Assembly (NCBI GenBank): GCA_030442055.1
Contig: JAUJEB010000001.1
Location: 496,001 to 560,000 of the forward strand
Direction of reading: 5' to 3'
Source of the DNA: Agaribacillus aureus
GTDB lineage: Bacteria > Bacteroidota > Bacteroidia > Cytophagales > Cyclobacteriaceae
DNA: 64,000 nucleotides
The translations under genes and the position numbers were made by a program. Shown here piece after piece: positions 1 to 64,000 of this stretch (position 1 is the stretch's first letter; the number at the start of each line of letters is the position of its first letter). Under the pieces are notes generated by a model. That model worked only from the letters and a program-made list of their open reading frames with translations. It did not search any database and was not told the origin of the DNA.

Positions 1-842
1 ATGCTGCCATTGCATTTTTACAACAGCACCATGAAAAACCCTTCTTTTTGTATTACGGTTTGTGGCGACCTCACAATCCTTACACAGCTCCCAAACGATT
101 TTTTGATATGTATCAAGAAGAGGAAACTCAAATGCCTCCCGGTTATAGAAATGACGATCTAAAAGATGTGCCTTTTCAAGGCAGGCAACTGGTCGACTCT
201 CTTAAGAGGTACTACAAAAAAGGGGAAAAAAGTGAAACGTTATGGAAAAAATTTCTTTGGGCTTATAAAGCCAATACTACTTTTGCCGATTGGAATTACG
301 GCCGTGTTATCGAAGCATTGGACAACTCCAGGTATGCCGATAATACCATTGTGATACTGTTTTCTGACAACGGTTTCAATTGTGGAGAAAAAGAACGCTG
401 GGGCAAAGGGACACTTTGGGAACAATCCGACTATGTCCCTTTACTAATCCGAACGCCGTCGAAGCAGCAAGCCACCTGCAAACGTACGGTAAGTTTGTTG
501 GATATATACCCGACATTAATTGAGTACTGTCAAATCAAAAAACCCAGACAAACACTCGATGGCAAAAGCCTGACGCCACTATTAAAAGATCCTGATGCGC
601 CGTGGGATAGACCGGTATTTACTTCATATGGCATAGAATACTCTTCGGTTCGTGATGAGCGCTATCGTTATATTCGTTACCCCGATGGTTCCGAAGAATT
701 ATATGACCATGAGAGCGACCCTTACGAATTGAACAATATAGTTGCCAACAATAACCTGAATGGTATTAAAGAAAAATTGCGCGCCTATATACCCCAAACC
801 TGGGCGCCCAACTTAAAAGGTAGATTAGAAGTGAAAAGGTAA
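1..842 (+). CDS. Sulfatase (S1 family), C-terminal part, cut by left edge
   Basis: The frame is open from base 3 to the stop at 842, so the gene begins outside the window and the catalytic-cysteine motif is not visible. What remains is the C-terminal two thirds of an arylsulfatase-type protein. It includes a LWRPHNPYTAP stretch, an SDNG motif (SDNGFNCGEKERWGKGT) typical of the sulfatase metal/substrate region, and the C-terminal YRYIRYPDGSEELYDHE block seen in iduronate-2-sulfatase-like S1 enzymes. It is clearly paralogous to the sulfatase at 7127-8560, which has the matching LWRPHSPFTAP and SDNGYHCGEKNHW segments. The family hydrolyses sulfate esters on glycans in the periplasm or at the cell surface. 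It probably belongs with the sulfatase/GH43 genes further right. The exact substrate position of the sulfate is unknown. Confidence 0.9.
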   Translation, partial: AAIAFLQQHHEKPFFLYYGLWRPHNPYTAPKRFFDMYQEEETQMPPGYRNDDLKDVPFQGRQLVDSLKRYYKKGEKSETLWKKFLWAYKANTTFADWNYGRVIEALDNSRYADNTIVILFSDNGFNCGEKERWGKGTLWEQSDYVPLLIRTPSKQQATCKRTVSLLDIYPTLIEYCQIKKPRQTLDGKSLTPLLKDPDAPWDRPVFTSYGIEYSSVRDERYRYIRYPDGSEELYDHESDPYELNNIVANNNLNGIKEKLRAYIPQTWAPNLKGRLEVKR

Positions 843-966
843 GCCAAATTTTAGGTATTTCTTGGTTTGAGAACAGGAAATTGAAAGACTCATTAATGGT
901 GCAAGTGCATAAAAGGTTATTTTTGACATATAGGAATCTCTTTTATATTTTTTCAATATTAAAAAA

Positions 967-2442
967 TTAGTCTACCTCAATTACCAGTCTACGATAATCA
1001 TACATAGAGACAATTTTGTTATTATCTCTCACCTCTAAAATTACATGCAGTTGTTTATCTTTTGCATCTTTAGGAATAATCACCGAGGCTTGCATACTGT
1101 CGGCATTGTGAATAACAAGGTTGCCCAAATAAGTTCCCGCTTCTTTGTAATAATACCATGAATAAAATAATCGGTCTTCATCAGGATCAGTGGAACCGGA
1201 AGCCTCCAAATCCAATTTTTTACCTGCTTCGGCCTTTATGAAAATAATTTTATCTGATTTGTCACCATTAATGACCGCTAACGGATTGTGGTTAGCGTTT
1301 CCATAATCTTTAACACACCAATCCATGCGACCTTTGAAATCATTAAAAAATGCCCGGCGCCATCGCCAAATAGGGGCAAAAAGATGATTTTTGTATTCTT
1401 CACCGGTTTCAGGATCTATCCAACTGTCGGCTTCTTCCTTAAAAACAAAAAAAGGGGTTGTATTTTTCTCATCTACCCTTATGTCCGCATGCTTTGACCA
1501 ATAGTTCTCCACCTTTTCTCTGCTAAACCTTCCGCTCCACCCTCCCCATTGAGGATATTCAATATCATAAAGCCCCTTATTAACCAGTCCCAGCCAGGGA
1601 ATAGTGCCTCCTCCTTCCATGAAGATTATACCTCCATTACCAAACTGCCTGATGGGCCAGCCCTTGCCCAGGGGACCATGGCCGCCCTTAATATGCTCCA
1701 GGGCCCATTGGTGTTGACCTATGCCATTATAGGCGTATGGCTCCCAGGTATAAGGCCCAAGCTGTCTTTTATTCCCTTTATTATCCTTGCCACCGTCACC
1801 GCTAGGTCCGGCATAACAATAGGTCTGATAATTACTTCTTATCCAATGAATATCGGGGTATTGATGACATATCCAGGCACCAGCATTGTCTTGAGACCCA
1901 TTTTCATAAACACGTATTTTGTTTAGAGCCCTGTTGAATTCCTCCTGAGAATGTGTAGCTTCATAATCGATCAAGGCCTGTGCAAGGGTATTGGAACCAG
2001 CATTAATGACAATATAGATCGGACGCGGGTCATCTTTTTCCAACGCCCTCACAATGAGCCTTGATCCCGGGCTTGTTCTCCCAATCCCGGTAGCCGCTAT
2101 ACCATATCTTTCTTGTCCCCTTACCACTATACTTTTCAGATAACCCGGTGTCGGCCAGCCTGTATCATGCTTCTTCAGATTTTCCACTATGCGGTCGTAA
2201 CCATCAATCAGTTCGAAGAACAGATCAGGCCGGGTCCCTTTTCGCAAGTACTTACCTGTAACGGCAATGAGCCCTTCAAGATCAAATTCGTTGGCATACA
2301 TAAGCATATGCACCATTTGCTGCTCTTCGTCCGGTTCATTACCCATATCGGCCAATATAATCAGCCGTTGATTTTGTTGCTGGGCAAGGAGCAAAGTGCT
2401 GGTACCGCAAAACATCAAAATAACTATAAAGAATCGTCTCAT
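967..2442 (-). CDS. DUF1593 protein (nucleoside hydrolase-like, Sde182 type), secreted
   Basis: This 491-residue protein has a clear N-terminal signal peptide (MRRFFIVILMFCG...LLLAQ). The mature start (LIILADMGNEPDEEQQ, with Asp32 and Asp38) resembles the Asp-rich calcium/ribose-binding loop of nucleoside hydrolases, which is the hallmark of the DUF1593 family. The last ~100 residues (SGSTDPDEDRLFYSWYYY onward) look like the beta-sandwich tail of the Sde182 cellulose-binding-type proteins. The family is common in PULs of Bacteroidota, but its reaction is not established. It lies 47 bp downstream of the tandem GH43 gene on the same strand and is probably cotranscribed with it, so a role in breaking the same glycan is likely. 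It is unlikely to be a true nucleoside hydrolase, given its export and context. Confidence 0.85.
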   Translation of the reverse strand: MRRFFIVILMFCGTSTLLLAQQQNQRLIILADMGNEPDEEQQMVHMLMYANEFDLEGLIAVTGKYLRKGTRPDLFFELIDGYDRIVENLKKHDTGWPTPGYLKSIVVRGQERYGIAATGIGRTSPGSRLIVRALEKDDPRPIYIVINAGSNTLAQALIDYEATHSQEEFNRALNKIRVYENGSQDNAGAWICHQYPDIHWIRSNYQTYCYAGPSGDGGKDNKGNKRQLGPYTWEPYAYNGIGQHQWALEHIKGGHGPLGKGWPIRQFGNGGIIFMEGGGTIPWLGLVNKGLYDIEYPQWGGWSGRFSREKVENYWSKHADIRVDEKNTTPFFVFKEEADSWIDPETGEEYKNHLFAPIWRWRRAFFNDFKGRMDWCVKDYGNANHNPLAVINGDKSDKIIFIKAEAGKKLDLEASGSTDPDEDRLFYSWYYYKEAGTYLGNLVIHNADSMQASVIIPKDAKDKQLHVILEVRDNNKIVSMYDYRRLVIEVD

Positions 2443-2489
2443 GTATCTGTGATCGGTTATTTACCTAAAATTATTGTTATCGATCTACC

Positions 2490-4370
2490 CTAGTTCTGCT
2501 TTGGCATGGCTTTTATCTCCAAATCATCTCCAATCTGCAAAGGGATCAACCCAAAGTGCATGCGCCAGGGAGCAGTTCTGTCATTACCAAACATGGTAGT
2601 CCACCAGGCGCCTTTTTTATCCTGAAAAACCGTGCCATGCCCTGCGTGTGGAACTCCTACCCTTGCCGGCGTGTATGGTCCCCATATATTTTCAGCAATA
2701 CCATACATCATATCGTAAGTGCCCTGAGTACGGAGCGGCCCATTCCATTCGGCGCCGGTTAGAATATATTTCCCGTTGATTTTAACCATACAATTACCCT
2801 CATAGCCCACATGGTGATTCTCTGTGGTAAGAAGTTTTACCGGCTCCCGGACAAAACCGTTTCTTTCTTCATTAAGCAACCCAAGGTTACCCCCTCCCCA
2901 AAGATAATACAGGTCCCCATTGTCATTTTCAAACAGAAAACCATCGATGCCCTTTACAAAGTTGGCTTTCACAACATTTTCATAAGGCCCTTCGGCTTTC
3001 CCTGTTTTACTTCTGAATAGATAGCTCACCCCCTTTCCGGACCAAATTGAAAAGGTCAGGTAAAATGTTTTATCTTTTTTCACATATTTAATCTCCGGTG
3101 CCCAAAGCATAAATTTACCTTCCGGTGGTTCAATGCCAAGTTGTTCCCATTCCCAAATAAATTTCACAAAACTCCATGTTTTCAAATCCCGGGACCTAAA
3201 TAACCTCACTCCTCCCTTAGGATATTGAAATCCGTAACCGTCATTCGTTCCAACCATATAGTAGCTGCCATCAGCACCTAAAGTCACCGACGGATCTCGT
3301 ATGGTTTCTGAACCGAGTACCGGCTTATATTCCGATACTTGTGAGTTTTCAACGATTACTTTTCCGGAAGGCCTAAGACGATTCAATGTTGAAAACTCCA
3401 AAGGGACAACTCCTGGTCTTTCCCTGAAAGCACAATAATCGTCCGCCTTACTCCCTGAATAAGTGGCCCATAAAGCGTCCTGTTTATCCTTGAATATTGT
3501 AGTTTGAGAGGCATGTGGCAGGGCAATATACCTGGGAGCGTAAGGTCCGAATATTTCACTGGCTTCAGACACAAAAACGTCGTCGGTCATGGTCTGCATC
3601 CGTTCCGTAATTTCGTTGGCGAAAAAATAATATTTACCATTGATTTTTGTCAGAAACGCTCCGGCTTTACCTACCCGGTTTTGAACCGGCCACGCTTTTC
3701 CTTTCGGAAAATGCCTGTCTCCGAAATGCGAGGTATGAGGTTTAATAAATTCGACCGGTCCTTCCAAGGAAGTCATGTCAGCATCCAGCGCTGCAATATA
3801 GCCATTTCCATAAACCAAATATACCTTTCCGTCATCGTCTGCAAAAAGAGAAGGATCCGTAGCATTCCGGACCAAACATGGTGATGCCGTGTAAGGACCA
3901 ATTGCTTTCCCACTTTCGCTGGTAAGCACTTGTATGCAACCTGCTGCATCCGCTAAAGCCAGATAGAAATTAGCATTAAAATAATGTATTTCAGGGGCGA
4001 CAAAACGTCGTTCTCCACCATAGACAATGCCCAGCGACTCCCATTCTTTCAGGTCCGTAGACTTCCATAAAGATACACCGGGATCTTTGTATTCCAGATT
4101 GGTACCTGTAAGATAGTAATAGCCATCACCCCCCAGACAAACACTGATATCCCGCATATGCTTATAAAACAGGGGCTCGATCAATTTGGCATCCGCATCA
4201 GGAAAATTGATACCACCGGCTTCATTAGATGGATGTGATGAGTTAAAAATAGAAGTGTTATTTTGAGAAAACGCTAATGTTGGGCTTAGCATGATAGCAA
4301 TCAAAAGAAGTAGTCTTTCCTTTTTAATGTTCATCTTATTTCTCATTTTCTGATATCTTCGTTTTGCCAT
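2490..4370 (-). CDS. Tandem GH43-like glycoside hydrolase (two beta-propeller modules)
   Basis: The protein has 626 residues, or 614 if the ATG at 4334 (MNIKKERLLLLIAIML) is used; that start gives a cleaner signal peptide. Two family-43-type five-bladed propellers follow, roughly residues 66-330 and 350-615. Module 2 has all three expected acidic residues: Asp359 (TIRDPSV), Asp476 (GIDGFLF) and Glu524 (GYEGNCMVKINGKY). Module 1 keeps Asp74 (MRDISV) and Asp172 (TDPSLF), but the general-acid position reads GKAGAFLTKINGKY, with Ala236 where Glu is expected. It may therefore be a binding or inactive module. Family members are mostly arabinofuranosidases, xylosidases or galactosidases. The gene is divergent from the sulfatase-GH43 fusion at 4677 and precedes the DUF1593 gene. 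Subfamily and substrate cannot be fixed by eye. Confidence 0.85.
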   Translation of the reverse strand: MAKRRYQKMRNKMNIKKERLLLLIAIMLSPTLAFSQNNTSIFNSSHPSNEAGGINFPDADAKLIEPLFYKHMRDISVCLGGDGYYYLTGTNLEYKDPGVSLWKSTDLKEWESLGIVYGGERRFVAPEIHYFNANFYLALADAAGCIQVLTSESGKAIGPYTASPCLVRNATDPSLFADDDGKVYLVYGNGYIAALDADMTSLEGPVEFIKPHTSHFGDRHFPKGKAWPVQNRVGKAGAFLTKINGKYYFFANEITERMQTMTDDVFVSEASEIFGPYAPRYIALPHASQTTIFKDKQDALWATYSGSKADDYCAFRERPGVVPLEFSTLNRLRPSGKVIVENSQVSEYKPVLGSETIRDPSVTLGADGSYYMVGTNDGYGFQYPKGGVRLFRSRDLKTWSFVKFIWEWEQLGIEPPEGKFMLWAPEIKYVKKDKTFYLTFSIWSGKGVSYLFRSKTGKAEGPYENVVKANFVKGIDGFLFENDNGDLYYLWGGGNLGLLNEERNGFVREPVKLLTTENHHVGYEGNCMVKINGKYILTGAEWNGPLRTQGTYDMMYGIAENIWGPYTPARVGVPHAGHGTVFQDKKGAWWTTMFGNDRTAPWRMHFGLIPLQIGDDLEIKAMPKQN

Positions 4371-4676
4371 ATCTAAATTGTCAAATTTCCAGGGTATTCT
4401 CGTCTATTACAGGGCCCTGCTCAGGAAGCTGTCCACCTGATAAGCGTAATCCGGAACCAGGCAAATATCCTTCCCCTTTTTTTACAAGCTTTGTTTAAAA
4501 TGTAAAATAAATCTGGCATATGAAAAACATCAGATGTGCAAAATGTACATTAAGGCAATGATTTGGGATATTAGAGGCAGCCCCTGTTCGGCTAAGTCCC
4601 TATTTTAGTCAGTGTTAATACCCATTAACAGTGGTGGGTGTGAAGTACTAACAGGTTGCGTGATAAAATATTTTAC
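4371..4676. promoter_or_regulatory. Divergent intergenic region between the tandem GH43 and the sulfatase-GH43 fusion
   Basis: About 300 bp separate two divergently transcribed PUL genes, so promoters for both must lie here. I see no exact TAnnTTTG -7 box in either direction and no long coding frame. A TTG at 4656 could extend the fusion gene by seven codons, but the ATG at 4677 gives the better signal peptide. Confidence 0.45.
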
Positions 4677-7040
4677 ATGAAAAGGTTACTCTACATTTTC
4701 CTTGTCTCTTCAACGGCATTAATTAATTCCAAAGCCCAGCCCTATAAGAACCACTCTACCAACGATAAACCCAATATTCTGATGATCATCTGTGATGATT
4801 TAAACCATTGGGTGGGGCATTTCGGAAGAAATAACCAAATAAAGACACCCAACATTGATGCTTTAGCCGGGCAGGGAATTTCATTTACCAATGCTTACTG
4901 TGCCTCCCCTCAATGCAATCCCAGCAGGGCATCGTTCTTTTCAGGGAAAAGACCTTTCAGCAGTGGAGTATACGCCAATGGCACGTTGTGGCAACGTGGG
5001 ATTTCTCCTTCCGATCTGCTGACTTCTCATTTCGACAATAATGGCTATTATGTTGCCGGTGCAGGAAAAATACACGGTAGCGTTATGAAAGAGTTACAAA
5101 AGAAAGGTCGGTATGCCAAAAGAGGTCCGTTGCGTAAAGCCCCGTTAATCGACCAGGGTAAAACAGCCGCTCAGACCTGGGGTATTTTAGATGGTGATGA
5201 TGATAGTGCGGAAGATGAAAAAACGGTAAGGTGGATAACCGAACAGTTAAAAGCCGAATATGATCAACCTTTTTTCCTGATGGCGGGCCTGTATAAACCC
5301 CACTTGAAATGGCATATCCCTAAAAAATACTACGACATGTATCCCCTTGAGGAAATTCAATTACCGCCTGTTCAAAATGGTGATTTGGTCGACATAGATA
5401 TGGATGCTGTTTTTAAAATTGCAGGCGGGCCTAAGGTTTCTACTAAAAATGAGTCGGACGAGGACCTGAAAAAGATGGTTCGGGCCTATATGGCTGCTGT
5501 TTCCTACTGCGATGCCCAGGTAGGGAGGATACTAAAAGCGTTAAACGAAAGTAGGTATAAGAAGAATACCATTATCATGTTATGGGGCGACCATGGTTAT
5601 CATCTTGGAGAAAAATTCATGGCTGCCAAAAGATTGTTATGGGAAGAGGCCACAAGGGCACCTTACATCTGGGTAGGGCCCGGCATAACCAAAAAAGGCG
5701 TTGTTACCGACCACGTTGTTGACTTTATGACAGCTTACCCCACACTTTGCGATCTGGCAGGCCTGCCTATTCCCGGACATGTATCGGGAAAAAGTATAGT
5801 ACCCCTTTTAGCTGACCCCGGTTCAGGCTGGAATGACATGGCGCTTTCCACCTATTGGCCTGGAAATCATACGGTGAGAACTAAGGAGTGGCGATACATA
5901 AGATACGATAACGGTTCTGAGGAATTATATGATAAGAAAAAAGATGAATTTGAGTGGAAAAATCTTATTGATGATCCTCAATATAAAAAGGTAATACAAA
6001 AGCTATCAGATCACCTGCCAAAGGTTGAAGTACCTATGGTGCGGAATTATATGTTGTATCCTGAGGGTAAAGACTCAATACACATTAATGATTTGATAGT
6101 TCATGATCCCTGCATTTTGGTTGACCGGAAGACCAGAACCTATTATATCTACTCCAACTTTGCTCCAAATAAATTCGAAGGAATAGTGGAAGCGCCAAAA
6201 GGTAAAGGTGGCATTATGTTCTATGCCAGTAAGGATCTGGTAAAATGGTCACAACCTAAACCGGCTTTCATAATACCCGATGATTTTTGGGGGGACGATG
6301 ACTCCGGTCCCTGGGCGCCTGAGGTCCACCAATATATGGGCAACTATTATATGTTCACTACTTTCAACGCCTGGGATGAAATTATGGATACTCGCCAGGG
6401 AAGGCCAAAAATCACAAAACGGGCTTCCCAAATATTGGTTTCAGATTCACCAACGGGCCCGTTCACCCTATTTAAAAATCAACCCACCACCCCTAAAGGC
6501 GAAATGACCCTCGATGCCACTTTTTGGCATGAAGATGGTCAACCCTGGATGATTTATTGCCACGAGTGGGTACAGCTTGGAAATGGCCTCATCAAAGCCA
6601 TAAGATTATCTAATGACTTGTCAAAAACCGTTGGAAAACCAGTTACACTGCTTAATGCAGGAGATGTGCCCTGGACAAAACGAAATATAAATTATAGGGG
6701 AACCCGATATCCGGGAGCCGTTACCGACGGGCCTTATTTTTATAAAACAAAAGAAGAAACGTTAATTATGATTTGGTCAAGTTGGTCAGCAAAACGCCAA
6801 TATGCTACTGCCATGGCTGTATCAAAGAGTGGAAAGATCACAGGCCCCTGGAAACACGTGGAAGAACCATTATTACAAGATGACCGCGGCCATGGTATGA
6901 TCTTCAGGGACTTTGATGATAGATTGATACTCTGTTTGCACCGGTATTTTAAATATCCTCACACGCGCGTGCAATTGTACGAGTTAGAAGACACAGGTGC
7001 TTCTATTAAAGTGAAGCAGCAGTTATTAGGACATAGGTGA
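4677..7040 (+). CDS. Sulfatase-GH43 fusion enzyme
   Basis: I chose the ATG at 4677 because it starts directly with a signal peptide (MKRLLYIFLVSSTALINSKA). The N-terminal part (about residues 31-460 of 787) is an S1 sulfatase. It has the metal-binding IICDDLNHW (Asp40, Asp41), the formylglycine motif C80-N-P-S-R84 within YCASPQCNPSRAS, and GDHGYHLGEK. Around residue 465 it passes into a GH43-like propeller: HDPCILV (Asp477), TLDATFW (Asp613) and VTDGPYFYKTK, where Asp684 stands at the usual general-acid Glu position, then GGHGMIFR-like RGHGMIFRDF. There is no stop or frameshift between the halves. A single exported polypeptide could desulfate and cleave the same glycan. It heads the plus-strand operon through 11379. 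The actual linkage cut is unknown. Confidence 0.9.
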   Translation: MKRLLYIFLVSSTALINSKAQPYKNHSTNDKPNILMIICDDLNHWVGHFGRNNQIKTPNIDALAGQGISFTNAYCASPQCNPSRASFFSGKRPFSSGVYANGTLWQRGISPSDLLTSHFDNNGYYVAGAGKIHGSVMKELQKKGRYAKRGPLRKAPLIDQGKTAAQTWGILDGDDDSAEDEKTVRWITEQLKAEYDQPFFLMAGLYKPHLKWHIPKKYYDMYPLEEIQLPPVQNGDLVDIDMDAVFKIAGGPKVSTKNESDEDLKKMVRAYMAAVSYCDAQVGRILKALNESRYKKNTIIMLWGDHGYHLGEKFMAAKRLLWEEATRAPYIWVGPGITKKGVVTDHVVDFMTAYPTLCDLAGLPIPGHVSGKSIVPLLADPGSGWNDMALSTYWPGNHTVRTKEWRYIRYDNGSEELYDKKKDEFEWKNLIDDPQYKKVIQKLSDHLPKVEVPMVRNYMLYPEGKDSIHINDLIVHDPCILVDRKTRTYYIYSNFAPNKFEGIVEAPKGKGGIMFYASKDLVKWSQPKPAFIIPDDFWGDDDSGPWAPEVHQYMGNYYMFTTFNAWDEIMDTRQGRPKITKRASQILVSDSPTGPFTLFKNQPTTPKGEMTLDATFWHEDGQPWMIYCHEWVQLGNGLIKAIRLSNDLSKTVGKPVTLLNAGDVPWTKRNINYRGTRYPGAVTDGPYFYKTKEETLIMIWSSWSAKRQYATAMAVSKSGKITGPWKHVEEPLLQDDRGHGMIFRDFDDRLILCLHRYFKYPHTRVQLYELEDTGASIKVKQQLLGHR

Positions 7041-7126
7041 TACATCTAGCCTTACTAATCAAACGTATTACTAGCCGCAATTATATAAACTCATCGGATC
7101 CTAAATAAAATGTTAAAGCACTAAAA

Positions 7127-8560
7127 ATGATAAAACCAAGTCTCTATTTCAACAAAGGTTTGGCAGCGTTGATCATATTAATGAACCTGTTGGTTTATTG
7201 TTGTTCATCAAATCCTTCAAAACTTGAACCTGATCAACAAAAACGTTACAATGTATTGTTCCTAATCGTCGATGATATGAACGATTATGGCTTCTATCAT
7301 GGCTTCCCAAAAGTCAAAATGCCTTACCTCGATGCTTTTAAGAAGACCGCCATCACCTTTGAGCGAGCCTATTGTGCTTCTCCGGTTTGCACACCATCGC
7401 GCGCTGCCACATTCAGCGGTCTATATCCTCACAATACAGGGGCTTATTTTAATGGTTCTGACCCCTGGAACCAATCTGAATTATTAAAAAGTGTTGAGAC
7501 AATGCCTGAATGCTTTAAACGCAATGGATATACAACATTTGGCCGGGGTAAATTATATCATGCCCAGCTGGAGGAAGGAAGAATAGAAAACAATTTCGAC
7601 AATCGGCCTTTGTACGGTGGTGGTTTTGGGCCCTTTCCCGATGAAGATCATCAGATTAAAGGAAAATTCTGGGGTTACCAATCTTTTCCCGATAGCCTTT
7701 TTCCGGACGTAAAAAACGCAGAAGCGGCCATTGAGTTTTTGAAAAAGGACAAGGATAAACCTTTTTTCCTTGGCCTTGGTTTGTGGCGGCCACATTCTCC
7801 ATTTACTGCTCCGCAACGATTTTATGATATGTACGATATTGATGAAATTGAATTCCCGGCCGGTTTCAAAAAAGATGATACCACCGATATTCCGGAATTA
7901 AGTAAAACGTTGCTTGACCCGTTTGGAAGGTTCCCTGTTTCAGGCCTTACCACCCCCGACAAATGGAAAGAAATGTTGCTGGCTTATAACGCTTGTAATT
8001 CCTTTGCCGATTGGAGTATTGGCAGGGTCATAAAGGAGCTTGATAATAGCAAATATGCAGATAATACCATTGTAGTTTTCTGGTCTGACAATGGCTATCA
8101 CTGCGGCGAGAAAAATCACTGGGAAAAAAATACGCTTTATGAACAGGCTGCCCTCACGCCCCTGGCCATCAGAATTCCCGGATCTGAAACAAATGGAAAG
8201 ATAATTACTGCTCCGGTAAGTCTGGTTGATCTTTACGCTACATTAATTGACTACTGCGGGTTAAATTCACCTAAAAACGAAATTGACAGTAAAAGTTTGC
8301 GTCCGCTATTGGAAAATCCCCAAGCCAATTGGGAACACCCAGCCATTACCACGTTTGGTGAAGGGTCTGTCTCTATCCGAAGCCAGCGATATCGCTACAT
8401 ACAATATGTCGATGGCAGTGAAGAGCTTTATGACCATAATTCCGATCCGTATGAATTCAAAAATATAGCTAATGAGACGGCATTATCGAGCATAAAAACG
8501 AATCTGAGGCGGTACATTCCTAAAAAATTTGCCAAAGAATTGCCGGGAAGAAAAAACTAA
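7127..8560 (+). CDS. Sulfatase (S1, iduronate-2-sulfatase-like), exported
   Basis: This 477-residue protein has an N-terminal hydrophobic segment ending LLVYCCSS, probably a lipoprotein or other export signal. The sulfatase core starts with VLFLIVDDMNDYG (Asp49, Asp50). The catalytic motif is C88-T-P-S-R92 in YCASPVCTPSRAAT, so Cys88 is the residue expected to be converted to formylglycine. SDNGYHCGEKNHW and the C-terminal GSEELYDHNSDPYEF block are intact, and length is normal for the family. It is the closest paralogue in the window of the truncated sulfatase at the left edge. It lies 86 bp after the fusion gene and 71 bp before a GH43 gene on the same strand, so the four genes look like one operon. 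Confidence 0.92.
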   Translation: MIKPSLYFNKGLAALIILMNLLVYCCSSNPSKLEPDQQKRYNVLFLIVDDMNDYGFYHGFPKVKMPYLDAFKKTAITFERAYCASPVCTPSRAATFSGLYPHNTGAYFNGSDPWNQSELLKSVETMPECFKRNGYTTFGRGKLYHAQLEEGRIENNFDNRPLYGGGFGPFPDEDHQIKGKFWGYQSFPDSLFPDVKNAEAAIEFLKKDKDKPFFLGLGLWRPHSPFTAPQRFYDMYDIDEIEFPAGFKKDDTTDIPELSKTLLDPFGRFPVSGLTTPDKWKEMLLAYNACNSFADWSIGRVIKELDNSKYADNTIVVFWSDNGYHCGEKNHWEKNTLYEQAALTPLAIRIPGSETNGKIITAPVSLVDLYATLIDYCGLNSPKNEIDSKSLRPLLENPQANWEHPAITTFGEGSVSIRSQRYRYIQYVDGSEELYDHNSDPYEFKNIANETALSSIKTNLRRYIPKKFAKELPGRKN

Positions 8561-8631
8561 TGGCCGAATGACTTCCTTGCATTGATATCTTACAAACTAA
8601 AAAGTAATAATAACTTAAACTATATCTGGAA

Positions 8632-9714
8632 ATGATTAACAGATCAATCAAAAATATTTCGATACTATTATCAATAGGATATATTACCTTGGCCTGTGGT
8701 AGCCGGATAAATAGCAACGAATCAACCCCCAAGGAACTCACCTTCACCTACACCAACCCTATCACTTCAGGCATTGAAGGAGGTATTCGCGATGCACAAA
8801 TATTTGAGGACAATGGGAAATATTATTTGACAGGAACTTCCTATCCATTTTGGCCCCGCGAAGGAAAAAACCCGGGTGTAAAAATTTATTCCTCCAGTGA
8901 TCTGCTTAACTGGAAATTTGAAAAACTGCTCATTGATCGCAATACCCTGGATTCTACCGTCTGGTATTTGGATAGATTTTGGGCGCCCGAAATCCATAAG
9001 ATAAAAGATAAATATTATCTATTGTTTAATTGCCAGAATGAAACTACGGAGGGTTTTATGGAAAAGGGACAAAAAGGGGGTGTTGCCGTAGCCAACCAGT
9101 TATTCGGGGATTATAAAGTGGTAACACACGACAAGCCATTTATGAATGGCAACGACCTGACATTTTTTGAAGATGATGATGGTAAAGTTTATGCCTTTAA
9201 TAATCGGGCCAAGATGATACAGGTTGCTGAAGTTGACCTCGAGAATATGAAAATAAAAACGGAACCGATTAATTGTTTTCCCACCGGAAGTCTTGAAGCT
9301 GGTGACTGGGATGGCATTGGCATTGAGGGTGCCTATTGCATCAAACATAATGGGACTTACTACCTCTTTTATTCTTCCTGGTCAAGGGGTTATGAAATTG
9401 GTTACGCAACGGCTCAACATCCGCTTGGCCCCTGGATCAAGTATGGAGGTAACCCTATTTACGGCGCTCAAAATGAGAATGCCTGCAAAAAGAATAGCCT
9501 TGAGTTTACGGGAGACCCAAATAGCCCTTGGCGAGCGGTTGGTCATAATGAGATATGGAAGGGGCCGGATGGTCGTCTATGGCTATCTTGCCATGGAATT
9601 TTAAAAGAAACGGGCGTGCCATATTTGGTAATAGATCCTATTGATATAAATGATGGAGTAGTAACCGCTCATGGGCCAAGTTTTACCAAGCAGTCAATAA
9701 CTTACAAACAGTAA
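8632..9714 (+). CDS. GH43-family glycoside hydrolase, lipoprotein
   Basis: The 360-residue protein has a lipoprotein signal with Cys22 in ITLACGSR, followed by one family-43 propeller. All three acidic residues expected for the family are visible: Asp54 (GGIRDAQIF, base), Asp175 (GNDLTFFEDDDGK, pKa modulator) and Glu232 (GIEGAYCIKHNGTYYL, acid). WAPEIHKIKDKYYL is the usual second-blade signature. It should be an exo-acting enzyme on arabinose-, xylose- or galactose-type residues, anchored to the outer membrane or facing the periplasm. It sits between two sulfatases in the same apparent operon (71 bp and 36 bp gaps), which suggests that it acts on residues exposed by desulfation. Confidence 0.9.
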   Translation: MINRSIKNISILLSIGYITLACGSRINSNESTPKELTFTYTNPITSGIEGGIRDAQIFEDNGKYYLTGTSYPFWPREGKNPGVKIYSSSDLLNWKFEKLLIDRNTLDSTVWYLDRFWAPEIHKIKDKYYLLFNCQNETTEGFMEKGQKGGVAVANQLFGDYKVVTHDKPFMNGNDLTFFEDDDGKVYAFNNRAKMIQVAEVDLENMKIKTEPINCFPTGSLEAGDWDGIGIEGAYCIKHNGTYYLFYSSWSRGYEIGYATAQHPLGPWIKYGGNPIYGAQNENACKKNSLEFTGDPNSPWRAVGHNEIWKGPDGRLWLSCHGILKETGVPYLVIDPIDINDGVVTAHGPSFTKQSITYKQ

Positions 9715-9750
9715 TACGAGAGCACTAAAGAAAATTTTAAATTACAAACC

Positions 9751-11379
9751 ATGCTAAAGATCAATTTTAAGTTGATGAATAAACTAATCATATTTCTGGT
9801 TCCTGTGTCAGCAATAATTTCATCTTGTTCCTTTGCAATTAAAGATAAAGAACAGAGGGATAACCGACCCAACATAGTGCTGATCATGGTAGATGATATG
9901 GGATATGCTGATATTGGAAGTTATGGAAGTGAAATCCCTACCCCAAATATTGATAAATTGGCTTTTAACGGACTCAGATTCAGTCAGTTCTATAATACGG
10001 CTCGTTGCTGTCCAACCAGGGCAAGCCTTCTAACGGGGCTATTCCCACACCAGACAGGCATTGGAGGCATGACCAATTCGCCAAAAGGTGAACATTGGGC
10101 TGAATGGGGAACGGATGGCTATATAGGATATCTTAACAGGAATTGCGTCACCCTGGCTGAGGTTTTAAAAGATGCCGGTTACCATACCTACATGACAGGC
10201 AAATGGCATTTAGGTTATCATAACAAAGATCGCTGGCCCCTTCAACGTGGTTTTGAAAAGTATTATGGCATTATAGCCGGTGCCTCCAGCTATTTTAAAC
10301 CTCAAGGCAAGCGTGGTCTGACTTTGATGAATAAAGCCCTTCCTCCTCCTGAAGAAGGCTATTATACCACTGATGCTTTTACAGACCATGCCATTAAGTT
10401 CGTAAAAGAGCAAGAGGACAACAATCCATTTTTTCTTTACCTGGCCTACAATGCACCCCACTGGCCACTGCACGCCAAACAGCAAGATATCGAAAAGTTT
10501 GTAGGAAAATATAGCATGGGCTGGGATTCGCTAAGGGTCCAGCGGTTCCGAAAACAAGTAAAAATGGGATTGTTAAACGCCGAATGGGGTATTTCCAAAA
10601 GAGATGAGCGGGTAAGGCCCTGGAGTGAGGTAATTGACACGCAGAAAGATTCGTCCGATTATCGGATGGCCGTATATGCCGCCCAGATTTTTGCCGTGGA
10701 TTATAACATAGGAAAATTGATGAAAACCCTCGAGGATCAAGGCGAATTGGAAAATACTTTAGTCCTTTTCCTTTCCGACAATGGTGGTTGTGCAGAAGCC
10801 TATGATGAGTTTGGCAGCAAGCCATTCACAAGAATTAACGATCCCGATTTTTCAGGCGCCGTTTCCTATGGAATCGGATGGGCTAATGTTTCCAATACTC
10901 CTTTTTTTGAGTACAAAGTTAAAACTTATGAAGGGGGCATCTCTACCCCTTTAATTGCCCATTGGCCCAAACAAATAAAGTCGCAGGCAGGTAAAATTAC
11001 GCATAATACCGGATACCTGATTGATATCATGCCAACAATTCTTGAGGTAAGCGGCGCCACCTATCCTGAAAAGTATCACCAGGGTCAGTCTATCCATCCA
11101 TTGGAAGGCAAAAGCTTGTTTCCAATATTCAAAAGCGGTATTGGTGACGAACATGAATACATGTATTGGGAACACCAGTATAACTGTGCCATTCGAAACA
11201 AAAAATGGAAGGCAGTCAAAAAGTTGAATGATGTCAATTGGAAATTATTCAATTTAGAAGAAGATAGAATTGAATCCAACGATCTTGCCGCCAAGTATCC
11301 GGAGATCGTAACAAAGCTGGATGAAACATGGTATGAATGGGCATACTCGCATCAAGTATTACCGAAGAAGGCTAATTAA
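9751..11379 (+). CDS. Arylsulfatase (S1, possibly S1_4-type), lipoprotein
   Basis: The protein has 542 residues; an ATG at 9775 (MNKLIIFLVPVSAIISSC) would give a compact lipoprotein signal and may be the true start. Cys26 of the longer form fits a lipobox. The core begins IVLIMVDDMGYADIG (Asp48, Asp49). The formylglycine motif is C86-C-P-T-R90 in NTARCCPTRASLLTG, followed by FPHQTGIGGM, a combination I associate with arylsulfatase A-like subfamily S1_4. The conserved GKWHLG and LSDNGGCAEAY motifs are present. It differs clearly from the iduronate-sulfatase-like genes upstream, so it probably removes a different sulfate. It is the last gene of the plus-strand operon and ends only 26 bp from the convergent beta-helix gene. 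Confidence 0.92.
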   Translation: MLKINFKLMNKLIIFLVPVSAIISSCSFAIKDKEQRDNRPNIVLIMVDDMGYADIGSYGSEIPTPNIDKLAFNGLRFSQFYNTARCCPTRASLLTGLFPHQTGIGGMTNSPKGEHWAEWGTDGYIGYLNRNCVTLAEVLKDAGYHTYMTGKWHLGYHNKDRWPLQRGFEKYYGIIAGASSYFKPQGKRGLTLMNKALPPPEEGYYTTDAFTDHAIKFVKEQEDNNPFFLYLAYNAPHWPLHAKQQDIEKFVGKYSMGWDSLRVQRFRKQVKMGLLNAEWGISKRDERVRPWSEVIDTQKDSSDYRMAVYAAQIFAVDYNIGKLMKTLEDQGELENTLVLFLSDNGGCAEAYDEFGSKPFTRINDPDFSGAVSYGIGWANVSNTPFFEYKVKTYEGGISTPLIAHWPKQIKSQAGKITHNTGYLIDIMPTILEVSGATYPEKYHQGQSIHPLEGKSLFPIFKSGIGDEHEYMYWEHQYNCAIRNKKWKAVKKLNDVNWKLFNLEEDRIESNDLAAKYPEIVTKLDETWYEWAYSHQVLPKKAN

Positions 11380-11405
11380 CTTTTCAAACAGCAATGGTGA
11401 TTGTT

Positions 11406-12470
11406 TTATTTGCTTTTTAAGTCCTCTCTGCAACTAATGTGTGTTTCTGTATTCTTTGCTGTGAAAATTTTATCGCAAATAATTATGTGTGTATCCATAT
11501 TCCAGTACTTCCTAAATTGTCCAATAGCTATGGATGCATTTTTAATATTAACTTTTACCATACCGCCCCCGCTTTTACCATTGACGCCTTCATTCCAAAA
11601 ATCGAACAGCGTGGCGTTCCTGTTGTTGACAACAAATCCGTCTATCAGAATTTCTTTAGTGTAAAACCCTTTACGAGCATCAATTATAGCATTACCGGTA
11701 GATTTTCTGCCTTTCGATCCCGTAATTGTTAGATTTTTGAAGGTCCCTTTGGCATTACTTCCGTAATTACCCCATCCGAATTGGATGGGAACGCTATTCT
11801 GGATCATATGAATTTCGGTGTTTTCCACCAAAATATCGGCGTAAACTTTAATGACATCATCTCCCGTAGCAAAATAACAGTTTTTCACCGTAGATCCCGC
11901 AGCCGCAGAAATACCATCACTATGATTGTGTGAACCTCCACGATTGTCCAGCGCATTGACCTCAGATAAATGAATTTTAGCCCCATTTTTTCCCGTAAAA
12001 TGAAAGCCAACCGGGTTAATTGATGTTAAGTTGGCAATGTTCAGCTCCAGATCTCCACTAGCATAAAATGCAGAATATGGAGGTGATCCTCCATTCTTAT
12101 CCAAATTATTGTTGCGCAAAAGATGTTGCACAGAGGTACCAAATACTTTAGAGGTTTCACGATCCATCCCTTCAATAGTTAAATTATTCCGGACATGAAA
12201 ATGTCCGTTTACGGTGACATTCTTTTCAATGACTATCTTCTGAACATCTTCCGGAACGCCCCAATAAATATTTTTGAAATTATTTCTATTCCGGAAATAA
12301 ATTTTACCGGAAGTTAAGAAAGTAACAGTTTTGGATTGCTGTTCCCACTTAATTTCTCCGGTATAGCTTCTCCTCAATGTTTCAATATCATTAACCGGTA
12401 CCAATTTTGAATTTTGAGCGATACAACAACTTGAAAACATTAATCCGATTGACCAATAAATTAACCTCAT
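11406..12470 (-). CDS. Secreted right-handed beta-helix protein, possible glycoside hydrolase (GH28/GH49/GH82-like)
   Basis: I start it at the ATG at 12470 because it opens directly with a signal peptide (MRLIYWSIGLMFSSCCIAQ); an in-frame ATG at 12506 adds twelve polar residues. The 354-residue protein has the short repeated beta-strand pattern of a parallel beta-helix. A HNHSDGIS segment (Asp185) precedes CYFATGDDVIKVY (Asp204, Asp205). The DG...GDD layout matches the catalytic-acid arrangement of polygalacturonase-, dextranase- and iota-carrageenase-type helices. I cannot separate these families by eye. Its position beside sulfatases makes an endo-acting glycanase attractive. A strong terminator separates it from the SusC operon upstream, so it probably has its own promoter in 12471-12596. 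Confidence 0.65.
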   Translation of the reverse strand: MRLIYWSIGLMFSSCCIAQNSKLVPVNDIETLRRSYTGEIKWEQQSKTVTFLTSGKIYFRNRNNFKNIYWGVPEDVQKIVIEKNVTVNGHFHVRNNLTIEGMDRETSKVFGTSVQHLLRNNNLDKNGGSPPYSAFYASGDLELNIANLTSINPVGFHFTGKNGAKIHLSEVNALDNRGGSHNHSDGISAAAGSTVKNCYFATGDDVIKVYADILVENTEIHMIQNSVPIQFGWGNYGSNAKGTFKNLTITGSKGRKSTGNAIIDARKGFYTKEILIDGFVVNNRNATLFDFWNEGVNGKSGGGMVKVNIKNASIAIGQFRKYWNMDTHIIICDKIFTAKNTETHISCREDLKSK

Positions 12471-12596
12471 TTTTAGTTGGCTACATTTTGATGGAAAACA
12501 ATACATTAATCAATTTTTATTAAATGGTGTGACATAATAACATCAGCGTTCAGTTTCTTGCAGATCCGGGTCAGGCTTGTGCCATTGAAGTAAATC

Positions 12597-12628
12597 AAAA
12601 AAGAGGCTGCATTTTCATGACAGCCTCT
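12597..12628 (-). terminator. Rho-independent terminator of the SusC/SusD operon
   Basis: On the minus strand an eight-base stem, AGAGGCTG paired with CAGCCTCT (12628-12621 with 12609-12602), is followed directly by TTTTTT. It lies about 30 bp past the stop of the 12659-13783 gene, as expected for the end of the operon. Confidence 0.85.
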
Positions 12629-12658
12629 GCCAGTCGATAAAAAAAATATCTTGGATTT

Positions 12659-13783
12659 TTAATTAACTGTAATAACGACCTCTTTGAAAACTCTTTCAAT
12701 GTTATATTCAGAAAACGAAATCTCATTGGCTCGATTGGTACGATAGCCATCATCACCATACTTTTTCCCGCCAATATAGGTGGCTACCAACGTAGCGGTA
12801 TAAGTACCCGGAGTATTGTAAGTATGCGTGATTTCAGCCGTGGTTCCGTGATGTACAAAAGGCAAGGTCACCCCTTCATCAAACCTTCGATACATATTTT
12901 CTACATTTCCCACCAGGATTTCCTGAATATAAACATGTCCTGTATATGTCAGTAAATCCCCGTCATCATTAATGTCACCAGGATCATCTGCATTGAAAAT
13001 AAGTCGTACCTCATCAATGCCCAGGCTCATATCTACTGAGGGATTATCCGATTGAAAGGTATTAATGATACCGTTCAGATCAAATGTTCTTTGAACCACG
13101 ATTTCTCGCATGTCACTCTGCGTAGAGTAAGCAATCCCGGTTTCTATCCCACCAATGACTAACTGGACGCCAAACTTCACGTCAAATCCCTGATCTGAGT
13201 TCGCAGTAAAACCATCGGGTGTGGCCATAAAGATGAACAAATCATCATCAGGACCAGTGTCCATGGCATTATTTTGACCCAGATTAATATCCAACATGGT
13301 AGGAATTACTGCTGCATTCGGAGAAAAGGAGAAGGTTTGCGTAGATCTATCCGTCAAATTGAGCTCTATATATTGGCTATTAGTCACATTGGAATAGTCC
13401 CAGGGAACTATTTTACCTTCATAGAGTTGTATTCCTCCACCGGTAAAACCAGCACCTTCCGGCATGCCGTCATCCGGGATATAATTACTGTATTCTTTTA
13501 ATGCGTCTATTCTCTCAGCAAACACATTATTACGAAGCTCTTCTTCAGAATATCCAGGGATTTCTACCAAATTTAAACGGCTTCTTTCAAAATCATTACC
13601 ATCATCGCCATAGAAGATCGCCAATGCGTCAGCGCCGTTCCCAATGGTAAAAGTTACCGTTTCACCAGATGCGATGGTGGCGGGTTGTGCCATGAAAAGA
13701 ACCTCGTTTATCTCTGCGGAATCATCACAGCTTGAAAAAGCTATAATCATTACCGGTATCAATTTTATATATAATCGTTTCAT
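12659..13783 (-). CDS. PUL lipoprotein, probable surface glycan-binding protein
   Basis: The 374-residue protein has a lipoprotein signal (MKRLYIKLIPVMIIAFSSC, Cys19). The mature N-terminus (IASGETVTFTIGNGADALAIFYGDDG) resembles the PKD/DUF5017-like beta-sandwich found in SusE/SusF-position proteins of Bacteroidota. The C-terminal part (TTAEITHTYNTPGTYTATLVATY) is a typical PKD-type strand pair. No catalytic motif is seen. It lies directly downstream of SusD (25 bp) and is the last gene before the terminator, which is the usual place for the surface glycan-binding protein that helps SusC/SusD capture its polysaccharide. Assignment rests on fold-like patterns and position, not on a firm family match. 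Confidence 0.7.
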   Translation of the reverse strand: MKRLYIKLIPVMIIAFSSCDDSAEINEVLFMAQPATIASGETVTFTIGNGADALAIFYGDDGNDFERSRLNLVEIPGYSEEELRNNVFAERIDALKEYSNYIPDDGMPEGAGFTGGGIQLYEGKIVPWDYSNVTNSQYIELNLTDRSTQTFSFSPNAAVIPTMLDINLGQNNAMDTGPDDDLFIFMATPDGFTANSDQGFDVKFGVQLVIGGIETGIAYSTQSDMREIVVQRTFDLNGIINTFQSDNPSVDMSLGIDEVRLIFNADDPGDINDDGDLLTYTGHVYIQEILVGNVENMYRRFDEGVTLPFVHHGTTAEITHTYNTPGTYTATLVATYIGGKKYGDDGYRTNRANEISFSEYNIERVFKEVVITVN

Positions 13784-13808
13784 AATATCTCTTATTTTAA
13801 ATTCAACA

Positions 13809-15908
13809 TTACCATCCCGGATTTTGATTTAAGTTAGAATTCTGATCAATTTCCCTTTGAGGAACAGGAAAATAATTAAAACGTTGATCAGGATTAGGCA
13901 TCAATCCTGTGCCATAGTGGGTATCACTTATTGATCTTCCTGTTAAAGGATTGATATTTTTTTGAGCCGCGAGTATATTATCAACATAACGCCCATAACG
14001 GAATAAGTCGAAAAAGCGAAGGCCTTGTTCACCTGCTAATTCCCTGTATCGTTCATCTAACAAATCCTCTCTAAACTGAGCCTGATCAGAAGCAGTAAAG
14101 TCAGGAACCCAGCCGGCTGTTTCAGGAAAATCTGCAAAATTGACAAGTTCTGTGGATGTCGGCATTTCCCGAAGGGCTTTAAACGCAGATATTGCATAGA
14201 AATAGTCGTTGAAGGTTTGATCGGCAAGCGCATTATCTATTGCAGGAACATGCGGATCAGCCACTGCAACCTCGGGTACCCTTGAATAAATATCCCGATA
14301 GGTGGCTGTGTAGGAAGTACTGGTTGGAACAATGGGGTCGTCCACAGTCAAAGTAGGATAAAGCATAAAGTTTCGGGCACGAGCCCTTATCATATTGACT
14401 GCAGCAAGGGGAGTCATACTTCCACCCGAGGGGACTGTACTGGGTCCTCCCAATTCATTCCCTGCCTCAGCATACATTAACAGTACCTCGGCATAGCGTA
14501 AAATAGGCAAATCTGCATCATATGTTGCGTCCGTATAACCACTTTGGCGAAGCGGGGTACGGCGGTATTTCATAAGGCGAATACCTGGTAGCTGGTCTTG
14601 GTTACGGGCCCAGATAATTGAAAAGACCTGTTCACCAGAACCAGGATCGGTGACAACATCAATACCGGAGGGACTATTGCGGAAGGCTTTATTATCATTA
14701 ATTAATTCAAACCAATAAGGACGTGTCCAGGGATAAGGTTCCTGGCTTACACCTACTACTTCACAATCACTGCCATCCGGACAAAAAGGCGCAAAATCTT
14801 CGGTGGTACCATCATCATCTAAGTCCAAACTTTCGAAACCGGCATCTTCAAATGACCAAAAACGGCGTACTATATCTCCCGGAGATTTCAAATCAAAAAT
14901 TGAAATACCCCAATCAGTAAGTTGTTTACCGCCATTGGCGCCTGGTGTAGTTCCAAACTCCTCCGGACCACTTCCGTTTAAACCACTATCAGCAAAAAGT
15001 CCGTTTTCCGAATTATCTTCGGCGTGATACTCCAAGGCAAAAATTATTTCATCAGTTGCATTACCTTGATTATCTCTATAAAAAAGATCAGGATAATAAG
15101 GCGTCAAACTGAAACCGCCATTGATGATAATATCATTCAATTGGGTAAGCGCAGCCTGGTAATAGACACTTCCGTCACTACTACCGTCTCTATGTTTTTC
15201 AATCGTTGCGCGGGTCAGAAGCACTTTTGCCAGTAAAGTTTTCGCGGCCCAACTACTTACACGGCCTCTTACAGGAGCATCCGAAGCCTGCACAGCAGCC
15301 AATTCCAAATCATTGATGATAAAATCATACAACAGGTCTTCCTGATTCTTCATTTGATCACCGGGTACGTTAGACACTGCGCTGATAGCATCCAGGGAGT
15401 TAAAGAAATCCTCGATCAAAGGTGCATTACGGAAAAGACGAACCAGGTTAAAGTAATGAAAAGCACGGATAAAGCGGGCTTGTCCCGAAAGTTCTGTCCA
15501 GGCATCGTAATCCGGATCATTTTGGCCCAAACTTTCCAGGTTTTCAACCGCCTTTCCAATGATAAGGTTTGTCTTGGAAATCCCCAGGTAATTATCAGTC
15601 CAGAAAGTAAGTACAGAACCATCGCGGGAATCATAGTTCATCTTAGCAATATCGAATTGAGAAAAAGTTGTGCCATTCGGCGAGATCGAAAAGTCGTCGG
15701 GCAACAAACGCCAATAACTATTACCGTGGATATCATTATCACGTAAATGTATATAAGCCTCTGTAAGGAAAAAGCTTACTTCTTCAGGCGTATTCCCAAA
15801 ATCATCTAAAACAATTTCAGATTTAACATCGGCTTCCAAAAAATCATCACAAGCCTGAAATGGAACAAGTATCGAAAGCGCTAAAAAGTATATAATTGAC
15901 TTTTTCAT
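13809..15908 (-). CDS. susD-like: SusD/RagB-family nutrient-binding lipoprotein
   Basis: The signal peptide ends in PFQACDD with lipobox Cys20. The N-terminal region (FLEADVKSEIVLDDFGNTPEEVSFFLTEAY, in pieces) and the C-terminal PNPDQRFNYFPVPQREIDQN...NPGW block are diagnostic of SusD/RagB. TPR-type helices with RFIRAFHYFNLVRLFRNAPLI lie near residue 150. At 699 residues it is longer than most SusD proteins (about 500-650); extra sequence seems to lie in the middle, around 290-420, with Asp/Gly-rich stretches. It acts as the lid of the SusC transporter, binding oligosaccharides at the cell surface. It is 29 bp downstream of susC and 25 bp upstream of the binding lipoprotein. Confidence 0.95.
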   Translation of the reverse strand: MKKSIIYFLALSILVPFQACDDFLEADVKSEIVLDDFGNTPEEVSFFLTEAYIHLRDNDIHGNSYWRLLPDDFSISPNGTTFSQFDIAKMNYDSRDGSVLTFWTDNYLGISKTNLIIGKAVENLESLGQNDPDYDAWTELSGQARFIRAFHYFNLVRLFRNAPLIEDFFNSLDAISAVSNVPGDQMKNQEDLLYDFIINDLELAAVQASDAPVRGRVSSWAAKTLLAKVLLTRATIEKHRDGSSDGSVYYQAALTQLNDIIINGGFSLTPYYPDLFYRDNQGNATDEIIFALEYHAEDNSENGLFADSGLNGSGPEEFGTTPGANGGKQLTDWGISIFDLKSPGDIVRRFWSFEDAGFESLDLDDDGTTEDFAPFCPDGSDCEVVGVSQEPYPWTRPYWFELINDNKAFRNSPSGIDVVTDPGSGEQVFSIIWARNQDQLPGIRLMKYRRTPLRQSGYTDATYDADLPILRYAEVLLMYAEAGNELGGPSTVPSGGSMTPLAAVNMIRARARNFMLYPTLTVDDPIVPTSTSYTATYRDIYSRVPEVAVADPHVPAIDNALADQTFNDYFYAISAFKALREMPTSTELVNFADFPETAGWVPDFTASDQAQFREDLLDERYRELAGEQGLRFFDLFRYGRYVDNILAAQKNINPLTGRSISDTHYGTGLMPNPDQRFNYFPVPQREIDQNSNLNQNPGW

Positions 15909-15937
15909 GTTTGTTTCTTTAATTTAAATTTGACCTT

Positions 15938-18900
15938 TTAGAATGATAGATCTAATCCAACCAAAAAGGTTCTGGCACGAGGATAAGAACCTCTGTCCAA
16001 ACCCGGGAACAGAGCTTTATTCGGACCTCTGGCGCCATTCACTTCAGGATCATACCAGGAATAGCGTGTCAAAATCGCAAGATTCTGACCGGTAAAATAT
16101 ATTCTGGCACGGCTCAAGCCAATATTGCCAAGAATACGCGCAGGAAGATTATAACCAAGTGTTACGGTTTCTAAACGTAAGTAGGAACCGTCCTCTACCA
16201 TTTCACTACGGTTGAATAAGGAATTAGTACGCTGCGTAAGGATGCCCGTTACTGAATGATAATTGCGATTGGTATTTTGACGCGTCCAGATGTCATCTAA
16301 AATATCAGCATCCGGATTCTGATCCCCGCGCAAATAACGGGCCCGGTTTATATTATCATTAATAACATCATTTCCAAAAGACCAACGCAGGAAAGCATAC
16401 AAATCAAAACCCTTGAAAGTGAAATTATTTCCTATTCCACCAGAGTGCAATGGTAGGGTTTGGGCGATGGGAAGATATTCATTGCGATCAAAAACCCCGT
16501 TGCCGCTAACATCCATAAAGTTTGCATTTCCGGGTTGTCGATCATTAGTCCCTACATTTTTACGGGGGTCGTTTGTCCTTTCGGTAAAGTTATTTACCAC
16601 CCCACCTTGTATGGTTCCATAATAGGTGCCAATGGGTTCGCCAATCCTTAAAATCACATCATTAGCAGAAATTCCCCTCGTTCCGATGATTTTAAAACCT
16701 AATTCCGGATTACCTCCCAAATCCAATATCTCATTTTTATTAAATGCTATATTAAAGTTAGTCCGCCATGTGAAATCGGCTTTGTCAATATTTACGGTAA
16801 TGGCTTCCAACTCAACGCCTTGATTACGCATTTCACCCAGATTTTGTACAGATGAATTAAAACCGCTGTATTCGGGTAGTTGCACGCTCAATAATAAGTC
16901 GGTCGTTTTATTATTGTAATAGTTGGCACTTAAGAAAAACTTCTCCTGCAGGAATCCTAAATCGATACCCAAATTTATGCCCGTGGTTGTTTCCCAGGTA
17001 GCGTCCGGGTTTCCAAAAAGGCTCTGAGGATTGTTGATGCCTTGCGGTGGCTGAGGATTGATAGAAGTGCTTGGCGAGTCATTAAAAGGGTATTTAACAG
17101 TACTGATTCCCGCCACAGAAAGTCCGGATAGTGGGTTTACCTGGTCATTACCCGTGACCCCTATCCCAGCTCTCAATTTAAGTGTAGAAAGAAAACTGTC
17201 GGCAAAACCCATAAATCCTTCGTCTCCCAGATTCCAGGCCACAGAAACCGCTGGAAATATCCCGGTTTTATCATTGATAAATCTCGAAGAGCCATCTACA
17301 CGAACAGAAGCGTTCAAAACATAACGTCCATTGAAAGAATAATTTACAGCAGTTAAAAATGAAGCAGCCCGAATATCCTCAAAACTAGGGTCAGGCACCA
17401 CTGATTGGGCAGCGGCCAGCGTAAACTCGTCTAATACCTCCGTATCAAACTGTTGATATGTAGTAATTAGCTGGTCTCTGGTTTGTTTTTTAGCCTCAAA
17501 AACCAATGTGGCTCCGACCTTGTGGCCACCGGAAAATGAATTATTGATTGAAATTCGAGGCTGCACCACCCAGCGACTCTCCCTACGTTCCTGCATCTGA
17601 GCAAGCCCGTTCGTCCCAGCGCCAAATCGAAGTTCACTGGGAAAAAATTGTTCCCTTTCAAAATTTTCAACTATCAAACCTCCGGTTACACTCAGTTCTA
17701 ACCAATCCAGAGGTTTAACTGCTAAATTGGCATTCCCTGCAAAATAGTCGTTAGCCCGAAAACTATGTGTATTGTTTATCCGGAATTCAGGACTTTCGGG
17801 ACCAGCTCCTCCCCCTCCATTATTAATCAAACCTTCGCGGTCTCCCCGGACATTGTCCCTGTTAATAAAGGGATTTAAAGAGTTGGCCTGGGAGATCGCG
17901 TTTTGGGCCCTTCTGTCACCGAGCAACCCATCATACTCGGATCGGGCATAATTTAGCTTAAGACCTGCCGTGACGACGTTACTCAGTTTTTGCTCGAGAT
18001 TCAAGAGTCCCGAAATACGATCAAATGATGAATTAATAATAGCTCCATCTTCAAAAGTATAGCCATAGGAAGCATAATAATTAGTTTTCTCCGTGGCGCC
18101 CGAAAAATCCAAATTGTAAACCTGTTTGGTTGTATTTTGTGTGATCACATCCAACCAATCAGTTCCTTCGAAATTGGTCAACCCATATTCGTTTTCCAGG
18201 ATATTAAAAGGTGAGTCGCCTTCAAGATATTGAGCAGCATCCTCAGGGTTGGCCACCAGCTCCCACATACCGGGAGCTCCGGGAGATACAATATAATCAT
18301 CATCATTATTTCCTCGATGTCGCAAAGCACGATGCAAAGCATATTGTTGAGGAGTGGCCGTAGGTAATGTTCTGGCAAACTCCCCAATTCCATACTGGAC
18401 CCTGGCATTGATAGAGGGCTTTCCTAACTTTCCCCTTTTAGTGGTGATTACGATCACCCCATTTGAAGCACCAACTCCATAAAGTGCTGTTGCAGAAGCA
18501 TCTTTTAATATGTTGATAGATTCTACATCATTAGGGTTGATAAAAGAAAGGGGGTTGACCGCATCGTCATCTGTCGGCGCATAAGGAATATTATCAATCA
18601 CAATGAGTGGGGTATTACCGGCAGATAAAGAGGAGGCTCCCCGAATATTGATGGACATTCCTGCTCCCGGAGCGCCATCGGTGGAAATCGCACTAACCCC
18701 TGCCGCCCGGCCTTGTAATAGCTCGGAAAAGGAAACAGGCGCCGTCTTCTTTAAAGACGCATCGTCTATTTTGGAGACAGCATAAGTAACCTCCTCTCTC
18801 AGGGTTGTAATTCCATAACCCGATATAACTACTTCACCCAGTGTCTGCAGGTCCATCTCCAGCGTAACATCCAACATCGTCTGATTATTAACGGTGACTT

Positions 18901-19204
18901 CCTGGGTCGTGAAACCTATGAATGAAAACACCAAAACATCATTTGATGCAGCATTAATAGAATACTTACCGTTAACATCGGTTACAGTTCCACTTGTCGT
19001 CCCTTGCTTTACAACAGTTACTCCTTGTAGAGGATTCCCTAAATCGTCTAACACTGTACCGGACACCGTTAGGTCAGTTTGGGCACTTACTTGAAAAATC
19101 GATAACAATATAAAAGTAATTGTTATCGAAAAATGAAATGGTCTTCTAAAGACTCTTAAATGTGGTATAGGTTTCATCATATTGAAAATTTTTAAATTTT
19201 TCAC
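15938..19204 (-). CDS. susC-like: SusC/RagA-family TonB-dependent outer membrane transporter
   Basis: This 1088-residue protein has a signal peptide ending in IFQVSAQ, then a carboxypeptidase-regulatory-like beta-sandwich (about 45-130: VSGTVLDDLGNPLQGVTVVK). The plug domain has the SusC signature NIRGASSLSAGNTPLIVIDN near residue 190 and SINILKDASATALYGVGASNGVIVITTK. A long beta-barrel follows, ending in the aromatic LVGLDLSF. It imports large oligosaccharides across the outer membrane using TonB energy, together with the SusD encoded just downstream. There is no STN domain, so control is probably by the hybrid sensor immediately upstream rather than by an anti-sigma factor. An in-frame ATG at 19180 (MMKPIPHL) is an alternative start. 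Confidence 0.96.
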   Translation of the reverse strand: MKNLKIFNMMKPIPHLRVFRRPFHFSITITFILLSIFQVSAQTDLTVSGTVLDDLGNPLQGVTVVKQGTTSGTVTDVNGKYSINAASNDVLVFSFIGFTTQEVTVNNQTMLDVTLEMDLQTLGEVVISGYGITTLREEVTYAVSKIDDASLKKTAPVSFSELLQGRAAGVSAISTDGAPGAGMSINIRGASSLSAGNTPLIVIDNIPYAPTDDDAVNPLSFINPNDVESINILKDASATALYGVGASNGVIVITTKRGKLGKPSINARVQYGIGEFARTLPTATPQQYALHRALRHRGNNDDDYIVSPGAPGMWELVANPEDAAQYLEGDSPFNILENEYGLTNFEGTDWLDVITQNTTKQVYNLDFSGATEKTNYYASYGYTFEDGAIINSSFDRISGLLNLEQKLSNVVTAGLKLNYARSEYDGLLGDRRAQNAISQANSLNPFINRDNVRGDREGLINNGGGGAGPESPEFRINNTHSFRANDYFAGNANLAVKPLDWLELSVTGGLIVENFEREQFFPSELRFGAGTNGLAQMQERRESRWVVQPRISINNSFSGGHKVGATLVFEAKKQTRDQLITTYQQFDTEVLDEFTLAAAQSVVPDPSFEDIRAASFLTAVNYSFNGRYVLNASVRVDGSSRFINDKTGIFPAVSVAWNLGDEGFMGFADSFLSTLKLRAGIGVTGNDQVNPLSGLSVAGISTVKYPFNDSPSTSINPQPPQGINNPQSLFGNPDATWETTTGINLGIDLGFLQEKFFLSANYYNNKTTDLLLSVQLPEYSGFNSSVQNLGEMRNQGVELEAITVNIDKADFTWRTNFNIAFNKNEILDLGGNPELGFKIIGTRGISANDVILRIGEPIGTYYGTIQGGVVNNFTERTNDPRKNVGTNDRQPGNANFMDVSGNGVFDRNEYLPIAQTLPLHSGGIGNNFTFKGFDLYAFLRWSFGNDVINDNINRARYLRGDQNPDADILDDIWTRQNTNRNYHSVTGILTQRTNSLFNRSEMVEDGSYLRLETVTLGYNLPARILGNIGLSRARIYFTGQNLAILTRYSWYDPEVNGARGPNKALFPGLDRGSYPRARTFLVGLDLSF

Positions 19205-19218
19205 TTTACAATGTGTTT

Positions 19219-19243
19219 GATTGCGAAAAAAATAATCGCAATC
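19219..19243. promoter_or_regulatory. Inverted repeat in the leader of the first susC
   Basis: GATTGCGA at 19219-19226 pairs perfectly with TCGCAATC at 19236-19243 across a nine-base A/T-rich spacer. It lies 15-39 bp upstream of the SusC start codon. It could be an mRNA leader hairpin or a palindromic protein-binding site. The rest of the 297-bp gap to the sensor gene shows no coding frame that I can support. Confidence 0.5.
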
Positions 19244-19501
19244 GTCTTTATCATTGAATATTGATGGATTTCACAATTTAATGTTTTTCCATGCGCTAGA
19301 AATGCTCAATCAGTTTTTCGTTTTGCTATATTGGTCGGCGGGCGGGTAAAGCTTAATTGATCTTTAAGAAAAAGTTATCCCGACAAACAATCCCCTGTTC
19401 CCGGGGAAAATAAGCCAGGGAGTTTGTGTTAAAAAATCGGAAAATCAGGATATTATATTGAAAAAGAAGGAGATATGTTATTGGCCACGCTTATTATCAG
19501 G

Positions 19502-22500
19502 TTATAACTCATCCAGCGTAGCATCAATCTTATTTGATTCCGATAACTTTTGGTTGACGTACTGCGCTGGGGTTGTTCCAAATTCTTTCTTAAAGGTTTT
19601 GGTGAAATAAGATTGGCTTTGAATCCCAACCCGGGCCATAGCCTCCGCCACGGAAATGTCTTCGGTCAATAAATATTGGGCTGATTTTTTCATACGAAGT
19701 CTACGAATAAACTCTCCTACTGACTGACCGGTCAGACCCTTGACTTTATTGTATAGTTTGGTCCTGCTATTTCCTACTTCCATACACAAATGATCAATGT
19801 CGAACTTTGGATTTTCCATATTGGTTTCTATGATTTCTATCAAGTTATCAATAAAATCTTTATCTTTTTTATTAGTCACCAACTCTCTGACTTCGATAAA
19901 TGTATCATTGGTATAACGTTCTTTAATCTTACGACGGTTCTCAACAATATTCCAAACACTGGCTTTAAGCAATTTCAAATTAAAGGGTTTCGAAAAATAA
20001 GCATCAGCACCTGACTCGGTACCCTTAATCCTACTTTCGACAGATGACTTGGCTGTTAACAATATAAATGGTATGTGACAAATATTAAGGTCATTCTTTA
20101 CCTCCTCACAAAAAGCCACACCATCCATAACAGGCATCATAATATCGCTAATGATCAGATCCGGGTACTGATTTCTGGTTTTCTCCAGACCCTCAAGCCC
20201 ATTTATCGCTTCAATGATCTTAAATTCCTGTTTTAGATCGTCCTTCAAAAAATCCCGTACTTCATCATTATCTTCCACCAATAAAACAGTAGGTATTTGC
20301 TGATTAGTATCATGCTGATAAGTAAACTCCCTTACTTTAACTTTATCTAATGTATTCGGCAGTTTCAAATTGTTGTCCTGGGTGAAACAATCATCGTTAA
20401 TCATTTCATGAGTGGAAAAGGCCGAATTTCCTTTAGGCAACGCCACAAAAAACTCGGTTCCCTTGTCCCGCTCGCTATAGACAAATATATTGCCTTTATG
20501 CAACCCAACCAGGCTTTTAACTAAAGCCAATCCAACACCCGACCCCAGGTGCCGATCTTTGGAGTCAGAAACCCGGTAATAGCGTTCAAAAATTTGTGGT
20601 AATGAATCTGAGGTTATACCTACTCCATTGTCAACTATATGAATCCAAACAAATTTATCCGTCTCAGAATTGTAAATTATTTTAAATTCGTTTTTAAATA
20701 AAGGTTTAAAATTTGACTCGTCTTCAAAAACCTCCAAATAGATTGCACCAGTTGATTTAGTATATCTGAACGCATTAGAAATCAGATTAATTAAGATTTT
20801 TTCCACTACTTTCTTATCAAACCAAATCTTATCAATGTTATTTTGAGGGGTACTTATCTTAAAACTAATATCCTTTTGTACAGCCAACTCGGAAAAGCCT
20901 TCACCAATTTCTTTAACAAATCGACTGATATCATCTTTTAATACTTTTAAATCAAAAGCTCCTGACTCCACCTTACGAAAATCCATCAACTCATTTATCA
21001 AACTATGCAATCTATTGGCATTGTTATAAATGATGTTATAGTACTTATTGAGATCAATCCTCTCCATTACCTCCGATCTTAGTTTTTCTATGGGGCCTAA
21101 TATCAAAGTAAGGGGGGTTCTGAATTCATGAGAAATATTGGTAAAAAATTGCATTCTCATCTGATGCATTTCTTCCATCTTTTTTTCTTCAAGCAAAGTA
21201 ATTTCCAAATCTCTTTTTAGCTTAAACCATCGGCGTTGCAAATAAAAAATGCCAAGAATAAAAACCAGGAACAGCATTCCATAGATCACTTTTGATGTTT
21301 GTGTTTCCCACCAGGGTGGAAGTATCGAAACTTTCAAGGTTAATGGTTCAGTATTCCAATAACCATCATGGTTGGAACCCATCACTTTAAATATATAATC
21401 ACCATATGCTAAATTGGCATAGGTAGCGGTTCTGGATTTTTTACGGTCAGTATAGATCCAATCTTCATCATAACCTTCTAGCAAATATTTGAAATGGCTT
21501 TTTTCAGGATTTGCATAAAGCAAAGAAGCAAATGCTATAGAAAAATTATTATGAAAATAATTAAGCTTCAAATGCGTAATATTGTTGATGGTTTTAGCGA
21601 GGATCAAATGTTCATCGTATTTTTTCCCTGGCTCTATTTTAGTTCCCTGGACCACCAACTCGGTAAATACGATTTTTGGCTTTATTCTGTTTTTCTTTAT
21701 ACTGTCAGGATAAAAATAAGTAATGCCATTTGTACCCCCAAAATACAACCGGCTATCACTACCTTTGCAGGAAGCTCCAATTTTAAAACTATCCCCCTGT
21801 AATCCGTCATTATGATCATAATTTATAAAGATATTCTCTTTTGTGTCAAACATGGAAAGGCCTTTGCTCCCTAACCATAAATTACCATTATTATCGATCA
21901 GCAGACTTTCCATATCATTAGATGGAGCCCCTTCATTTAAGGAATAGTGGATAGATTTATACCCTTTGTACCCCTGATTGCCAAGTAAAATCCTATTTAC
22001 TCCACCCCCCAAAGTACCTGCCCAGACCGTGGAATCGTCAGTACGCACCACTGGCCACACATAGTTAGAACTCAAACCATCATCTTTTCCCTCATATCCA
22101 GTGTAACAGCTAATTTCCTCTACCTCACCCCGACTTGATAAATAAATATGGTTCAACCCCTTATTTGTGGAAACAAAAACCTCCGGCCTTAAAGTATCGG
22201 TGTATATAAAGGTAATTTTATTGGAGCATAAGCTGTATGCTGAATTGTCATCCTGAAAAAACCTTTCAATATTATAATTGCCTCTGCCAAAGTAGGTAAT
22301 CCTATTTAATCCATTGGTCCAGCTCCCGGCCCAAATTTGACCAAAATAGTCAACGGCCATGGAGAAAATAACGTTGTCTGAAAGGCTGTTAATATCCTCT
22401 TGATCATGGACCAAATGCTCAAATGAATTATCTTCAGGACGAAATATATTAATTCCCTGATCGGTCCCTATCCATATTCTGTTTTCCCGATCAATAGCCA

Positions 22501-23827
22501 ATGACCTAATGTTGTCGCTACTTAAACTATTTGGGTCGTCGGAAACATGCTTGTATTGCGTGTATTGTTTGGTTTTAAAGTTGTAACGATTTAATCCTCC
22601 GGACCTGGTACCTATCCAAAGATTTCCCCGGTGATCTTCTATCATAGCCCTTATATAGTTATCACTCAATGTATTTTGCGGGTTACCGGGATCGCGCCGT
22701 AATAAGGAAAATTGCTTCTGGTTCAAGTCTACATAATTTACCCCTCCCCCCCAGGTGGTTATCCAAAGACTTCCTGCATCATCCAGAAACAAGGAGCTGA
22801 TATGATTAAAGGTCAGACTATTGTTATCAAATTCGGAATTTATATACCAACGAAATACCGGAGGTGTGTTGGCGTTCCAATCCATTTGAATCAACCCGGC
22901 ATCAGAACTTAACCAATAGTTTCCGGACAGGTCCTGAACAATATTATTTATCTGAATGTTTTTATTCTTTGAAAGCTGCCTCATTTCATTCCCTTCAATC
23001 GGAACATAGTTGACTGTGATGGTCTTTCGTGGCAAAGTGGCATAAAAATCCGTCAACTTAAAATTGAGTATTCCATTTACACTTCCCATAAGAAGTCTAT
23101 CCTTATTATCCATTAATAAGCCACCGATAGCCGGCTGTTCCATCCCTTTTTCATCAACAAGATTGTAGTATAAGGCATTTGGTTTACCCATCTGGAATTC
23201 TTTATTTACAAAAAGTAACCCACTACCAGTGTTTACCCAAATATTTCCTTTCCAATCAGCCACGATATCACCGTCAATCGGATTCGGTAATTGTGAAGCA
23301 GGGGCCAATTTGAAGGCTTTTACCACCATGTCCTTTTCAATTTGATACTGAAAAAAACCTTCATCCGTCAGGAAATAAATTGTTCCGTCGTTATCTGCAA
23401 ATACAGCATAACATAGATCGTACAATGGTTCAAGGTCCCTAGCATTCTCTGACTGGAAGGTTACATAATTCTCGGTGAAGGTATCAAAGCATTTTAACCC
23501 ACCCTCCGTAGCTATCCATATATAACCAAATTGACCGGTGACCATCTGAAATATTCTGTTGTTATAGACGGTATTAAGCTGATCGCTATCATTAATGAAA
23601 GATTTTAATTCATGTCCGTCAAAACGCTGCAAGCCACCGAAAGTGCCAATCCAAATGAATCCTTGAGAACCTTGTACAATACTGGTAGCGTCAGTGTGGG
23701 AAAGCCCTTTTTCAACTGTCAAATTCCGAAAAAAATAATTTATCTCCTGAGCAGGGGCTATTACAGGAAATAATAAGTTGCCTACGAAAATGAATATAAA
23801 AAAAATACAAATTGAAACTTGTTTCAT
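19502..23827 (-). CDS. Hybrid two-component system sensor/regulator (HTCS)
   Basis: The 1441-residue protein combines a whole two-component pathway. After a signal peptide come many Reg_prop propeller repeats (about 30-760, for example DHRGNLWIGTRSGGLNRY) and a Y_Y_Y domain (about 770-850). A transmembrane helix (VIYGMLFLVFILGIFYL) leads into a HisKA domain with His900 in ISHEFRTPLTL. The ATPase domain (VDNGVGITSDSLPQIFERYY; GSGVGLALVKSLV) is followed by a receiver with Asp1228 in LIISDIMMPVMDG and a C-terminal AraC-type helix-turn-helix. Such proteins sense a specific oligosaccharide in the periplasm and activate the adjacent PUL. It lies upstream of susC on the same strand with a 297-bp gap, and is almost certainly the regulator of this locus. 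Confidence 0.96.
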   Translation of the reverse strand: MKQVSICIFFIFIFVGNLLFPVIAPAQEINYFFRNLTVEKGLSHTDATSIVQGSQGFIWIGTFGGLQRFDGHELKSFINDSDQLNTVYNNRIFQMVTGQFGYIWIATEGGLKCFDTFTENYVTFQSENARDLEPLYDLCYAVFADNDGTIYFLTDEGFFQYQIEKDMVVKAFKLAPASQLPNPIDGDIVADWKGNIWVNTGSGLLFVNKEFQMGKPNALYYNLVDEKGMEQPAIGGLLMDNKDRLLMGSVNGILNFKLTDFYATLPRKTITVNYVPIEGNEMRQLSKNKNIQINNIVQDLSGNYWLSSDAGLIQMDWNANTPPVFRWYINSEFDNNSLTFNHISSLFLDDAGSLWITTWGGGVNYVDLNQKQFSLLRRDPGNPQNTLSDNYIRAMIEDHRGNLWIGTRSGGLNRYNFKTKQYTQYKHVSDDPNSLSSDNIRSLAIDRENRIWIGTDQGINIFRPEDNSFEHLVHDQEDINSLSDNVIFSMAVDYFGQIWAGSWTNGLNRITYFGRGNYNIERFFQDDNSAYSLCSNKITFIYTDTLRPEVFVSTNKGLNHIYLSSRGEVEEISCYTGYEGKDDGLSSNYVWPVVRTDDSTVWAGTLGGGVNRILLGNQGYKGYKSIHYSLNEGAPSNDMESLLIDNNGNLWLGSKGLSMFDTKENIFINYDHNDGLQGDSFKIGASCKGSDSRLYFGGTNGITYFYPDSIKKNRIKPKIVFTELVVQGTKIEPGKKYDEHLILAKTINNITHLKLNYFHNNFSIAFASLLYANPEKSHFKYLLEGYDEDWIYTDRKKSRTATYANLAYGDYIFKVMGSNHDGYWNTEPLTLKVSILPPWWETQTSKVIYGMLFLVFILGIFYLQRRWFKLKRDLEITLLEEKKMEEMHQMRMQFFTNISHEFRTPLTLILGPIEKLRSEVMERIDLNKYYNIIYNNANRLHSLINELMDFRKVESGAFDLKVLKDDISRFVKEIGEGFSELAVQKDISFKISTPQNNIDKIWFDKKVVEKILINLISNAFRYTKSTGAIYLEVFEDESNFKPLFKNEFKIIYNSETDKFVWIHIVDNGVGITSDSLPQIFERYYRVSDSKDRHLGSGVGLALVKSLVGLHKGNIFVYSERDKGTEFFVALPKGNSAFSTHEMINDDCFTQDNNLKLPNTLDKVKVREFTYQHDTNQQIPTVLLVEDNDEVRDFLKDDLKQEFKIIEAINGLEGLEKTRNQYPDLIISDIMMPVMDGVAFCEEVKNDLNICHIPFILLTAKSSVESRIKGTESGADAYFSKPFNLKLLKASVWNIVENRRKIKERYTNDTFIEVRELVTNKKDKDFIDNLIEIIETNMENPKFDIDHLCMEVGNSRTKLYNKVKGLTGQSVGEFIRRLRMKKSAQYLLTEDISVAEAMARVGIQSQSYFTKTFKKEFGTTPAQYVNQKLSESNKIDATLDEL

Positions 23828-24039
23828 TTGGTTAAAAGTCCTTCTTTACCCAATCAAGCCAAAATCGCACTTTGTTAAGAGAGCCTGTGGCAATCTCTCG
23901 ATTATAAAATTCCATAGAAAATACTAATTAAATTCCAAATAATCAACTTTTTAGGTTTGATCACCCTCTACTAATTCGCAGTTGGGGTCGAAAGTGAAAG
24001 TAACCAAATCAAATTACGATTCATCAAATAGCTTAACTG

Positions 24040-25521
24040 CTAATTTACCCTGGTTTCATTTTCAACAACTTTAGTCAACCGATAAAGTCTGGCACCATGT
24101 GGTTCAATAGGAACTTTAAAAAAATGCTCAAATTCGCCTATATTCTTTTGTTCCCACAGGTCTCGAATTTGATATTTTCCTCTTAAGTATTCAAACTCAA
24201 AATTAAAATTAACTTTGCGTTTAATGTCGCTCAGATTGAATAAGGCCAAAAACCTATCCTCCGTATCAGGATCCTCGGCAATCCAAATGGCTATTGTATC
24301 ATTCCTCAGTACCTGCCTATTATCGACACTTTTCTGATTCACTTTCAATACTTCCTTGTTTTTGAGAAAATTCATAATGGAATCCGGTGTTGTCAGCAAA
24401 TCACCCCCCATCATAAGCGGTGATTTAGCAATACTCCAGAGCGTCATCATAGTATAATGCTCCGGAATTGTAAGATTAGACATGCGATCAGGACCATGAG
24501 GCCTGTTATTTAAAGAAATATGCCCAATAGGTAACATGTCCGCATCTGGCCAATGGTGGGGCTGAATATAGGAAGACCATGAATTCAGCAAATCAAAATT
24601 ATGTTTTAGACTTTCCCAATTATCCCATAAATCACCCGATATTCTCCACATATTGGCATTCTCGACCAAATGTTTTGCCTGAGAAAGCGGTGCTTCGCCG
24701 GGCGACAAACTAAGCACCATAGGCCTTCCGCTTCTGTCAATAGCTTTTCTTATCATTTCCAGCTCTTTCTTATGATAATCCAAGAATATCATGTCATCTG
24801 CTTTAATATAATCAACACCCCAGGAAGCATATAATTTAAAAAGCGAATCATAATATTCCTGGGATCCTGGTTTTGAAGCATCCACCCCATACATTTGATT
24901 ACACCACGAACAAGTATCGGTGGGTTCTGCAATGCTTTTCGCGCCAATTGAGGTTCCCAGGATAGGGCTATCATTGTAAGCAGCCATACGATGAATCCCT
25001 CTCATTATGTGCAATCCGAACTTCATCCCCTTACTATGCACGTAATCAGCTATAGGCTTAAATCCTTTTCCATTCGCCGCCGAGGGGAACCTGTTAATAG
25101 CTGGCATTAAACGTCCATTCTCATCCATGGTTGTATACTCGGGAAAGGATGGTGCCCCATCCGGTTCGTACCTCAGATTGGGGTGGCCGAAACGGCGCGG
25201 TGTATCCCAATTACCAGGTTCCGGATGCCACCAGATATAGTCAATCACGGCATATTCCCAACCATATTCCAATAGGTTTTCAGCCATGTAATCTACCGTA
25301 GCCTTAAATTCGCTTTCATTTATTCGGCAATCGTAGGCATCAAAGCTATTCCATCCCATTGGTGGCTTTGCGGCGACTTTCCTTAAATAACTTATTTCGT
25401 CAGTATTGCTTAAAGCTCGGTCATGGTTTTCTTTTGCTGCAGAATTCACCTCATCGCACCCTTGAAGAAGCCCACTTAATACCACAGTTATCAATATTGT
25501 ATTTAAGATTTTCATGTTCAT
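24040..25521 (-). CDS. GH27-like glycoside hydrolase (alpha-galactosidase type), lipoprotein
   Basis: The 493-residue protein has a lipoprotein signal (LLQGC, Cys22). The catalytic (beta/alpha)8 barrel begins at PPMGWNSFDAYDC. Family GH27 landmarks are visible: YIKADD with Asp242 as probable nucleophile, and WRISGDLWDNW with Asp297 as probable acid/base. NSWSSYIQPHHWPDADML and SIAKSPLMMGGDL correspond to the conserved NDPDML-type and SPL regions. A small C-terminal beta-domain ends in PHGARLYRL. GH27 enzymes release alpha-galactose, alpha-N-acetylgalactosamine or beta-L-arabinopyranose; this divergent type cannot be assigned by eye. It is the third gene of a minus-strand GH27-sulfatase-GH27 operon, 18 bp after the sulfatase. 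A start two codons later (25515) is equally possible. Confidence 0.9.
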   Translation of the reverse strand: MNMKILNTILITVVLSGLLQGCDEVNSAAKENHDRALSNTDEISYLRKVAAKPPMGWNSFDAYDCRINESEFKATVDYMAENLLEYGWEYAVIDYIWWHPEPGNWDTPRRFGHPNLRYEPDGAPSFPEYTTMDENGRLMPAINRFPSAANGKGFKPIADYVHSKGMKFGLHIMRGIHRMAAYNDSPILGTSIGAKSIAEPTDTCSWCNQMYGVDASKPGSQEYYDSLFKLYASWGVDYIKADDMIFLDYHKKELEMIRKAIDRSGRPMVLSLSPGEAPLSQAKHLVENANMWRISGDLWDNWESLKHNFDLLNSWSSYIQPHHWPDADMLPIGHISLNNRPHGPDRMSNLTIPEHYTMMTLWSIAKSPLMMGGDLLTTPDSIMNFLKNKEVLKVNQKSVDNRQVLRNDTIAIWIAEDPDTEDRFLALFNLSDIKRKVNFNFEFEYLRGKYQIRDLWEQKNIGEFEHFFKVPIEPHGARLYRLTKVVENETRVN

Positions 25522-25539
25522 AGATTGTAAAGAATATAT

Positions 25540-27033
25540 CTAAAATGGTGTATCAGCATTTATCTCAGATTTGAAAAGAGAAATAAAACTTAGCGGGGTG
25601 TGGGCTTCTTTCATGTAGCCTGCCATTTCTTTAACCAGGTTCGGGTGTTTCTCAGCAATATTATTTTTTTCCTCAGGATCAACTGACAGATCAAATAACT
25701 GGATGGGATCGGGATTGCTTGTCCTTACATTTAGTTTGACTGCCTTATAGTTCCCTTTTAACACCGCCTGTCTGCCACCTAGTTCGTAAAATTCCCAATA
25801 AAGGTATTTATGCTTTCCTTGCTTGTCAGATTTGCCGGTAAGTACAGGCAACATAGAAATACCATCCGTATTATCAGGGGGCGGCACATCCACAATCTCG
25901 CAAATTGTTGGCATGAAATCCCAAAACGCGGAAATATGGTCGGAAGTTGTCCCAGGTATAATATTGCCTGGCCATTTAGCTATAAATGGTGTTTTAATCC
26001 CTCCGTCATAAAAATCACGTTTCATTCCCCTTAACTCCCGATTGCTATTAAAAAACTCCATTTGGTGGAATCCTTCCTGATGAGGTCCATTATCGCTGGA
26101 GAAAATCAATAATGTATTCTTATCCAGGTTCATACTTTTCAATTTGTCGTTTAGTTTCCCTACTGTTTCATCTATCATTTTAATCATGGATGCAAATCCC
26201 TTTTCCGGATCCGGCCAATCCCTATCCTTAAATTCCCCCCAATCAGGTACTTCCATGCCATTTTCCGGGTGTTCGTTATTAGCGTGGGGCATATTTAAGG
26301 CAAGCAACAGAAAAAATGGCGCATCTTTATGATTGTCAATAAACTTAAGTGCATCGGTTTCGAAAAGTTCATGGGTATGTTGCGCTTTTATTTCGGCCAC
26401 TCCCGTCCCTTCCGGAGAATCAGCCGCCCACATTCTCTTCCCTTTTTCATCACGCTTCAATTTGTTACCTTCAATTATTTCTTTTTCCCCGTTTCGGTAT
26501 AAAAACTCAGGGTAGAAATTGTGTGCATGCCACATATTGATATAGCCATACGAATAATCAAATCCATTTCTTTGAGGATCATTTGGCGGTGGTGGATGGC
26601 CAATACCCCATTTGCCGATGATACCAGTGTAGTAGCCCGCTTCCTTTAACTTTTCGGCAATAGTAATATCCTCATCCTTTAGCAGTTGATCCGGCTGATT
26701 TCCACGAACCGAAACATGGCCGGTGTGAGCTCCGGTCAATAAAGTAGCCCTTGAGGGTGCGCATACTGTTGAACCGGTGTAGTGATTTGTTAATTTTATT
26801 CCCTCCGAGGCCAGTTGATCAATATTTGGTGTGGAGAGCATTTGCTGACCATAGGAGCTTAAATCCCCATAACCCATATCATCTACCAAAATATAAATAA
26901 TATTGGGTAATTGCTTCTCGGCAGTGGCGTCGTTACCTGAATTAGCTGTTGGTTTTTGGCTGCAGCTTGTAACCGCCAGTAACCCAAACATCAACATGGC
27001 AACCCATATTAATTTATCTTTCTGCATCATCAT
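25540..27033 (-). CDS. Arylsulfatase (S1 family), lipoprotein
   Basis: The 497-residue protein has a lipoprotein signal (LLAVTSC, Cys24). The sulfatase core starts IIYILVDDMGYGDLSSYG (Asp51, Asp52). The formylglycine motif is C91-A-P-S-R95 in GSTVCAPSRATLLTG, followed by AHTGHVSVRGN. The GKWGIGHP and SSDNGPHQEGFH motifs are present, and length is normal. It is a different sulfatase type from the plus-strand ones, resembling arylsulfatases with the TGHVSVRGN loop. Set between two GH27 genes (71 bp and 18 bp gaps), it probably desulfates the galactose- or arabinopyranose-type residues that those enzymes release. Activity needs a formylglycine-generating maturase, which is not encoded in this window. 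Confidence 0.94.
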   Translation of the reverse strand: MMMQKDKLIWVAMLMFGLLAVTSCSQKPTANSGNDATAEKQLPNIIYILVDDMGYGDLSSYGQQMLSTPNIDQLASEGIKLTNHYTGSTVCAPSRATLLTGAHTGHVSVRGNQPDQLLKDEDITIAEKLKEAGYYTGIIGKWGIGHPPPPNDPQRNGFDYSYGYINMWHAHNFYPEFLYRNGEKEIIEGNKLKRDEKGKRMWAADSPEGTGVAEIKAQHTHELFETDALKFIDNHKDAPFFLLLALNMPHANNEHPENGMEVPDWGEFKDRDWPDPEKGFASMIKMIDETVGKLNDKLKSMNLDKNTLLIFSSDNGPHQEGFHQMEFFNSNRELRGMKRDFYDGGIKTPFIAKWPGNIIPGTTSDHISAFWDFMPTICEIVDVPPPDNTDGISMLPVLTGKSDKQGKHKYLYWEFYELGGRQAVLKGNYKAVKLNVRTSNPDPIQLFDLSVDPEEKNNIAEKHPNLVKEMAGYMKEAHTPLSFISLFKSEINADTPF

Positions 27034-27104
27034 AATTTAATAGTTTGCCAAATCAGCAACCAGCAAAAAATCTGGCTCACACATTATTGGCATTAAGTTG
27101 ATTA

Positions 27105-28550
27105 TTACATCGGGCTTACCAAAAACAACATGGATTCATGCGGTTTCAAATGGTAGGAAAGGCTTCTTTTAGCCCCGGAAACGTCCTGTTTCTCCCAAAT
27201 ATTTCTGATCTTAAATTTTCCGGAAAAGCCCAGATCCCTGCCCTTTACAACAATCTCCTTATCCACATCACCGAGGTTAAACAAGGCAACATTCAATGCC
27301 CTGGAATCAGGAACTTTGGATACCCATACAACCTCGTCATCCTTTCGCATAAGCTGTTTACTATCATAACCCTTCTGATTCACGGCTAGCACTTCTTCAT
27401 TGGTTAACAGGCTTTTTACAAATTCACTGTTATCAGGCATATCACCTCCCATCATAAGTGGGGAATTTGCAATACACCAGAGGGTAATATGTGTCCGTTG
27501 CTCATCAGAGGTAAACCTGCTTTCACGCTCAGGGCCGTGTGGGCCCCGTCGTGAAATCCATCCAATTTGTAACATATCTGCATCCGGCCAACTATTCGGC
27601 CCGCTCATGCCAGCCCATTTTGCGCAAAGCAAAAATTGATTTTTAAGTAAGGCCCATTCATCCCAGAAGTCTTTGGAAATTCTCCACAAATCACCGTTTT
27701 TTTGTACATGTTCCCTGTTTTTATATTTCATATTCAGGGACAAGCTTAAAACGATAGGCCGGCCGTTTTGATCAATTGCTTTTCTAATGGCATCCACTTC
27801 CGATGCCCGGTAAGGATAATTTTCTTTCAGGTCGATATCATCTACCTTTATATAATCCACTCCCCATGACGCGTATAGATCTATTAAGGAATTATAATAC
27901 TCCTGGGCCCCTGGTTTGCTCATATCAATCCCGTACATTTGATTCAGCCATGGACAAATAGAAGTAGTATCTGCAATCATAGAAGCATCGATATTACTAA
28001 CCCCATAAATTGGCGTTTTGGCCCACACGGCCTGTCTTGGAATTCCACGCATGACGTGTATGCCGAATTTTAGCCCAAGCGAATGTATGTAATCAGCTAA
28101 TTTTTTAAAACCTTCACCATTTCGGGCTGACGGAAATTTTCCGGGGTCCGGTAACAACCGGCCAAACTCATCCATAGCAAGCCATGGGACATAGGCTCCG
28201 TCTTTTTCCAATCTGAATTGTGGCGGATTATTCTGAAAGCTTCCCGGAGGGTGCGGATAAGACCAGCAATAGTCTACAACCACGTATTCCCAGCCATAGT
28301 CTTTCATATATTTAGCCATATAGTCTGCATTTGCCTTTACCTCAACCTCCCTTACAGCGGCGCCATATGAGTTGTAACTATTCCAGCCCATGGGGGGAGT
28401 CTGAGCAACTTTTTCTCTGCCGGATGCGGAATTGTTGTCCGCTAATTTCTCATTTTGCCCTGAGTTGATATTTTGTGCCGTATTATAAAAGTTGAATAAC
28501 AGAAATATCAACAACACAGGAATAAGGGAAACATGTGCCAATTTTGACAT
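27105..28550 (-). CDS. GH27-like glycoside hydrolase, second copy, exported
   Basis: The open frame extends to 28622, but the ATG at 28550 starts a good signal segment (MSKLAHVSLIPVLLIFLLF), so I chose it; this gives 481 residues. The barrel begins at TPPMGWNSYNSYG. YIKVDDID holds the probable nucleophile Asp237, and WRISKDFWDEW the probable acid/base Asp294 (numbered from this start). SWPDADML and CIANSPLMMGGDM are also conserved. It is paralogous to the GH27 at 24040-25521 along its whole length, but differs around the active site (KVDD against KADD, SKDF against SGDL), which suggests related but not identical substrates. It is the first gene of the GH27-sulfatase-GH27 operon. Confidence 0.9.
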   Translation of the reverse strand: MSKLAHVSLIPVLLIFLLFNFYNTAQNINSGQNEKLADNNSASGREKVAQTPPMGWNSYNSYGAAVREVEVKANADYMAKYMKDYGWEYVVVDYCWSYPHPPGSFQNNPPQFRLEKDGAYVPWLAMDEFGRLLPDPGKFPSARNGEGFKKLADYIHSLGLKFGIHVMRGIPRQAVWAKTPIYGVSNIDASMIADTTSICPWLNQMYGIDMSKPGAQEYYNSLIDLYASWGVDYIKVDDIDLKENYPYRASEVDAIRKAIDQNGRPIVLSLSLNMKYKNREHVQKNGDLWRISKDFWDEWALLKNQFLLCAKWAGMSGPNSWPDADMLQIGWISRRGPHGPERESRFTSDEQRTHITLWCIANSPLMMGGDMPDNSEFVKSLLTNEEVLAVNQKGYDSKQLMRKDDEVVWVSKVPDSRALNVALFNLGDVDKEIVVKGRDLGFSGKFKIRNIWEKQDVSGAKRSLSYHLKPHESMLFLVSPM

Positions 28551-28622
28551 ATTTTTTCTCAAGTTTAACAAGGATAAAGATATGAGATAGCGGGGGAAGT
28601 ACTTTTGCTCAATCTGCCACAA

Positions 28623-29090
28623 GATTTGCTAATACGTCCAATTTCCATATTGAACTATTATCGCTTTCAAAAACTCTTTAAATTAGAATATCGTTGCCGT
28701 AGTGCGATTGACACTTGAGTTGTCAGGTGGCTATTTGAACCCTGAGAGGATCCTTTACAAATTTGGTTAAGTGAATTTCATTGTGTTTAGCTCTTTTTTC
28801 TTTCCTGCGCCGCTGTAGCAGCAGGTGTGAGCTTATTTCATGAAAAACCGGACTATGAAAATATTCAGGGGCTTTCCTATGGAACACTTACCCATCAACA
28901 AAAGGCAGAAAACAAAACAAGCTAACGGTCCGACCCGGCTTCACTAGAGCCTGGTTTGACCACGAAATGGACATTTTTGCCGGACGCGCCTAAATCTAAA
29001 AATCATTTTCAGGCGGTGAATCTGATCTGGAAAGTTTGGAAAAACATATCACACAAAATAGATAAAATTGTTAATCTAACATCATAAATA
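28623..29090. other. Gap between the GH27 operon and the DUF1080 gene, with a symporter remnant
   Basis: These 468 bp separate divergent genes and so should hold a promoter for each. The only coding trace that I can support is the symporter-like remnant at 28791-28925. I see no convincing hairpin or -7 box. A short frame at 28919-28993 reads protein-like (TRAWFDHEMDIF) but matches nothing that I recognise. Confidence 0.5.
28791..28925 (+). pseudogene. Remnant of a sodium/solute symporter (SSS family) C-terminus
   Basis: Translated from 28791, 44 codons read SCAAVAAGVSLFHEKPDYEN then IQGLSYGTLTHQQKAENKTS and a stop. This is the pattern of the cytoplasmic end of SLC5-type sugar symporters in Bacteroidota: a last hydrophobic helix, then (E/D)KPDyekIkGLtyGT and an Asn/Lys/Ser-rich tail. 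There is an in-frame TAG just before the segment (28788-28790) and no start codon, so it is a leftover rather than a gene. The rest of the transporter is absent. A functional copy may once have carried the monosaccharides released by this locus. Confidence 0.55.
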
Positions 29091-29921
29091 ATGTCAGTCA
29101 TGAGATTTCTAATTCCAGTTTGCTGTTTTCTATCGATGTGGAGTTGTGATATCCAACAACTAAATAGCGAAACAAAAAATGAGGCTTCCTCGAGAGCAGC
29201 CCTCAAAGAATTGAAGCCGTCCGTGCTTGAAGACTATACACCCTTATTTAACAACAAGGATCTTGACGGCTGGTATTTTGTTTTCAGAGATACTGTGTTT
29301 GATGGGAAATTGGAAGATATTTTCAGGGTAGAGAATGAAGAAATTCATGTTTACCCAGTACAGGAAGCTGATTCCAGACAGACTTTTGCAGGAATCATTA
29401 CCAAAGATAGTTTTAGTCGTTACAAGTTGCATGTTGAGTATAAATGGGGAACCTCAAAATTTGAACCCAGACAAGATAAGGTTAGGGATGCAGGATTACT
29501 TTTTCATGTTCATGGTGAGGATAAGATCTGGCCCTTTAGTGTGGAATGCCAAATACAAGAGGGTGATACGGGTGACATTTGGGTAATCGGTACTGAAGTT
29601 ACCTCCAGGGTAAGCAAAGTGACCCGAAATTATAATCCTAACGGAGAATTGGTGACCCGAAGCACTGGTAAGGGTCAAGTGTTTCAACGGTTTCATAGGG
29701 GGTATTCCTGGGAAGTACCAGGTTGGAATGTTTTGGATTTAGAGGTTGATGGCGAAAATGCTAAATTTTATCTTAACGGACATCTGGTAAACGAAGCATT
29801 AGATATGAAGTTCTGGGATAAATCTTCAGGTAAGTTTCTGCCTTTAAACTCCGGCAAGATTTTATTGCAAGCAGAAGGAGCGGAGTTATATTACAGAAAT
29901 ATTCAGATAAAACAACTTTAG
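29091..29921 (+). CDS. DUF1080 (3-keto-disaccharide hydrolase-like) lipoprotein
   Basis: The 276-residue protein has a lipoprotein signal (FLSMWSC, Cys19; an ATG at 29100 is an alternative start). The body is a concanavalin-like beta-jelly-roll of the DUF1080 family: YTPLFNNKDLDGWYF, then YKLHVEYKWGTSKFEPR and DAGLLFHVHGEDKIWPFSVECQIQEGDTGD, ending in ILLQAEGAELYYRNIQI. Some family members hydrolyse 3-keto-glycosides and are found with glucose-3-dehydrogenase-type genes; none of those is seen here. In PULs the family often accompanies sulfatases and glycoside hydrolases. It stands alone on the plus strand, so its link to the preceding locus is by proximity only. Confidence 0.85.
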   Translation: MSVMRFLIPVCCFLSMWSCDIQQLNSETKNEASSRAALKELKPSVLEDYTPLFNNKDLDGWYFVFRDTVFDGKLEDIFRVENEEIHVYPVQEADSRQTFAGIITKDSFSRYKLHVEYKWGTSKFEPRQDKVRDAGLLFHVHGEDKIWPFSVECQIQEGDTGDIWVIGTEVTSRVSKVTRNYNPNGELVTRSTGKGQVFQRFHRGYSWEVPGWNVLDLEVDGENAKFYLNGHLVNEALDMKFWDKSSGKFLPLNSGKILLQAEGAELYYRNIQIKQL

Positions 29922-30018
29922 CATGTTAGGAAACATAGTCAATAAGCTTCTTAATGTCATTTTTTCTTATTTCATTTTTTAGGTTGGGACATTTAAACTA
30001 TTGATTACAATAGCTAAA

Positions 30019-30147
30019 ATGATCAATGAGGCAGGGATGTCCCAAATGCTCCAGGCTGTAACCGATATGATATATTCCGGAAAAATCGTTGAAAGCATTC
30101 TTTATACTGCAAGTGGCGACCGCAACATCTTGTTTTTCAACTTTTAA
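30019..30147 (+). CDS. Small open frame of unknown status (42 codons)
   Basis: From the ATG at 30019 the frame reads MINEAGMSQMLQAVTDMIYS and continues as a well-balanced short protein to a stop at 30147; it is open back to 29983. The composition looks coding, but I recognise no family and no clear start signal. It may be a gene fragment left by rearrangement. Confidence 0.2.
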   Translation: MINEAGMSQMLQAVTDMIYSGKIVESILYTASGDRNILFFNF

Positions 30148-30247
30148 TTTAAATTCGCTAACAAGACATATTTTTAGATAAAGTAAAACATCAAAAAATA
30201 CCGACAGCTAGTGTTATCTATGTTAATTGTTTTTCTTTGATTTTTTC

Positions 30248-30363
30248 TGTCCCATTTTGTGCCCAAGATCCATAAATAGCTGATAATCAGCGCCATTTTA
30301 TTTTTTGTATTGAGAAGCAACTTAATATATTAAAAATCAGTTAGTTATAATTATTTCCTGCAA
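30248..30363 (+). repeat. Degenerate ~116-bp repeat, copy upstream of the ImmA/PIN pair
   Basis: This segment aligns end to end by eye with 32354-32470. Shared blocks in the same order are TGT(a)CCCATTT, CTGAyAATCA, GAAGCAAyTTAA, ATTAAAAATCA and ATTTCyTGCAA. The copies lie in the same orientation on either side of the ImmA-DUF4411 pair. Confidence 0.6.
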
Positions 30364-30430
30364 TAATTATACGGACCCAAACTATTAAATTTGACACTTA
30401 GTTCATAAAATTTTCGTCGCAAACTACCGC

Positions 30431-30438
30431 TATATTTG
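30431..30438 (+). promoter_or_regulatory. Possible -7 promoter box
   Basis: TATATTTG matches the Bacteroidota -7 consensus TAnnTTTG exactly. There is no clear TTG-type -33 box at the right distance, and the leader to the ATG at 30600 would be about 150 bases, so the call is weak. Confidence 0.25.
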
Positions 30439-30599
30439 ATGAAAGTCTCAGGTTTTTTTACAGCTTACAAATATCACAGGTATTGATACCTTTAGTAATT
30501 ATAAAAGACCTTTAATACCCAATATTGTAACACATTTACAAATACCTAAATTTAACCAATTATTGGTCTGTAAATGGTTAATGTGTATTTTAGCAAGAC

Positions 30600-31736
30600 A
30601 TGAAAACTGAGCTTGACATAAATTCTAATATGATAAATTGGGCTATCAGACGTGCTGGTCATGATTTGGAGGACTTTGTCCAAAAAAACCCAAAAATTAG
30701 AGTAAGGGACTGGCTGGAGAAAAAAAAGGCTCCAACGGTACGACAACTCCAGGACTTTGCCCACAAAGTTAATGTGCCTTTTGGTTATTTGTTCCTCCCA
30801 CAACCTCCAAAAGAGAGTTTATCTTTTCCATTTTTTCGTACTGGTAAAACAAAAACCAAATCCGTTAGCCTGAATGTCTACGATACAATCATGTTAATCC
30901 AAAGAAGACAAGAGTGGTTAACTGATTACCTTCAAGAAAATGAATTTGAGCCATTAAACTATGTAGGAAATTTTGATACTAAATCTGACTACAAAGATAT
31001 TGTGGCTGACATTCGGCAAACACTTAATTTAGAAGGAAATTGGGCAAGTAAATTTTCAACTTGGAAAAATACCCTAGAATTCCTAACCAGTAAAATTGAA
31101 GAAATTGGCATTATTGTTTCATTCAATAGTGTTGTTGAAAACAGTAACAAACGTAAAATTAAGGTTGAGGAGTGTAGGGGATTTGTATTGGTAGATAGTT
31201 TTTGTCCATTCATGTTTGTAAATAATGGTGATGCAAAAGCGGCCCAGATGTTTACAATAATCCATGAACTAGCACATATTTGGCTTGGTGAAAGTGCGGG
31301 GTTTGATTTTAAACAATTGCAACCATCAAACGATCCTTTGGAATTGTTATGTGATAAGGTGGCAGCGGAATTTTTAGTTCCGGAAAATCTATTCAACGAT
31401 GCTTGGCAGGAAAGTCCTGATATAAAAAAACTTGGAAGGATATTTAAGGTAAGTCCAATTGTAATAGCTCGAAGAGCCTTAGATTTGGGGAAATTAACCA
31501 AAAAAGCATTTTTTGTTTTCTACAACCGGTATATGAAAGAATTAGGGGCTAAAAAAGAGAATCAACCTTCCGGAGGAAACCCATATGCAACATTCAAAAA
31601 ACGCGTTAGTTTAACCTTTGTAGCACACGTCGATCAGGCAGTAAACAAAAATCAATTGCTGTATAAGGATGCATATAAACTGACTAGTTTAAAAGGCAAT
31701 ACTTACGAAAAGTTTATAAATAAATACTTGTATTAG
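30600..31736 (+). CDS. XRE-type HTH / ImmA-IrrE metallopeptidase fusion, antitoxin-like
   Basis: The 378-residue protein begins with a helical XRE-like region (about 10-65: INWAIRRAGHDLEDFVQKNP, then KAPTVRQLQDFAHKVNVPFG). An ImmA/IrrE (COG2856) peptidase domain follows, with HELAH (His222, Glu223, His226) in MFTIIHELAHIWLGE and a probable third zinc ligand Glu257 in CDKVAAEFLVP. Members of this family regulate mobile elements or serve as antitoxin partners; IrrE and ImmA cleave repressors. The stop is only three bases from the GTG of the PIN-like gene, so the two are almost certainly one operon. This arrangement is a recognised predicted toxin-antitoxin type. The pair lies between two related repeats. 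Confidence 0.88.
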   Translation: MKTELDINSNMINWAIRRAGHDLEDFVQKNPKIRVRDWLEKKKAPTVRQLQDFAHKVNVPFGYLFLPQPPKESLSFPFFRTGKTKTKSVSLNVYDTIMLIQRRQEWLTDYLQENEFEPLNYVGNFDTKSDYKDIVADIRQTLNLEGNWASKFSTWKNTLEFLTSKIEEIGIIVSFNSVVENSNKRKIKVEECRGFVLVDSFCPFMFVNNGDAKAAQMFTIIHELAHIWLGESAGFDFKQLQPSNDPLELLCDKVAAEFLVPENLFNDAWQESPDIKKLGRIFKVSPIVIARRALDLGKLTKKAFFVFYNRYMKELGAKKENQPSGGNPYATFKKRVSLTFVAHVDQAVNKNQLLYKDAYKLTSLKGNTYEKFINKYLY

Positions 31737-31739
31737 ATT

Positions 31740-32237
31740 GTGAGTGTTTATTTAGTTGATACAAATTTTTTTATACAAGCACACCGTGCCACTTATCCTC
31801 TTGATGTAGCGAAAAGTTTTTGGGAAAAATTATCAAAACTTGCCTTGGAGGGAAAAATTATTAGTATTGACAGGGTAAAGCATGAGATTTATGAAAATGA
31901 GGATGATTTAAAGGATTGGTGTATAGACAATTTACCCAATAATTTTTTTAAGTCTACAAGATCAATTGCCTCAGAATACGGCAAAGCCGTTGAATGGGCC
32001 ATGTCGCGCAATGATCATTATACACAAGCTGCTTTAGCCGAATTCATGGATGATCGTAATGCAGATGCTTGGCTAGTTTCCTATGCACTTGCGCACACAG
32101 GTTTAATTATTGTTACCCAGGAAAAAAGCGAGCCCGCGATTAAACGGAAAATTAAAATTCCTGAGGCTTGTGCTCCATTTGATATTAAATATTTAAATAC
32201 GGTAGGCATGTTTAGAGAGTTGGGAGAGAGCTTTTAA
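31740..32237 (+). CDS. DUF4411 PIN-like protein, probable toxin
   Basis: It starts at a GTG (31740) three bases after the upstream stop, which indicates translational coupling. The 165-residue protein has a PIN-type acidic set: Asp7 in YLVDTNFFIQ, Glu49 in RVKHEIYENE and Asp109 in DDRNADAWLVSYA, with IIVTQE as the fourth strand. DUF4411 proteins are PIN-fold predicted ribonucleases, often encoded next to COG2856 proteins, as here. The likely role is cleavage of RNA when not held in check by the partner. Toxicity is inferred from family and context, not from sequence alone. Confidence 0.85.
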   Translation: MSVYLVDTNFFIQAHRATYPLDVAKSFWEKLSKLALEGKIISIDRVKHEIYENEDDLKDWCIDNLPNNFFKSTRSIASEYGKAVEWAMSRNDHYTQAALAEFMDDRNADAWLVSYALAHTGLIIVTQEKSEPAIKRKIKIPEACAPFDIKYLNTVGMFRELGESF

Positions 32238-32255
32238 TTTCTTAAAGCCTTGTGT

Positions 32256-32382
32256 CAATTCCTTTTCTTCCCGCCCAGGACTCCTGGCAAAGTCCCAACA
32301 GAATATTAAGGAATTAACGTCTCTTGAAATTGAACAAAAGAGTCAAAATAATTTGTACCCATTTGTACTTCCACCCTCCTAA
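32256..32382 (+). pseudogene. Possible C-terminal remnant of an unknown protein
   Basis: One frame reads SFSSRPGLLAKSQQNIKELT then SLEIEQKSQNNLYPFVLPPS and a stop, with no start codon. The composition looks like a genuine helical protein tail, but no family is recognised. It overlaps the start of the repeat copy and may be debris from a mobile element. Confidence 0.25.
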
Positions 32383-32470
32383 CCCACTGACAATCAACAC
32401 ATAGAATGCTCTGCATCGGGAAGCAATTTAACTCATTAAAAATCAACTATTTATGAATAATTTCTTGCAA
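32354..32470 (+). repeat. Degenerate ~116-bp repeat, copy downstream of the ImmA/PIN pair
   Basis: It is collinear with 30248-30363 (117 against 116 bases) and, in its middle part, with 59062-59145. Blocks shared with the last are CTAACC(c/a)ACT, AATCAA(c/a)ACATAG and TCTGC(a/g)TCGGGA(a/g)G. It contains no long open frame. Confidence 0.6.
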
Positions 32471-32624
32471 AGACAGCTATCAAAACCTCATTTGCTTTGA
32501 ACTTTCCACCTCAATTCAGAAATCTGAAATAGAAAAATTAAAACGAAGCTTCAATTTTGAATAGCACGAAACCAGGGAAGTTTTTATTTACCGGCTAAAT
32601 CACAAATAAGCAACAAAGCCTTTT

Positions 32625-35600
32625 TTAACTTTTCCGCTGTTTTGCCTTACCCAACCCTATTTTAAAATCATCTATATTGCCATGTATCTTTAGGTTCAGG
32701 TAGCGCACTTTCTCATTTGGATCGAGCTCTATAATCTTGTCATCTCCCGTTTGGCCGTCCGCATTTTTTTTATCGCCAAATAGTTTGTAGCGAGCCGCTT
32801 GTTTGATAGTCTTCCAGGGGATTCTAAGGAAGTATTTAATGTTGTGATCGAGACCCTGGGTGCCTGATAATTCCATATGCCCCAGCGTTGACTCAATAGT
32901 CATATTCGGTATGGTCAGCTGTCCATTAGTGATGTCCACGTGATTTTTTAGCGTATCAAATCGGATGTTTTTAAGATCCTTATCACCCATATAATCAGAT
33001 AGCATTAACATAGGCTCATAATTCTCTAATCTACCATCCAGGACCTCTACATCCATGTGAACTTCCGACTGATCCAGATCCGGTACTAAATCAGGATATA
33101 CCCTGATTTTCCCATTGACTCGAGTGGAAAGCCGGCCGTGCAAGTTTTCGGATACCACATGATCTTGTCCAAAGTTTTCAAATTTGAACATCAGCTTATC
33201 AATATTTACATCCTCAATAATTAGATCAGGCTTCATGTAGATGTGTTTCGGATCACTACCATTGAAATAGCCCGACATCTTGAAGCTACCGCCAGCCGCA
33301 TTCATGTTAAGCGTGTCTACGTAGATGTAATGGTTTTGTGTCGTGCGCAAATGCGCATTGATATGTTGCAGATCAATTCGGTGATAAATGAAGTGTTCGA
33401 CATTCACATCAAATTGCATATCTGTGAAGGGTAGCTCATAGAGGTTAAAAGCTTCTGCATGCTCCTGCACATCAGCAGTTGTTGTAACAGCTTTTGTTTC
33501 TGTTGTTTTAGATGGGGCCAGGTTGAAATTGAAAAGCTGATCGAAATCGATGTAGTTCGCCTTTAGTGCAAGATAATTGTCACGCTTTTTAATAGCTTGA
33601 TCATCCCCAAGATAATAGTTCATGTTTACATCAAAAACGGTTCTGCCCATTTTGCCATGAAACTTCTGTATCATGAGATGATCATCCTCATAGTGCAAGT
33701 GACCTTCAAAATCCTCAAACCGCATGGGATGTACGTGCATTTTGGCATTGAACTTATCCAGGTCAATATCTACGGCGTGTAATGCCGATTCCTTGTAATG
33801 CATACTTGAATTCACATGCAAAGCCAGGTTTTCAAACTCCTCGTGCCGATAGTCCTCCGGCACGTAGTTCTCTCCCTGATAACAAAAGATGTCTTCCAGT
33901 CGCAGCAAGTCAGATGTTAAGGTAATGTCCAGATCCACGTCACCATTTAGCTCTTCCTGCATCCAGAATCCATAATCATGCACCAACCCATTGAAATGAA
34001 AATCGGAATCATCAATAAAACCGGTAAAATCTACAATTTTTAAATCCCGATCATCAATCAAAAAGTCTACATGGAAATCATGCAATTCGTGTGGATAATG
34101 TTTAAGTTGGGCATGCAGACTATCGATAAAGAATTCTCCCCTCGGTAGGTAACGCGACTCTGTAAAAGCTTTGGCCGAAGATTTAAAAGAGAACCCCACG
34201 CTTAAATCCTCAATCCGTTCATTTATGCCGGTACTGTCTTTCTTTGAATAGCCAGTTATTTCTGCGATATCGAATATATCTGATTCAATTTCCAGGTGTG
34301 CAACTACCGGTATATTCGTGTGGTGCACAATGGCAGGGAGATCAGATAAGTATCCTGTCATGGATAAATCGGATTTACCCAGTAACATATCAAATTGGTC
34401 AAGTGTAGCCTGTTTCCCATTCATTATAAGGTGCATATCGAGCTGTTTTAATGGTGCAGGAAGGTCTACGGAAGACAGCCTTAGATTTGTCACCTTCAGC
34501 TCACTAAAATATGCCTGGTTAAGGTCATTGAGCGCAAGTTCAGGTTGATCCAGATCAATGATGTCGTGAAATTTCATTTCCAGCGATACATTTCCCGAAG
34601 CATTTTCTATGTTGGCGAGATTTAAGAAACCTGCCAGAAATTCCAGGTTAAAATCTGCATTCAGTTGCATATTCACCTCCGGTTCTTCGAAGTTGTTAAC
34701 GACAACGGAACCCAAAAACTGTCCCGACTCCAGTTTGGCAGTCATATCAGTTAGTGAGAATTCCATGGTGCGCATGCTGCGTTCTTTGCCATTGGTGAAG
34801 TACCCCTTGAAACCCATTTCATTAATGCGCTTACCCTTATCTGTGTTTTCGAGGAAGGCCTCACTTGCCCCGAACTTCGCATCAATAAGCGGCATTTGTC
34901 CATGGAGTGTAGGGCCCTGAACCGCAGCATTGAAATAAATTTTTCCCGCATTTTCGTAGCGCTCCAGCACCGGTATGAGGTCCTCGGGAGCAAAAGCAAT
35001 CAGCATATCGAAATTGGGCTTGGTACCCTTCACGACAAGATCGACGTTCATGTCATTTTTGGTATCCAGGGATCCCGCCAGCTCAAATTCACCATGTTCC
35101 ATGGTGATACCCGAAGGTTTAATTGTGAGCAGTCCGGTATTTTCATCTAATGTAACATCTGTATGAAATTCAAAATGCTTGTGATGGATATAGGTAGTAT
35201 CGCCATTATCAATCACATTTAATTCAAATTCCGTATCAATATGGGCTGAAATCAAGCCATTGCCAGTATTAAATCCACCTTTACCCCAGTAGATAAAAGC
35301 CTCGACATCCGTATTGGTAGCTTCATCCAGCTTGTGAATATCCAGCTTGCGCAGCTCAATATTCTTAAGATGAATGGCCACTGGTTCTTCCTCCCCTGTC
35401 TCGCCGGAGGCAGCAAGAGCATTTTGAAGATTGTTTGTTCCATCCTCATGTAACACAATATTGAAGAATCCCTCTTCGATAAGAAGTGTCTGAATATCGT
35501 AGTTTCCACCCACAATATCCCATATATTGAAACCAATATAGATATCAGCAACGTCCACAATAACAGATGTTTCATCCCCTTTGGCTTCATACACACGTAC

Positions 35601-35837
35601 ATCATCCACCTTGATGGAAATGTAAGGGAAGTTCTCGAAGGGTGACAAGTGGGAGTCGCCTACCACAATCAGACCTTTGTGCTGCCTGTTCAGCGTAGTA
35701 ATTTGATCCTGGAGGATATTGTCCTGCTCTACATAGATATATGACAGCAGGATACTAAAGATTAGTACTGGAAACAGGGCTGTAATGGAAACAAACCACC
35801 ACCAGAATTTTCGGCTTTTCAAGAATTTGAACTTCAT
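32625..35837 (-). CDS. AsmA-like large envelope protein
   Basis: I start it at the ATG at 35837 (MKFKFLKSRKFWWWFVSITA), which is followed at once by the membrane anchor; the frame extends to 35879. The 1070-residue protein has one N-terminal transmembrane helix (about 10-33) and then a very long beta-rich periplasmic region with repeated short strands. The start (SHLSPFENFPYISIKVDDVR) and the later MELSGTQGLDHNIKYFLRIP block match the AsmA/AsmA-C pattern. Such proteins are thought to bridge the two membranes and move phospholipids, or assist outer-membrane assembly. The C-terminus is Lys-rich (GLGKAKQRKS). It is a monocistronic gene with no evident connection to the sugar loci around it. Confidence 0.82.
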   Translation of the reverse strand: MKFKFLKSRKFWWWFVSITALFPVLIFSILLSYIYVEQDNILQDQITTLNRQHKGLIVVGDSHLSPFENFPYISIKVDDVRVYEAKGDETSVIVDVADIYIGFNIWDIVGGNYDIQTLLIEEGFFNIVLHEDGTNNLQNALAASGETGEEEPVAIHLKNIELRKLDIHKLDEATNTDVEAFIYWGKGGFNTGNGLISAHIDTEFELNVIDNGDTTYIHHKHFEFHTDVTLDENTGLLTIKPSGITMEHGEFELAGSLDTKNDMNVDLVVKGTKPNFDMLIAFAPEDLIPVLERYENAGKIYFNAAVQGPTLHGQMPLIDAKFGASEAFLENTDKGKRINEMGFKGYFTNGKERSMRTMEFSLTDMTAKLESGQFLGSVVVNNFEEPEVNMQLNADFNLEFLAGFLNLANIENASGNVSLEMKFHDIIDLDQPELALNDLNQAYFSELKVTNLRLSSVDLPAPLKQLDMHLIMNGKQATLDQFDMLLGKSDLSMTGYLSDLPAIVHHTNIPVVAHLEIESDIFDIAEITGYSKKDSTGINERIEDLSVGFSFKSSAKAFTESRYLPRGEFFIDSLHAQLKHYPHELHDFHVDFLIDDRDLKIVDFTGFIDDSDFHFNGLVHDYGFWMQEELNGDVDLDITLTSDLLRLEDIFCYQGENYVPEDYRHEEFENLALHVNSSMHYKESALHAVDIDLDKFNAKMHVHPMRFEDFEGHLHYEDDHLMIQKFHGKMGRTVFDVNMNYYLGDDQAIKKRDNYLALKANYIDFDQLFNFNLAPSKTTETKAVTTTADVQEHAEAFNLYELPFTDMQFDVNVEHFIYHRIDLQHINAHLRTTQNHYIYVDTLNMNAAGGSFKMSGYFNGSDPKHIYMKPDLIIEDVNIDKLMFKFENFGQDHVVSENLHGRLSTRVNGKIRVYPDLVPDLDQSEVHMDVEVLDGRLENYEPMLMLSDYMGDKDLKNIRFDTLKNHVDITNGQLTIPNMTIESTLGHMELSGTQGLDHNIKYFLRIPWKTIKQAARYKLFGDKKNADGQTGDDKIIELDPNEKVRYLNLKIHGNIDDFKIGLGKAKQRKS

Positions 35838-36035
35838 GGCCTTTCTTACGCTTAGTGTAGTTGACGTCCAGATTGGCATGTGCCTTTGGAATTTCCTAAA
35901 TTTTTACAATTTATCGGATTTGCCCTGCAGTTTCAAATGACTATTAGCGTTTGTATTACATCGTAAGTTAGCGGTGAAAACTAACGTAGTTGATCGTAAT
36001 CCCAAAATTGCCACAAAGTATTGGCGGTATGGTTT

Positions 36036-36152
36036 TTATTCAATCAATCTTTTTTGAACCCTGCCATTTTTGATGATGGTATTGATTGTCAAGCTATTGT
36101 CGATTCTTTCCAGGGGATTTTTGATAAAACTCATATCGGTATTGGCTAAATG
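36036..36152 (-). pseudogene. Remnant of an amidohydrolase C-terminus
   Basis: On the minus strand the last 38 codons of an open frame read LANTDMSFIKNPLERIDNSL then TINTIIKNGRVQKRLIE and a stop. This is the end signature of imidazolonepropionase/prolidase-type amidohydrolases, usually gklADlVvld.NPLEdI.n...i..ViKNGrvy. Upstream the frame quickly loses any resemblance and runs into the end of the FG-GAP gene. No start codon in a sensible place exists, so this is a leftover fragment. Confidence 0.55.
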
Positions 36153-36252
36153 GATGTATATACCCAGGTTTTGCCGGCGTTGTGTACTAATCAGGCCCTT
36201 TAGTTTCGAATATGAGAAGTGCTTTGCCATTGTCTTCTCCAATGGCATTAAT

Positions 36253-38400
36253 TTATGGCACCAACAGCTTAAAGTATTTGAACTTTTGATTGAATTGTAT
36301 CTTACCAAAATAGATACCATGGTCCATGTCACCAATAAAAATTGACAAGTGGGAACTATCATTTTTTTGCTCTTCACAATAGACTGATTTCACCAAACTT
36401 CCATTGGAATTGTACAATAGTACTGTGATTTTAGATCGAAAACCGACAGGGTATCGAATTTTAGCATAATTTCCTGTTACGGGATTAGGACATATGACAA
36501 TTTCTTCATTTGCCATTATCGGATCCTCGGCTAAATGAGTTATGATATAGGAATTAATCCTGTATATTGACAGGTCTTCACATGGGCCCTCAGATGCGTC
36601 CTTTATAACGAGCACCGTATCTTTCTCAACTGTAAACCCCTTAAATTGTTCTCCCAAAGGCACATTCACATTGATGGTATCGCTCTTTGGTTTTATCACG
36701 GACAGTTGAACATCAACTACGCCATATAGGTCTCCTTGCCCATTCCGCAGAGAATCAAAATACATGCCTTTTTGTTTTCGATATTTGCCTGCAATCAACA
36801 GACTGTCTCCTTCACAAATCGAATAGTTAGCGGAGGTATGTCTCGGTTTTTCTTCTTTGATTATAAGGGTTTGATTCGCTGCCACATTACGCATCACCTG
36901 CTTAGCCCCTCCCATCCAGTATACCTCCAGACTATCTATTTTTTGTACATTTTTCAATCCAAAATGAGTGATTGTCGAATTATGAGACATATAGCTGGAG
37001 CCTCCGTCTACTTCTCTAATCAGCAATTCGTTATTCACATAAACCTTGACTTTACTACCTATGCCATCCTTATTACTGTATATTCCATTCAATTTCACCT
37101 TTAGCCAATTCTGCTTATCATTATGGTCATTTCGTTGTAGTATCACACCCTTTGAAAAATCTATTGCTCCGGGATTTTCAGGTATTACGCTAATAGCAAA
37201 ATCAACATCTCCATCGTTATCATAATCAGATAGGGCTAATCCGCGACCATGGCCCTTACTTATATGCTGATCTTCTGAGATATCGACAAATTGATTCTCT
37301 CCGTTTCCCTCAAAAAGAAGTGTCGCTTCAGGAATAGGTGCGGGAATAAGATTTCCATTTACCACTAATAAGTCGAGGTTAGTATCATTATTATAATCTA
37401 AAAATGCAGCGCCCCAACTGGTTAATTCGGAAATTTGTACCCCAGCCTTGCCGGCCATTTCCCTATACCATAAGGCATTATCTACTTTATTGTGCAATAA
37501 GTTATCTCTCATATCTGTGATATAGTAATCAAAGTCCCCATCCTTATCGTAATCACCAATAGCCACTCCCATACCATTTATCCCATAATCCATATTAGCT
37601 TTCTTTGCCTCATCTGTAAATGTATAATCGGATTCATTGATAAAAAGAGAATTTGGGGAATAGAGATAGCCAAAGTCATTAGCAATTAAGATATCCATAT
37701 CAGAATCCGCATCCACATCGGTAAATGCAACTGCTAATCCTGCCCCCTGATCTGTCACTTTGGCTAAAGAAGCTTTATTTACAAATTTATTATTACCCAG
37801 GTTTTCATATAAAAAGTTAGGAATTGTTTTTTCAATATTAGAATCAAATGGCAGTTTCCCACCGTAATCCACATAATTACATACATAAATATCGAGCAAT
37901 CCATCCCGGTTATAATCACCAAGCGAGGCTGACGTGCTCCATGCTTTTTCGGTTATACCTGCCGACGCCGAAATATCACTGAATGTACCATCTGCATTGT
38001 TTAACAACAATAAATTCGAAAAGTCGGTGTCAGTTGTTACAAACAAGTCCTTGTAGCCATCATTATTGATATCTCCGGCAACTACTCCTCTGGTAAAGAT
38101 GCTTGCTACTTTCGATAACCCGGCATCTGCAAGGACGTCGGTAAATGTGCCATCTCCGTTATTTTTATATAACTTATCTTCAGCTTTTCCCCCGGTGATA
38201 TATAAGTCCTCATAGCCATCATTATCATAATCAAAAAAAGCAAGTCCTCCCCCCATGGTATGAATATCTTCATAAATATGTTTGATGCCGGCTTTGTCAC
38301 TCACATGGCTAAATCCCTGAGCCACAAGAAGCTGCTGCATAAGCAAAAGAGAAAATAAGCATATTACGAACCCTATATTTCTAATATTCATTATCTTCAT
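36253..38400 (-). CDS. FG-GAP/VCBS repeat protein with ASPIC/UnbV domain and type IX sorting tail
   Basis: The 715-residue protein has a signal peptide (IGFVICLFSLLLMQQLLVAQ) and then a beta-propeller of FG-GAP/VCBS repeats. Calcium-binding loops such as FDYDNDGYEDLYITGG, GDINNDGYKDLF, GDYNRDGLLDIYVCNYVDYG and SDYDNDGDVDFAI fill about residues 30-430. An ASPIC/UnbV domain follows (NWLKVKLNG...IREVDGGSSYMSHN, about 435-530; SLEVYWMGGAKQVM). The end (IVICPNPVTGNYAKIRYPVG...GIYFGKIQFNQ) is a type A type IX secretion sorting domain. The protein should be exported to the cell surface. Paralogues often accompany SusC/SusD loci; their function is undefined. It lies just beyond the terminators of the second SusC/SusD operon. 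Confidence 0.9.
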   Translation of the reverse strand: MKIMNIRNIGFVICLFSLLLMQQLLVAQGFSHVSDKAGIKHIYEDIHTMGGGLAFFDYDNDGYEDLYITGGKAEDKLYKNNGDGTFTDVLADAGLSKVASIFTRGVVAGDINNDGYKDLFVTTDTDFSNLLLLNNADGTFSDISASAGITEKAWSTSASLGDYNRDGLLDIYVCNYVDYGGKLPFDSNIEKTIPNFLYENLGNNKFVNKASLAKVTDQGAGLAVAFTDVDADSDMDILIANDFGYLYSPNSLFINESDYTFTDEAKKANMDYGINGMGVAIGDYDKDGDFDYYITDMRDNLLHNKVDNALWYREMAGKAGVQISELTSWGAAFLDYNNDTNLDLLVVNGNLIPAPIPEATLLFEGNGENQFVDISEDQHISKGHGRGLALSDYDNDGDVDFAISVIPENPGAIDFSKGVILQRNDHNDKQNWLKVKLNGIYSNKDGIGSKVKVYVNNELLIREVDGGSSYMSHNSTITHFGLKNVQKIDSLEVYWMGGAKQVMRNVAANQTLIIKEEKPRHTSANYSICEGDSLLIAGKYRKQKGMYFDSLRNGQGDLYGVVDVQLSVIKPKSDTINVNVPLGEQFKGFTVEKDTVLVIKDASEGPCEDLSIYRINSYIITHLAEDPIMANEEIVICPNPVTGNYAKIRYPVGFRSKITVLLYNSNGSLVKSVYCEEQKNDSSHLSIFIGDMDHGIYFGKIQFNQKFKYFKLLVP

Positions 38401-38431
38401 TAAGGTAAGATTTAAAAAATTACATAGTAAT

Positions 38432-38463
38432 AAAAAAGGGCCGACTCTCCCGAAACGGCCCTT
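38432..38463 (-). terminator. Rho-independent terminator, second of a tandem pair
   Basis: On the minus strand AAGGGCCG (38463-38456) pairs with CGGCCCTT (38443-38436), and TTTT continues directly after it. It lies between the end of the SusC/SusD operon and the FG-GAP gene, only about 30 bp before that gene's start codon. Confidence 0.85.
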
Positions 38464-38492
38464 ATTCCGGCTTTTATAAAAAAAGCGCTAAC

Positions 38493-38523
38493 TTAAAAAA
38501 ATTGGCGATACCAATGCTATCGC
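38493..38523 (-). terminator. Short terminator overlapping the stop codon of the DUF4998 gene
   Basis: On the minus strand GCGATA (38523-38518) pairs with TATCGC (38510-38505) across a seven-base loop, followed after CCAA by a run of seven T. The stem begins within the last codons of the 38517-39746 gene. It is weaker than the terminator that follows. Confidence 0.5.
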
Positions 38524-39746
38524 GACCAAAAAGTAAATTCACTTAGGTTTGCAACCGTTTCGTTTCCGTCAATAGGGCGCGTAGGTACTATTCTAATGTA
38601 CCTGTAATTGGCAGTATTGGCTTTGTTAAATTCCACCTCGATAGTTTTATCATCGGCATTGTTGGTTACCTGATGCAATTTCACCCAGCCTTTAGCTACA
38701 GCATCCGCTTCCCACTCAGCGATGGTTCCGTCTTTGATATTAGCAGTTGTCGCTGTCATAATATCTCCACTGAATCCCCAAATTTGCAAATCGGCTGGTT
38801 GCCTGCCTCCACAACACCCTGGTCTTCCATCCAATCTAAATTTTCCGGGTTTGGCATCGTCTGTACCTAAATCAAAGGTCATCACAAACGGATAGTCACT
38901 GTCTCCCCCATCTCCATTACTATGCCACAAATTAGTCCAATCAGCTACCTGATCATCAAACAAACTTGCATATCCACCTGCATCCGCATGCCCGTCACCT
39001 GCATCACCTGCCAACAATACGGGAACCATAATACCTTTATCCATTTTGTACAAATCGAATGTAGTTTCAGTAGGCAATGCCTCGAAAACTTCGATGGCAT
39101 TTTCGGTCGGCTTGTAGATACTTGCAACAGTGATTTTTCCACCTAATTTATAACTGTCAATGGGTGTTTCAGAATCTTCATTGGTGACAGTTACGACCTG
39201 CTCGGTACCTGTAGCATCTTCATATTTCAGTATGGTTTCAATGGCTCCCTCAGCCGGATCCGACCAGAGGATGTTGGCGGTACCATCAAAAGATGCGCTT
39301 ACGGTAGGTGTTCTGTTGAGCAAGGTAGCCCTGTAGTTGTCTCCGTAAACTTTAGCTCCTAATTCGGTCCGGATGGAACTTCCACCATTCTGATCCATTA
39401 AATACAGATCAAAACTATATTCGCCTTCCTCCAATTGCAAATCAAATTGAATCGTATCTTTCCCGTTTTTAGTTCTGACGACATCAAATTCATGTTTAAC
39501 TAAACCATCAGTGGTTTCAAGCAGTCCTTTGCTGATCTTCGGGTCCGCATTCAAAGCAACCCAAAAGCGCAACTTCTCAAAACCAGGTGCGGTAAAGACT
39601 GAATCCGGTCGCCCAATGTATATCGTTTCACCTTTCAATGTAAATTCCTCAAAAGTTTCTTCCACGGTATCACATGCTATTATTGCCATGGAAAACAGGA
39701 ACACATATATCCATTTATTAGCTATCAAAATTTTCATAACTTTCAT
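38517..39746 (-). CDS. DUF4998-type PUL lipoprotein with C-terminal discoidin-like domain
   Basis: The 409-residue protein has a lipoprotein signal (SMAIIAC, Cys25). The N-terminal part (GETIYIGRPDSVFTAPGFEK, then LRFWVALNADPKISKGLLET) is the pattern of DUF4998. The C-terminal half (WSDPAEG onwards; YPFVMTFDLGTDDAKPGKFRL, NYRYIRIVPTRPIDGNE and a terminal LSEFTFW) is a galactose-binding F5/8-like (discoidin) fold. Such proteins take the SusE/SusF position and probably bind glycan at the cell surface. It is the last gene of the second SusC/SusD operon, 13 bp after the DUF4959-type gene. The ligand is unknown. A start at 39737 is equally likely. Confidence 0.8.
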   Translation of the reverse strand: MKVMKILIANKWIYVFLFSMAIIACDTVEETFEEFTLKGETIYIGRPDSVFTAPGFEKLRFWVALNADPKISKGLLETTDGLVKHEFDVVRTKNGKDTIQFDLQLEEGEYSFDLYLMDQNGGSSIRTELGAKVYGDNYRATLLNRTPTVSASFDGTANILWSDPAEGAIETILKYEDATGTEQVVTVTNEDSETPIDSYKLGGKITVASIYKPTENAIEVFEALPTETTFDLYKMDKGIMVPVLLAGDAGDGHADAGGYASLFDDQVADWTNLWHSNGDGGDSDYPFVMTFDLGTDDAKPGKFRLDGRPGCCGGRQPADLQIWGFSGDIMTATTANIKDGTIAEWEADAVAKGWVKLHQVTNNADDKTIEVEFNKANTANYRYIRIVPTRPIDGNETVANLSEFTFWSR

Positions 39747-39759
39747 TTAAACCTAACAA

Positions 39760-40980
39760 TCATTCTTCTATTTGTCCAAAGAATTCCAGTTCATTGATGT
39801 GCATAAACGTACCACCACTCCAGCTTTCCAGGGTAACAAAACGTATATAACGTATTGGTGGAGCGTCTATAGGCAATATGTATTCCTCGCCGTCAGCTGC
39901 TTCTGCAATGTCTTCTGAACTAAGTTGTCCCAGGGGTAATCCTGAAGGTTTTACCACTTCACCATTTTCTACCAGTTTCACCCAACCCTCAAGTGAGGTT
40001 CCGTCATTACCAGGCAATTCGGTAATTCCCCATAATTCAAAACGTCTGGGGTTTCCATGTCTATACTGCCAATTATTTACGCGCTGAAAAAATTTGAATC
40101 TGCTCAATTTAGCCTTTACCCCGAGGTCGATAGAAAACATTTGCCAATATCTATCATAAGGAGGTATGGCAGGTCCATCGATATTTGCTGTGGTATGAAG
40201 TCCCCTATTCCAAATAGTATAATTATTATCCCATAATCCTTCGACGCTTGTACCCCATGCCGGTGGTTCATCAGAAGGGAAATTCAAATTTTTAAAATTT
40301 TCCTTATCAAGTTCAACCTCCAGTAACGGGAGTATATCTGCCTTAATGGTATCTGTTATGTTATCCCAGCGGTCAATAGCAACCACACCAAAAGTATTCA
40401 ACGTAATTGGAAACCCTCTATAAACATGGAATGACTCCTCGTCGCTATCAATAAATGCAGATTGTTGATAAATAAGATTACCATTTTCATCTTTGGCGTA
40501 TAAAAGTAATTCAGCTTTTACATTTTCCTTATTGTCATATTTCAGCCTTACACCTCCAAAATCTTCTACAAGTTCAAAACTGCCGAAAAGAATATCTATC
40601 GGAGCAGTCAACGGTTCAATGGTTACCTTAACTGCGGCAGATCTATTGTCGCTTCGATCGACTGTTACCAATTCCACATCCTGTACCTGCCCACTTTTAA
40701 GCCCATCAATTTCCACAAAACTCTTGTAAATTGAGGATCTGGCGGTGACTTGGTTTCCATTTCGGGTAAAGGCGGCTTCAACGAAAAAGGCATCGTTGTC
40801 CTCGGGTACTTTATATGAAATTCTGGCACCTCCGGGTAAATTGGCAACACTTACCTCCGTCACCGTTCCTGGAATCGTATTATCTTTAACCAATGGCCCT
40901 CTTTCCTCTTCCTCACAGGATGACAATACAATTCCAAAACAAAATATCGTAATTATGCAATTTATTATTTTGCTTTTCAT
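39760..40980 (-). CDS. DUF4959/DUF5126/DUF5000-type PUL lipoprotein
   Basis: The 406-residue protein has a lipoprotein signal (GIVLSSC, Cys22). Three domains are suggested. A DUF4959-like Ig fold comes first (about 30-130: TEVSVANLPGGARISYKVPE). A DUF5126-like domain follows (about 130-235: VEDFGGVRLKYDNKENVKAE). The C-terminal DUF5000/discoidin-like domain covers about 240-406 (LWDNNYTIWNRGLHT, RYIRFVTLESWSGGTFMHIN, ELEFFG). Proteins of this build sit next to SusD in many Bacteroidota loci and are taken to bind surface glycans. It is 25 bp downstream of the second susD and 13 bp upstream of the DUF4998 gene. Confidence 0.85.
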   Translation of the reverse strand: MKSKIINCIITIFCFGIVLSSCEEEERGPLVKDNTIPGTVTEVSVANLPGGARISYKVPEDNDAFFVEAAFTRNGNQVTARSSIYKSFVEIDGLKSGQVQDVELVTVDRSDNRSAAVKVTIEPLTAPIDILFGSFELVEDFGGVRLKYDNKENVKAELLLYAKDENGNLIYQQSAFIDSDEESFHVYRGFPITLNTFGVVAIDRWDNITDTIKADILPLLEVELDKENFKNLNFPSDEPPAWGTSVEGLWDNNYTIWNRGLHTTANIDGPAIPPYDRYWQMFSIDLGVKAKLSRFKFFQRVNNWQYRHGNPRRFELWGITELPGNDGTSLEGWVKLVENGEVVKPSGLPLGQLSSEDIAEAADGEEYILPIDAPPIRYIRFVTLESWSGGTFMHINELEFFGQIEE

Positions 40981-41005
40981 GATTTTTTAATTTAAAAATT
41001 GAAAT

Positions 41006-42907
41006 TTACCAACCAGGATTTTGGACCAGATTTGAGTTGGCCACAATATCGGCCTCGGCAATTGGCCATAAATAATCCCTGCGAAGGAACTTGTAAGTAC
41101 CAACTGGAATAACCCTGTAATAATCAGCTATATTGCTACCCCGCACATTCCACCCCCTGATATCGCTGTTCATAAATTCCGCTGCCCTTTTCCACCTTCT
41201 CAAATCCCAAAAACGCTGGCCTTCAAATACCAATTCAATCATTCTCTCCTGCTGAATAATTTCTCTTAAACCTTCCTTTGTAGCAGGTTTGGACGGATTG
41301 ATCGAAGCATTGGTCCACGACGCTACCACACCGTTTAAACCTGCCCGTTCCCGTACTCTATCAATCCACGTATATGCTTCTTCAGGGCCGGTGGATTCAT
41401 TCAGGGCTTCTGCATAAAGTAAATAAAGACCTGCTAAGCGGACAATGGGGAATGGATATGTACTTCTAGTATAACTATTAACTGTTGATTGTTGAATGTT
41501 TTCGTAATGGACCAACTTTTTAGCCCAATACCCACTCAAAGGATAACTTAATTCGTTCTCAAAACCGGCCCGTTCTCCTTTTTTTGCCTCCGGAAACAAA
41601 GCATCATCGTCTTCGGAGACACCATGCCCCATCCATATACCACGATCAAATCCAAGGGAAGCATAAAACCTTGGCTCTCTATGAAGGTTTAATTTTGCCG
41701 TTTCATAACCGACGTTCACGTAATGACGATGCGCTTCATCGACTACCTCAGTTTCATAGCGACTGTTATAATCATAATCGCTATCCTCATTAATAGGCAC
41801 GCCATTTTCAGAATAAAACATCTCAGCTATCCTTAAAGGCGGGGACCACCATGACTGTATACTACCAAGTGCCGCATCTTGTACACCAAGTGCTATTCTG
41901 GGTTGTGACCAATTTTGCAACTGTTCTACCGGAGAGGTTGAACTACCCCAAATCACTTCATCATTCCAGCGATCGGTCAAACTTCCTCTAATGGTCAATT
42001 TAGTAATAGTAGAATCAGACCAGGTATCAGCACCATCAGTAAATTCATACAATCTATGTCCTGCTGTTTCTGCTATTTCAATGGCTTGCTTACAGGCTTC
42101 TGCCGCTCGTGACCATTTTGATTCGTCAAAAGTACTATTGATTAACTCCTCGCCATTTTTCCCTTTAAAGGTAGGGTAGTCGGTATTTCCGTTAAATAAA
42201 GGGCTTGCTACCGTGACCAAGGTTCTTGCCTTGATAGCTGCGGCAACAGGAGCGGTAACCCTCCCCGATTGATCGATAGGGTCTTGAATTATTATTGGAA
42301 GATCCGGAATTGCCTCATCCAATAACTCCACTATATAATCAGCCACTTCATCTACCGGGTCTCTATGGATTCTAATAGCATCAATACCACTGCTTACTTC
42401 CAGGTTTTCCCTGATAATCGGAATAGGCCCATACATGCGCATAAGGTAGAAATGAAAGTAGGCTTTTAAGAATTTAGCCTCTGCAACCCATCTCGTTTTC
42501 TCAAAGTCCTCCAAATCAAACGGCTTATCCACGTTCTCCAGAAAAATATTACAATCACGTAAAGCAATAAACATATTGGAAACCGATCCGGTATTTCCCC
42601 AGAAGCCCAAAAGCGGACTCGCCACATTTTGCCCTCCTCTTGCGATGATACTTCCCCCCCAATCTCTTGACACACGATCATTTACGGCTATTTCATCACC
42701 GGCAATGATGGCGGGATTGCCAATGGTGGCATAAGGTGGTAAATAGCTATACAGCGTTGCCAAAAACCTTTCGGCGGCATCTCTTGTCTCAAAGGAATTT
42801 TCAATTACCGCAATATTGTCGGGTACTACATCTATAAACTTATCGCAGGAGGTGCTGCAAAAAATAAAGCTAAATACCGTTAGAAATTTTATACATTTTA
42901 GTCTCAT
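41006..42907 (-). CDS. susD-like: SusD/RagB-family lipoprotein of the second locus
   Basis: The 633-residue protein has a lipobox at Cys21 (FCSTSCDKF). Typical SusD segments are visible: FETRDAAERFLATLYSYLPP near the N-terminus, RWVAEAKFLKAYFHFYLMRM near 150, YPFPIVRLAGLYLLYAEALN near 500, and QERMIELVFEGQRFWDLRRW followed by a terminal NSNLVQNPGW. It should form the extracellular lid of the SusC transporter encoded 11 bp upstream. It has the ordinary length for the family. The ligand is unknown; no hydrolase next to it gives a hint. Confidence 0.96.
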   Translation of the reverse strand: MRLKCIKFLTVFSFIFCSTSCDKFIDVVPDNIAVIENSFETRDAAERFLATLYSYLPPYATIGNPAIIAGDEIAVNDRVSRDWGGSIIARGGQNVASPLLGFWGNTGSVSNMFIALRDCNIFLENVDKPFDLEDFEKTRWVAEAKFLKAYFHFYLMRMYGPIPIIRENLEVSSGIDAIRIHRDPVDEVADYIVELLDEAIPDLPIIIQDPIDQSGRVTAPVAAAIKARTLVTVASPLFNGNTDYPTFKGKNGEELINSTFDESKWSRAAEACKQAIEIAETAGHRLYEFTDGADTWSDSTITKLTIRGSLTDRWNDEVIWGSSTSPVEQLQNWSQPRIALGVQDAALGSIQSWWSPPLRIAEMFYSENGVPINEDSDYDYNSRYETEVVDEAHRHYVNVGYETAKLNLHREPRFYASLGFDRGIWMGHGVSEDDDALFPEAKKGERAGFENELSYPLSGYWAKKLVHYENIQQSTVNSYTRSTYPFPIVRLAGLYLLYAEALNESTGPEEAYTWIDRVRERAGLNGVVASWTNASINPSKPATKEGLREIIQQERMIELVFEGQRFWDLRRWKRAAEFMNSDIRGWNVRGSNIADYYRVIPVGTYKFLRRDYLWPIAEADIVANSNLVQNPGW

Positions 42908-42918
42908 GATAATTTTTT

Positions 42919-45900
42919 TTAAAATCCAATGTTTACTCCCAGGTTAACCACTCTTTGCAATGGGTAATTCAATCCATTACCTCCTAGTTCTGCGTCCCAT
43001 AATTTAAACCTGCTCCAAAGAGCAAGATTGGTTCCTGAAGCATATATTCTTACATTAGATATGCCCTTATCGTCCCGTTGATTGATAACATTATATCCTA
43101 TCTCGACTTGTTTTAATCGAAGAAAAGAGCCATCGCGCAGCCACCACGTACTTCTCCGAATGTTGTTTTCAACAATATCCGCAGAAAGCCTTGGCCATAA
43201 CGCGTAGGGGTTTCGGTTTTCTTCAGACCAATAATCATCAGCAAAAGCCTGTAATATTCCATTTTCACTCAAAACCCCATTACCACTTCCAACTGCGTTT
43301 ATACCAGCTTCCTGTATACTATTGACAAAAGGTCCGGTAGTGATCGGATTAATAAAGAAGGAGGTTTCGGCTAATCCCTGAAAGAAAATATTAAAATCAA
43401 ATCTTTTGTATCCGGCTGAAACACCAAAACCATAAGTGATTTTAGGAATGGTAGGCTTACCAATTGGAGCCTGGTCCAATGTAGTGATCACACCGTCACC
43501 ATTGAGGTCTTTGTATTTGATATCACCTCCTCCATAATCTATGCCGGGTGCACCAAATTGGGCCGGTGAATTCATTGCTTCCTCGTCATCCAGAAACAAC
43601 CGCTCTGCAATGTATCCCTGCGCGACAGTTACATTGTTCCCAACATTAGATCGCCATGGAGCACCAATTCCCTCAAAATTCGGTTCTTCAAACACAGAAA
43701 ATTCATTGTCCGCATATACAAAAGTGGTTCTGGCGGTAATCCAAAAATCGTTATTGAAATAGTGATTAACATCAAGAGAAGCATCTACTCCTTTGGCAAC
43801 AACCTCACCTACATTAGTTTGGAGCGGGGCTTGTAAACCTAAAGTAGATGGAATATCTGCCCTGTTTTGTAATATGCTGCTTCGTTTTTCATGGAAGGCA
43901 TCTACCCTGAATTGAATAGCATCATTATATAAATTAAGCTCCAGGCCAAGGTTAGCTTTCCTTGCCAGTTCCCAGGTAACCAATGGATTAGCATATCTGT
44001 TGATACGAACACCTGGAATTACATTATCAAATTCTCTTCCAAACCGGGCAGCATTTTGTCCACTGGTCAAATCAACTTCTGACAAATAAAAAAATCTGTC
44101 CTCTCTTGTATTACCTATTTTATCATTGCCAACCCATCCGAAAGAACCTCTTAATTTCAATCGGCTAATCATACCTAACCGGTCATCGAGAAATGGTTCA
44201 TTGGAAATTAACCACCCCACTCCGAAAGATGGAAAAAACCCAAACCGGTTATTCTCGGCAAATCTCTCTGAACCATTGTACCCAAAGTTGAATTCCGCAA
44301 AATACCTGTTATCATAGTCATAATTGTATCTACCGGCTAAGGTCAAATTTCTACCAGGTAATGAAAGCTGAACAGTTGTTGCATTTCCGTCCAGAAATTC
44401 GCGTGCGGTAAATACCAAAAGCCCGGAAACATTATGTTTTCCGGCAAATGTTTGATAATAATTCATGGCGGCTTCCATATAGAGTACCGAATTATTTATT
44501 CTGTTGCCACCAATCAAATCCAGCGCCTCATCTCCCGAACCCTGAGCGGTTCTTATCAGGCGATATTCTTCGGTAAAAGGGTCAAAACTGGAAATACGAT
44601 AAAAAAACGGTTGATAGGCCCTTCTGTTTTCAAAGAAAGATGTGCTATTGGCATTTCCTAAAAATCTGGCGCTTAACCCGGGTATAATAGAGCTTAAGTC
44701 TTGCTTAAATTCCAGCTGAACCAAGGAAAGCTGTCTTCTTGTATCTCTATAACCCCTCTGCAATTCTGCATATGGGTTAAACCACACAGGTGTATTACCG
44801 TTATCACCTCCCCCGGCAAAACCTAACAGCCCCCTGGGGGCCAGGCCATTTCCAAATACAATATGAGGAACACCTTGCAGGGATTGATCAGGGTCATAGA
44901 CGGCAGGAAAACGAACCGGGCTTGTTCGCACCGCGGCATTGTAAATTGCATTCCCTCCCTGTAGTGGTCCCCGATAATCATCGATGGTCGAATGCAACCT
45001 AACGATCATTTCCGTATTCTCATGCAAATCTATATTGACATTGGAACGCAACAGGTAACGCCTTAAATTGATGCCATTCGTAAAATTGTTTGTCTTATCT
45101 ACTTTCAATAACCCATTGTCCCTATTCAATGAACCTGCTACGTAATACCTCACTTTTTTTCCACCGCCCCGTACGTTGAGATTGACTCTGGTTGTCGATG
45201 CATAGTCTCTGAATAATTCTTCATACCAATCGGTGGCAGGGTACAAGTTAGGATTACCACTACGTATGGTTCCATTTATTTGCTCCTCGGTAAATGTCGG
45301 GAAGTCTCCGCGGGTTCTATTGGCCTCGTTCTGCAAACGCATATGCGTTACCGGGTCTGCCATGCTTACCAGTGATACAGGCTCACTAAGGGAGGTCTCA
45401 ATTCTTAAGTTTACCTTAGCCGGCCCCTCTTCACCCATTTTTGTGGTCACCAGGATAATGCCATTAGCACCCCTGGCGCCATAAATTGCCGTGGTTGTGG
45501 GATCCTTGAGTACTGAAAAGCTTTCAATATCATCAGGTTGCAGCCTGGCCAAATCATCAACCGTTAATTCTACTCCGTCAATTAAAATAAGGGGGCCGTT
45601 TTGCCCGTTAAAAGAGGCCACTCCCCGAACGAAAAACTGGGCATTATCCGCACCAGGTTCGCCACTGGTCTGGTAGGATACTACGCCTGCAACCCTTCCT
45701 GCAAGGGCAGTTGTCAGGTTGCTGGCCGGAATTTTTAGTTCGGAAGGTTTCACAGAAGACATGGCTCCCACCACACTTTCTTTCTTTTGCGTACCAAAAC
45801 CCACCACAACGATCTCCTCCAACTCCTCAATATTCGGAAGCAGTGTTACATTGACCTCAGTTCTGTTATCTATGGATATTTCTTCAGTGATGTATCCTAT

Positions 45901-46467
45901 ATAAGAGAAAATGAGGGCTGTCGCCGCATCGGGAACACTTAATTTGTAAGTGCCGTCGGTGTTTGTAATCACCCCAATTTCAAAATCCTTTACCTTGATA
46001 TTCACACCTGGCAACCCTTCACCATTTTCATCCGTCACTCTGCCGGTAATCGTCTTGTCATAATTTTCGTACTCAATATTGTGTAAATAGGGATCAAAAA
46101 GGTCTGTTTTTACGGAGACATGAATATTCTCATTGACCCTTCTGAATTTGAGGTTGCCATCTTTGGACATCAACATAAGTATTTGAGCCAGCGATTGGTT
46201 CCTTCCCTTTATATTGAACTGGTGGAATTTATTAATGACAGCGCTATTGTAAGTAAAACTGAATGTCGTTTTATCCTCCAAGTCTGTTAATGCCCTGTCC
46301 AAATTGACGTTCTCCCAATTTAAACTCACCCGAACGTCATGTATGCTTTCATTCTGAGCAGTTCCATTTCTCGCCAAAAGAAAGTTAAGCAAGAAGGTCT
46401 GGACAATTATACCAAACAGTACGTGCCTTGACATGACCAAAATTTGTCTTAGTAGTTTTTCATTCAT
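42919..46467 (-). CDS. susC-like: SusC/RagA-family transporter with STN signalling domain
   Basis: The 1182-residue protein is longer than the first SusC because it carries an N-terminal STN (secretin/TonB short) domain, about 42-115 (VRVSLNWENVNLDRALTDLE, then KTTFSFTYNSAVINKFHQFN). The STN domain is the part that talks to a FecR-type anti-sigma factor. A carboxypeptidase-like domain (ITGRVTDENGEGLPGVNIKV), a plug with SVLKDPTTTAIYGARGANGI and a large barrel ending LGVNIGF follow. Together with the FecR and ECF sigma genes upstream it forms a complete trans-envelope signalling chain, so uptake of the ligand probably induces the operon. The gene follows fecR after a 148-bp gap containing two strong hairpins. 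Confidence 0.96.
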   Translation of the reverse strand: MNEKLLRQILVMSRHVLFGIIVQTFLLNFLLARNGTAQNESIHDVRVSLNWENVNLDRALTDLEDKTTFSFTYNSAVINKFHQFNIKGRNQSLAQILMLMSKDGNLKFRRVNENIHVSVKTDLFDPYLHNIEYENYDKTITGRVTDENGEGLPGVNIKVKDFEIGVITNTDGTYKLSVPDAATALIFSYIGYITEEISIDNRTEVNVTLLPNIEELEEIVVVGFGTQKKESVVGAMSSVKPSELKIPASNLTTALAGRVAGVVSYQTSGEPGADNAQFFVRGVASFNGQNGPLILIDGVELTVDDLARLQPDDIESFSVLKDPTTTAIYGARGANGIILVTTKMGEEGPAKVNLRIETSLSEPVSLVSMADPVTHMRLQNEANRTRGDFPTFTEEQINGTIRSGNPNLYPATDWYEELFRDYASTTRVNLNVRGGGKKVRYYVAGSLNRDNGLLKVDKTNNFTNGINLRRYLLRSNVNIDLHENTEMIVRLHSTIDDYRGPLQGGNAIYNAAVRTSPVRFPAVYDPDQSLQGVPHIVFGNGLAPRGLLGFAGGGDNGNTPVWFNPYAELQRGYRDTRRQLSLVQLEFKQDLSSIIPGLSARFLGNANSTSFFENRRAYQPFFYRISSFDPFTEEYRLIRTAQGSGDEALDLIGGNRINNSVLYMEAAMNYYQTFAGKHNVSGLLVFTAREFLDGNATTVQLSLPGRNLTLAGRYNYDYDNRYFAEFNFGYNGSERFAENNRFGFFPSFGVGWLISNEPFLDDRLGMISRLKLRGSFGWVGNDKIGNTREDRFFYLSEVDLTSGQNAARFGREFDNVIPGVRINRYANPLVTWELARKANLGLELNLYNDAIQFRVDAFHEKRSSILQNRADIPSTLGLQAPLQTNVGEVVAKGVDASLDVNHYFNNDFWITARTTFVYADNEFSVFEEPNFEGIGAPWRSNVGNNVTVAQGYIAERLFLDDEEAMNSPAQFGAPGIDYGGGDIKYKDLNGDGVITTLDQAPIGKPTIPKITYGFGVSAGYKRFDFNIFFQGLAETSFFINPITTGPFVNSIQEAGINAVGSGNGVLSENGILQAFADDYWSEENRNPYALWPRLSADIVENNIRRSTWWLRDGSFLRLKQVEIGYNVINQRDDKGISNVRIYASGTNLALWSRFKLWDAELGGNGLNYPLQRVVNLGVNIGF

Positions 46468-46502
46468 AATTTAGCTATGTTAAAATGTAACAGTTTTAAT
46501 AG

Positions 46503-46551
46503 TACCTATTCAATATTCGATTTGTGGATATTTTGATATATTGGATAGGTA
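46503..46551. other. Hairpin 1 in the fecR-susC gap
   Basis: TACCTATTCAATAT (46503-46516) pairs with ATATTGGATAGGTA (46538-46551); one G/T wobble interrupts an otherwise perfect 14-bp stem. It directly abuts hairpin 2. Confidence 0.65.
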
Positions 46552-46588
46552 GCCGGGTTTAACATCTATGTTAAATCCGGCTCTTTTT
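46551..46588. other. Hairpin 2 in the fecR-susC gap
   Basis: AGCCGGGTTTAACA (46551-46564) pairs with TGTTAAATCCGGCT (46569-46582) across a four-base loop, with one wobble. A T-run follows on the plus strand, but both neighbouring genes are on the minus strand. In the sense RNA no T-run follows the stem, so it is more likely a processing or stability element than a classical terminator. Confidence 0.65.
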
Positions 46589-46615
46589 AGCTTGTATCGA
46601 ACATCTGCTTATCGT

Positions 46616-47632
46616 TTAATGCGTAATTATTATTTCTTTTTCATGGATTTTGTAACTGAATTTTTCGGATGTGTAGTTGATCCCGTCCAGCACACTTGAT
46701 AAATTCACATTTTCAAACTCCCCATTGTATTTTCCTTTAAAGAAATAACCGTCGGGAAGAATAAATTTTACGCGGTACCAGTCCTCCAACCGACGGATTA
46801 CCTCCTCCTCCTCGGCTTCTATAAATACTAATTTACCTTCAATCCAGCCAAAGCTTACCTCATAGTTGAAGCTTTCCTTTGAAATCCGGTTATTGTGATA
46901 AACCACTGACTCACTGGGATTTAGCTTAATAGAATTTCCATTTATATCATCGACAATCACTTCGCCGCTGACTAACATTACCTGGATTTTGTTCAAAAGG
47001 GTGTCACATTTTATGCCCAGGGAGGTACCGGTAATCCGTGTAGTAACATCGCCTGTTTTAATATAAAATGGTCTGCTTTTGTCTTCCGCTATATCAAAAT
47101 AAGCTTCTCCAACGAGGTAGATCTCCCGTTTATCGTTCCGGAACTTTTCAGGCATTTTGAAAAAACTATCTCCTCTGAGTTTCACCACGGAACCGTCCTC
47201 CAGGGTATAGGTACTGCTGAACTTACCCATACTTGACTTTGTAATATAGCGAGGTGCCATTGTCTGATCTTCGCGGATGTTAAAATAAAGCAATCCCAGA
47301 GCGGCTAAAATAGCAATGACAATTACTGACGCAATCCGTCTTATTAATACAAATTTGTCAGCTTTTTTTAAATGGATTTCTTTGGAACTGATATGTTCTC
47401 TAAGGAGGTTCTCCAATACTTTGTTGGATTCCGCTTCAGAAAAATTAAATTTTTGGCCATAGTTCAGGGAAATAATAATTTCTCTGGCAAGAAGTACTTC
47501 CCGCTTCTTATCGGGGTGTGTTTTTACCCAATTCTCCCAAAAATAATTAACCTCACTGCTTTGTTCCCGGACCCAGCTAATGAAAAATTCATCCTGAATA
47601 AAGTCTTCTACTTTATACTCTTCGTATCTCAT
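46616..47632 (-). CDS. FecR-family anti-sigma factor
   Basis: The 338-residue protein has a cytoplasmic N-terminal part (about 1-85) that would bind the sigma factor. A transmembrane helix (IASVIVIAILAALGLLYF, about 93-110) leads into a periplasmic FecR domain (TLEDGSVVKLRGDSFFKMPE, then REIYLVGEAYFDIAEDKSRP). The C-terminal DUF4974 region (EAEEEEVIRRLEDWYRVKF...FKGKYNGEFENVNLSSVLDG) is the usual end. It should hold the ECF sigma factor inactive until the STN domain of the ligand-loaded SusC signals. It lies 88 bp downstream of the sigma gene. Confidence 0.95.
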   Translation of the reverse strand: MRYEEYKVEDFIQDEFFISWVREQSSEVNYFWENWVKTHPDKKREVLLAREIIISLNYGQKFNFSEAESNKVLENLLREHISSKEIHLKKADKFVLIRRIASVIVIAILAALGLLYFNIREDQTMAPRYITKSSMGKFSSTYTLEDGSVVKLRGDSFFKMPEKFRNDKREIYLVGEAYFDIAEDKSRPFYIKTGDVTTRITGTSLGIKCDTLLNKIQVMLVSGEVIVDDINGNSIKLNPSESVVYHNNRISKESFNYEVSFGWIEGKLVFIEAEEEEVIRRLEDWYRVKFILPDGYFFKGKYNGEFENVNLSSVLDGINYTSEKFSYKIHEKEIIITH

Positions 47633-47720
47633 ACTACATAAATAAATTCAAATCGATTTTGAATGTTATCTATATAGTAGGGACTTGGGGTAAAATTACC
47701 CCAGGTAAACAAAATTTTTT

Positions 47721-48404
47721 TTAAAACTTTGAGATGATTTGGGCACCAAATATCATCAGAATGAATGATATCAAAAGTCTTCTTAGTGTTGAAATACCCC
47801 TGTATATGAGCTTTCTGCTATATTTATCAGCTTTTAATCCCATTATCTGCGCTACTTCGTCATGTGTTAAGCCTTCATAATAAAAAAGCAAAATTGCTTC
47901 TCTTTGTCTTTCAGGGAGTTTGTTCAAAGCAATTTTTAAATTACTTTTTCTTTCCTCATCCAGTTGAGAATCGATTAATTTTAGCTCGGGTGAAATGGTG
48001 ATTTCAAACCTTTTATCCTCTGATTCCCTTGCCGGCCGGTATTTTTTCTCTTCCTCGATACCAGCTATCAATTTTCGCCTCAGGATTTTATACAAATAAT
48101 ATTTTATTGATCTGACATCGGAGAGATCCTTTGATTTCTTTTGCAAGTAAAAAAAGGTTTCCTGAATACAATCTCTCACCATTTCATGGTTAAAGCAAAA
48201 TTGCATTCCAAAGTTATATAGCGGTTGGTGATATGTTTTATATATGTAAATGAATGCCTCCTTACTTCCCTGCTTATAAGCTTGCCATATTTCAACATCT
48301 GTCAGCTCAGCCCAATTGTAACTATTTTTTTTCCCGTACTTACGTTCAATGGAAACAACATCCGTTGATCTGATAGGAGAGATTTTCGAACCAATAGTTT
48401 TCAT
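47721..48404 (-). CDS. ECF-type RNA polymerase sigma-70 factor
   Basis: The 227-residue protein contains sigma region 2 (about 45-120: GSKEAFIYIYKTYHQPLYNF, then VRDCIQETFFYLQKK) and region 4 (about 160-210: LPERQREAILLFYYEGLTHD followed by EVAQIMGLKADKYSRKLIYR). An extra N-terminal stretch of about 40 residues and a hydrophobic C-terminal tail (LISFILMIFGAQIISKF) go beyond the usual length. It is the first gene of the sigma-FecR-SusC-SusD series and should direct transcription of the locus when released by FecR. I could not identify its promoter sequence. Confidence 0.95.
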   Translation of the reverse strand: MKTIGSKISPIRSTDVVSIERKYGKKNSYNWAELTDVEIWQAYKQGSKEAFIYIYKTYHQPLYNFGMQFCFNHEMVRDCIQETFFYLQKKSKDLSDVRSIKYYLYKILRRKLIAGIEEEKKYRPARESEDKRFEITISPELKLIDSQLDEERKSNLKIALNKLPERQREAILLFYYEGLTHDEVAQIMGLKADKYSRKLIYRGISTLRRLLISFILMIFGAQIISKF

Positions 48405-48558
48405 GTAATCAGCAATCGAATTTCTAAAGTAGACAAAAGTTTTACAAAATCAAATTAGTTATTTTAGCCAAATAAGAATGTAGATCACAACTATGCTAGA
48501 AAATTTCAGAGTAAATAGTTATTGTTTCCTAAACTGAGTTACAAACTCGAGGCCATGG

Positions 48559-48581
48559 AGTCCTCGTTGTAAACGAGGACT
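48559..48581. repeat. REP-like palindrome
   Basis: AGTCCTCGTT and AACGAGGACT form a perfect ten-base stem with a three-base loop. The word GTCCTCGTT...AACGAGGAC looks like the short palindromes that accompany IS200/IS605-type or REP-associated transposases in Bacteroidota. No transposase lies nearby. A T-run does not follow, so it is not a terminator. Confidence 0.45.
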
Positions 48582-48641
48582 ATTATAAGGATTTAATTAG
48601 GTGGTTTATTTTGATGTTGATCAGCTTCGATCATATTCGCA

Positions 48642-48672
48642 TTTCCTGCATTATTTATTACTTTTCCTGCAT
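48642..48672. promoter_or_regulatory. Direct repeat, candidate operator of the DeoR-type regulator
   Basis: TTTCCTGCAT occurs at 48642-48651 and again at 48663-48672. The 21-bp spacing equals two helical turns, and the pair lies just upstream of the -7 box. A related TTTTGCATG word recurs before the kinase gene, so this may be an autoregulatory site. Confidence 0.5.
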
Positions 48673-48698
48673 GTTTCATTCATATTCTTTCAAAGTTG

Positions 48699-48706
48699 TA
48701 CATTTG
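48699..48706 (+). promoter_or_regulatory. Probable -7 box of the regulator gene
   Basis: TACATTTG matches the Bacteroidota -7 consensus TAnnTTTG. It lies 19 bases before the ATG at 48726, which fits a short leader. A weak TTTC-type word at about 48674 is the nearest candidate for the -33 element. Confidence 0.5.
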
Positions 48707-48725
48707 AAGCTATAAAATTCCATTT

Positions 48726-49475
48726 ATGCAAAAGGACAAAAGGCAAAATTCCATTCTTGAAAAGCTGAATACAGACCAAAAAGTGACCACGTTGCAATTG
48801 GCAGAAGACTTTAGGGTTTCGGAAGACACAATCCGTCGAGACCTGAACGAAATGGCTCAAAAAGGACTGCTTTCAAAAGTGCATGGCGGTGCTGTTTCCT
48901 CTATTCAAAAGTTATATTACTATAACGACAATGTTATAAAGAACCAGCAGGAGAAAGAAAGTATTGCTAAAAAAGCAACATCGTTTCTAAGTGATGACAT
49001 GTCGATTATCATTAGTGATGGAACCACTAATCTCGCCTTTGCCAGAAACATTCCCAAAGACATAAAGGCTACCGTATTCACTTATTGCCTGCCCATTGCT
49101 ATGGAATTGACAGAACATCCGGGCATCGAGATTATCTTTCTGGGGGGAAAAATTGAAAAGAAATCCATGGTTGCTATAGGCATCGATGTATTGAACAAAT
49201 TCTCCGACATTCATGTAGATATGTGCTTTTTAGGTACCGGAAGTATTGGCCCAATCGAAGGAATCACAGAAGGTTCGTATGAAGTCTCTCTAATCAAAAA
49301 AGCCATCATTGCAGCTTCCGATAGTGTAATTTCATTGGCAACTTCAAACAAGTTAGGGTTAAGACAGCCCTACAGCATTTGTAAGCCCCCGGAAATCGGA
49401 TTTTTAGTTACAGAGTTAGATCCGGCAAATCCTAAGCTAGCGCATTATGCCGAAGCAGGTATTCAGCTGCTTTGA
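48726..49475 (+). CDS. DeoR-family transcriptional regulator
   Basis: The 249-residue protein starts with a DeoR-type winged helix (about 5-60: RQNSILEKLNTDQKVTTLQL then AEDFRVSEDTIRRDLNEMAQ and GLLSKVHGGAV). The C-terminal DeoRC sugar-phosphate sensor follows (about 75-235: ISDGTTNLAFAR, IIFLGGKIEKKSM, MCFLGTGSIGPIEGITEGSY). Such repressors respond to phosphorylated sugars. It heads the plus-strand group with a ROK kinase, a permease and an SIS protein, so the inducer is likely to be a phosphosugar made by that kinase. Candidate operators lie upstream of this gene and of the kinase gene. Confidence 0.95.
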   Translation: MQKDKRQNSILEKLNTDQKVTTLQLAEDFRVSEDTIRRDLNEMAQKGLLSKVHGGAVSSIQKLYYYNDNVIKNQQEKESIAKKATSFLSDDMSIIISDGTTNLAFARNIPKDIKATVFTYCLPIAMELTEHPGIEIIFLGGKIEKKSMVAIGIDVLNKFSDIHVDMCFLGTGSIGPIEGITEGSYEVSLIKKAIIAASDSVISLATSNKLGLRQPYSICKPPEIGFLVTELDPANPKLAHYAEAGIQLL

Positions 49476-49543
49476 TCAAACCGGGTACCACTTTCCTACA
49501 AGTGCTAATTAATTAAGCATCAGAAGCAGGCATTCCGACGACA

Positions 49544-49586
49544 ATTTTGCATGTATTTTGCATGTTTATTGTATTATCTTGCATTT
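49544..49586. promoter_or_regulatory. Tandem 11-bp repeats before the kinase gene, candidate operator
   Basis: ATTTTGCATGT is repeated exactly without a gap at 49544-49554 and 49555-49565. A degenerate third copy (ATCTTGCATTT) lies at 49576-49586. The 11- and 21-bp steps put the copies on one face of the helix. The TGCAT core is shared with the repeats upstream of the DeoR-type gene. Confidence 0.55.
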
Positions 49587-49631
49587 TACATTCATTTTTT
49601 AATATATTGGATCGTATTCTTGCAAACTTTT

Positions 49632-50615
49632 ATGAAAAACAACAGCGCAGTAATTGGCATCGATATAGGTGGGACAAAGATTTCCGCTGCCCTGTTTTAT
49701 CATAATGGCGACATATTACAAAAAGAAATCCAGCCTCTGGAAGAAAGAAAAGGCACGGAGGTAATTGATTTAATAGGCACAATGGCTCAATCCCTTTTGG
49801 ATTATGCCGGACATACAACTTACCAGGTAGTTGCTATTGGCGCCTGCATACCCGGCATCTACAATCCTATCATGAAAACTGCGTGGGCACCCAACATTCC
49901 TGGTTGGGACCAAATTCCGCTTTGGGATGAGCTTACAAAGCGCATTAACAATCCATCCATAAAGATTGTTTTGGAGAGTGATCGATCTTGCCACATCCTG
50001 GGGGAAGTCTGGAAGGGTTGTGCAAAAGGCTGCAAAGATGCCATTTTTATTGCTGTCGGCACCGGAATAGGTATAGGAATACTTTCGAATGGTAGCATTA
50101 TCAGTGGCAATAGCGGCATTGCCGGTGCGATAGGCTGGATGGCCCTGGAGCCACCCTATGATGAAAAATATAATCCCTGGGGCAACTTCGAATACTATGC
50201 TTCCGGCAATGGATTAGCGAGAAGCGCCGTTGAAGCCCTAGGTAAAAATAGAGAAACAACTAGTCTTTTGGATAGTATTCCAATTGAGAAGATCACATCA
50301 CAAGATATTTTCAACGCATTTGAAAAAAACGATTCTATTGCCGTAGAGGTCATTGAAAAGGCTATTGTATATTGGGGGATGGCTTTCGCCAATCTTGTGA
50401 GTATATTCAATCCACAGAAAGTGATTTTTGGAGGTGGTGTTTTCGGACCCGCCAATCAATTTCTAAATCGCATTTTGGCGGAGGCCAAAAAATGGGCCCA
50501 GCCAATATCGATTCAAGAAGTTACCCTGGAGTCTTCAACCCTGGAGGGGGATGCCGGATTGATCGGCGCCGGTTATCTGGCCATCAAAACTATGAATTCT
50601 CAGGCTCATGGTTGA
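49632..50615 (+). CDS. ROK-family sugar kinase
   Basis: I start it at the ATG at 49632 (MKNNSAVIGIDIGGTKISAA), because the open frame before it is hydrophobic, lies over the operator repeats and does not belong to the family. The 327-residue protein has the ATP-binding GIDIGGTK (about 9-16), the probable catalytic Asp117 in LESDRSCHILGE, and FIAVGTGIGIGILSNG. The usual zinc motif CxCGxxGCxE is missing; the corresponding stretch reads NPWGNFEYYASGNG. It probably phosphorylates an amino sugar or other hexose brought in by the permease. It overlaps the permease gene by eight bases and should be coexpressed with it. Confidence 0.92.
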   Translation: MKNNSAVIGIDIGGTKISAALFYHNGDILQKEIQPLEERKGTEVIDLIGTMAQSLLDYAGHTTYQVVAIGACIPGIYNPIMKTAWAPNIPGWDQIPLWDELTKRINNPSIKIVLESDRSCHILGEVWKGCAKGCKDAIFIAVGTGIGIGILSNGSIISGNSGIAGAIGWMALEPPYDEKYNPWGNFEYYASGNGLARSAVEALGKNRETTSLLDSIPIEKITSQDIFNAFEKNDSIAVEVIEKAIVYWGMAFANLVSIFNPQKVIFGGGVFGPANQFLNRILAEAKKWAQPISIQEVTLESSTLEGDAGLIGAGYLAIKTMNSQAHG

Positions 50616-51777
50616 CAACAGATATCACAAAGGATATGTTTTTTCTGCGGCTTGCATCGGGATGCTACTCTTTGGGATTGTAATGATTTCCTTGGGGTCT
50701 ATTTTACCAGAGGTCACGGAGAAATTTAAAATCAATGAGGCCAGGACAGGATTTTTGCTCACCCTTTTACCTTCCGGTATCTTGGCGGGCTCCCTGGTAT
50801 TCGGCCCGTTAGTTGATTGGCTATCTTATAAGAAAATCCTGATTGGCGGAAGTGTTCTTACGTTATTGGGCCTGGAAGGAATTGTATTTTCAGAGGCCTT
50901 GTTGCTCTTGCACCTCTCCGTTTTTTGTACCGGCATTGGTGGGGGTATTCTAAACGGGATAACCAATGCGTTAGTCTCCGAGATCAGTGAGGAAGATCAC
51001 AGTGCTAATCTTAGTTTACTCGGTGTTTTTTTTGGGGTGGGGGCCTTGGGAACACCTGTAATCCTCGGCTTTCTCAAAGGGGTTTATTCTTTTGAGGCCA
51101 TTTTCGCGCTATTGGGAATATCTATTGTCGTGCCCATCTTGTTCTTTTTGATCATTCGTTTTCCAAAATCCGCAGAGACTAAAGGAATCCCTATTAAAGA
51201 AGGACTGAAAATGGTAAAAAACCCCCTACTATTGTTATTCGGCTTTATCCTGTTTTTTCAAAGCGGCATAGAAGGACTGACCAATAATTGGACTACGACG
51301 TATCTTGAGATCATCAAAGAAATTAAGGCCTCCAACGCCTTGTTTATCTTATCATCCTTTGTTGGCGCCATTACCATTACCCGCATCGTACTCGGTAAAA
51401 TTCTCCGCATATTCAACCCTTTAAAAGTAATGGTTATCGGGTTTATTATCGCCTTAATAGGATGCCTATTGATACTCCAGGGCTCGTCCTATGTTATGTT
51501 AGTAGTTGGAATGGTTACTGTCGGTATGGGTATAGCAGCGGGATTCCCTGTCATTTTAGGCTACGTCGGCCAAATATATACCCACCTATCGGGTACAGCT
51601 TTCAGTATTGTTGTTACTATTGCGCTGATTGGAAACGTGATCTCTAACTATTTGATGGGGCAGGTTTCACAATACCATGGAGTCGGGGTGCTTCCCTATT
51701 TTATTATAATAGCTATCCTAACGGCACTCATTTTACTCTATATCACCAACAAAAAATATCATACTAAAATTAATTAA
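50608..51777 (+). CDS. MFS sugar permease (fucose/glucose permease-like)
   Basis: The 389-residue protein is strongly hydrophobic, with about twelve transmembrane helices in two groups of six. The charged loop RFPKSAETKGIPIKEGLKMV near 185 separates them. LDVVDWLSYKK-like PLVDWLSYKKILIGG lies in the loop between helices 2 and 3, as in major facilitators, and GTGIGGGILNGITNALVSEI is typical of the FucP/GlcP group. The start codon overlaps the end of the kinase gene, so the two are translationally coupled. It probably imports the monosaccharide phosphorylated by that kinase. The substrate is an inference, probably an amino sugar from context. Confidence 0.9.
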   Translation: MVDNRYHKGYVFSAACIGMLLFGIVMISLGSILPEVTEKFKINEARTGFLLTLLPSGILAGSLVFGPLVDWLSYKKILIGGSVLTLLGLEGIVFSEALLLLHLSVFCTGIGGGILNGITNALVSEISEEDHSANLSLLGVFFGVGALGTPVILGFLKGVYSFEAIFALLGISIVVPILFFLIIRFPKSAETKGIPIKEGLKMVKNPLLLLFGFILFFQSGIEGLTNNWTTTYLEIIKEIKASNALFILSSFVGAITITRIVLGKILRIFNPLKVMVIGFIIALIGCLLILQGSSYVMLVVGMVTVGMGIAAGFPVILGYVGQIYTHLSGTAFSIVVTIALIGNVISNYLMGQVSQYHGVGVLPYFIIIAILTALILLYITNKKYHTKIN

Positions 51778-51788
51778 AATTCAATTTT

Positions 51789-52550
51789 ATGTTAGCAAAG
51801 CAGTGGCTTGAAAATGCCAGAAACGTCATGAGTAAAATAGAGGATACCCAAATGGAAAGTATCGAACAGGCAGCCACTATCATGGCTGATTCTATAGAAA
51901 AAGGAAAATGGGTACATACCTTCGGGTGTGGGCACGCTACCCTTCCCATTGAGGAGATGTACCCGAGAATCGGCGGTTTCGTTGGGTTTCATCCCATGGT
52001 GGAATTACCGCTTACCTTTTTTACTAATATTACGGGTCAAATGGGTGTAGAGCAATTTATTTTCCTCGAAAGGGCGGAAGGTTATGGAAGGGAAATCATG
52101 AAGGGTCATAATTTTGATAAAGAGGATACCATGTGGCTTTTTTCGCATACAGGCGTAAATGCCGTGAACATCGATATCGCCTTGGAATCAAAAGAAAAAG
52201 GGATGAAAGTAATCGTCTTCGGTTCGGCTGCCGAAGCAAAGGGAAAGACCACGAAACATTCTTGCGGAAAAACCCTGTTTGAGTTGGCTGACCTGGTTGT
52301 CGATTCCTGTGCGCCTTCGGAAGATGCATCTGTTCCCTTAAAGAATCATATGGATAAAATCGGACCAGTTTCTACCATGGCCTTTATTACCACGGTATGG
52401 ATGACCGTGACTACAGTAGCCGAAATTCTGGCAGATAGAGATGTCAAATTATATATTCATCCCTCTCACAATATCCCGGGCGATTCGACCTCAAAACAAC
52501 GGCTGGCCGACGCGCTAAAGGAATATAAGAGAAAAATAGCCGGGGTATAA
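51789..52550 (+). CDS. SIS-domain phosphosugar-binding protein
   Basis: This 253-residue cytoplasmic protein has one SIS (sugar isomerase) domain. It is similar in layout to the COG4821/UPF0309 group: KWVHTFGCGHATLPIEEMYP, then DTMWLFSHTGVNAVNIDIAL and GMKVIVFGSAAEAKGKTTKH, and finally KNHMDKIGPVSTMAFITTVW. No signal peptide is present. SIS proteins isomerise, deaminate or sense phosphosugars; some amino-sugar phosphate deaminases have this fold. It starts 11 bp after the permease gene. Next to a ROK kinase, a role in converting or sensing the kinase product is likely. The exact reaction is unknown. Confidence 0.88.
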   Translation: MLAKQWLENARNVMSKIEDTQMESIEQAATIMADSIEKGKWVHTFGCGHATLPIEEMYPRIGGFVGFHPMVELPLTFFTNITGQMGVEQFIFLERAEGYGREIMKGHNFDKEDTMWLFSHTGVNAVNIDIALESKEKGMKVIVFGSAAEAKGKTTKHSCGKTLFELADLVVDSCAPSEDASVPLKNHMDKIGPVSTMAFITTVWMTVTTVAEILADRDVKLYIHPSHNIPGDSTSKQRLADALKEYKRKIAGV

Positions 52551-52751
52551 ATGAGCAACGCAATACATAAAATCATAAATGCAGCTGATTTTGGAATGAC
52601 CAACATTTGGAGCAGGTACAAGACCTGTGTTAAAAGCTTATTGATCCATTCGAAACGGCATCTGGCCATTTGGATATATGTAAGGAAGACTTACCAAAAA
52701 AAATCATATTTGCCCGCAGCTCGGCTAAAATCTAATTTTGCTCAATCATGA
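52551..52751 (+). CDS. Doubtful 66-codon open frame between the SIS and GH9 genes
   Basis: An ATG immediately follows the SIS stop codon (TAAATG), and the frame runs to overlap the first bases of the GH9 gene. The product (MSNAIHKIINAADFGMTNIW and so on) is basic and matches nothing that I know. The tight fit at both ends suggests translational coupling, but the sequence may also be noncoding spacer. Confidence 0.2.
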   Translation: MSNAIHKIINAADFGMTNIWSRYKTCVKSLLIHSKRHLAIWIYVRKTYQKKSYLPAARLKSNFAQS

Positions 52752-55261
52752 AAAAATATTTCTTGCTTGTTGGTATTATTCTTTTCTTATCTTGTGCGGA
52801 GAATCATACTTCTGAAAAACCAGGTGTCGCCGTCGTTCGAATTAATCAACTGGGCTATTTGCCCGGGAGTATTAAGGTCGCGGTTTTCGGGTCAAAAAAT
52901 AATACCACTGTAAAATCATTTTCATTATTTGATGCCGAGACCGATAAAGAGGTATTCAACTCAAAAAATCCCGAATCAAAAGGGGCATATGGTCCGTTTC
53001 AGTCCTCTTATCGCTTAAATTTTAGTGCCTACAACAATCCCGGTAAATACTATATTAAAGCCAATGGTATTAAATCTCCGGCATTCCGCATCAATGAAGA
53101 TGTCTACGACCACACCGCAGATTTCCTTCTGGAATACATGCGCCAGCAACGTTGTGGGTATAATCCTTACCTTACCGATTCGTGCCACCTCAAGGATGGC
53201 TATATTCTGTATAACACCGCAAAAGAAGGAGAGCGCATTGATGTGACGGGGGGGTGGCACGATGCCACTGATTATTTACAGTACACTGCCACCTCAGCCA
53301 ATGCCGTATCGCAATTATTGTTGTCCTATCGAGACAATCCTGAAGCATTTGGCGATGCCTACAAATCAAGCGGATTGCCAGGACCAAATGGTATCCCGGA
53401 CATAATCGACGAGGCTAAATGGGGCATGGATTGGCTCAAAAAAATGAACCCATCTTCCACCGAATATTATAACCAAATCGCCGATGACCGGGATCATGCG
53501 GGTTTTCGATTGCCCAATAAAGATTCGGTAGTGTATGACCCGAAACGAAAGGGTCGACCCGTTTATTTGGCGAATGGCGAAATACAGGGGGCAGTAAAAT
53601 ATAAAAACCGCTCCACCGGCATTGCATCGACTGCCGGAAAATATGCCTCTGCTTTTGCTTTAGGTGCCATGGTCTTAAAAGATTTTTATCCCCGTTATAC
53701 AGATAATCTCCCTAAACGCGCCATAGATGCCTATCGCTATGGGGAGCAAAATCCAGGAGTGAGTCAGACAGCGCCTGGTGGTGCGCCCTATTTTTATGAA
53801 GAGGACAATTGGGTCGATGATATGGAATTCGGAGCAGCTGGTTTGTATAGACTAACCCAAAATGAAAATTATAAAGAAGCAGCCTTAAAATATGCTTCCG
53901 AAGAAAAAACCACCCCATGGATTGGGAAGGACACCGTAGTGCATTATCAGTATTATCCCTTCCTGAATGCCGGCCACTACGAGCTGGCCTCCGCGCTTGA
54001 GTCGAATATGAAAGCTACAGTTGCCTCTTACTATGACATGGGGCTTCAAATGCTACATGACCGAGGCAAGGACAACCCTTTCTACATAGGAGTCCCTTTT
54101 GTCTGGTGCTCCAACAATTTCGTGACAGCGGCAGTGACCCAGAGCAAATTATACCATCGCTTAACAGGTGATGAAACATATCTCGAAATGGAAGCAGCCC
54201 TACGCGATTGGCTTTTTGGCTGCAATATATGGGGAACCTCCATGGTGGTGGGGCTTCCCGACTATGGAGACACACCGGTAGACCCTCATTCTTCTCTCAA
54301 TTTTCTGGAAGGGTACCAAACCAATGGTGGCCTGATCGATGGCCCTGTTTACGGTTCCATAGCCAATAGCCTGATTGGGGTTGAACTCCACAACGAAGAT
54401 GAATATGCTGAATTTCAATCGGAGCTGGCAGTCTATCAGGACGATGTTGGAAGTTTTTCTACCAACGAGCCAACGATGGATGGCACAGCTTGTTTGGTCT
54501 ATTATCTTTCGTCCCTGGAAAGTGAAAGTATTGCGAAAGGACATCAAAAAAAGCAGTATACTTTCGATGAAAGCGGAGCTATTATTAGAGCTGATACATC
54601 GGAAAAGAAAATCAACCTAATGTTTTCGGGAGATGAATACGCCGATGGCGCCGAGGAAATTCTTGATATTCTTGAAAAGTATGGCATCAAAGCCGCTTTC
54701 TTCTTTACCGGAAATTTCTATAGAAACCAGCAGTTTGCTCCTATGATCAAAAAAGCAAAAAAACAAGGGCATTACCTTGGGGCACATTCCGACAAACATC
54801 TGTTGTACAACGATTGGACCGATGAAAAAAAGTTGCTCGTTAGTCAAGAGGAATTTAAATCAGATTTAAAAGCGAACTACACCGAAATGGAACATTACGG
54901 AATCCGGAAAGAGGAAGCTCCTTACTTTTTACCTCCCTATGAATGGAACAATGAGATTATTACCCAATGGGCGGAGCAGATGGATCTGATTTTGATTAAT
55001 TATACCCCAGGTACGTTATCACACGCCGACTATACCACACCTGGCACGGACAATTTTAAAAGCAGCGACAACATCATGCAATCTATTCTGTCCCTGGAGG
55101 AAAAAAAGGGGTTGAATGGGTTTATGCTACTCTCGCACATCGGCACCCATCCCGATCGCAGCGATAAATTTTATTCAAGGCTCGATGAACTTATTTCAAC
55201 ATTGCAAGAAAGAGGCTATGAATTTGAATCCTTGGAAAATATTTTGAACTTAAAGAAATGA
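52748..55261 (+). CDS. GH9 glycoside hydrolase-polysaccharide deacetylase fusion, lipoprotein
   Basis: The 837-residue protein has a lipoprotein signal (LFLSC, Cys16). An N-terminal Ig-like CelD_N domain (about 28-118: VVRINQLGYLPGSIKVAVFG) precedes a GH9 (alpha/alpha)6 barrel (about 125-595). It has GGWHDATDYLQY, with the catalytic Asp pair at 172 and 175, and a late STNEPTMDGTA with probable acid Glu574. From about 620 a NodB-type deacetylase domain follows: LMFSGDEYADG, GAHSDKHLLYND for the metal-binding HxxxH, and FLPPYEW. Most GH9 members are cellulases, but some related enzymes act on glucosamine oligomers. With the deacetylase module and amino-sugar neighbours, a chitosan/chitin-oligomer exo-enzyme is plausible. 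Not proven. Confidence 0.9.
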   Translation: MKKYFLLVGIILFLSCAENHTSEKPGVAVVRINQLGYLPGSIKVAVFGSKNNTTVKSFSLFDAETDKEVFNSKNPESKGAYGPFQSSYRLNFSAYNNPGKYYIKANGIKSPAFRINEDVYDHTADFLLEYMRQQRCGYNPYLTDSCHLKDGYILYNTAKEGERIDVTGGWHDATDYLQYTATSANAVSQLLLSYRDNPEAFGDAYKSSGLPGPNGIPDIIDEAKWGMDWLKKMNPSSTEYYNQIADDRDHAGFRLPNKDSVVYDPKRKGRPVYLANGEIQGAVKYKNRSTGIASTAGKYASAFALGAMVLKDFYPRYTDNLPKRAIDAYRYGEQNPGVSQTAPGGAPYFYEEDNWVDDMEFGAAGLYRLTQNENYKEAALKYASEEKTTPWIGKDTVVHYQYYPFLNAGHYELASALESNMKATVASYYDMGLQMLHDRGKDNPFYIGVPFVWCSNNFVTAAVTQSKLYHRLTGDETYLEMEAALRDWLFGCNIWGTSMVVGLPDYGDTPVDPHSSLNFLEGYQTNGGLIDGPVYGSIANSLIGVELHNEDEYAEFQSELAVYQDDVGSFSTNEPTMDGTACLVYYLSSLESESIAKGHQKKQYTFDESGAIIRADTSEKKINLMFSGDEYADGAEEILDILEKYGIKAAFFFTGNFYRNQQFAPMIKKAKKQGHYLGAHSDKHLLYNDWTDEKKLLVSQEEFKSDLKANYTEMEHYGIRKEEAPYFLPPYEWNNEIITQWAEQMDLILINYTPGTLSHADYTTPGTDNFKSSDNIMQSILSLEEKKGLNGFMLLSHIGTHPDRSDKFYSRLDELISTLQERGYEFESLENILNLKK

Positions 55262-55304
55262 AAAGAACAATACGAAAAAAGGTTTTGGAAGTAAAATCCG
55301 GGCA

Positions 55305-56504
55305 ATGGAAAATACCAAAGTAACAGCATTTAATATTCGTATTCGTACGATTGATGTACTAAGGGCTTTGACAATGTTCCTGATGATCTTTGTCAACGAC
55401 CTTTGGTCGCTTACCGGAGTTCCAAAATGGCTGGAACACACTGCGGCTGATGAGGATGGTATGGGTTTTTCGGATATTATTTTTCCTTTGTTCCTTTTTA
55501 TTGTTGGCCTGTCTATACCGTTGGCCATTAACATACGGATCGAAAGACATCAGTCCCGTTCAGTAATCTTTGGCCACATCCTGACAAGAACGATTGCCCT
55601 ACTGACTATGGGTTTTTATATGGTCAATTACGAGGTAATCAATCAGGAAGCTATGGGTTTGAGCAAGAGCATATGGCAAATGCTGATGGCCACTGCTATC
55701 TTTTTAATTTGGATGGATTATAAGCGCCTGTCCAACTTAAACAAAAAACTGGTCTTGGCTTTAAAAATAACAGGCTTATTGCTATTGGCGTATTTGGCCT
55801 GGATTTATAAGGGTGGCCCCTTAGAAAATATTTCCTGGATGAAACCTCATTGGTGGGGCATATTAGGTCTTATTGGTTGGGCCTATCTGCTTAACTGTTT
55901 GCTTTACCTGCTGATCGGACGAAGGTTATTTTACTTAGTGCCCGCATTTGCAATTTTGCTCTTCATGAATGTACAGGAAAATGGTTTTTTTAAATTCACC
56001 CCAGACTTTAAGTTGGTTATCAGTGCTTCAAACCATGCCCTGGTAATGGCAGGGATGTTATGTACTGTTCTCTATCTTAAGTTTCGAAATGAGAAAAGTA
56101 ACCTAAACCAATTCTTGGGACTTGTTTCTTTTATAGGCATCATTTTTATCTGCTATGGATTTCTTATTCGTCCTGCATTTCCCATATCAAAAATTTTAGC
56201 GACACCATCGTGGGCAGCCATTTGTATCGGTATCGGTTATTTGCTCTATGCTATGCTCTATGTCATGATCGACAAACACGGTTACCACAGGTGGGCAAAT
56301 CCTATTAAACCTGCAGGTACCAGCACGCTTACCTGTTATTTAATGCCATATTTCATATACCCGGCAATAGTACTGACCGGATTTCAGTGGCCGGAGTTCA
56401 TATCAAACGGTTTTATTGGAATTCTAAAATCGCTCCTTTTTTCATTGGCCATTATACTATTTGTGGGGGTGTTAGAAAAAAAGAATATCCGCCTCAGGAT
56501 ATAA
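55305..56504 (+). CDS. DUF5009 membrane protein (heparan-alpha-glucosaminide acetyltransferase-like)
   Basis: This 399-residue integral membrane protein has about ten transmembrane helices. The first segment (RTIDVLRALTMFLMIFVNDL) and DIIFPLFLFIVGLSIPLAI are the signature of the DUF5009/DUF1624 acyltransferase group, which includes lysosomal heparan-alpha-glucosaminide N-acetyltransferase. HTAADEDGMGFSD provides the usual conserved His/Asp region. Such proteins may acetylate terminal glucosamine across the membrane. It is the last gene of the plus-strand group, 43 bp after the GH9-deacetylase fusion, which fits an amino-sugar pathway. Confidence 0.88.
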   Translation: MENTKVTAFNIRIRTIDVLRALTMFLMIFVNDLWSLTGVPKWLEHTAADEDGMGFSDIIFPLFLFIVGLSIPLAINIRIERHQSRSVIFGHILTRTIALLTMGFYMVNYEVINQEAMGLSKSIWQMLMATAIFLIWMDYKRLSNLNKKLVLALKITGLLLLAYLAWIYKGGPLENISWMKPHWWGILGLIGWAYLLNCLLYLLIGRRLFYLVPAFAILLFMNVQENGFFKFTPDFKLVISASNHALVMAGMLCTVLYLKFRNEKSNLNQFLGLVSFIGIIFICYGFLIRPAFPISKILATPSWAAICIGIGYLLYAMLYVMIDKHGYHRWANPIKPAGTSTLTCYLMPYFIYPAIVLTGFQWPEFISNGFIGILKSLLFSLAIILFVGVLEKKNIRLRI

Positions 56505-56659
56505 TCATCTCAAGATTGCCAAAGGATTCTCACGATTTTAGGGAGCTCTCAAAACCACTCGGTCCAGGTTGTACTATCAATTGAAGTGTCCGGGCTTTTA
56601 TTTTGTTCGATTTATTAACTTTATATTTTAACCAGTTGAAATGACAAAATAGCTTCAAT

Positions 56660-57154
56660 ATGCAACACGCTTCAATAACTGAGTTCTTGCAATACTATTC
56701 AAAAGTCAAGGGCAGAACCAAGAAGGTAGTTTCTCTCATTACAGAAGATAATATAACTTATTCACTTAATGAAAAACAATTCTCTATCGGTGATCTTGCC
56801 AGGCATATTCCCCTGGTAGAGCTTCATTTCTATTTACCAATTATCAAGGGTCATGCATCAGGCTATTCCGGTTGTGACGCTTCATTTGCACCTGATACTG
56901 CATCAATTTTGGCGCTTTATGAGCAGGCTGAGTTGGAAATGGAGGATATACTGAAAGACAAACCTGCAGAATTTTTAAAGCAGAGAATAAAAATGCCGAA
57001 AGGAGACATTAGCCTATATAAATGGCTAAGACTCATTCTAGAACATGAGATACATCACAGGGGGCAAATCTATCAGCTATTATCTGCGAGCGGTGTCTCA
57101 GTGCCTAACATTTTTGGACTGAGTAGCGAAGATTTGATTAGCATTTCCAGCTAA
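56660..57154 (+). CDS. DinB-family protein
   Basis: The 164-residue protein has the four-helix DinB pattern. Metal-binding histidines are expected at LARHIPLVE (about 53) and at LEHEIHHRGQIYQLL (about 135-140). DinB-like proteins are metal-dependent thiol transferases or unknown enzymes often linked with stress. It stands alone on the plus strand, 155 bp after the DUF5009 gene, with its own upstream region, and converges with the AraC gene. No connection with sugar metabolism is visible. Confidence 0.88.
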   Translation: MQHASITEFLQYYSKVKGRTKKVVSLITEDNITYSLNEKQFSIGDLARHIPLVELHFYLPIIKGHASGYSGCDASFAPDTASILALYEQAELEMEDILKDKPAEFLKQRIKMPKGDISLYKWLRLILEHEIHHRGQIYQLLSASGVSVPNIFGLSSEDLISISS

Positions 57155-57211
57155 ACACAAAAATTAAGGATACAATCAGCGCCTGCCTAATTTAAGAAAA
57201 CCAGCCTCAAT

Positions 57212-57982
57212 TTAGTTTAAGAATGACAACAGTTGTTTAGGCGTGTACCCTGACCACCGTTTCACTTCCTTGATGAAATGGTTTTGATCATAATACCCGT
57301 AGAAAAAAAAATCTTTTGTTAATCCGGTTTGCCTGATATGCCGGATGGCAAGCCTACAGCGCAGCATAGATTGAACCTGCTTGGGTGTAAATCCAGAATA
57401 CTTCAAGGTTACTCTTTGCAGATGCCTTTGGCTTACACCAAGTTTCCTTGATAATTTGTCAATACCGGTAGCGTAATGCTTCCCGTTAAAAAGCAGGGTC
57501 AGAAATTGATTCCAGCTTACAAAGCCGTTTCGGTCGGTCACATAATTCCGTTTTTCCATGAAATTATTCAAATACCCCAGAAAAACATCCAGCTTGTTAT
57601 GCCGAAAACAAGAAGTCAGCCAATTTACCGAAGGAAGAATTTCATCCTGCAAAATGATTTTATTAGTCAAATCCTTAACCTCTTCCTGAAATATAGGCAG
57701 CGTGCTACCCAGCTGAAAGGTGACACCGAAAGCAAGATTTCCCTCGGGATGGACATATTCTGCAAAATTACTCCTTGGTCCAAGAATCCGGGTATCCCGA
57801 ACGGTTACCAATTCAACATTATCCTTCACAGAATATGGCGTTCCCAGCGTAAAAACCCAATTTACATAAGGGTAGGCGAAAAGGTATTCCGTCAGTCTCT
57901 GTTTACCAGCGCTGAGGTCCAGCAGCCAGTAGTATCTGACGACATTACTCAAATGTCCCGGTGGCGCAAATAATTGGTACAT
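57212..57982 (-). CDS. AraC-family transcriptional regulator
   Basis: The 256-residue protein has an N-terminal ligand-type domain of the DUF6597 kind (YQLFAPPGHLSNVVRYYWLL, then GPRSNFAEYVHPEGNLAFGV). A C-terminal AraC double helix-turn-helix follows (about 160-255: GIDKLSRKLGVSQRHLQRVT, then YGYYDQNHFIKEVKRWSGYT and PKQLLSFL). It follows the ketopantoate reductase-like gene on the minus strand with a one-base gap, so the two form an operon. Its target is unknown; no operator was recognised. Confidence 0.93.
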   Translation of the reverse strand: MYQLFAPPGHLSNVVRYYWLLDLSAGKQRLTEYLFAYPYVNWVFTLGTPYSVKDNVELVTVRDTRILGPRSNFAEYVHPEGNLAFGVTFQLGSTLPIFQEEVKDLTNKIILQDEILPSVNWLTSCFRHNKLDVFLGYLNNFMEKRNYVTDRNGFVSWNQFLTLLFNGKHYATGIDKLSRKLGVSQRHLQRVTLKYSGFTPKQVQSMLRCRLAIRHIRQTGLTKDFFFYGYYDQNHFIKEVKRWSGYTPKQLLSFLN

Positions 57983-57983
57983 A

Positions 57984-58898
57984 CTACCTGCTAAGGGCTG
58001 ATTTTAACTTTATCAGATCTCCCAACAATTTTGTTTCCAAAACAAAATTTTCCATATGCTTTTTCAAAGCTATTCTATGAATTTCGAAATTCAAGGTATC
58101 TATTTCTGTTTCTCTGTTATTACGAATATCTTGAAGTGTGGATATGAATTGACCGTCAGACATTTTACTTATAGTGATCACTTGATTTTCAATTTCTTCA
58201 GATTCCAGGTCTATCCCCTCCCCTTTCGAAATCACGACACATTCCTTAATAATTCTTTTGGCCAGTGAAAAAGTCTCCTTATCTCTGTGAAATACACCGT
58301 TATCAACCTCCAACAACGGACAAATCGAATTGAATACGCAGTTGGCAATGGCCTTCTTCCAAACAATTCGTTCTATCAGTTTTTCTGCTGTGAAGCCAAA
58401 TCCAGGCGTATCAATCTGATTCACTACCGCCTCCACACTAAATTTACGCTGTCTCACCACACCTATGGGAGATGCAGATACAGGTTTGTAATTAACCTCG
58501 TTCTTTGAGATACGCTGACTTGTGGCAAACAATACACATCTAAATACATCCTGAAAGCCATTTTCAATAAAAGGCCGCTCGACACCCAGGCCATTTTGCA
58601 AAATAACAATCGGTGAGTCGTGAATCTTTCCTTTCAGTTTTTCACAAAGCCTCGCGTTTCCGAAAGACTTATTGGTAAGGATGATTAGTCCGTCTAAAAC
58701 CGGTAAGTTGATAAGCGTATTAAACTTGATTTCAGCTTTAAGTTTACTATCATCTTTTAGGCTCAATGTAATTTCTTCATAATATGAACTTCCATCATCA
58801 ACACTTCCTCGAATGATTTCCACATCTTTCCCATTAATTTTCAAAAATACAGCCAGCGCTTTTCCAATGGCTCCTGCCCCAATAATATAGATTTTCAT
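57984..58898 (-). CDS. Ketopantoate reductase-like (ApbA/PanE family) protein
   Basis: The 304-residue protein starts with a dinucleotide-binding loop (MKIYIIGAGAIGKALAVFLK) and has VILQNGLGVERPFIENGFQD, the NG-type motif of the family. IERIVWKKAIANCVFNSICP, with the conserved Lys and Asn, marks the substrate-binding helical domain. Members reduce 2-dehydropantoate with NADPH, but many paralogues act on other keto acids. It is encoded next to an AraC regulator rather than with pantothenate genes, so the true substrate is uncertain and no panE symbol is given. Confidence 0.88.
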   Translation of the reverse strand: MKIYIIGAGAIGKALAVFLKINGKDVEIIRGSVDDGSSYYEEITLSLKDDSKLKAEIKFNTLINLPVLDGLIILTNKSFGNARLCEKLKGKIHDSPIVILQNGLGVERPFIENGFQDVFRCVLFATSQRISKNEVNYKPVSASPIGVVRQRKFSVEAVVNQIDTPGFGFTAEKLIERIVWKKAIANCVFNSICPLLEVDNGVFHRDKETFSLAKRIIKECVVISKGEGIDLESEEIENQVITISKMSDGQFISTLQDIRNNRETEIDTLNFEIHRIALKKHMENFVLETKLLGDLIKLKSALSR

Positions 58899-59061
58899 AT
58901 GATTTTGTTTGAAGATTACTTTTTACTTAGACCAATAATCGGAATCCACAGTAAATAAGTATAGTAAAAGCTGGACATTTCCATTGCATTTGAGCTACCA
59001 ACCACATTGACCTCCTCCCATTAACCGGCACGGGCAAAAGTGGAATACCCCGGCTCTTAAT

Positions 59062-59145
59062 CTTCTAACCAACTAATAATCAAAACATAGCACATTCTGC
59101 GTCGGGAGGTGAGTTATGCCAGCTTTCCTTGAAAATCATCCGGCA
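59062..59145 (+). repeat. Third, partial copy of the dispersed repeat
   Basis: CTAACCAACTAATAATCAAA, followed by ACATAG and TCTGCGTCGGGAGG, matches 32379-32422 with few changes. A later CTTGAAAATCA matches the ATTAAAAATCA block after a small insertion. The TGTACCC start block seen in the other copies is missing. Confidence 0.5.
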
Positions 59146-59163
59146 ATTTCAACAGATAAGCTC

Positions 59164-59208
59164 CCCTACCGGCTTCCAGGCTATCAAGTGAGCGGTAAGC
59201 CGGTAGGG
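59164..59208 (-). other. Strong hairpin in the 3' region of the GH76 gene
   Basis: CCCTACCGGCTT (59164-59175) pairs perfectly with AAGCCGGTAGGG (59197-59208) with a 21-base loop. It lies 22 bp past the GH76 stop codon. No T-run follows on the minus strand, so it may be an RNA-stabilising structure or a weak terminator. Confidence 0.55.
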
Positions 59209-59230
59209 AACAGCTGAATTAAAGGATTTA

Positions 59231-60955
59231 TTACTTCACCATCAATTTGCTGGTCATAACATTGACACCATTTTCAACCAGCCTGAGGATATAACTTCCT
59301 GGGTTAAGTCCCGCTGTTGAGATGAACACACCTCCATTGGATACCTGGGCAGCGTCATGAAGAAACCGCCTTCCGGTAAGGTCAAAAAGTGTAATTTCGA
59401 CATGATTGATGTGACTTCCAGTTTGAATTTTCAAGAAATTACCGCTGACAACAGGGTTGGGAAAGAATGCCGTGCGAACTAAATCCGTTTCAGACAGTGC
59501 TAGGTCATTACCTTGTTTGTCAATACCTGACGCTGATTTTATATTAGCGTTGGGTTCATCATTTAATACTGTATCCTGACCTAGTCGACTTGTACTCACC
59601 TGCGATATAACTATCGAGCTCAACTCGTCATTGAATCCATCATCAGCCAGACAGGTATCATCGCCTGACTTTACAAGCGAGGTACCTGTAAAATCATGGT
59701 GTTGGTACAACGTAGCCTGATAACCACTCTGTACTTTGATTGATGACACCTGGTCGTTTGCAACACCCAATGCCTGGAGCTGGCTTAGCGTATAACTGCC
59801 GACGCCAAGAGGAACCGATGAGCCGGTATAAGAGCAGTGTTCATATACGGTAACTGGAGGTACCGGGGCGCTAAACCCTAAGTCGGCAGCTATCTCCAGC
59901 ATCATGATTCCACTTAGGTGGGCCGACATCCAGGTAGCACTTCCGGGGGTGGTTGCCCAGTCAACACCTATAAGGTTATAGGTCCGGTTAAACCCGGTGG
60001 CATGTATGGATTGGGCCTGAGCTTCAAGCACTGCTTTATAAGCATCTCTTTTGGCAATTGGCACCGCAGATTCATTTGCCAACAAGGCCAGATATCGTAC
60101 GAGTATTCCTTTGAACAAAGCGGCATCACCATTTCCTTCATTTCTAAAGATGCCATTCGTGCTCAATTCAGTAGACTGAATGGCAAAATCGGCGGTTTGA
60201 ATCGCATCATTGAGATAGGCGGAATTGTTGGTAGACTGATACATCTCCAACGCCGCCCCTATAAATACACCATAGTTATAGGTAAACTGCCAATAATCAA
60301 TAGCACTGTTTCCAGTGCGATTGATCCCATCGTTGATCCTGCCTGAAGATTCGCGAAGCGTATTTTTCAGCCACGTATAGAGGTTCGTAGCCAGTGTTAG
60401 CTCCCATGAATGTCCCCACTTTTGATGTCTTCGACAGGCATAGATAATGGCAGGAGCATTGGCAGGTGTGTTTTTATAGTCCAATTGTGTTTTTCTCCAG
60501 GCTATGCCGCCACCCTGGTTGTTATTCTCGCCCGTCTTGATATCATTCCAAAGGTCTGTGGAAATCGTAAGAAAAGTACCATTTCCGGTAGCTTCGTAAG
60601 CTCTAAACAGTGAAAGCGCGAACCACTCCATGTCGTCATAATAGTCATTGTAAATAGAACCACCATTGTTGCTACTCCAGTTATTAACCAAAGTATTAAT
60701 ACGCGTTACATACTTGCTATCAGAGGTTCTCAAATAGGCATCTACCAACACATCAAGCGCGTGTGCATTCCACCAATAGTGAAAATAAGTATTGCTGGTT
60801 CCATTATTCTCAATATAATAGGAACCGTTTGTTGATCTGAATGAGTTGTGCAGCTTATCTTGAGCACGATCGGCCAAGACTGAATAGCTCTCATATTGAG
60901 CTTTGGCACAAATACTCATCATTAATCCAAAAAGCGTCAAGTAAATTGTTTTCAT
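59231..60955 (-). CDS. GH76 endo-alpha-1,6-mannanase-type enzyme with crystallin-like module and type IX tail
   Basis: The 574-residue protein has a signal peptide (IYLTLFGLMMSICAKAQ). A GH76 (alpha/alpha)6 barrel covers about 22-365, with the catalytic Asp pair Asp107-Asp108 in YNDYYDDMEWFALSLFRAYE, GGGIAWRKTQLDYKNTPANA and YNYGVFIGAALEMYQ. A beta/gamma-crystallin-like module follows (about 375-458: VYEHCSYTGSSVPLGVGSYT; LYQHHDFTGTSLV; DELSSIVI). The C-terminus (AFFPNPVVSGNFLKIQTG...GSYILRLVENG) is a type IX secretion sorting domain. It should be displayed on or released from the surface and cut alpha-1,6-mannan backbones. It belongs with the GH92 and GH125 genes upstream on the same strand. 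Confidence 0.92.
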   Translation of the reverse strand: MKTIYLTLFGLMMSICAKAQYESYSVLADRAQDKLHNSFRSTNGSYYIENNGTSNTYFHYWWNAHALDVLVDAYLRTSDSKYVTRINTLVNNWSSNNGGSIYNDYYDDMEWFALSLFRAYEATGNGTFLTISTDLWNDIKTGENNNQGGGIAWRKTQLDYKNTPANAPAIIYACRRHQKWGHSWELTLATNLYTWLKNTLRESSGRINDGINRTGNSAIDYWQFTYNYGVFIGAALEMYQSTNNSAYLNDAIQTADFAIQSTELSTNGIFRNEGNGDAALFKGILVRYLALLANESAVPIAKRDAYKAVLEAQAQSIHATGFNRTYNLIGVDWATTPGSATWMSAHLSGIMMLEIAADLGFSAPVPPVTVYEHCSYTGSSVPLGVGSYTLSQLQALGVANDQVSSIKVQSGYQATLYQHHDFTGTSLVKSGDDTCLADDGFNDELSSIVISQVSTSRLGQDTVLNDEPNANIKSASGIDKQGNDLALSETDLVRTAFFPNPVVSGNFLKIQTGSHINHVEITLFDLTGRRFLHDAAQVSNGGVFISTAGLNPGSYILRLVENGVNVMTSKLMVK

Positions 60956-61171
60956 TTCTCGTGGGTTAGATTAAACATATTGTTACTTGTAAAAAATGTA
61001 TCCTACATGATGTCAGATGCTTATAAATTATGGATCTGATATCAGTGGGAAGACTTACTTCCCGGTCCGGAAATTTCTTTCTAAAAATTGGTTACCCTTC
61101 AAGGCTTAAATCTATATAAGACAACCTTTTTCCACTGGTTTAATAAAAGGAAGGCTATCTTATGCCATTAA

Positions 61172-63340
61172 TTATTGTTTCACGACCACCTCAAGCTTTC
61201 CTCCTTCAGTAAACAAATCATGAGAGACGAAGTATCCATCATAATCCTGCCCATTCACCTTCAGTACATCAAGCGATCTTCCGTTGCCAATTTTTTGAAT
61301 CAGAACTTCCTTACCATTACTCGATTTCCAGCACACACTATCGAAAACCGGCACAGTGACAATATACTCGTTATCAGCAGGTGAAAATGGATAAATTCCC
61401 AAGGCGTTAAAAACATACCAGGCAGACATCTCACCGGCATCATCCATTCCCGATAGTGCTAGACCATCTTCACCAACACCATAGTAGTTGTTCAAAATGT
61501 TATCGATGATCCGCTGTGATTTTTTTGGTTTACCTATGAAATAATAGGAAAAAGGCGCCTCGTGATCGGGCTGATTGCCATGGCAATACTGACCGATGAA
61601 ACCGGACACATTCCTGGCGATATGCCTGGGATTCCATGGAACGGTAAATAATGAATCTAACTTAGCTTCAAATTCATCATCACCCCCATACAATGCTACC
61701 AACGCTTTCATATCGTGCGGGGCAAAGAATGAAACCTGCCAGGCATTGGCCTCCCGGTACATATATTCGTAATAAGGGTAATCAGGAATGAAATTTTTCA
61801 CCCAACTGCCATCTTTCAAGCGGCCTCTCATAAAACGTGTGGAAGGGTCAAAAACATTCTTAAAGTTCTCAGACCGCCCGTCCATCATTTTATGATTGAC
61901 TTCATCACCAAGTTCCCTGGCAAGGAGCGAGAGCGCATAATCATCATAGGCATATTCCAGCGTTTTGGAAACACCAGCCCTGGCTTTAGATTCCACATGG
62001 GCCAACCCGATTTCCGGCGTAGAGATATAGCCTTTTCGCATATATTCTCCAAGGTAGGGACGAGTCCCTCCTTCCTTCGTCGCGTTGTTGAGCAGTAATT
62101 GATAAACCGCCTTGACATCGTAATCCCTGATACCTCTTAAATACGCTCCGGCGATAAAAGGGGCGGCGTGGTCACCGTGGAAGAAGGTAGGAATAAATCC
62201 GGTATTACTTCCTACATGATGCAGTGACTTGATTACATCTGACACAACATGCGGGGAAATTATGCTAAGAAGCACCAGCTTGTTGCGATAGGTATCCCAT
62301 AGGGAAGGGATGGTGTAATAATTAAAACCTTCATTTTTAACCATCCCTTTTACATCTGTAAACTCGCCGTTCACGTCGCTTCTTAATGCCGGCCACAGAA
62401 AAGAACGATAGAGTGAGCTGTAAAATAATTCCTTTTGTCTGGCGGTACCACCCTTTACCTGAATTTTGGAAAGCAAATCTTCCCACGTCGTGTCCGCGGC
62501 ATGCCTGATCTCCTCAAAAGAGTTATCGCCAATCTCGGTTTGTAGGTTTTTTTGGGCATTCCGAATACTTACAAAGGACAACCCGATTTTCAAATCGATG
62601 GGTTTATTGTCTCCATTCCTGATGGTTATTATGGCATGTCCATTTTGCTCACCTTCTTTATTTACAGCCAGGTCTGTAATATTTTCATTGAAGTAAGCAT
62701 AGAAATAAATAGTTTCCTTTCCAATATTTTGGAAGCCCTGAACGGCATTATCCTGCGTTTTTTCAATACTCCAATCATGCACGCGATTGTTGGATCGGGC
62801 CAAATCAAACAAAACCTTCCTGCCTTCTCCTGAATGATACTGGTATTGATGAAAACCACTCCTCAAAGTAGAAGTCAGCTTCACCTCAATATTGTAATCC
62901 TTTAACAGGACACTATAGAAACCTGGTGAGGCTGACTCTGTATCGTGAGAAAAACGAGAACGGTAATGCTGACCTTCGCCGGTAACCGGAAGAATCGGAA
63001 TATTACAAAGGTTCCAGTGCCCTTTATTAGTATGTGTGAAGGCATAGATTATTGTATCTTCATACTGATACCCGGCACCAGTATTGAATGCGGTGATAGG
63101 ACTAAGCTGCACCATGGCATTTGGCAATGAGGCTCCCGGATAGGTAAGGCCAGCCCAAACACGCCAATCTTTGGGAGGTGAATACCCAATGATACCCGGA
63201 TCAGTAAGCGGCGCGGTTCCTAAAAATGTATTCACATATGCGGTGCATTTATTTAATTTCAGCGCTTCTGTAGGTGCATGACAGGTGACCAGCCACATGG
63301 CCACCAATAAAAACATCAGTACACGTCTTGTTAGGTCCAT
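61172..63340 (-). CDS. GH92 alpha-mannosidase, lipoprotein
   Basis: The open frame extends to 63505, but that stretch overlaps the GH125 gene; the ATG at 63340 starts a lipoprotein signal (MFLLVAMWLVTC, Cys20), so I chose it, giving 722 residues. Family features are TYPGASLPNAMVQLSPITAF near the N-terminus, SLWDTYRNKLVLLSIISPHV in the middle and GLALSGMDDAGEMSAWYVFN near the end; the last corresponds to the conserved GNDDxGxMSAWYvf block with the calcium/catalytic acids. GH92 enzymes are calcium-dependent exo-alpha-mannosidases. It lies 22 bp after the GH125 gene and should trim alpha-mannan or N-glycan mannose. Confidence 0.93.
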   Translation of the reverse strand: MDLTRRVLMFLLVAMWLVTCHAPTEALKLNKCTAYVNTFLGTAPLTDPGIIGYSPPKDWRVWAGLTYPGASLPNAMVQLSPITAFNTGAGYQYEDTIIYAFTHTNKGHWNLCNIPILPVTGEGQHYRSRFSHDTESASPGFYSVLLKDYNIEVKLTSTLRSGFHQYQYHSGEGRKVLFDLARSNNRVHDWSIEKTQDNAVQGFQNIGKETIYFYAYFNENITDLAVNKEGEQNGHAIITIRNGDNKPIDLKIGLSFVSIRNAQKNLQTEIGDNSFEEIRHAADTTWEDLLSKIQVKGGTARQKELFYSSLYRSFLWPALRSDVNGEFTDVKGMVKNEGFNYYTIPSLWDTYRNKLVLLSIISPHVVSDVIKSLHHVGSNTGFIPTFFHGDHAAPFIAGAYLRGIRDYDVKAVYQLLLNNATKEGGTRPYLGEYMRKGYISTPEIGLAHVESKARAGVSKTLEYAYDDYALSLLARELGDEVNHKMMDGRSENFKNVFDPSTRFMRGRLKDGSWVKNFIPDYPYYEYMYREANAWQVSFFAPHDMKALVALYGGDDEFEAKLDSLFTVPWNPRHIARNVSGFIGQYCHGNQPDHEAPFSYYFIGKPKKSQRIIDNILNNYYGVGEDGLALSGMDDAGEMSAWYVFNALGIYPFSPADNEYIVTVPVFDSVCWKSSNGKEVLIQKIGNGRSLDVLKVNGQDYDGYFVSHDLFTEGGKLEVVVKQ

Positions 63341-63362
63341 GAACGTAGGTTTATTATAATAA

Positions 63363-64000
63363 TTAGTCCAGCAGGTTGGGGGTTTCCTTATAGGTCTTCC
63401 ATAAAAATTCCCCGAAAAGCGTATTAGCCCAGGCAAACCATGGCCTGGTAAAATTGCGGGGATCGTCTTTATGAAAAGTTTCGTGCATAAACCCCGTGCC
63501 GGCATGAGTTGACGCGAGCGTTTTGATGCAGGATTTTATCTCTTTATGACTGGTGCTGGTCAGGCCCTGCATGGTGATGGCCATAGGCCATATCATATCT
63601 ATACCTACATGCGGTCCGCCAATGCCCGCTCCGGCTTTTCCTGCAAAATAGAATGGGTTGTCGGTTGACAAAACAAATTTTCTTGTGTTTTGATAAACGC
63701 CATCCTCAACATCTACCGCATTGAGGTAAGGCAGCGAAAGCAAACTTGGAACATTGGCATCATCCATTAGCAGGTGACTTCCAAAGCCATCAATCTCAAA
63801 GGCATAGATCTTTCCATATTTGGGGTGATTCACGGTGGCAAATTGGTCCAGCGCATCTTTAACTTCTTTGCCCAACGCCTTTAGATCCTTTGCTAGTGCC
63901 TTATCCCCGGTCAACGTCTCCACCATTTCGGCAGCCTGATTTAAACTCACCACGGCAAAGAAGTTGGAAGGTATAAGGAATGAAAAAACAGTAGCATCAT
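63363..64000 (-). CDS. GH125 exo-alpha-1,6-mannosidase, cut by right edge
   Basis: The frame is open to base 64000, so the N-terminal half is missing; a GTG at 63953 is internal. The visible 212 residues start DATVFSFLIPSNFFAVVSLN and contain EIDGFGSHLLMDDANVPSLL, GAGIGGPHVG, GFMHETFHKDDPRNFTRPWF and AWANTLFGEFLW. These are strongly conserved in family GH125. The enzymes release single mannose units from alpha-1,6-mannosides. It is the first visible gene of a mannan cluster with GH92 and GH76. Confidence 0.93.
   Translation of the reverse strand, partial: DATVFSFLIPSNFFAVVSLNQAAEMVETLTGDKALAKDLKALGKEVKDALDQFATVNHPKYGKIYAFEIDGFGSHLLMDDANVPSLLSLPYLNAVDVEDGVYQNTRKFVLSTDNPFYFAGKAGAGIGGPHVGIDMIWPMAITMQGLTSTSHKEIKSCIKTLASTHAGTGFMHETFHKDDPRNFTRPWFAWANTLFGEFLWKTYKETPNLLD

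Follow-up and report, generated by a model that had tools for sequence, protein, structure and literature searches.

The closest published precedent for a sulfatase and a glycoside hydrolase in one chain is P36, from the ulvan degradation system of Formosa agariphila. Its S1_25 and GH78 domains are reported to act consecutively on terminal Rha3S (PMC8511951), so the principle of a coupled sulfatase-glycosidase chain is already known. BlArafE of Bifidobacterium longum likewise carries two catalytic domains, GH43_22 and GH43_34, in one chain that is reported to act in order (PMC8939339). Other relevant relatives are stand-alone chains, namely the ulvan xylose-2-sulfatase P18_S1_7 (6hhm), reported as endo-acting (PMC9096561), and the Bacteroides thetaiotaomicron 'endo-arabinase' 5c0p from structural genomics.

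We analysed a window of 64,000 nucleotides from Agaribacillus aureus contig JAUJEB010000001.1, whose numbering is used for all coordinates of this locus. The window contains a gene in which an S1 sulfatase and a GH43-type module are joined. The fusion is real, and across the samples that we searched only one genus carried it.

Domain composition and active sites of the fusion

The fusion gene (4677..7040, plus strand) starts with an ATG at 4677, though a longer version starting with a TTG at 4656 is possible, and encodes 787 aa without internal stops, its stop codon ending at 7040. On the reverse strand of the same region, the one frame that was read contained stops throughout. A previous sequence-only reading had described one uninterrupted frame with an S1 sulfatase carrying the motif C80-N-P-S-R84, and both points were confirmed. 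In particular, Pfam assigned residues 32-362 to Sulfatase PF00884 (E 6e-41, 141.1 bits against a gathering cut-off of 25) and residues 311-450 to SGSH_C PF16347 (E 1.6e-19, above cut-off), while the formylglycine-site motif begins at C80 (4914..4928, plus strand). Residues 475-759 matched GH43 PF04616 (E 1.9e-33, 116.5 bits against 32.2).

Four parts were distinguished, all on the plus strand: a probable signal peptide, judged by eye and lacking a lipobox Cys (residues 1-21; 4677..4739), the S1 sulfatase module (residues 30-450; 4764..6026), a linker with model confidence below 50 at residues 451-460 (residues 451-466; 6027..6074), and the five-bladed GH43-type module (residues 467-785; 6075..7031). 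The fold model, built from a 20-row alignment (pLDDT 32.6 without alignment), predicted an S1 fold for the sulfatase half and a five-bladed propeller for the GH43 half. With its pTM of 0.65, the model does not fix how the two sites are oriented to each other. In sequence and in predicted fold each module is complete, and a short linker joins the two.

The S1 half has a full active-site set: C80, R84, the metal-binding pair D40-D41 (4794..4799), K131 and H133 of the GK-x-H motif (5067..5075), H209, the metal/active-site motif D305-H306 (5589..5594) and the presumed active-site lysine K318 (5628..5630), which is invariant in alignment A2; all coordinates refer to the plus strand. Apart from C80, we take these to be the usual sulfatase active-site residues, following their family roles. 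Ten match rows to the FGE family PF03781, which also contains members other than the formylglycine maturase, were found in the genome of A. aureus, and maturation of Cys80 to formylglycine in this organism is plausible from sequence. Neither of the strict PROSITE regular expressions PS00523 and PS00149, in the form quoted in PMC5066984, fitted the S1 half; these patterns were not taken as defining for S1, because PMC5066984 itself describes them as not entirely correct any more.

The nearest solved structure to the S1 half is the S1_7 protein 6hhm, a distant match at 28% identity (170 bits, against 127 bits for 6hr5), and 6hr5, an Rha3S sulfatase, ranks second by structure comparison. Of the first eight sulfatase structure matches, five are 2-O-sulfatases according to their name or a table entry: 6hhm, listed as a Xyl2S sulfatase in the table of PMC9096561, 5g2t (BT1596), 5fql and 6ioz (both iduronate-2-sulfatase) and 6pt4 (PsS1_NC). 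The other three, 3b5q (putative), 6hr5 and 6fny (choline sulfatase), are not known 2-O-sulfatases. The five matches suggest an O2 sulfate as the target of the S1 half. A viral-contig scan with the S1 half recovered no relatives. The 9.4 Mb genome of A. aureus gave 126 match rows to the fusion protein, nearly all to the sulfatase half and often several per gene; the source organism is a sulfatase-rich bacterium.

In the GH43 half, D477 (6105..6107) and D613 (6513..6515) align with the canonical GH43 Asp base and Asp pKa modulator, and we presume that they have these roles. D684 of the TDGP motif (6726..6728) aligns with the Glu of the EGP motif in 4qqs, 3kst and 4nov, so that Asp occupies the canonical general-acid position; the three residues, and E630 mentioned below, are encoded on the plus strand. 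The earlier description of this half as a GH43-like propeller held for the Pfam match and the five-bladed fold; it did not mention that the usual acid Glu is replaced here by Asp684. An Asp at the acid position was also found in 5c0p, the nearest solved structure (40% identity, distant; 286 bits, against 44.5 bits for 3qz4, presumably BT_3675 of GH43_34). We know of no activity for 5c0p, none of the papers searched names 5C0P, and no described activity was found in them for the Asp-type GH43 clade.

D477, D613, D684, E549, E630 and H739 were invariant in 57 out of 57 aligned rows (the fusion, 44 loci from the best 80 of 590 scan loci, and 12 rows of alignment A1), a total in which two rows are duplicates (L008/L049 and L016/L041, the same genes twice). 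Conservation in the 44 scan loci is partly built in, because the scan patterns held HEW or VTDG motifs; this applies to E630 (6564..6566) of the HEW motif, an alternative acid candidate. The 12 alignment A1 rows came from protein searches without these patterns. From the invariance across the aligned sequences we conclude that the Asp at the acid position is a feature of the clade and not a decay of the fusion protein. Members of this clade in the tree belong to Bacteroidota, Verrucomicrobiota, Planctomycetota and Bacillota, among others, and most matched GH43 relatives lie in open frames of ~330-390 aa, a length that fits an enzyme standing on its own. As the acid position holds Asp, GH43 catalysis is not assured.

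Possible action of the two sites

GH43 enzymes act mostly on pentoses, and for this reason a sulfated xylose or arabinose end is proposed as the substrate. Our leading reading, held tentatively and at slightly less than an even chance, is that the protein is a secreted bifunctional exo-enzyme of a sulfated-polysaccharide utilisation locus, which would desulfate a terminal sugar, probably a pentose, and then hydrolyse it. Its location is probably periplasmic. After conversion of Cys80 to formylglycine, the S1 site would take a sulfate, perhaps the one at O2, off the sugar at the non-reducing end of an imported oligosaccharide. This desulfated sugar, probably xylose, arabinose or another pentose, would then be hydrolysed at the GH43 site, where D477 would serve as the base and the acid would be D684 or, less likely, E630. 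Tethering would hold the partly processed oligosaccharide close to the second site. We infer the substrate, the activity and the order of the reactions, and the support for one residue common to both sites is the analogy with P36.

A less probable but still possible reading is that both sites are active and independent: the S1 site would desulfate one residue, e.g. a backbone galactose, the GH43 site would trim a different, unsulfated substituent, and the fusion would provide no more than co-export and fixed stoichiometry. Such a division is known from BlArafE, in which different Araf residues are removed in order by the two GH43 domains (PMC8939339), and joins of several kinds occur, this GH43 type being combined with GH127, GH3 or GH43 and the S1 clade with a second S1 or a BD-FAE esterase. 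P36, the nearest case in the literature, argues against it, since it is reported to act on one residue.

It is improbable that the GH43 module is a binding or targeting domain, with the sulfatase alone being catalytic. This would agree with the replacement of the canonical general-acid Glu by Asp, and a binding role has been suggested for GH43_34 domains (PMC11036162, citing Mewis 2016). However, D477, D613 and D684 are invariant in all 57 rows, unlike in a decayed site, the module has a Ka/Ks of 0.10, and most matched relatives have the size of stand-alone enzymes.

Distribution, neighbourhood and origin of the fusion

In G001, the only other genome of the genus in our samples, G001:C325:1-1473 corresponds to residues 297-787 in one open frame at 93% identity; residues 1-296, including C80, would lie beyond the contig edge and are unseen there. 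Ka/Ks between the two genomes was 0.119 for S1 residues 297-446, 0.104 for GH43 residues 467-787 and 0.182 over 20 junction residues, the last on few changes. The part of the fusion common to both genomes is under purifying selection. A frameshift or assembly error joining two genes, a possibility raised by the sequence-only reading and compatible with the occurrence of relatives of both halves as separate genes and of the join in two genomes only, was rejected as extremely improbable, given the same in-frame junction in G001, the Ka/Ks of ~0.1 in both parts and the absence, by eye, of a signal-like stretch ahead of the GH43 half.

The fusion was searched with the whole protein at E cut-offs of 1e-95 to 1e-105, and in the large samples only a few top candidates of each genome were scored; such searches could miss fusions with two distant halves, and the genome samples overlap and are not exhaustive. 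Both halves fell in one match in 2 out of 196 genomes of the family, namely the two of the genus Agaribacillus, and in 1 out of 395 class genomes, which was the genome of A. aureus itself. The fusion was found in none of 240 genomes of Verrucomicrobiota (the phylum of G1146), none of 236 genomes of Planctomycetota (the phylum of G1147, a Sedimentisphaerales bin) and none of 18 chosen genomes. These counts bear out the earlier suggestion that the architecture is uncommon.

The GH43 half alone matched 9 of the 98 relatives, 11 of the 395 genomes sampled from the phylum and 51 of the 390 sampled from the order, with A. aureus counted each time. The matched frames measured 798 aa in A. aureus and 491 aa in G001 (contig edge); the next longest were 712 aa (G442), 690 aa (G374) and 690 aa (G438), and the remainder were at most 500 aa. 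The sulfatase profile found no sulfatase in the frames of G442, G374 and G438, and that of G438, the one scanned with Pfam, had GH32-type and GH43 matches. A genome contig scan likewise gave no frame with both halves among the best 80 of 590 loci, two of which (L032 and L068) have a GH43 frame running off the contig edge; these 80 did not include the 57% identical GH43 gene of G1146 described below.

Other joins were recorded among the scanned loci. GH43 modules of the fusion's type were joined to GH127, GH3 or GH43 + C2 (L045 3757-6870; L083 5965-9027; L082 4396-6990). An S1 gene of the same clade at L140 583-2856 (G1460; 48% identical) is fused to an N-terminal BD-FAE-type esterase in a 758-aa frame. 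Another, at L133 100-2994 (G1224) and 50% identical to the fusion S1 half, shares a 965-aa frame with a second sulfatase.

The fusion is the first gene of a plus-strand run. It is followed by a stand-alone S1 sulfatase (7127..8560, plus strand; 34% identical to the fusion S1 half), a stand-alone GH43 (8632..9714, plus strand; 22% identical to the fusion GH43 module) and another S1 sulfatase (9751..11379, plus strand). In G001 the homologue of the 9751..11379 sulfatase (94%) directly follows the fusion, so the S1 and GH43 pair at 7127-9714 is absent at this place. Divergent to the fusion are a gene with two tandem GH43 domains (2490..4370, minus strand), the first without the acid Glu (KAGA) and the second with it (YEGN) by eye, and a Sde182-like protein. 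Further on in the window are two GH27-like genes and another S1; among these, a GH27-like (Melibiase_2) gene (24040..25521, minus strand) and an S1 sulfatase (25540..27033, minus strand) are co-conserved at 54-61% in G635 and on a Persicobacter plasmid. This plasmid also carries a GH43 of the fusion's type and an S1 gene, with one Sde182-like gene between them. SusC/SusD-like genes and a hybrid sensor were recognised in the window from their translations only, and upstream of it lie a GH2, a heparinase II/III-like gene and three more sulfatases, besides a further sulfatase that straddles the window edge. Our guess for the locus polysaccharide is a sulfated galactan or arabinogalactan that carries pentoses as substituents. 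Elsewhere in the window, 52748-55261 (plus strand) encodes CelD_N, GH9 and a polysaccharide deacetylase in one 837-aa frame, with ROK kinase, MFS, SIS and HGSNAT-like genes alongside, and this second join of a decoration-removing enzyme to a glycosidase might link deacetylation to the exo-cleavage of amino sugars.

Unfused counterparts of both halves were also recovered. In G635, a genome of the same order, the GH43 orthologue (63% identity) is a separate 349-aa gene whose N-terminus, by eye, resembles a signal peptide; its neighbours are a GH27-like gene on one side and a 9751-11379-type sulfatase (42%) on the other. On G635 contig C2, the sulfatase/GH27-like/GH43 cluster occurs twice, ~320 kb apart and with identical ORF sizes (L120 and L121), which is either a recent duplication or an assembly repeat. 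In G1146, an Opitutales bin and the one genome in which both halves were seen unfused, the GH43 orthologue (57%) is followed by a 9751-type sulfatase (55%). An S1 gene 49% identical to the fusion S1 half (47% by blastp) lies on a different contig, with another 9751-type sulfatase (50%) two genes away. With the halves on different contigs, G1146 shows no adjacency of the two, a point against the leading reading. Its contigs are possibly mis-binned, as it is a metagenome bin.

The S1 tree paired the fusion half with G1146_C84 (100/99) in two builds, the place of G1146_C84 being unsure because of its long branch. The clade held only genes of the G1146 phylum in the first build and became mixed once two Planctomycetota rows were added. 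In the GH43 tree the fusion half grouped with G001, G635 and G1146 (100/100), with bootstrap not fully settled. The unfused halves thus group with the fusion halves and lie near the same sulfatase type: this genus has as one gene what other genomes carry as two, each of them close to a 9751-type sulfatase in at least one genome. Such genes have probably been exchanged between phyla, in a direction that the data do not fix.

Three other sources were considered. A duplication of the downstream S1-GH43 pair (7127-9714) was rejected, as its GH43 is 22% and its S1 34% identical to the respective halves. Paralogues of the same genome are not favoured as the source of the S1 half, being 34-41% identical, with the trees placing the half with G1146_C84. 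A purely Verrucomicrobial origin of this half was not borne out either, since Planctomycetota genes are 48-49% identical to it and Verrucomicrobiota genes up to 50%. The most far-reaching account would be a genus-specific composite of an S1 clade gene (here mainly from Verrucomicrobiota and Planctomycetota) and a GH43-type gene common with the Opitutales bin, which would remove a sulfated pentose by desulfation and then hydrolysis by the Asp-acid GH43 clade; we consider this account less likely than not.

Comparison with known systems

If this composite account is true, the fusion would to our knowledge be the first known S1-GH43 enzyme, and the account would suggest a substrate and a mechanism for the whole Asp-type clade. 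If both sites share one residue, the S1 half would, as the sequence-only reading suggested for its coupled enzyme, reveal the sugar of this uncharacterised clade. The fusion gives a concrete and testable substrate class, sulfated pentose ends, because its S1 half would point to the sugar of the GH43 clade. We regard this clade, for which the fusion suggests a substrate class, as the most valuable part of the finding. With the fusion one could also examine whether intermediates are channelled from desulfation to cleavage when polysaccharides are broken down.

Among the titles and abstract openings listed, the literature search found no published S1 + GH43 fusion; most subscription papers lay outside it, so this is weak evidence of absence. 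BlArafE differs from the fusion in that both of its domains are GH43 and neither is a sulfatase. P36 shares with the fusion an S1 and a glycoside hydrolase in one chain and differs in that its glycosidase is GH78 and not GH43 and its sugar is L-rhamnose 3-sulfate. Its sulfatase module is 6hr5, while the S1 half of the fusion is closer in sequence to the stand-alone 6hhm (170 bits against 127 bits). The fusion is, in a pairing of S1 and GH43 that we did not find published, a sulfatase-glycosidase hybrid, a kind of protein that is already known.
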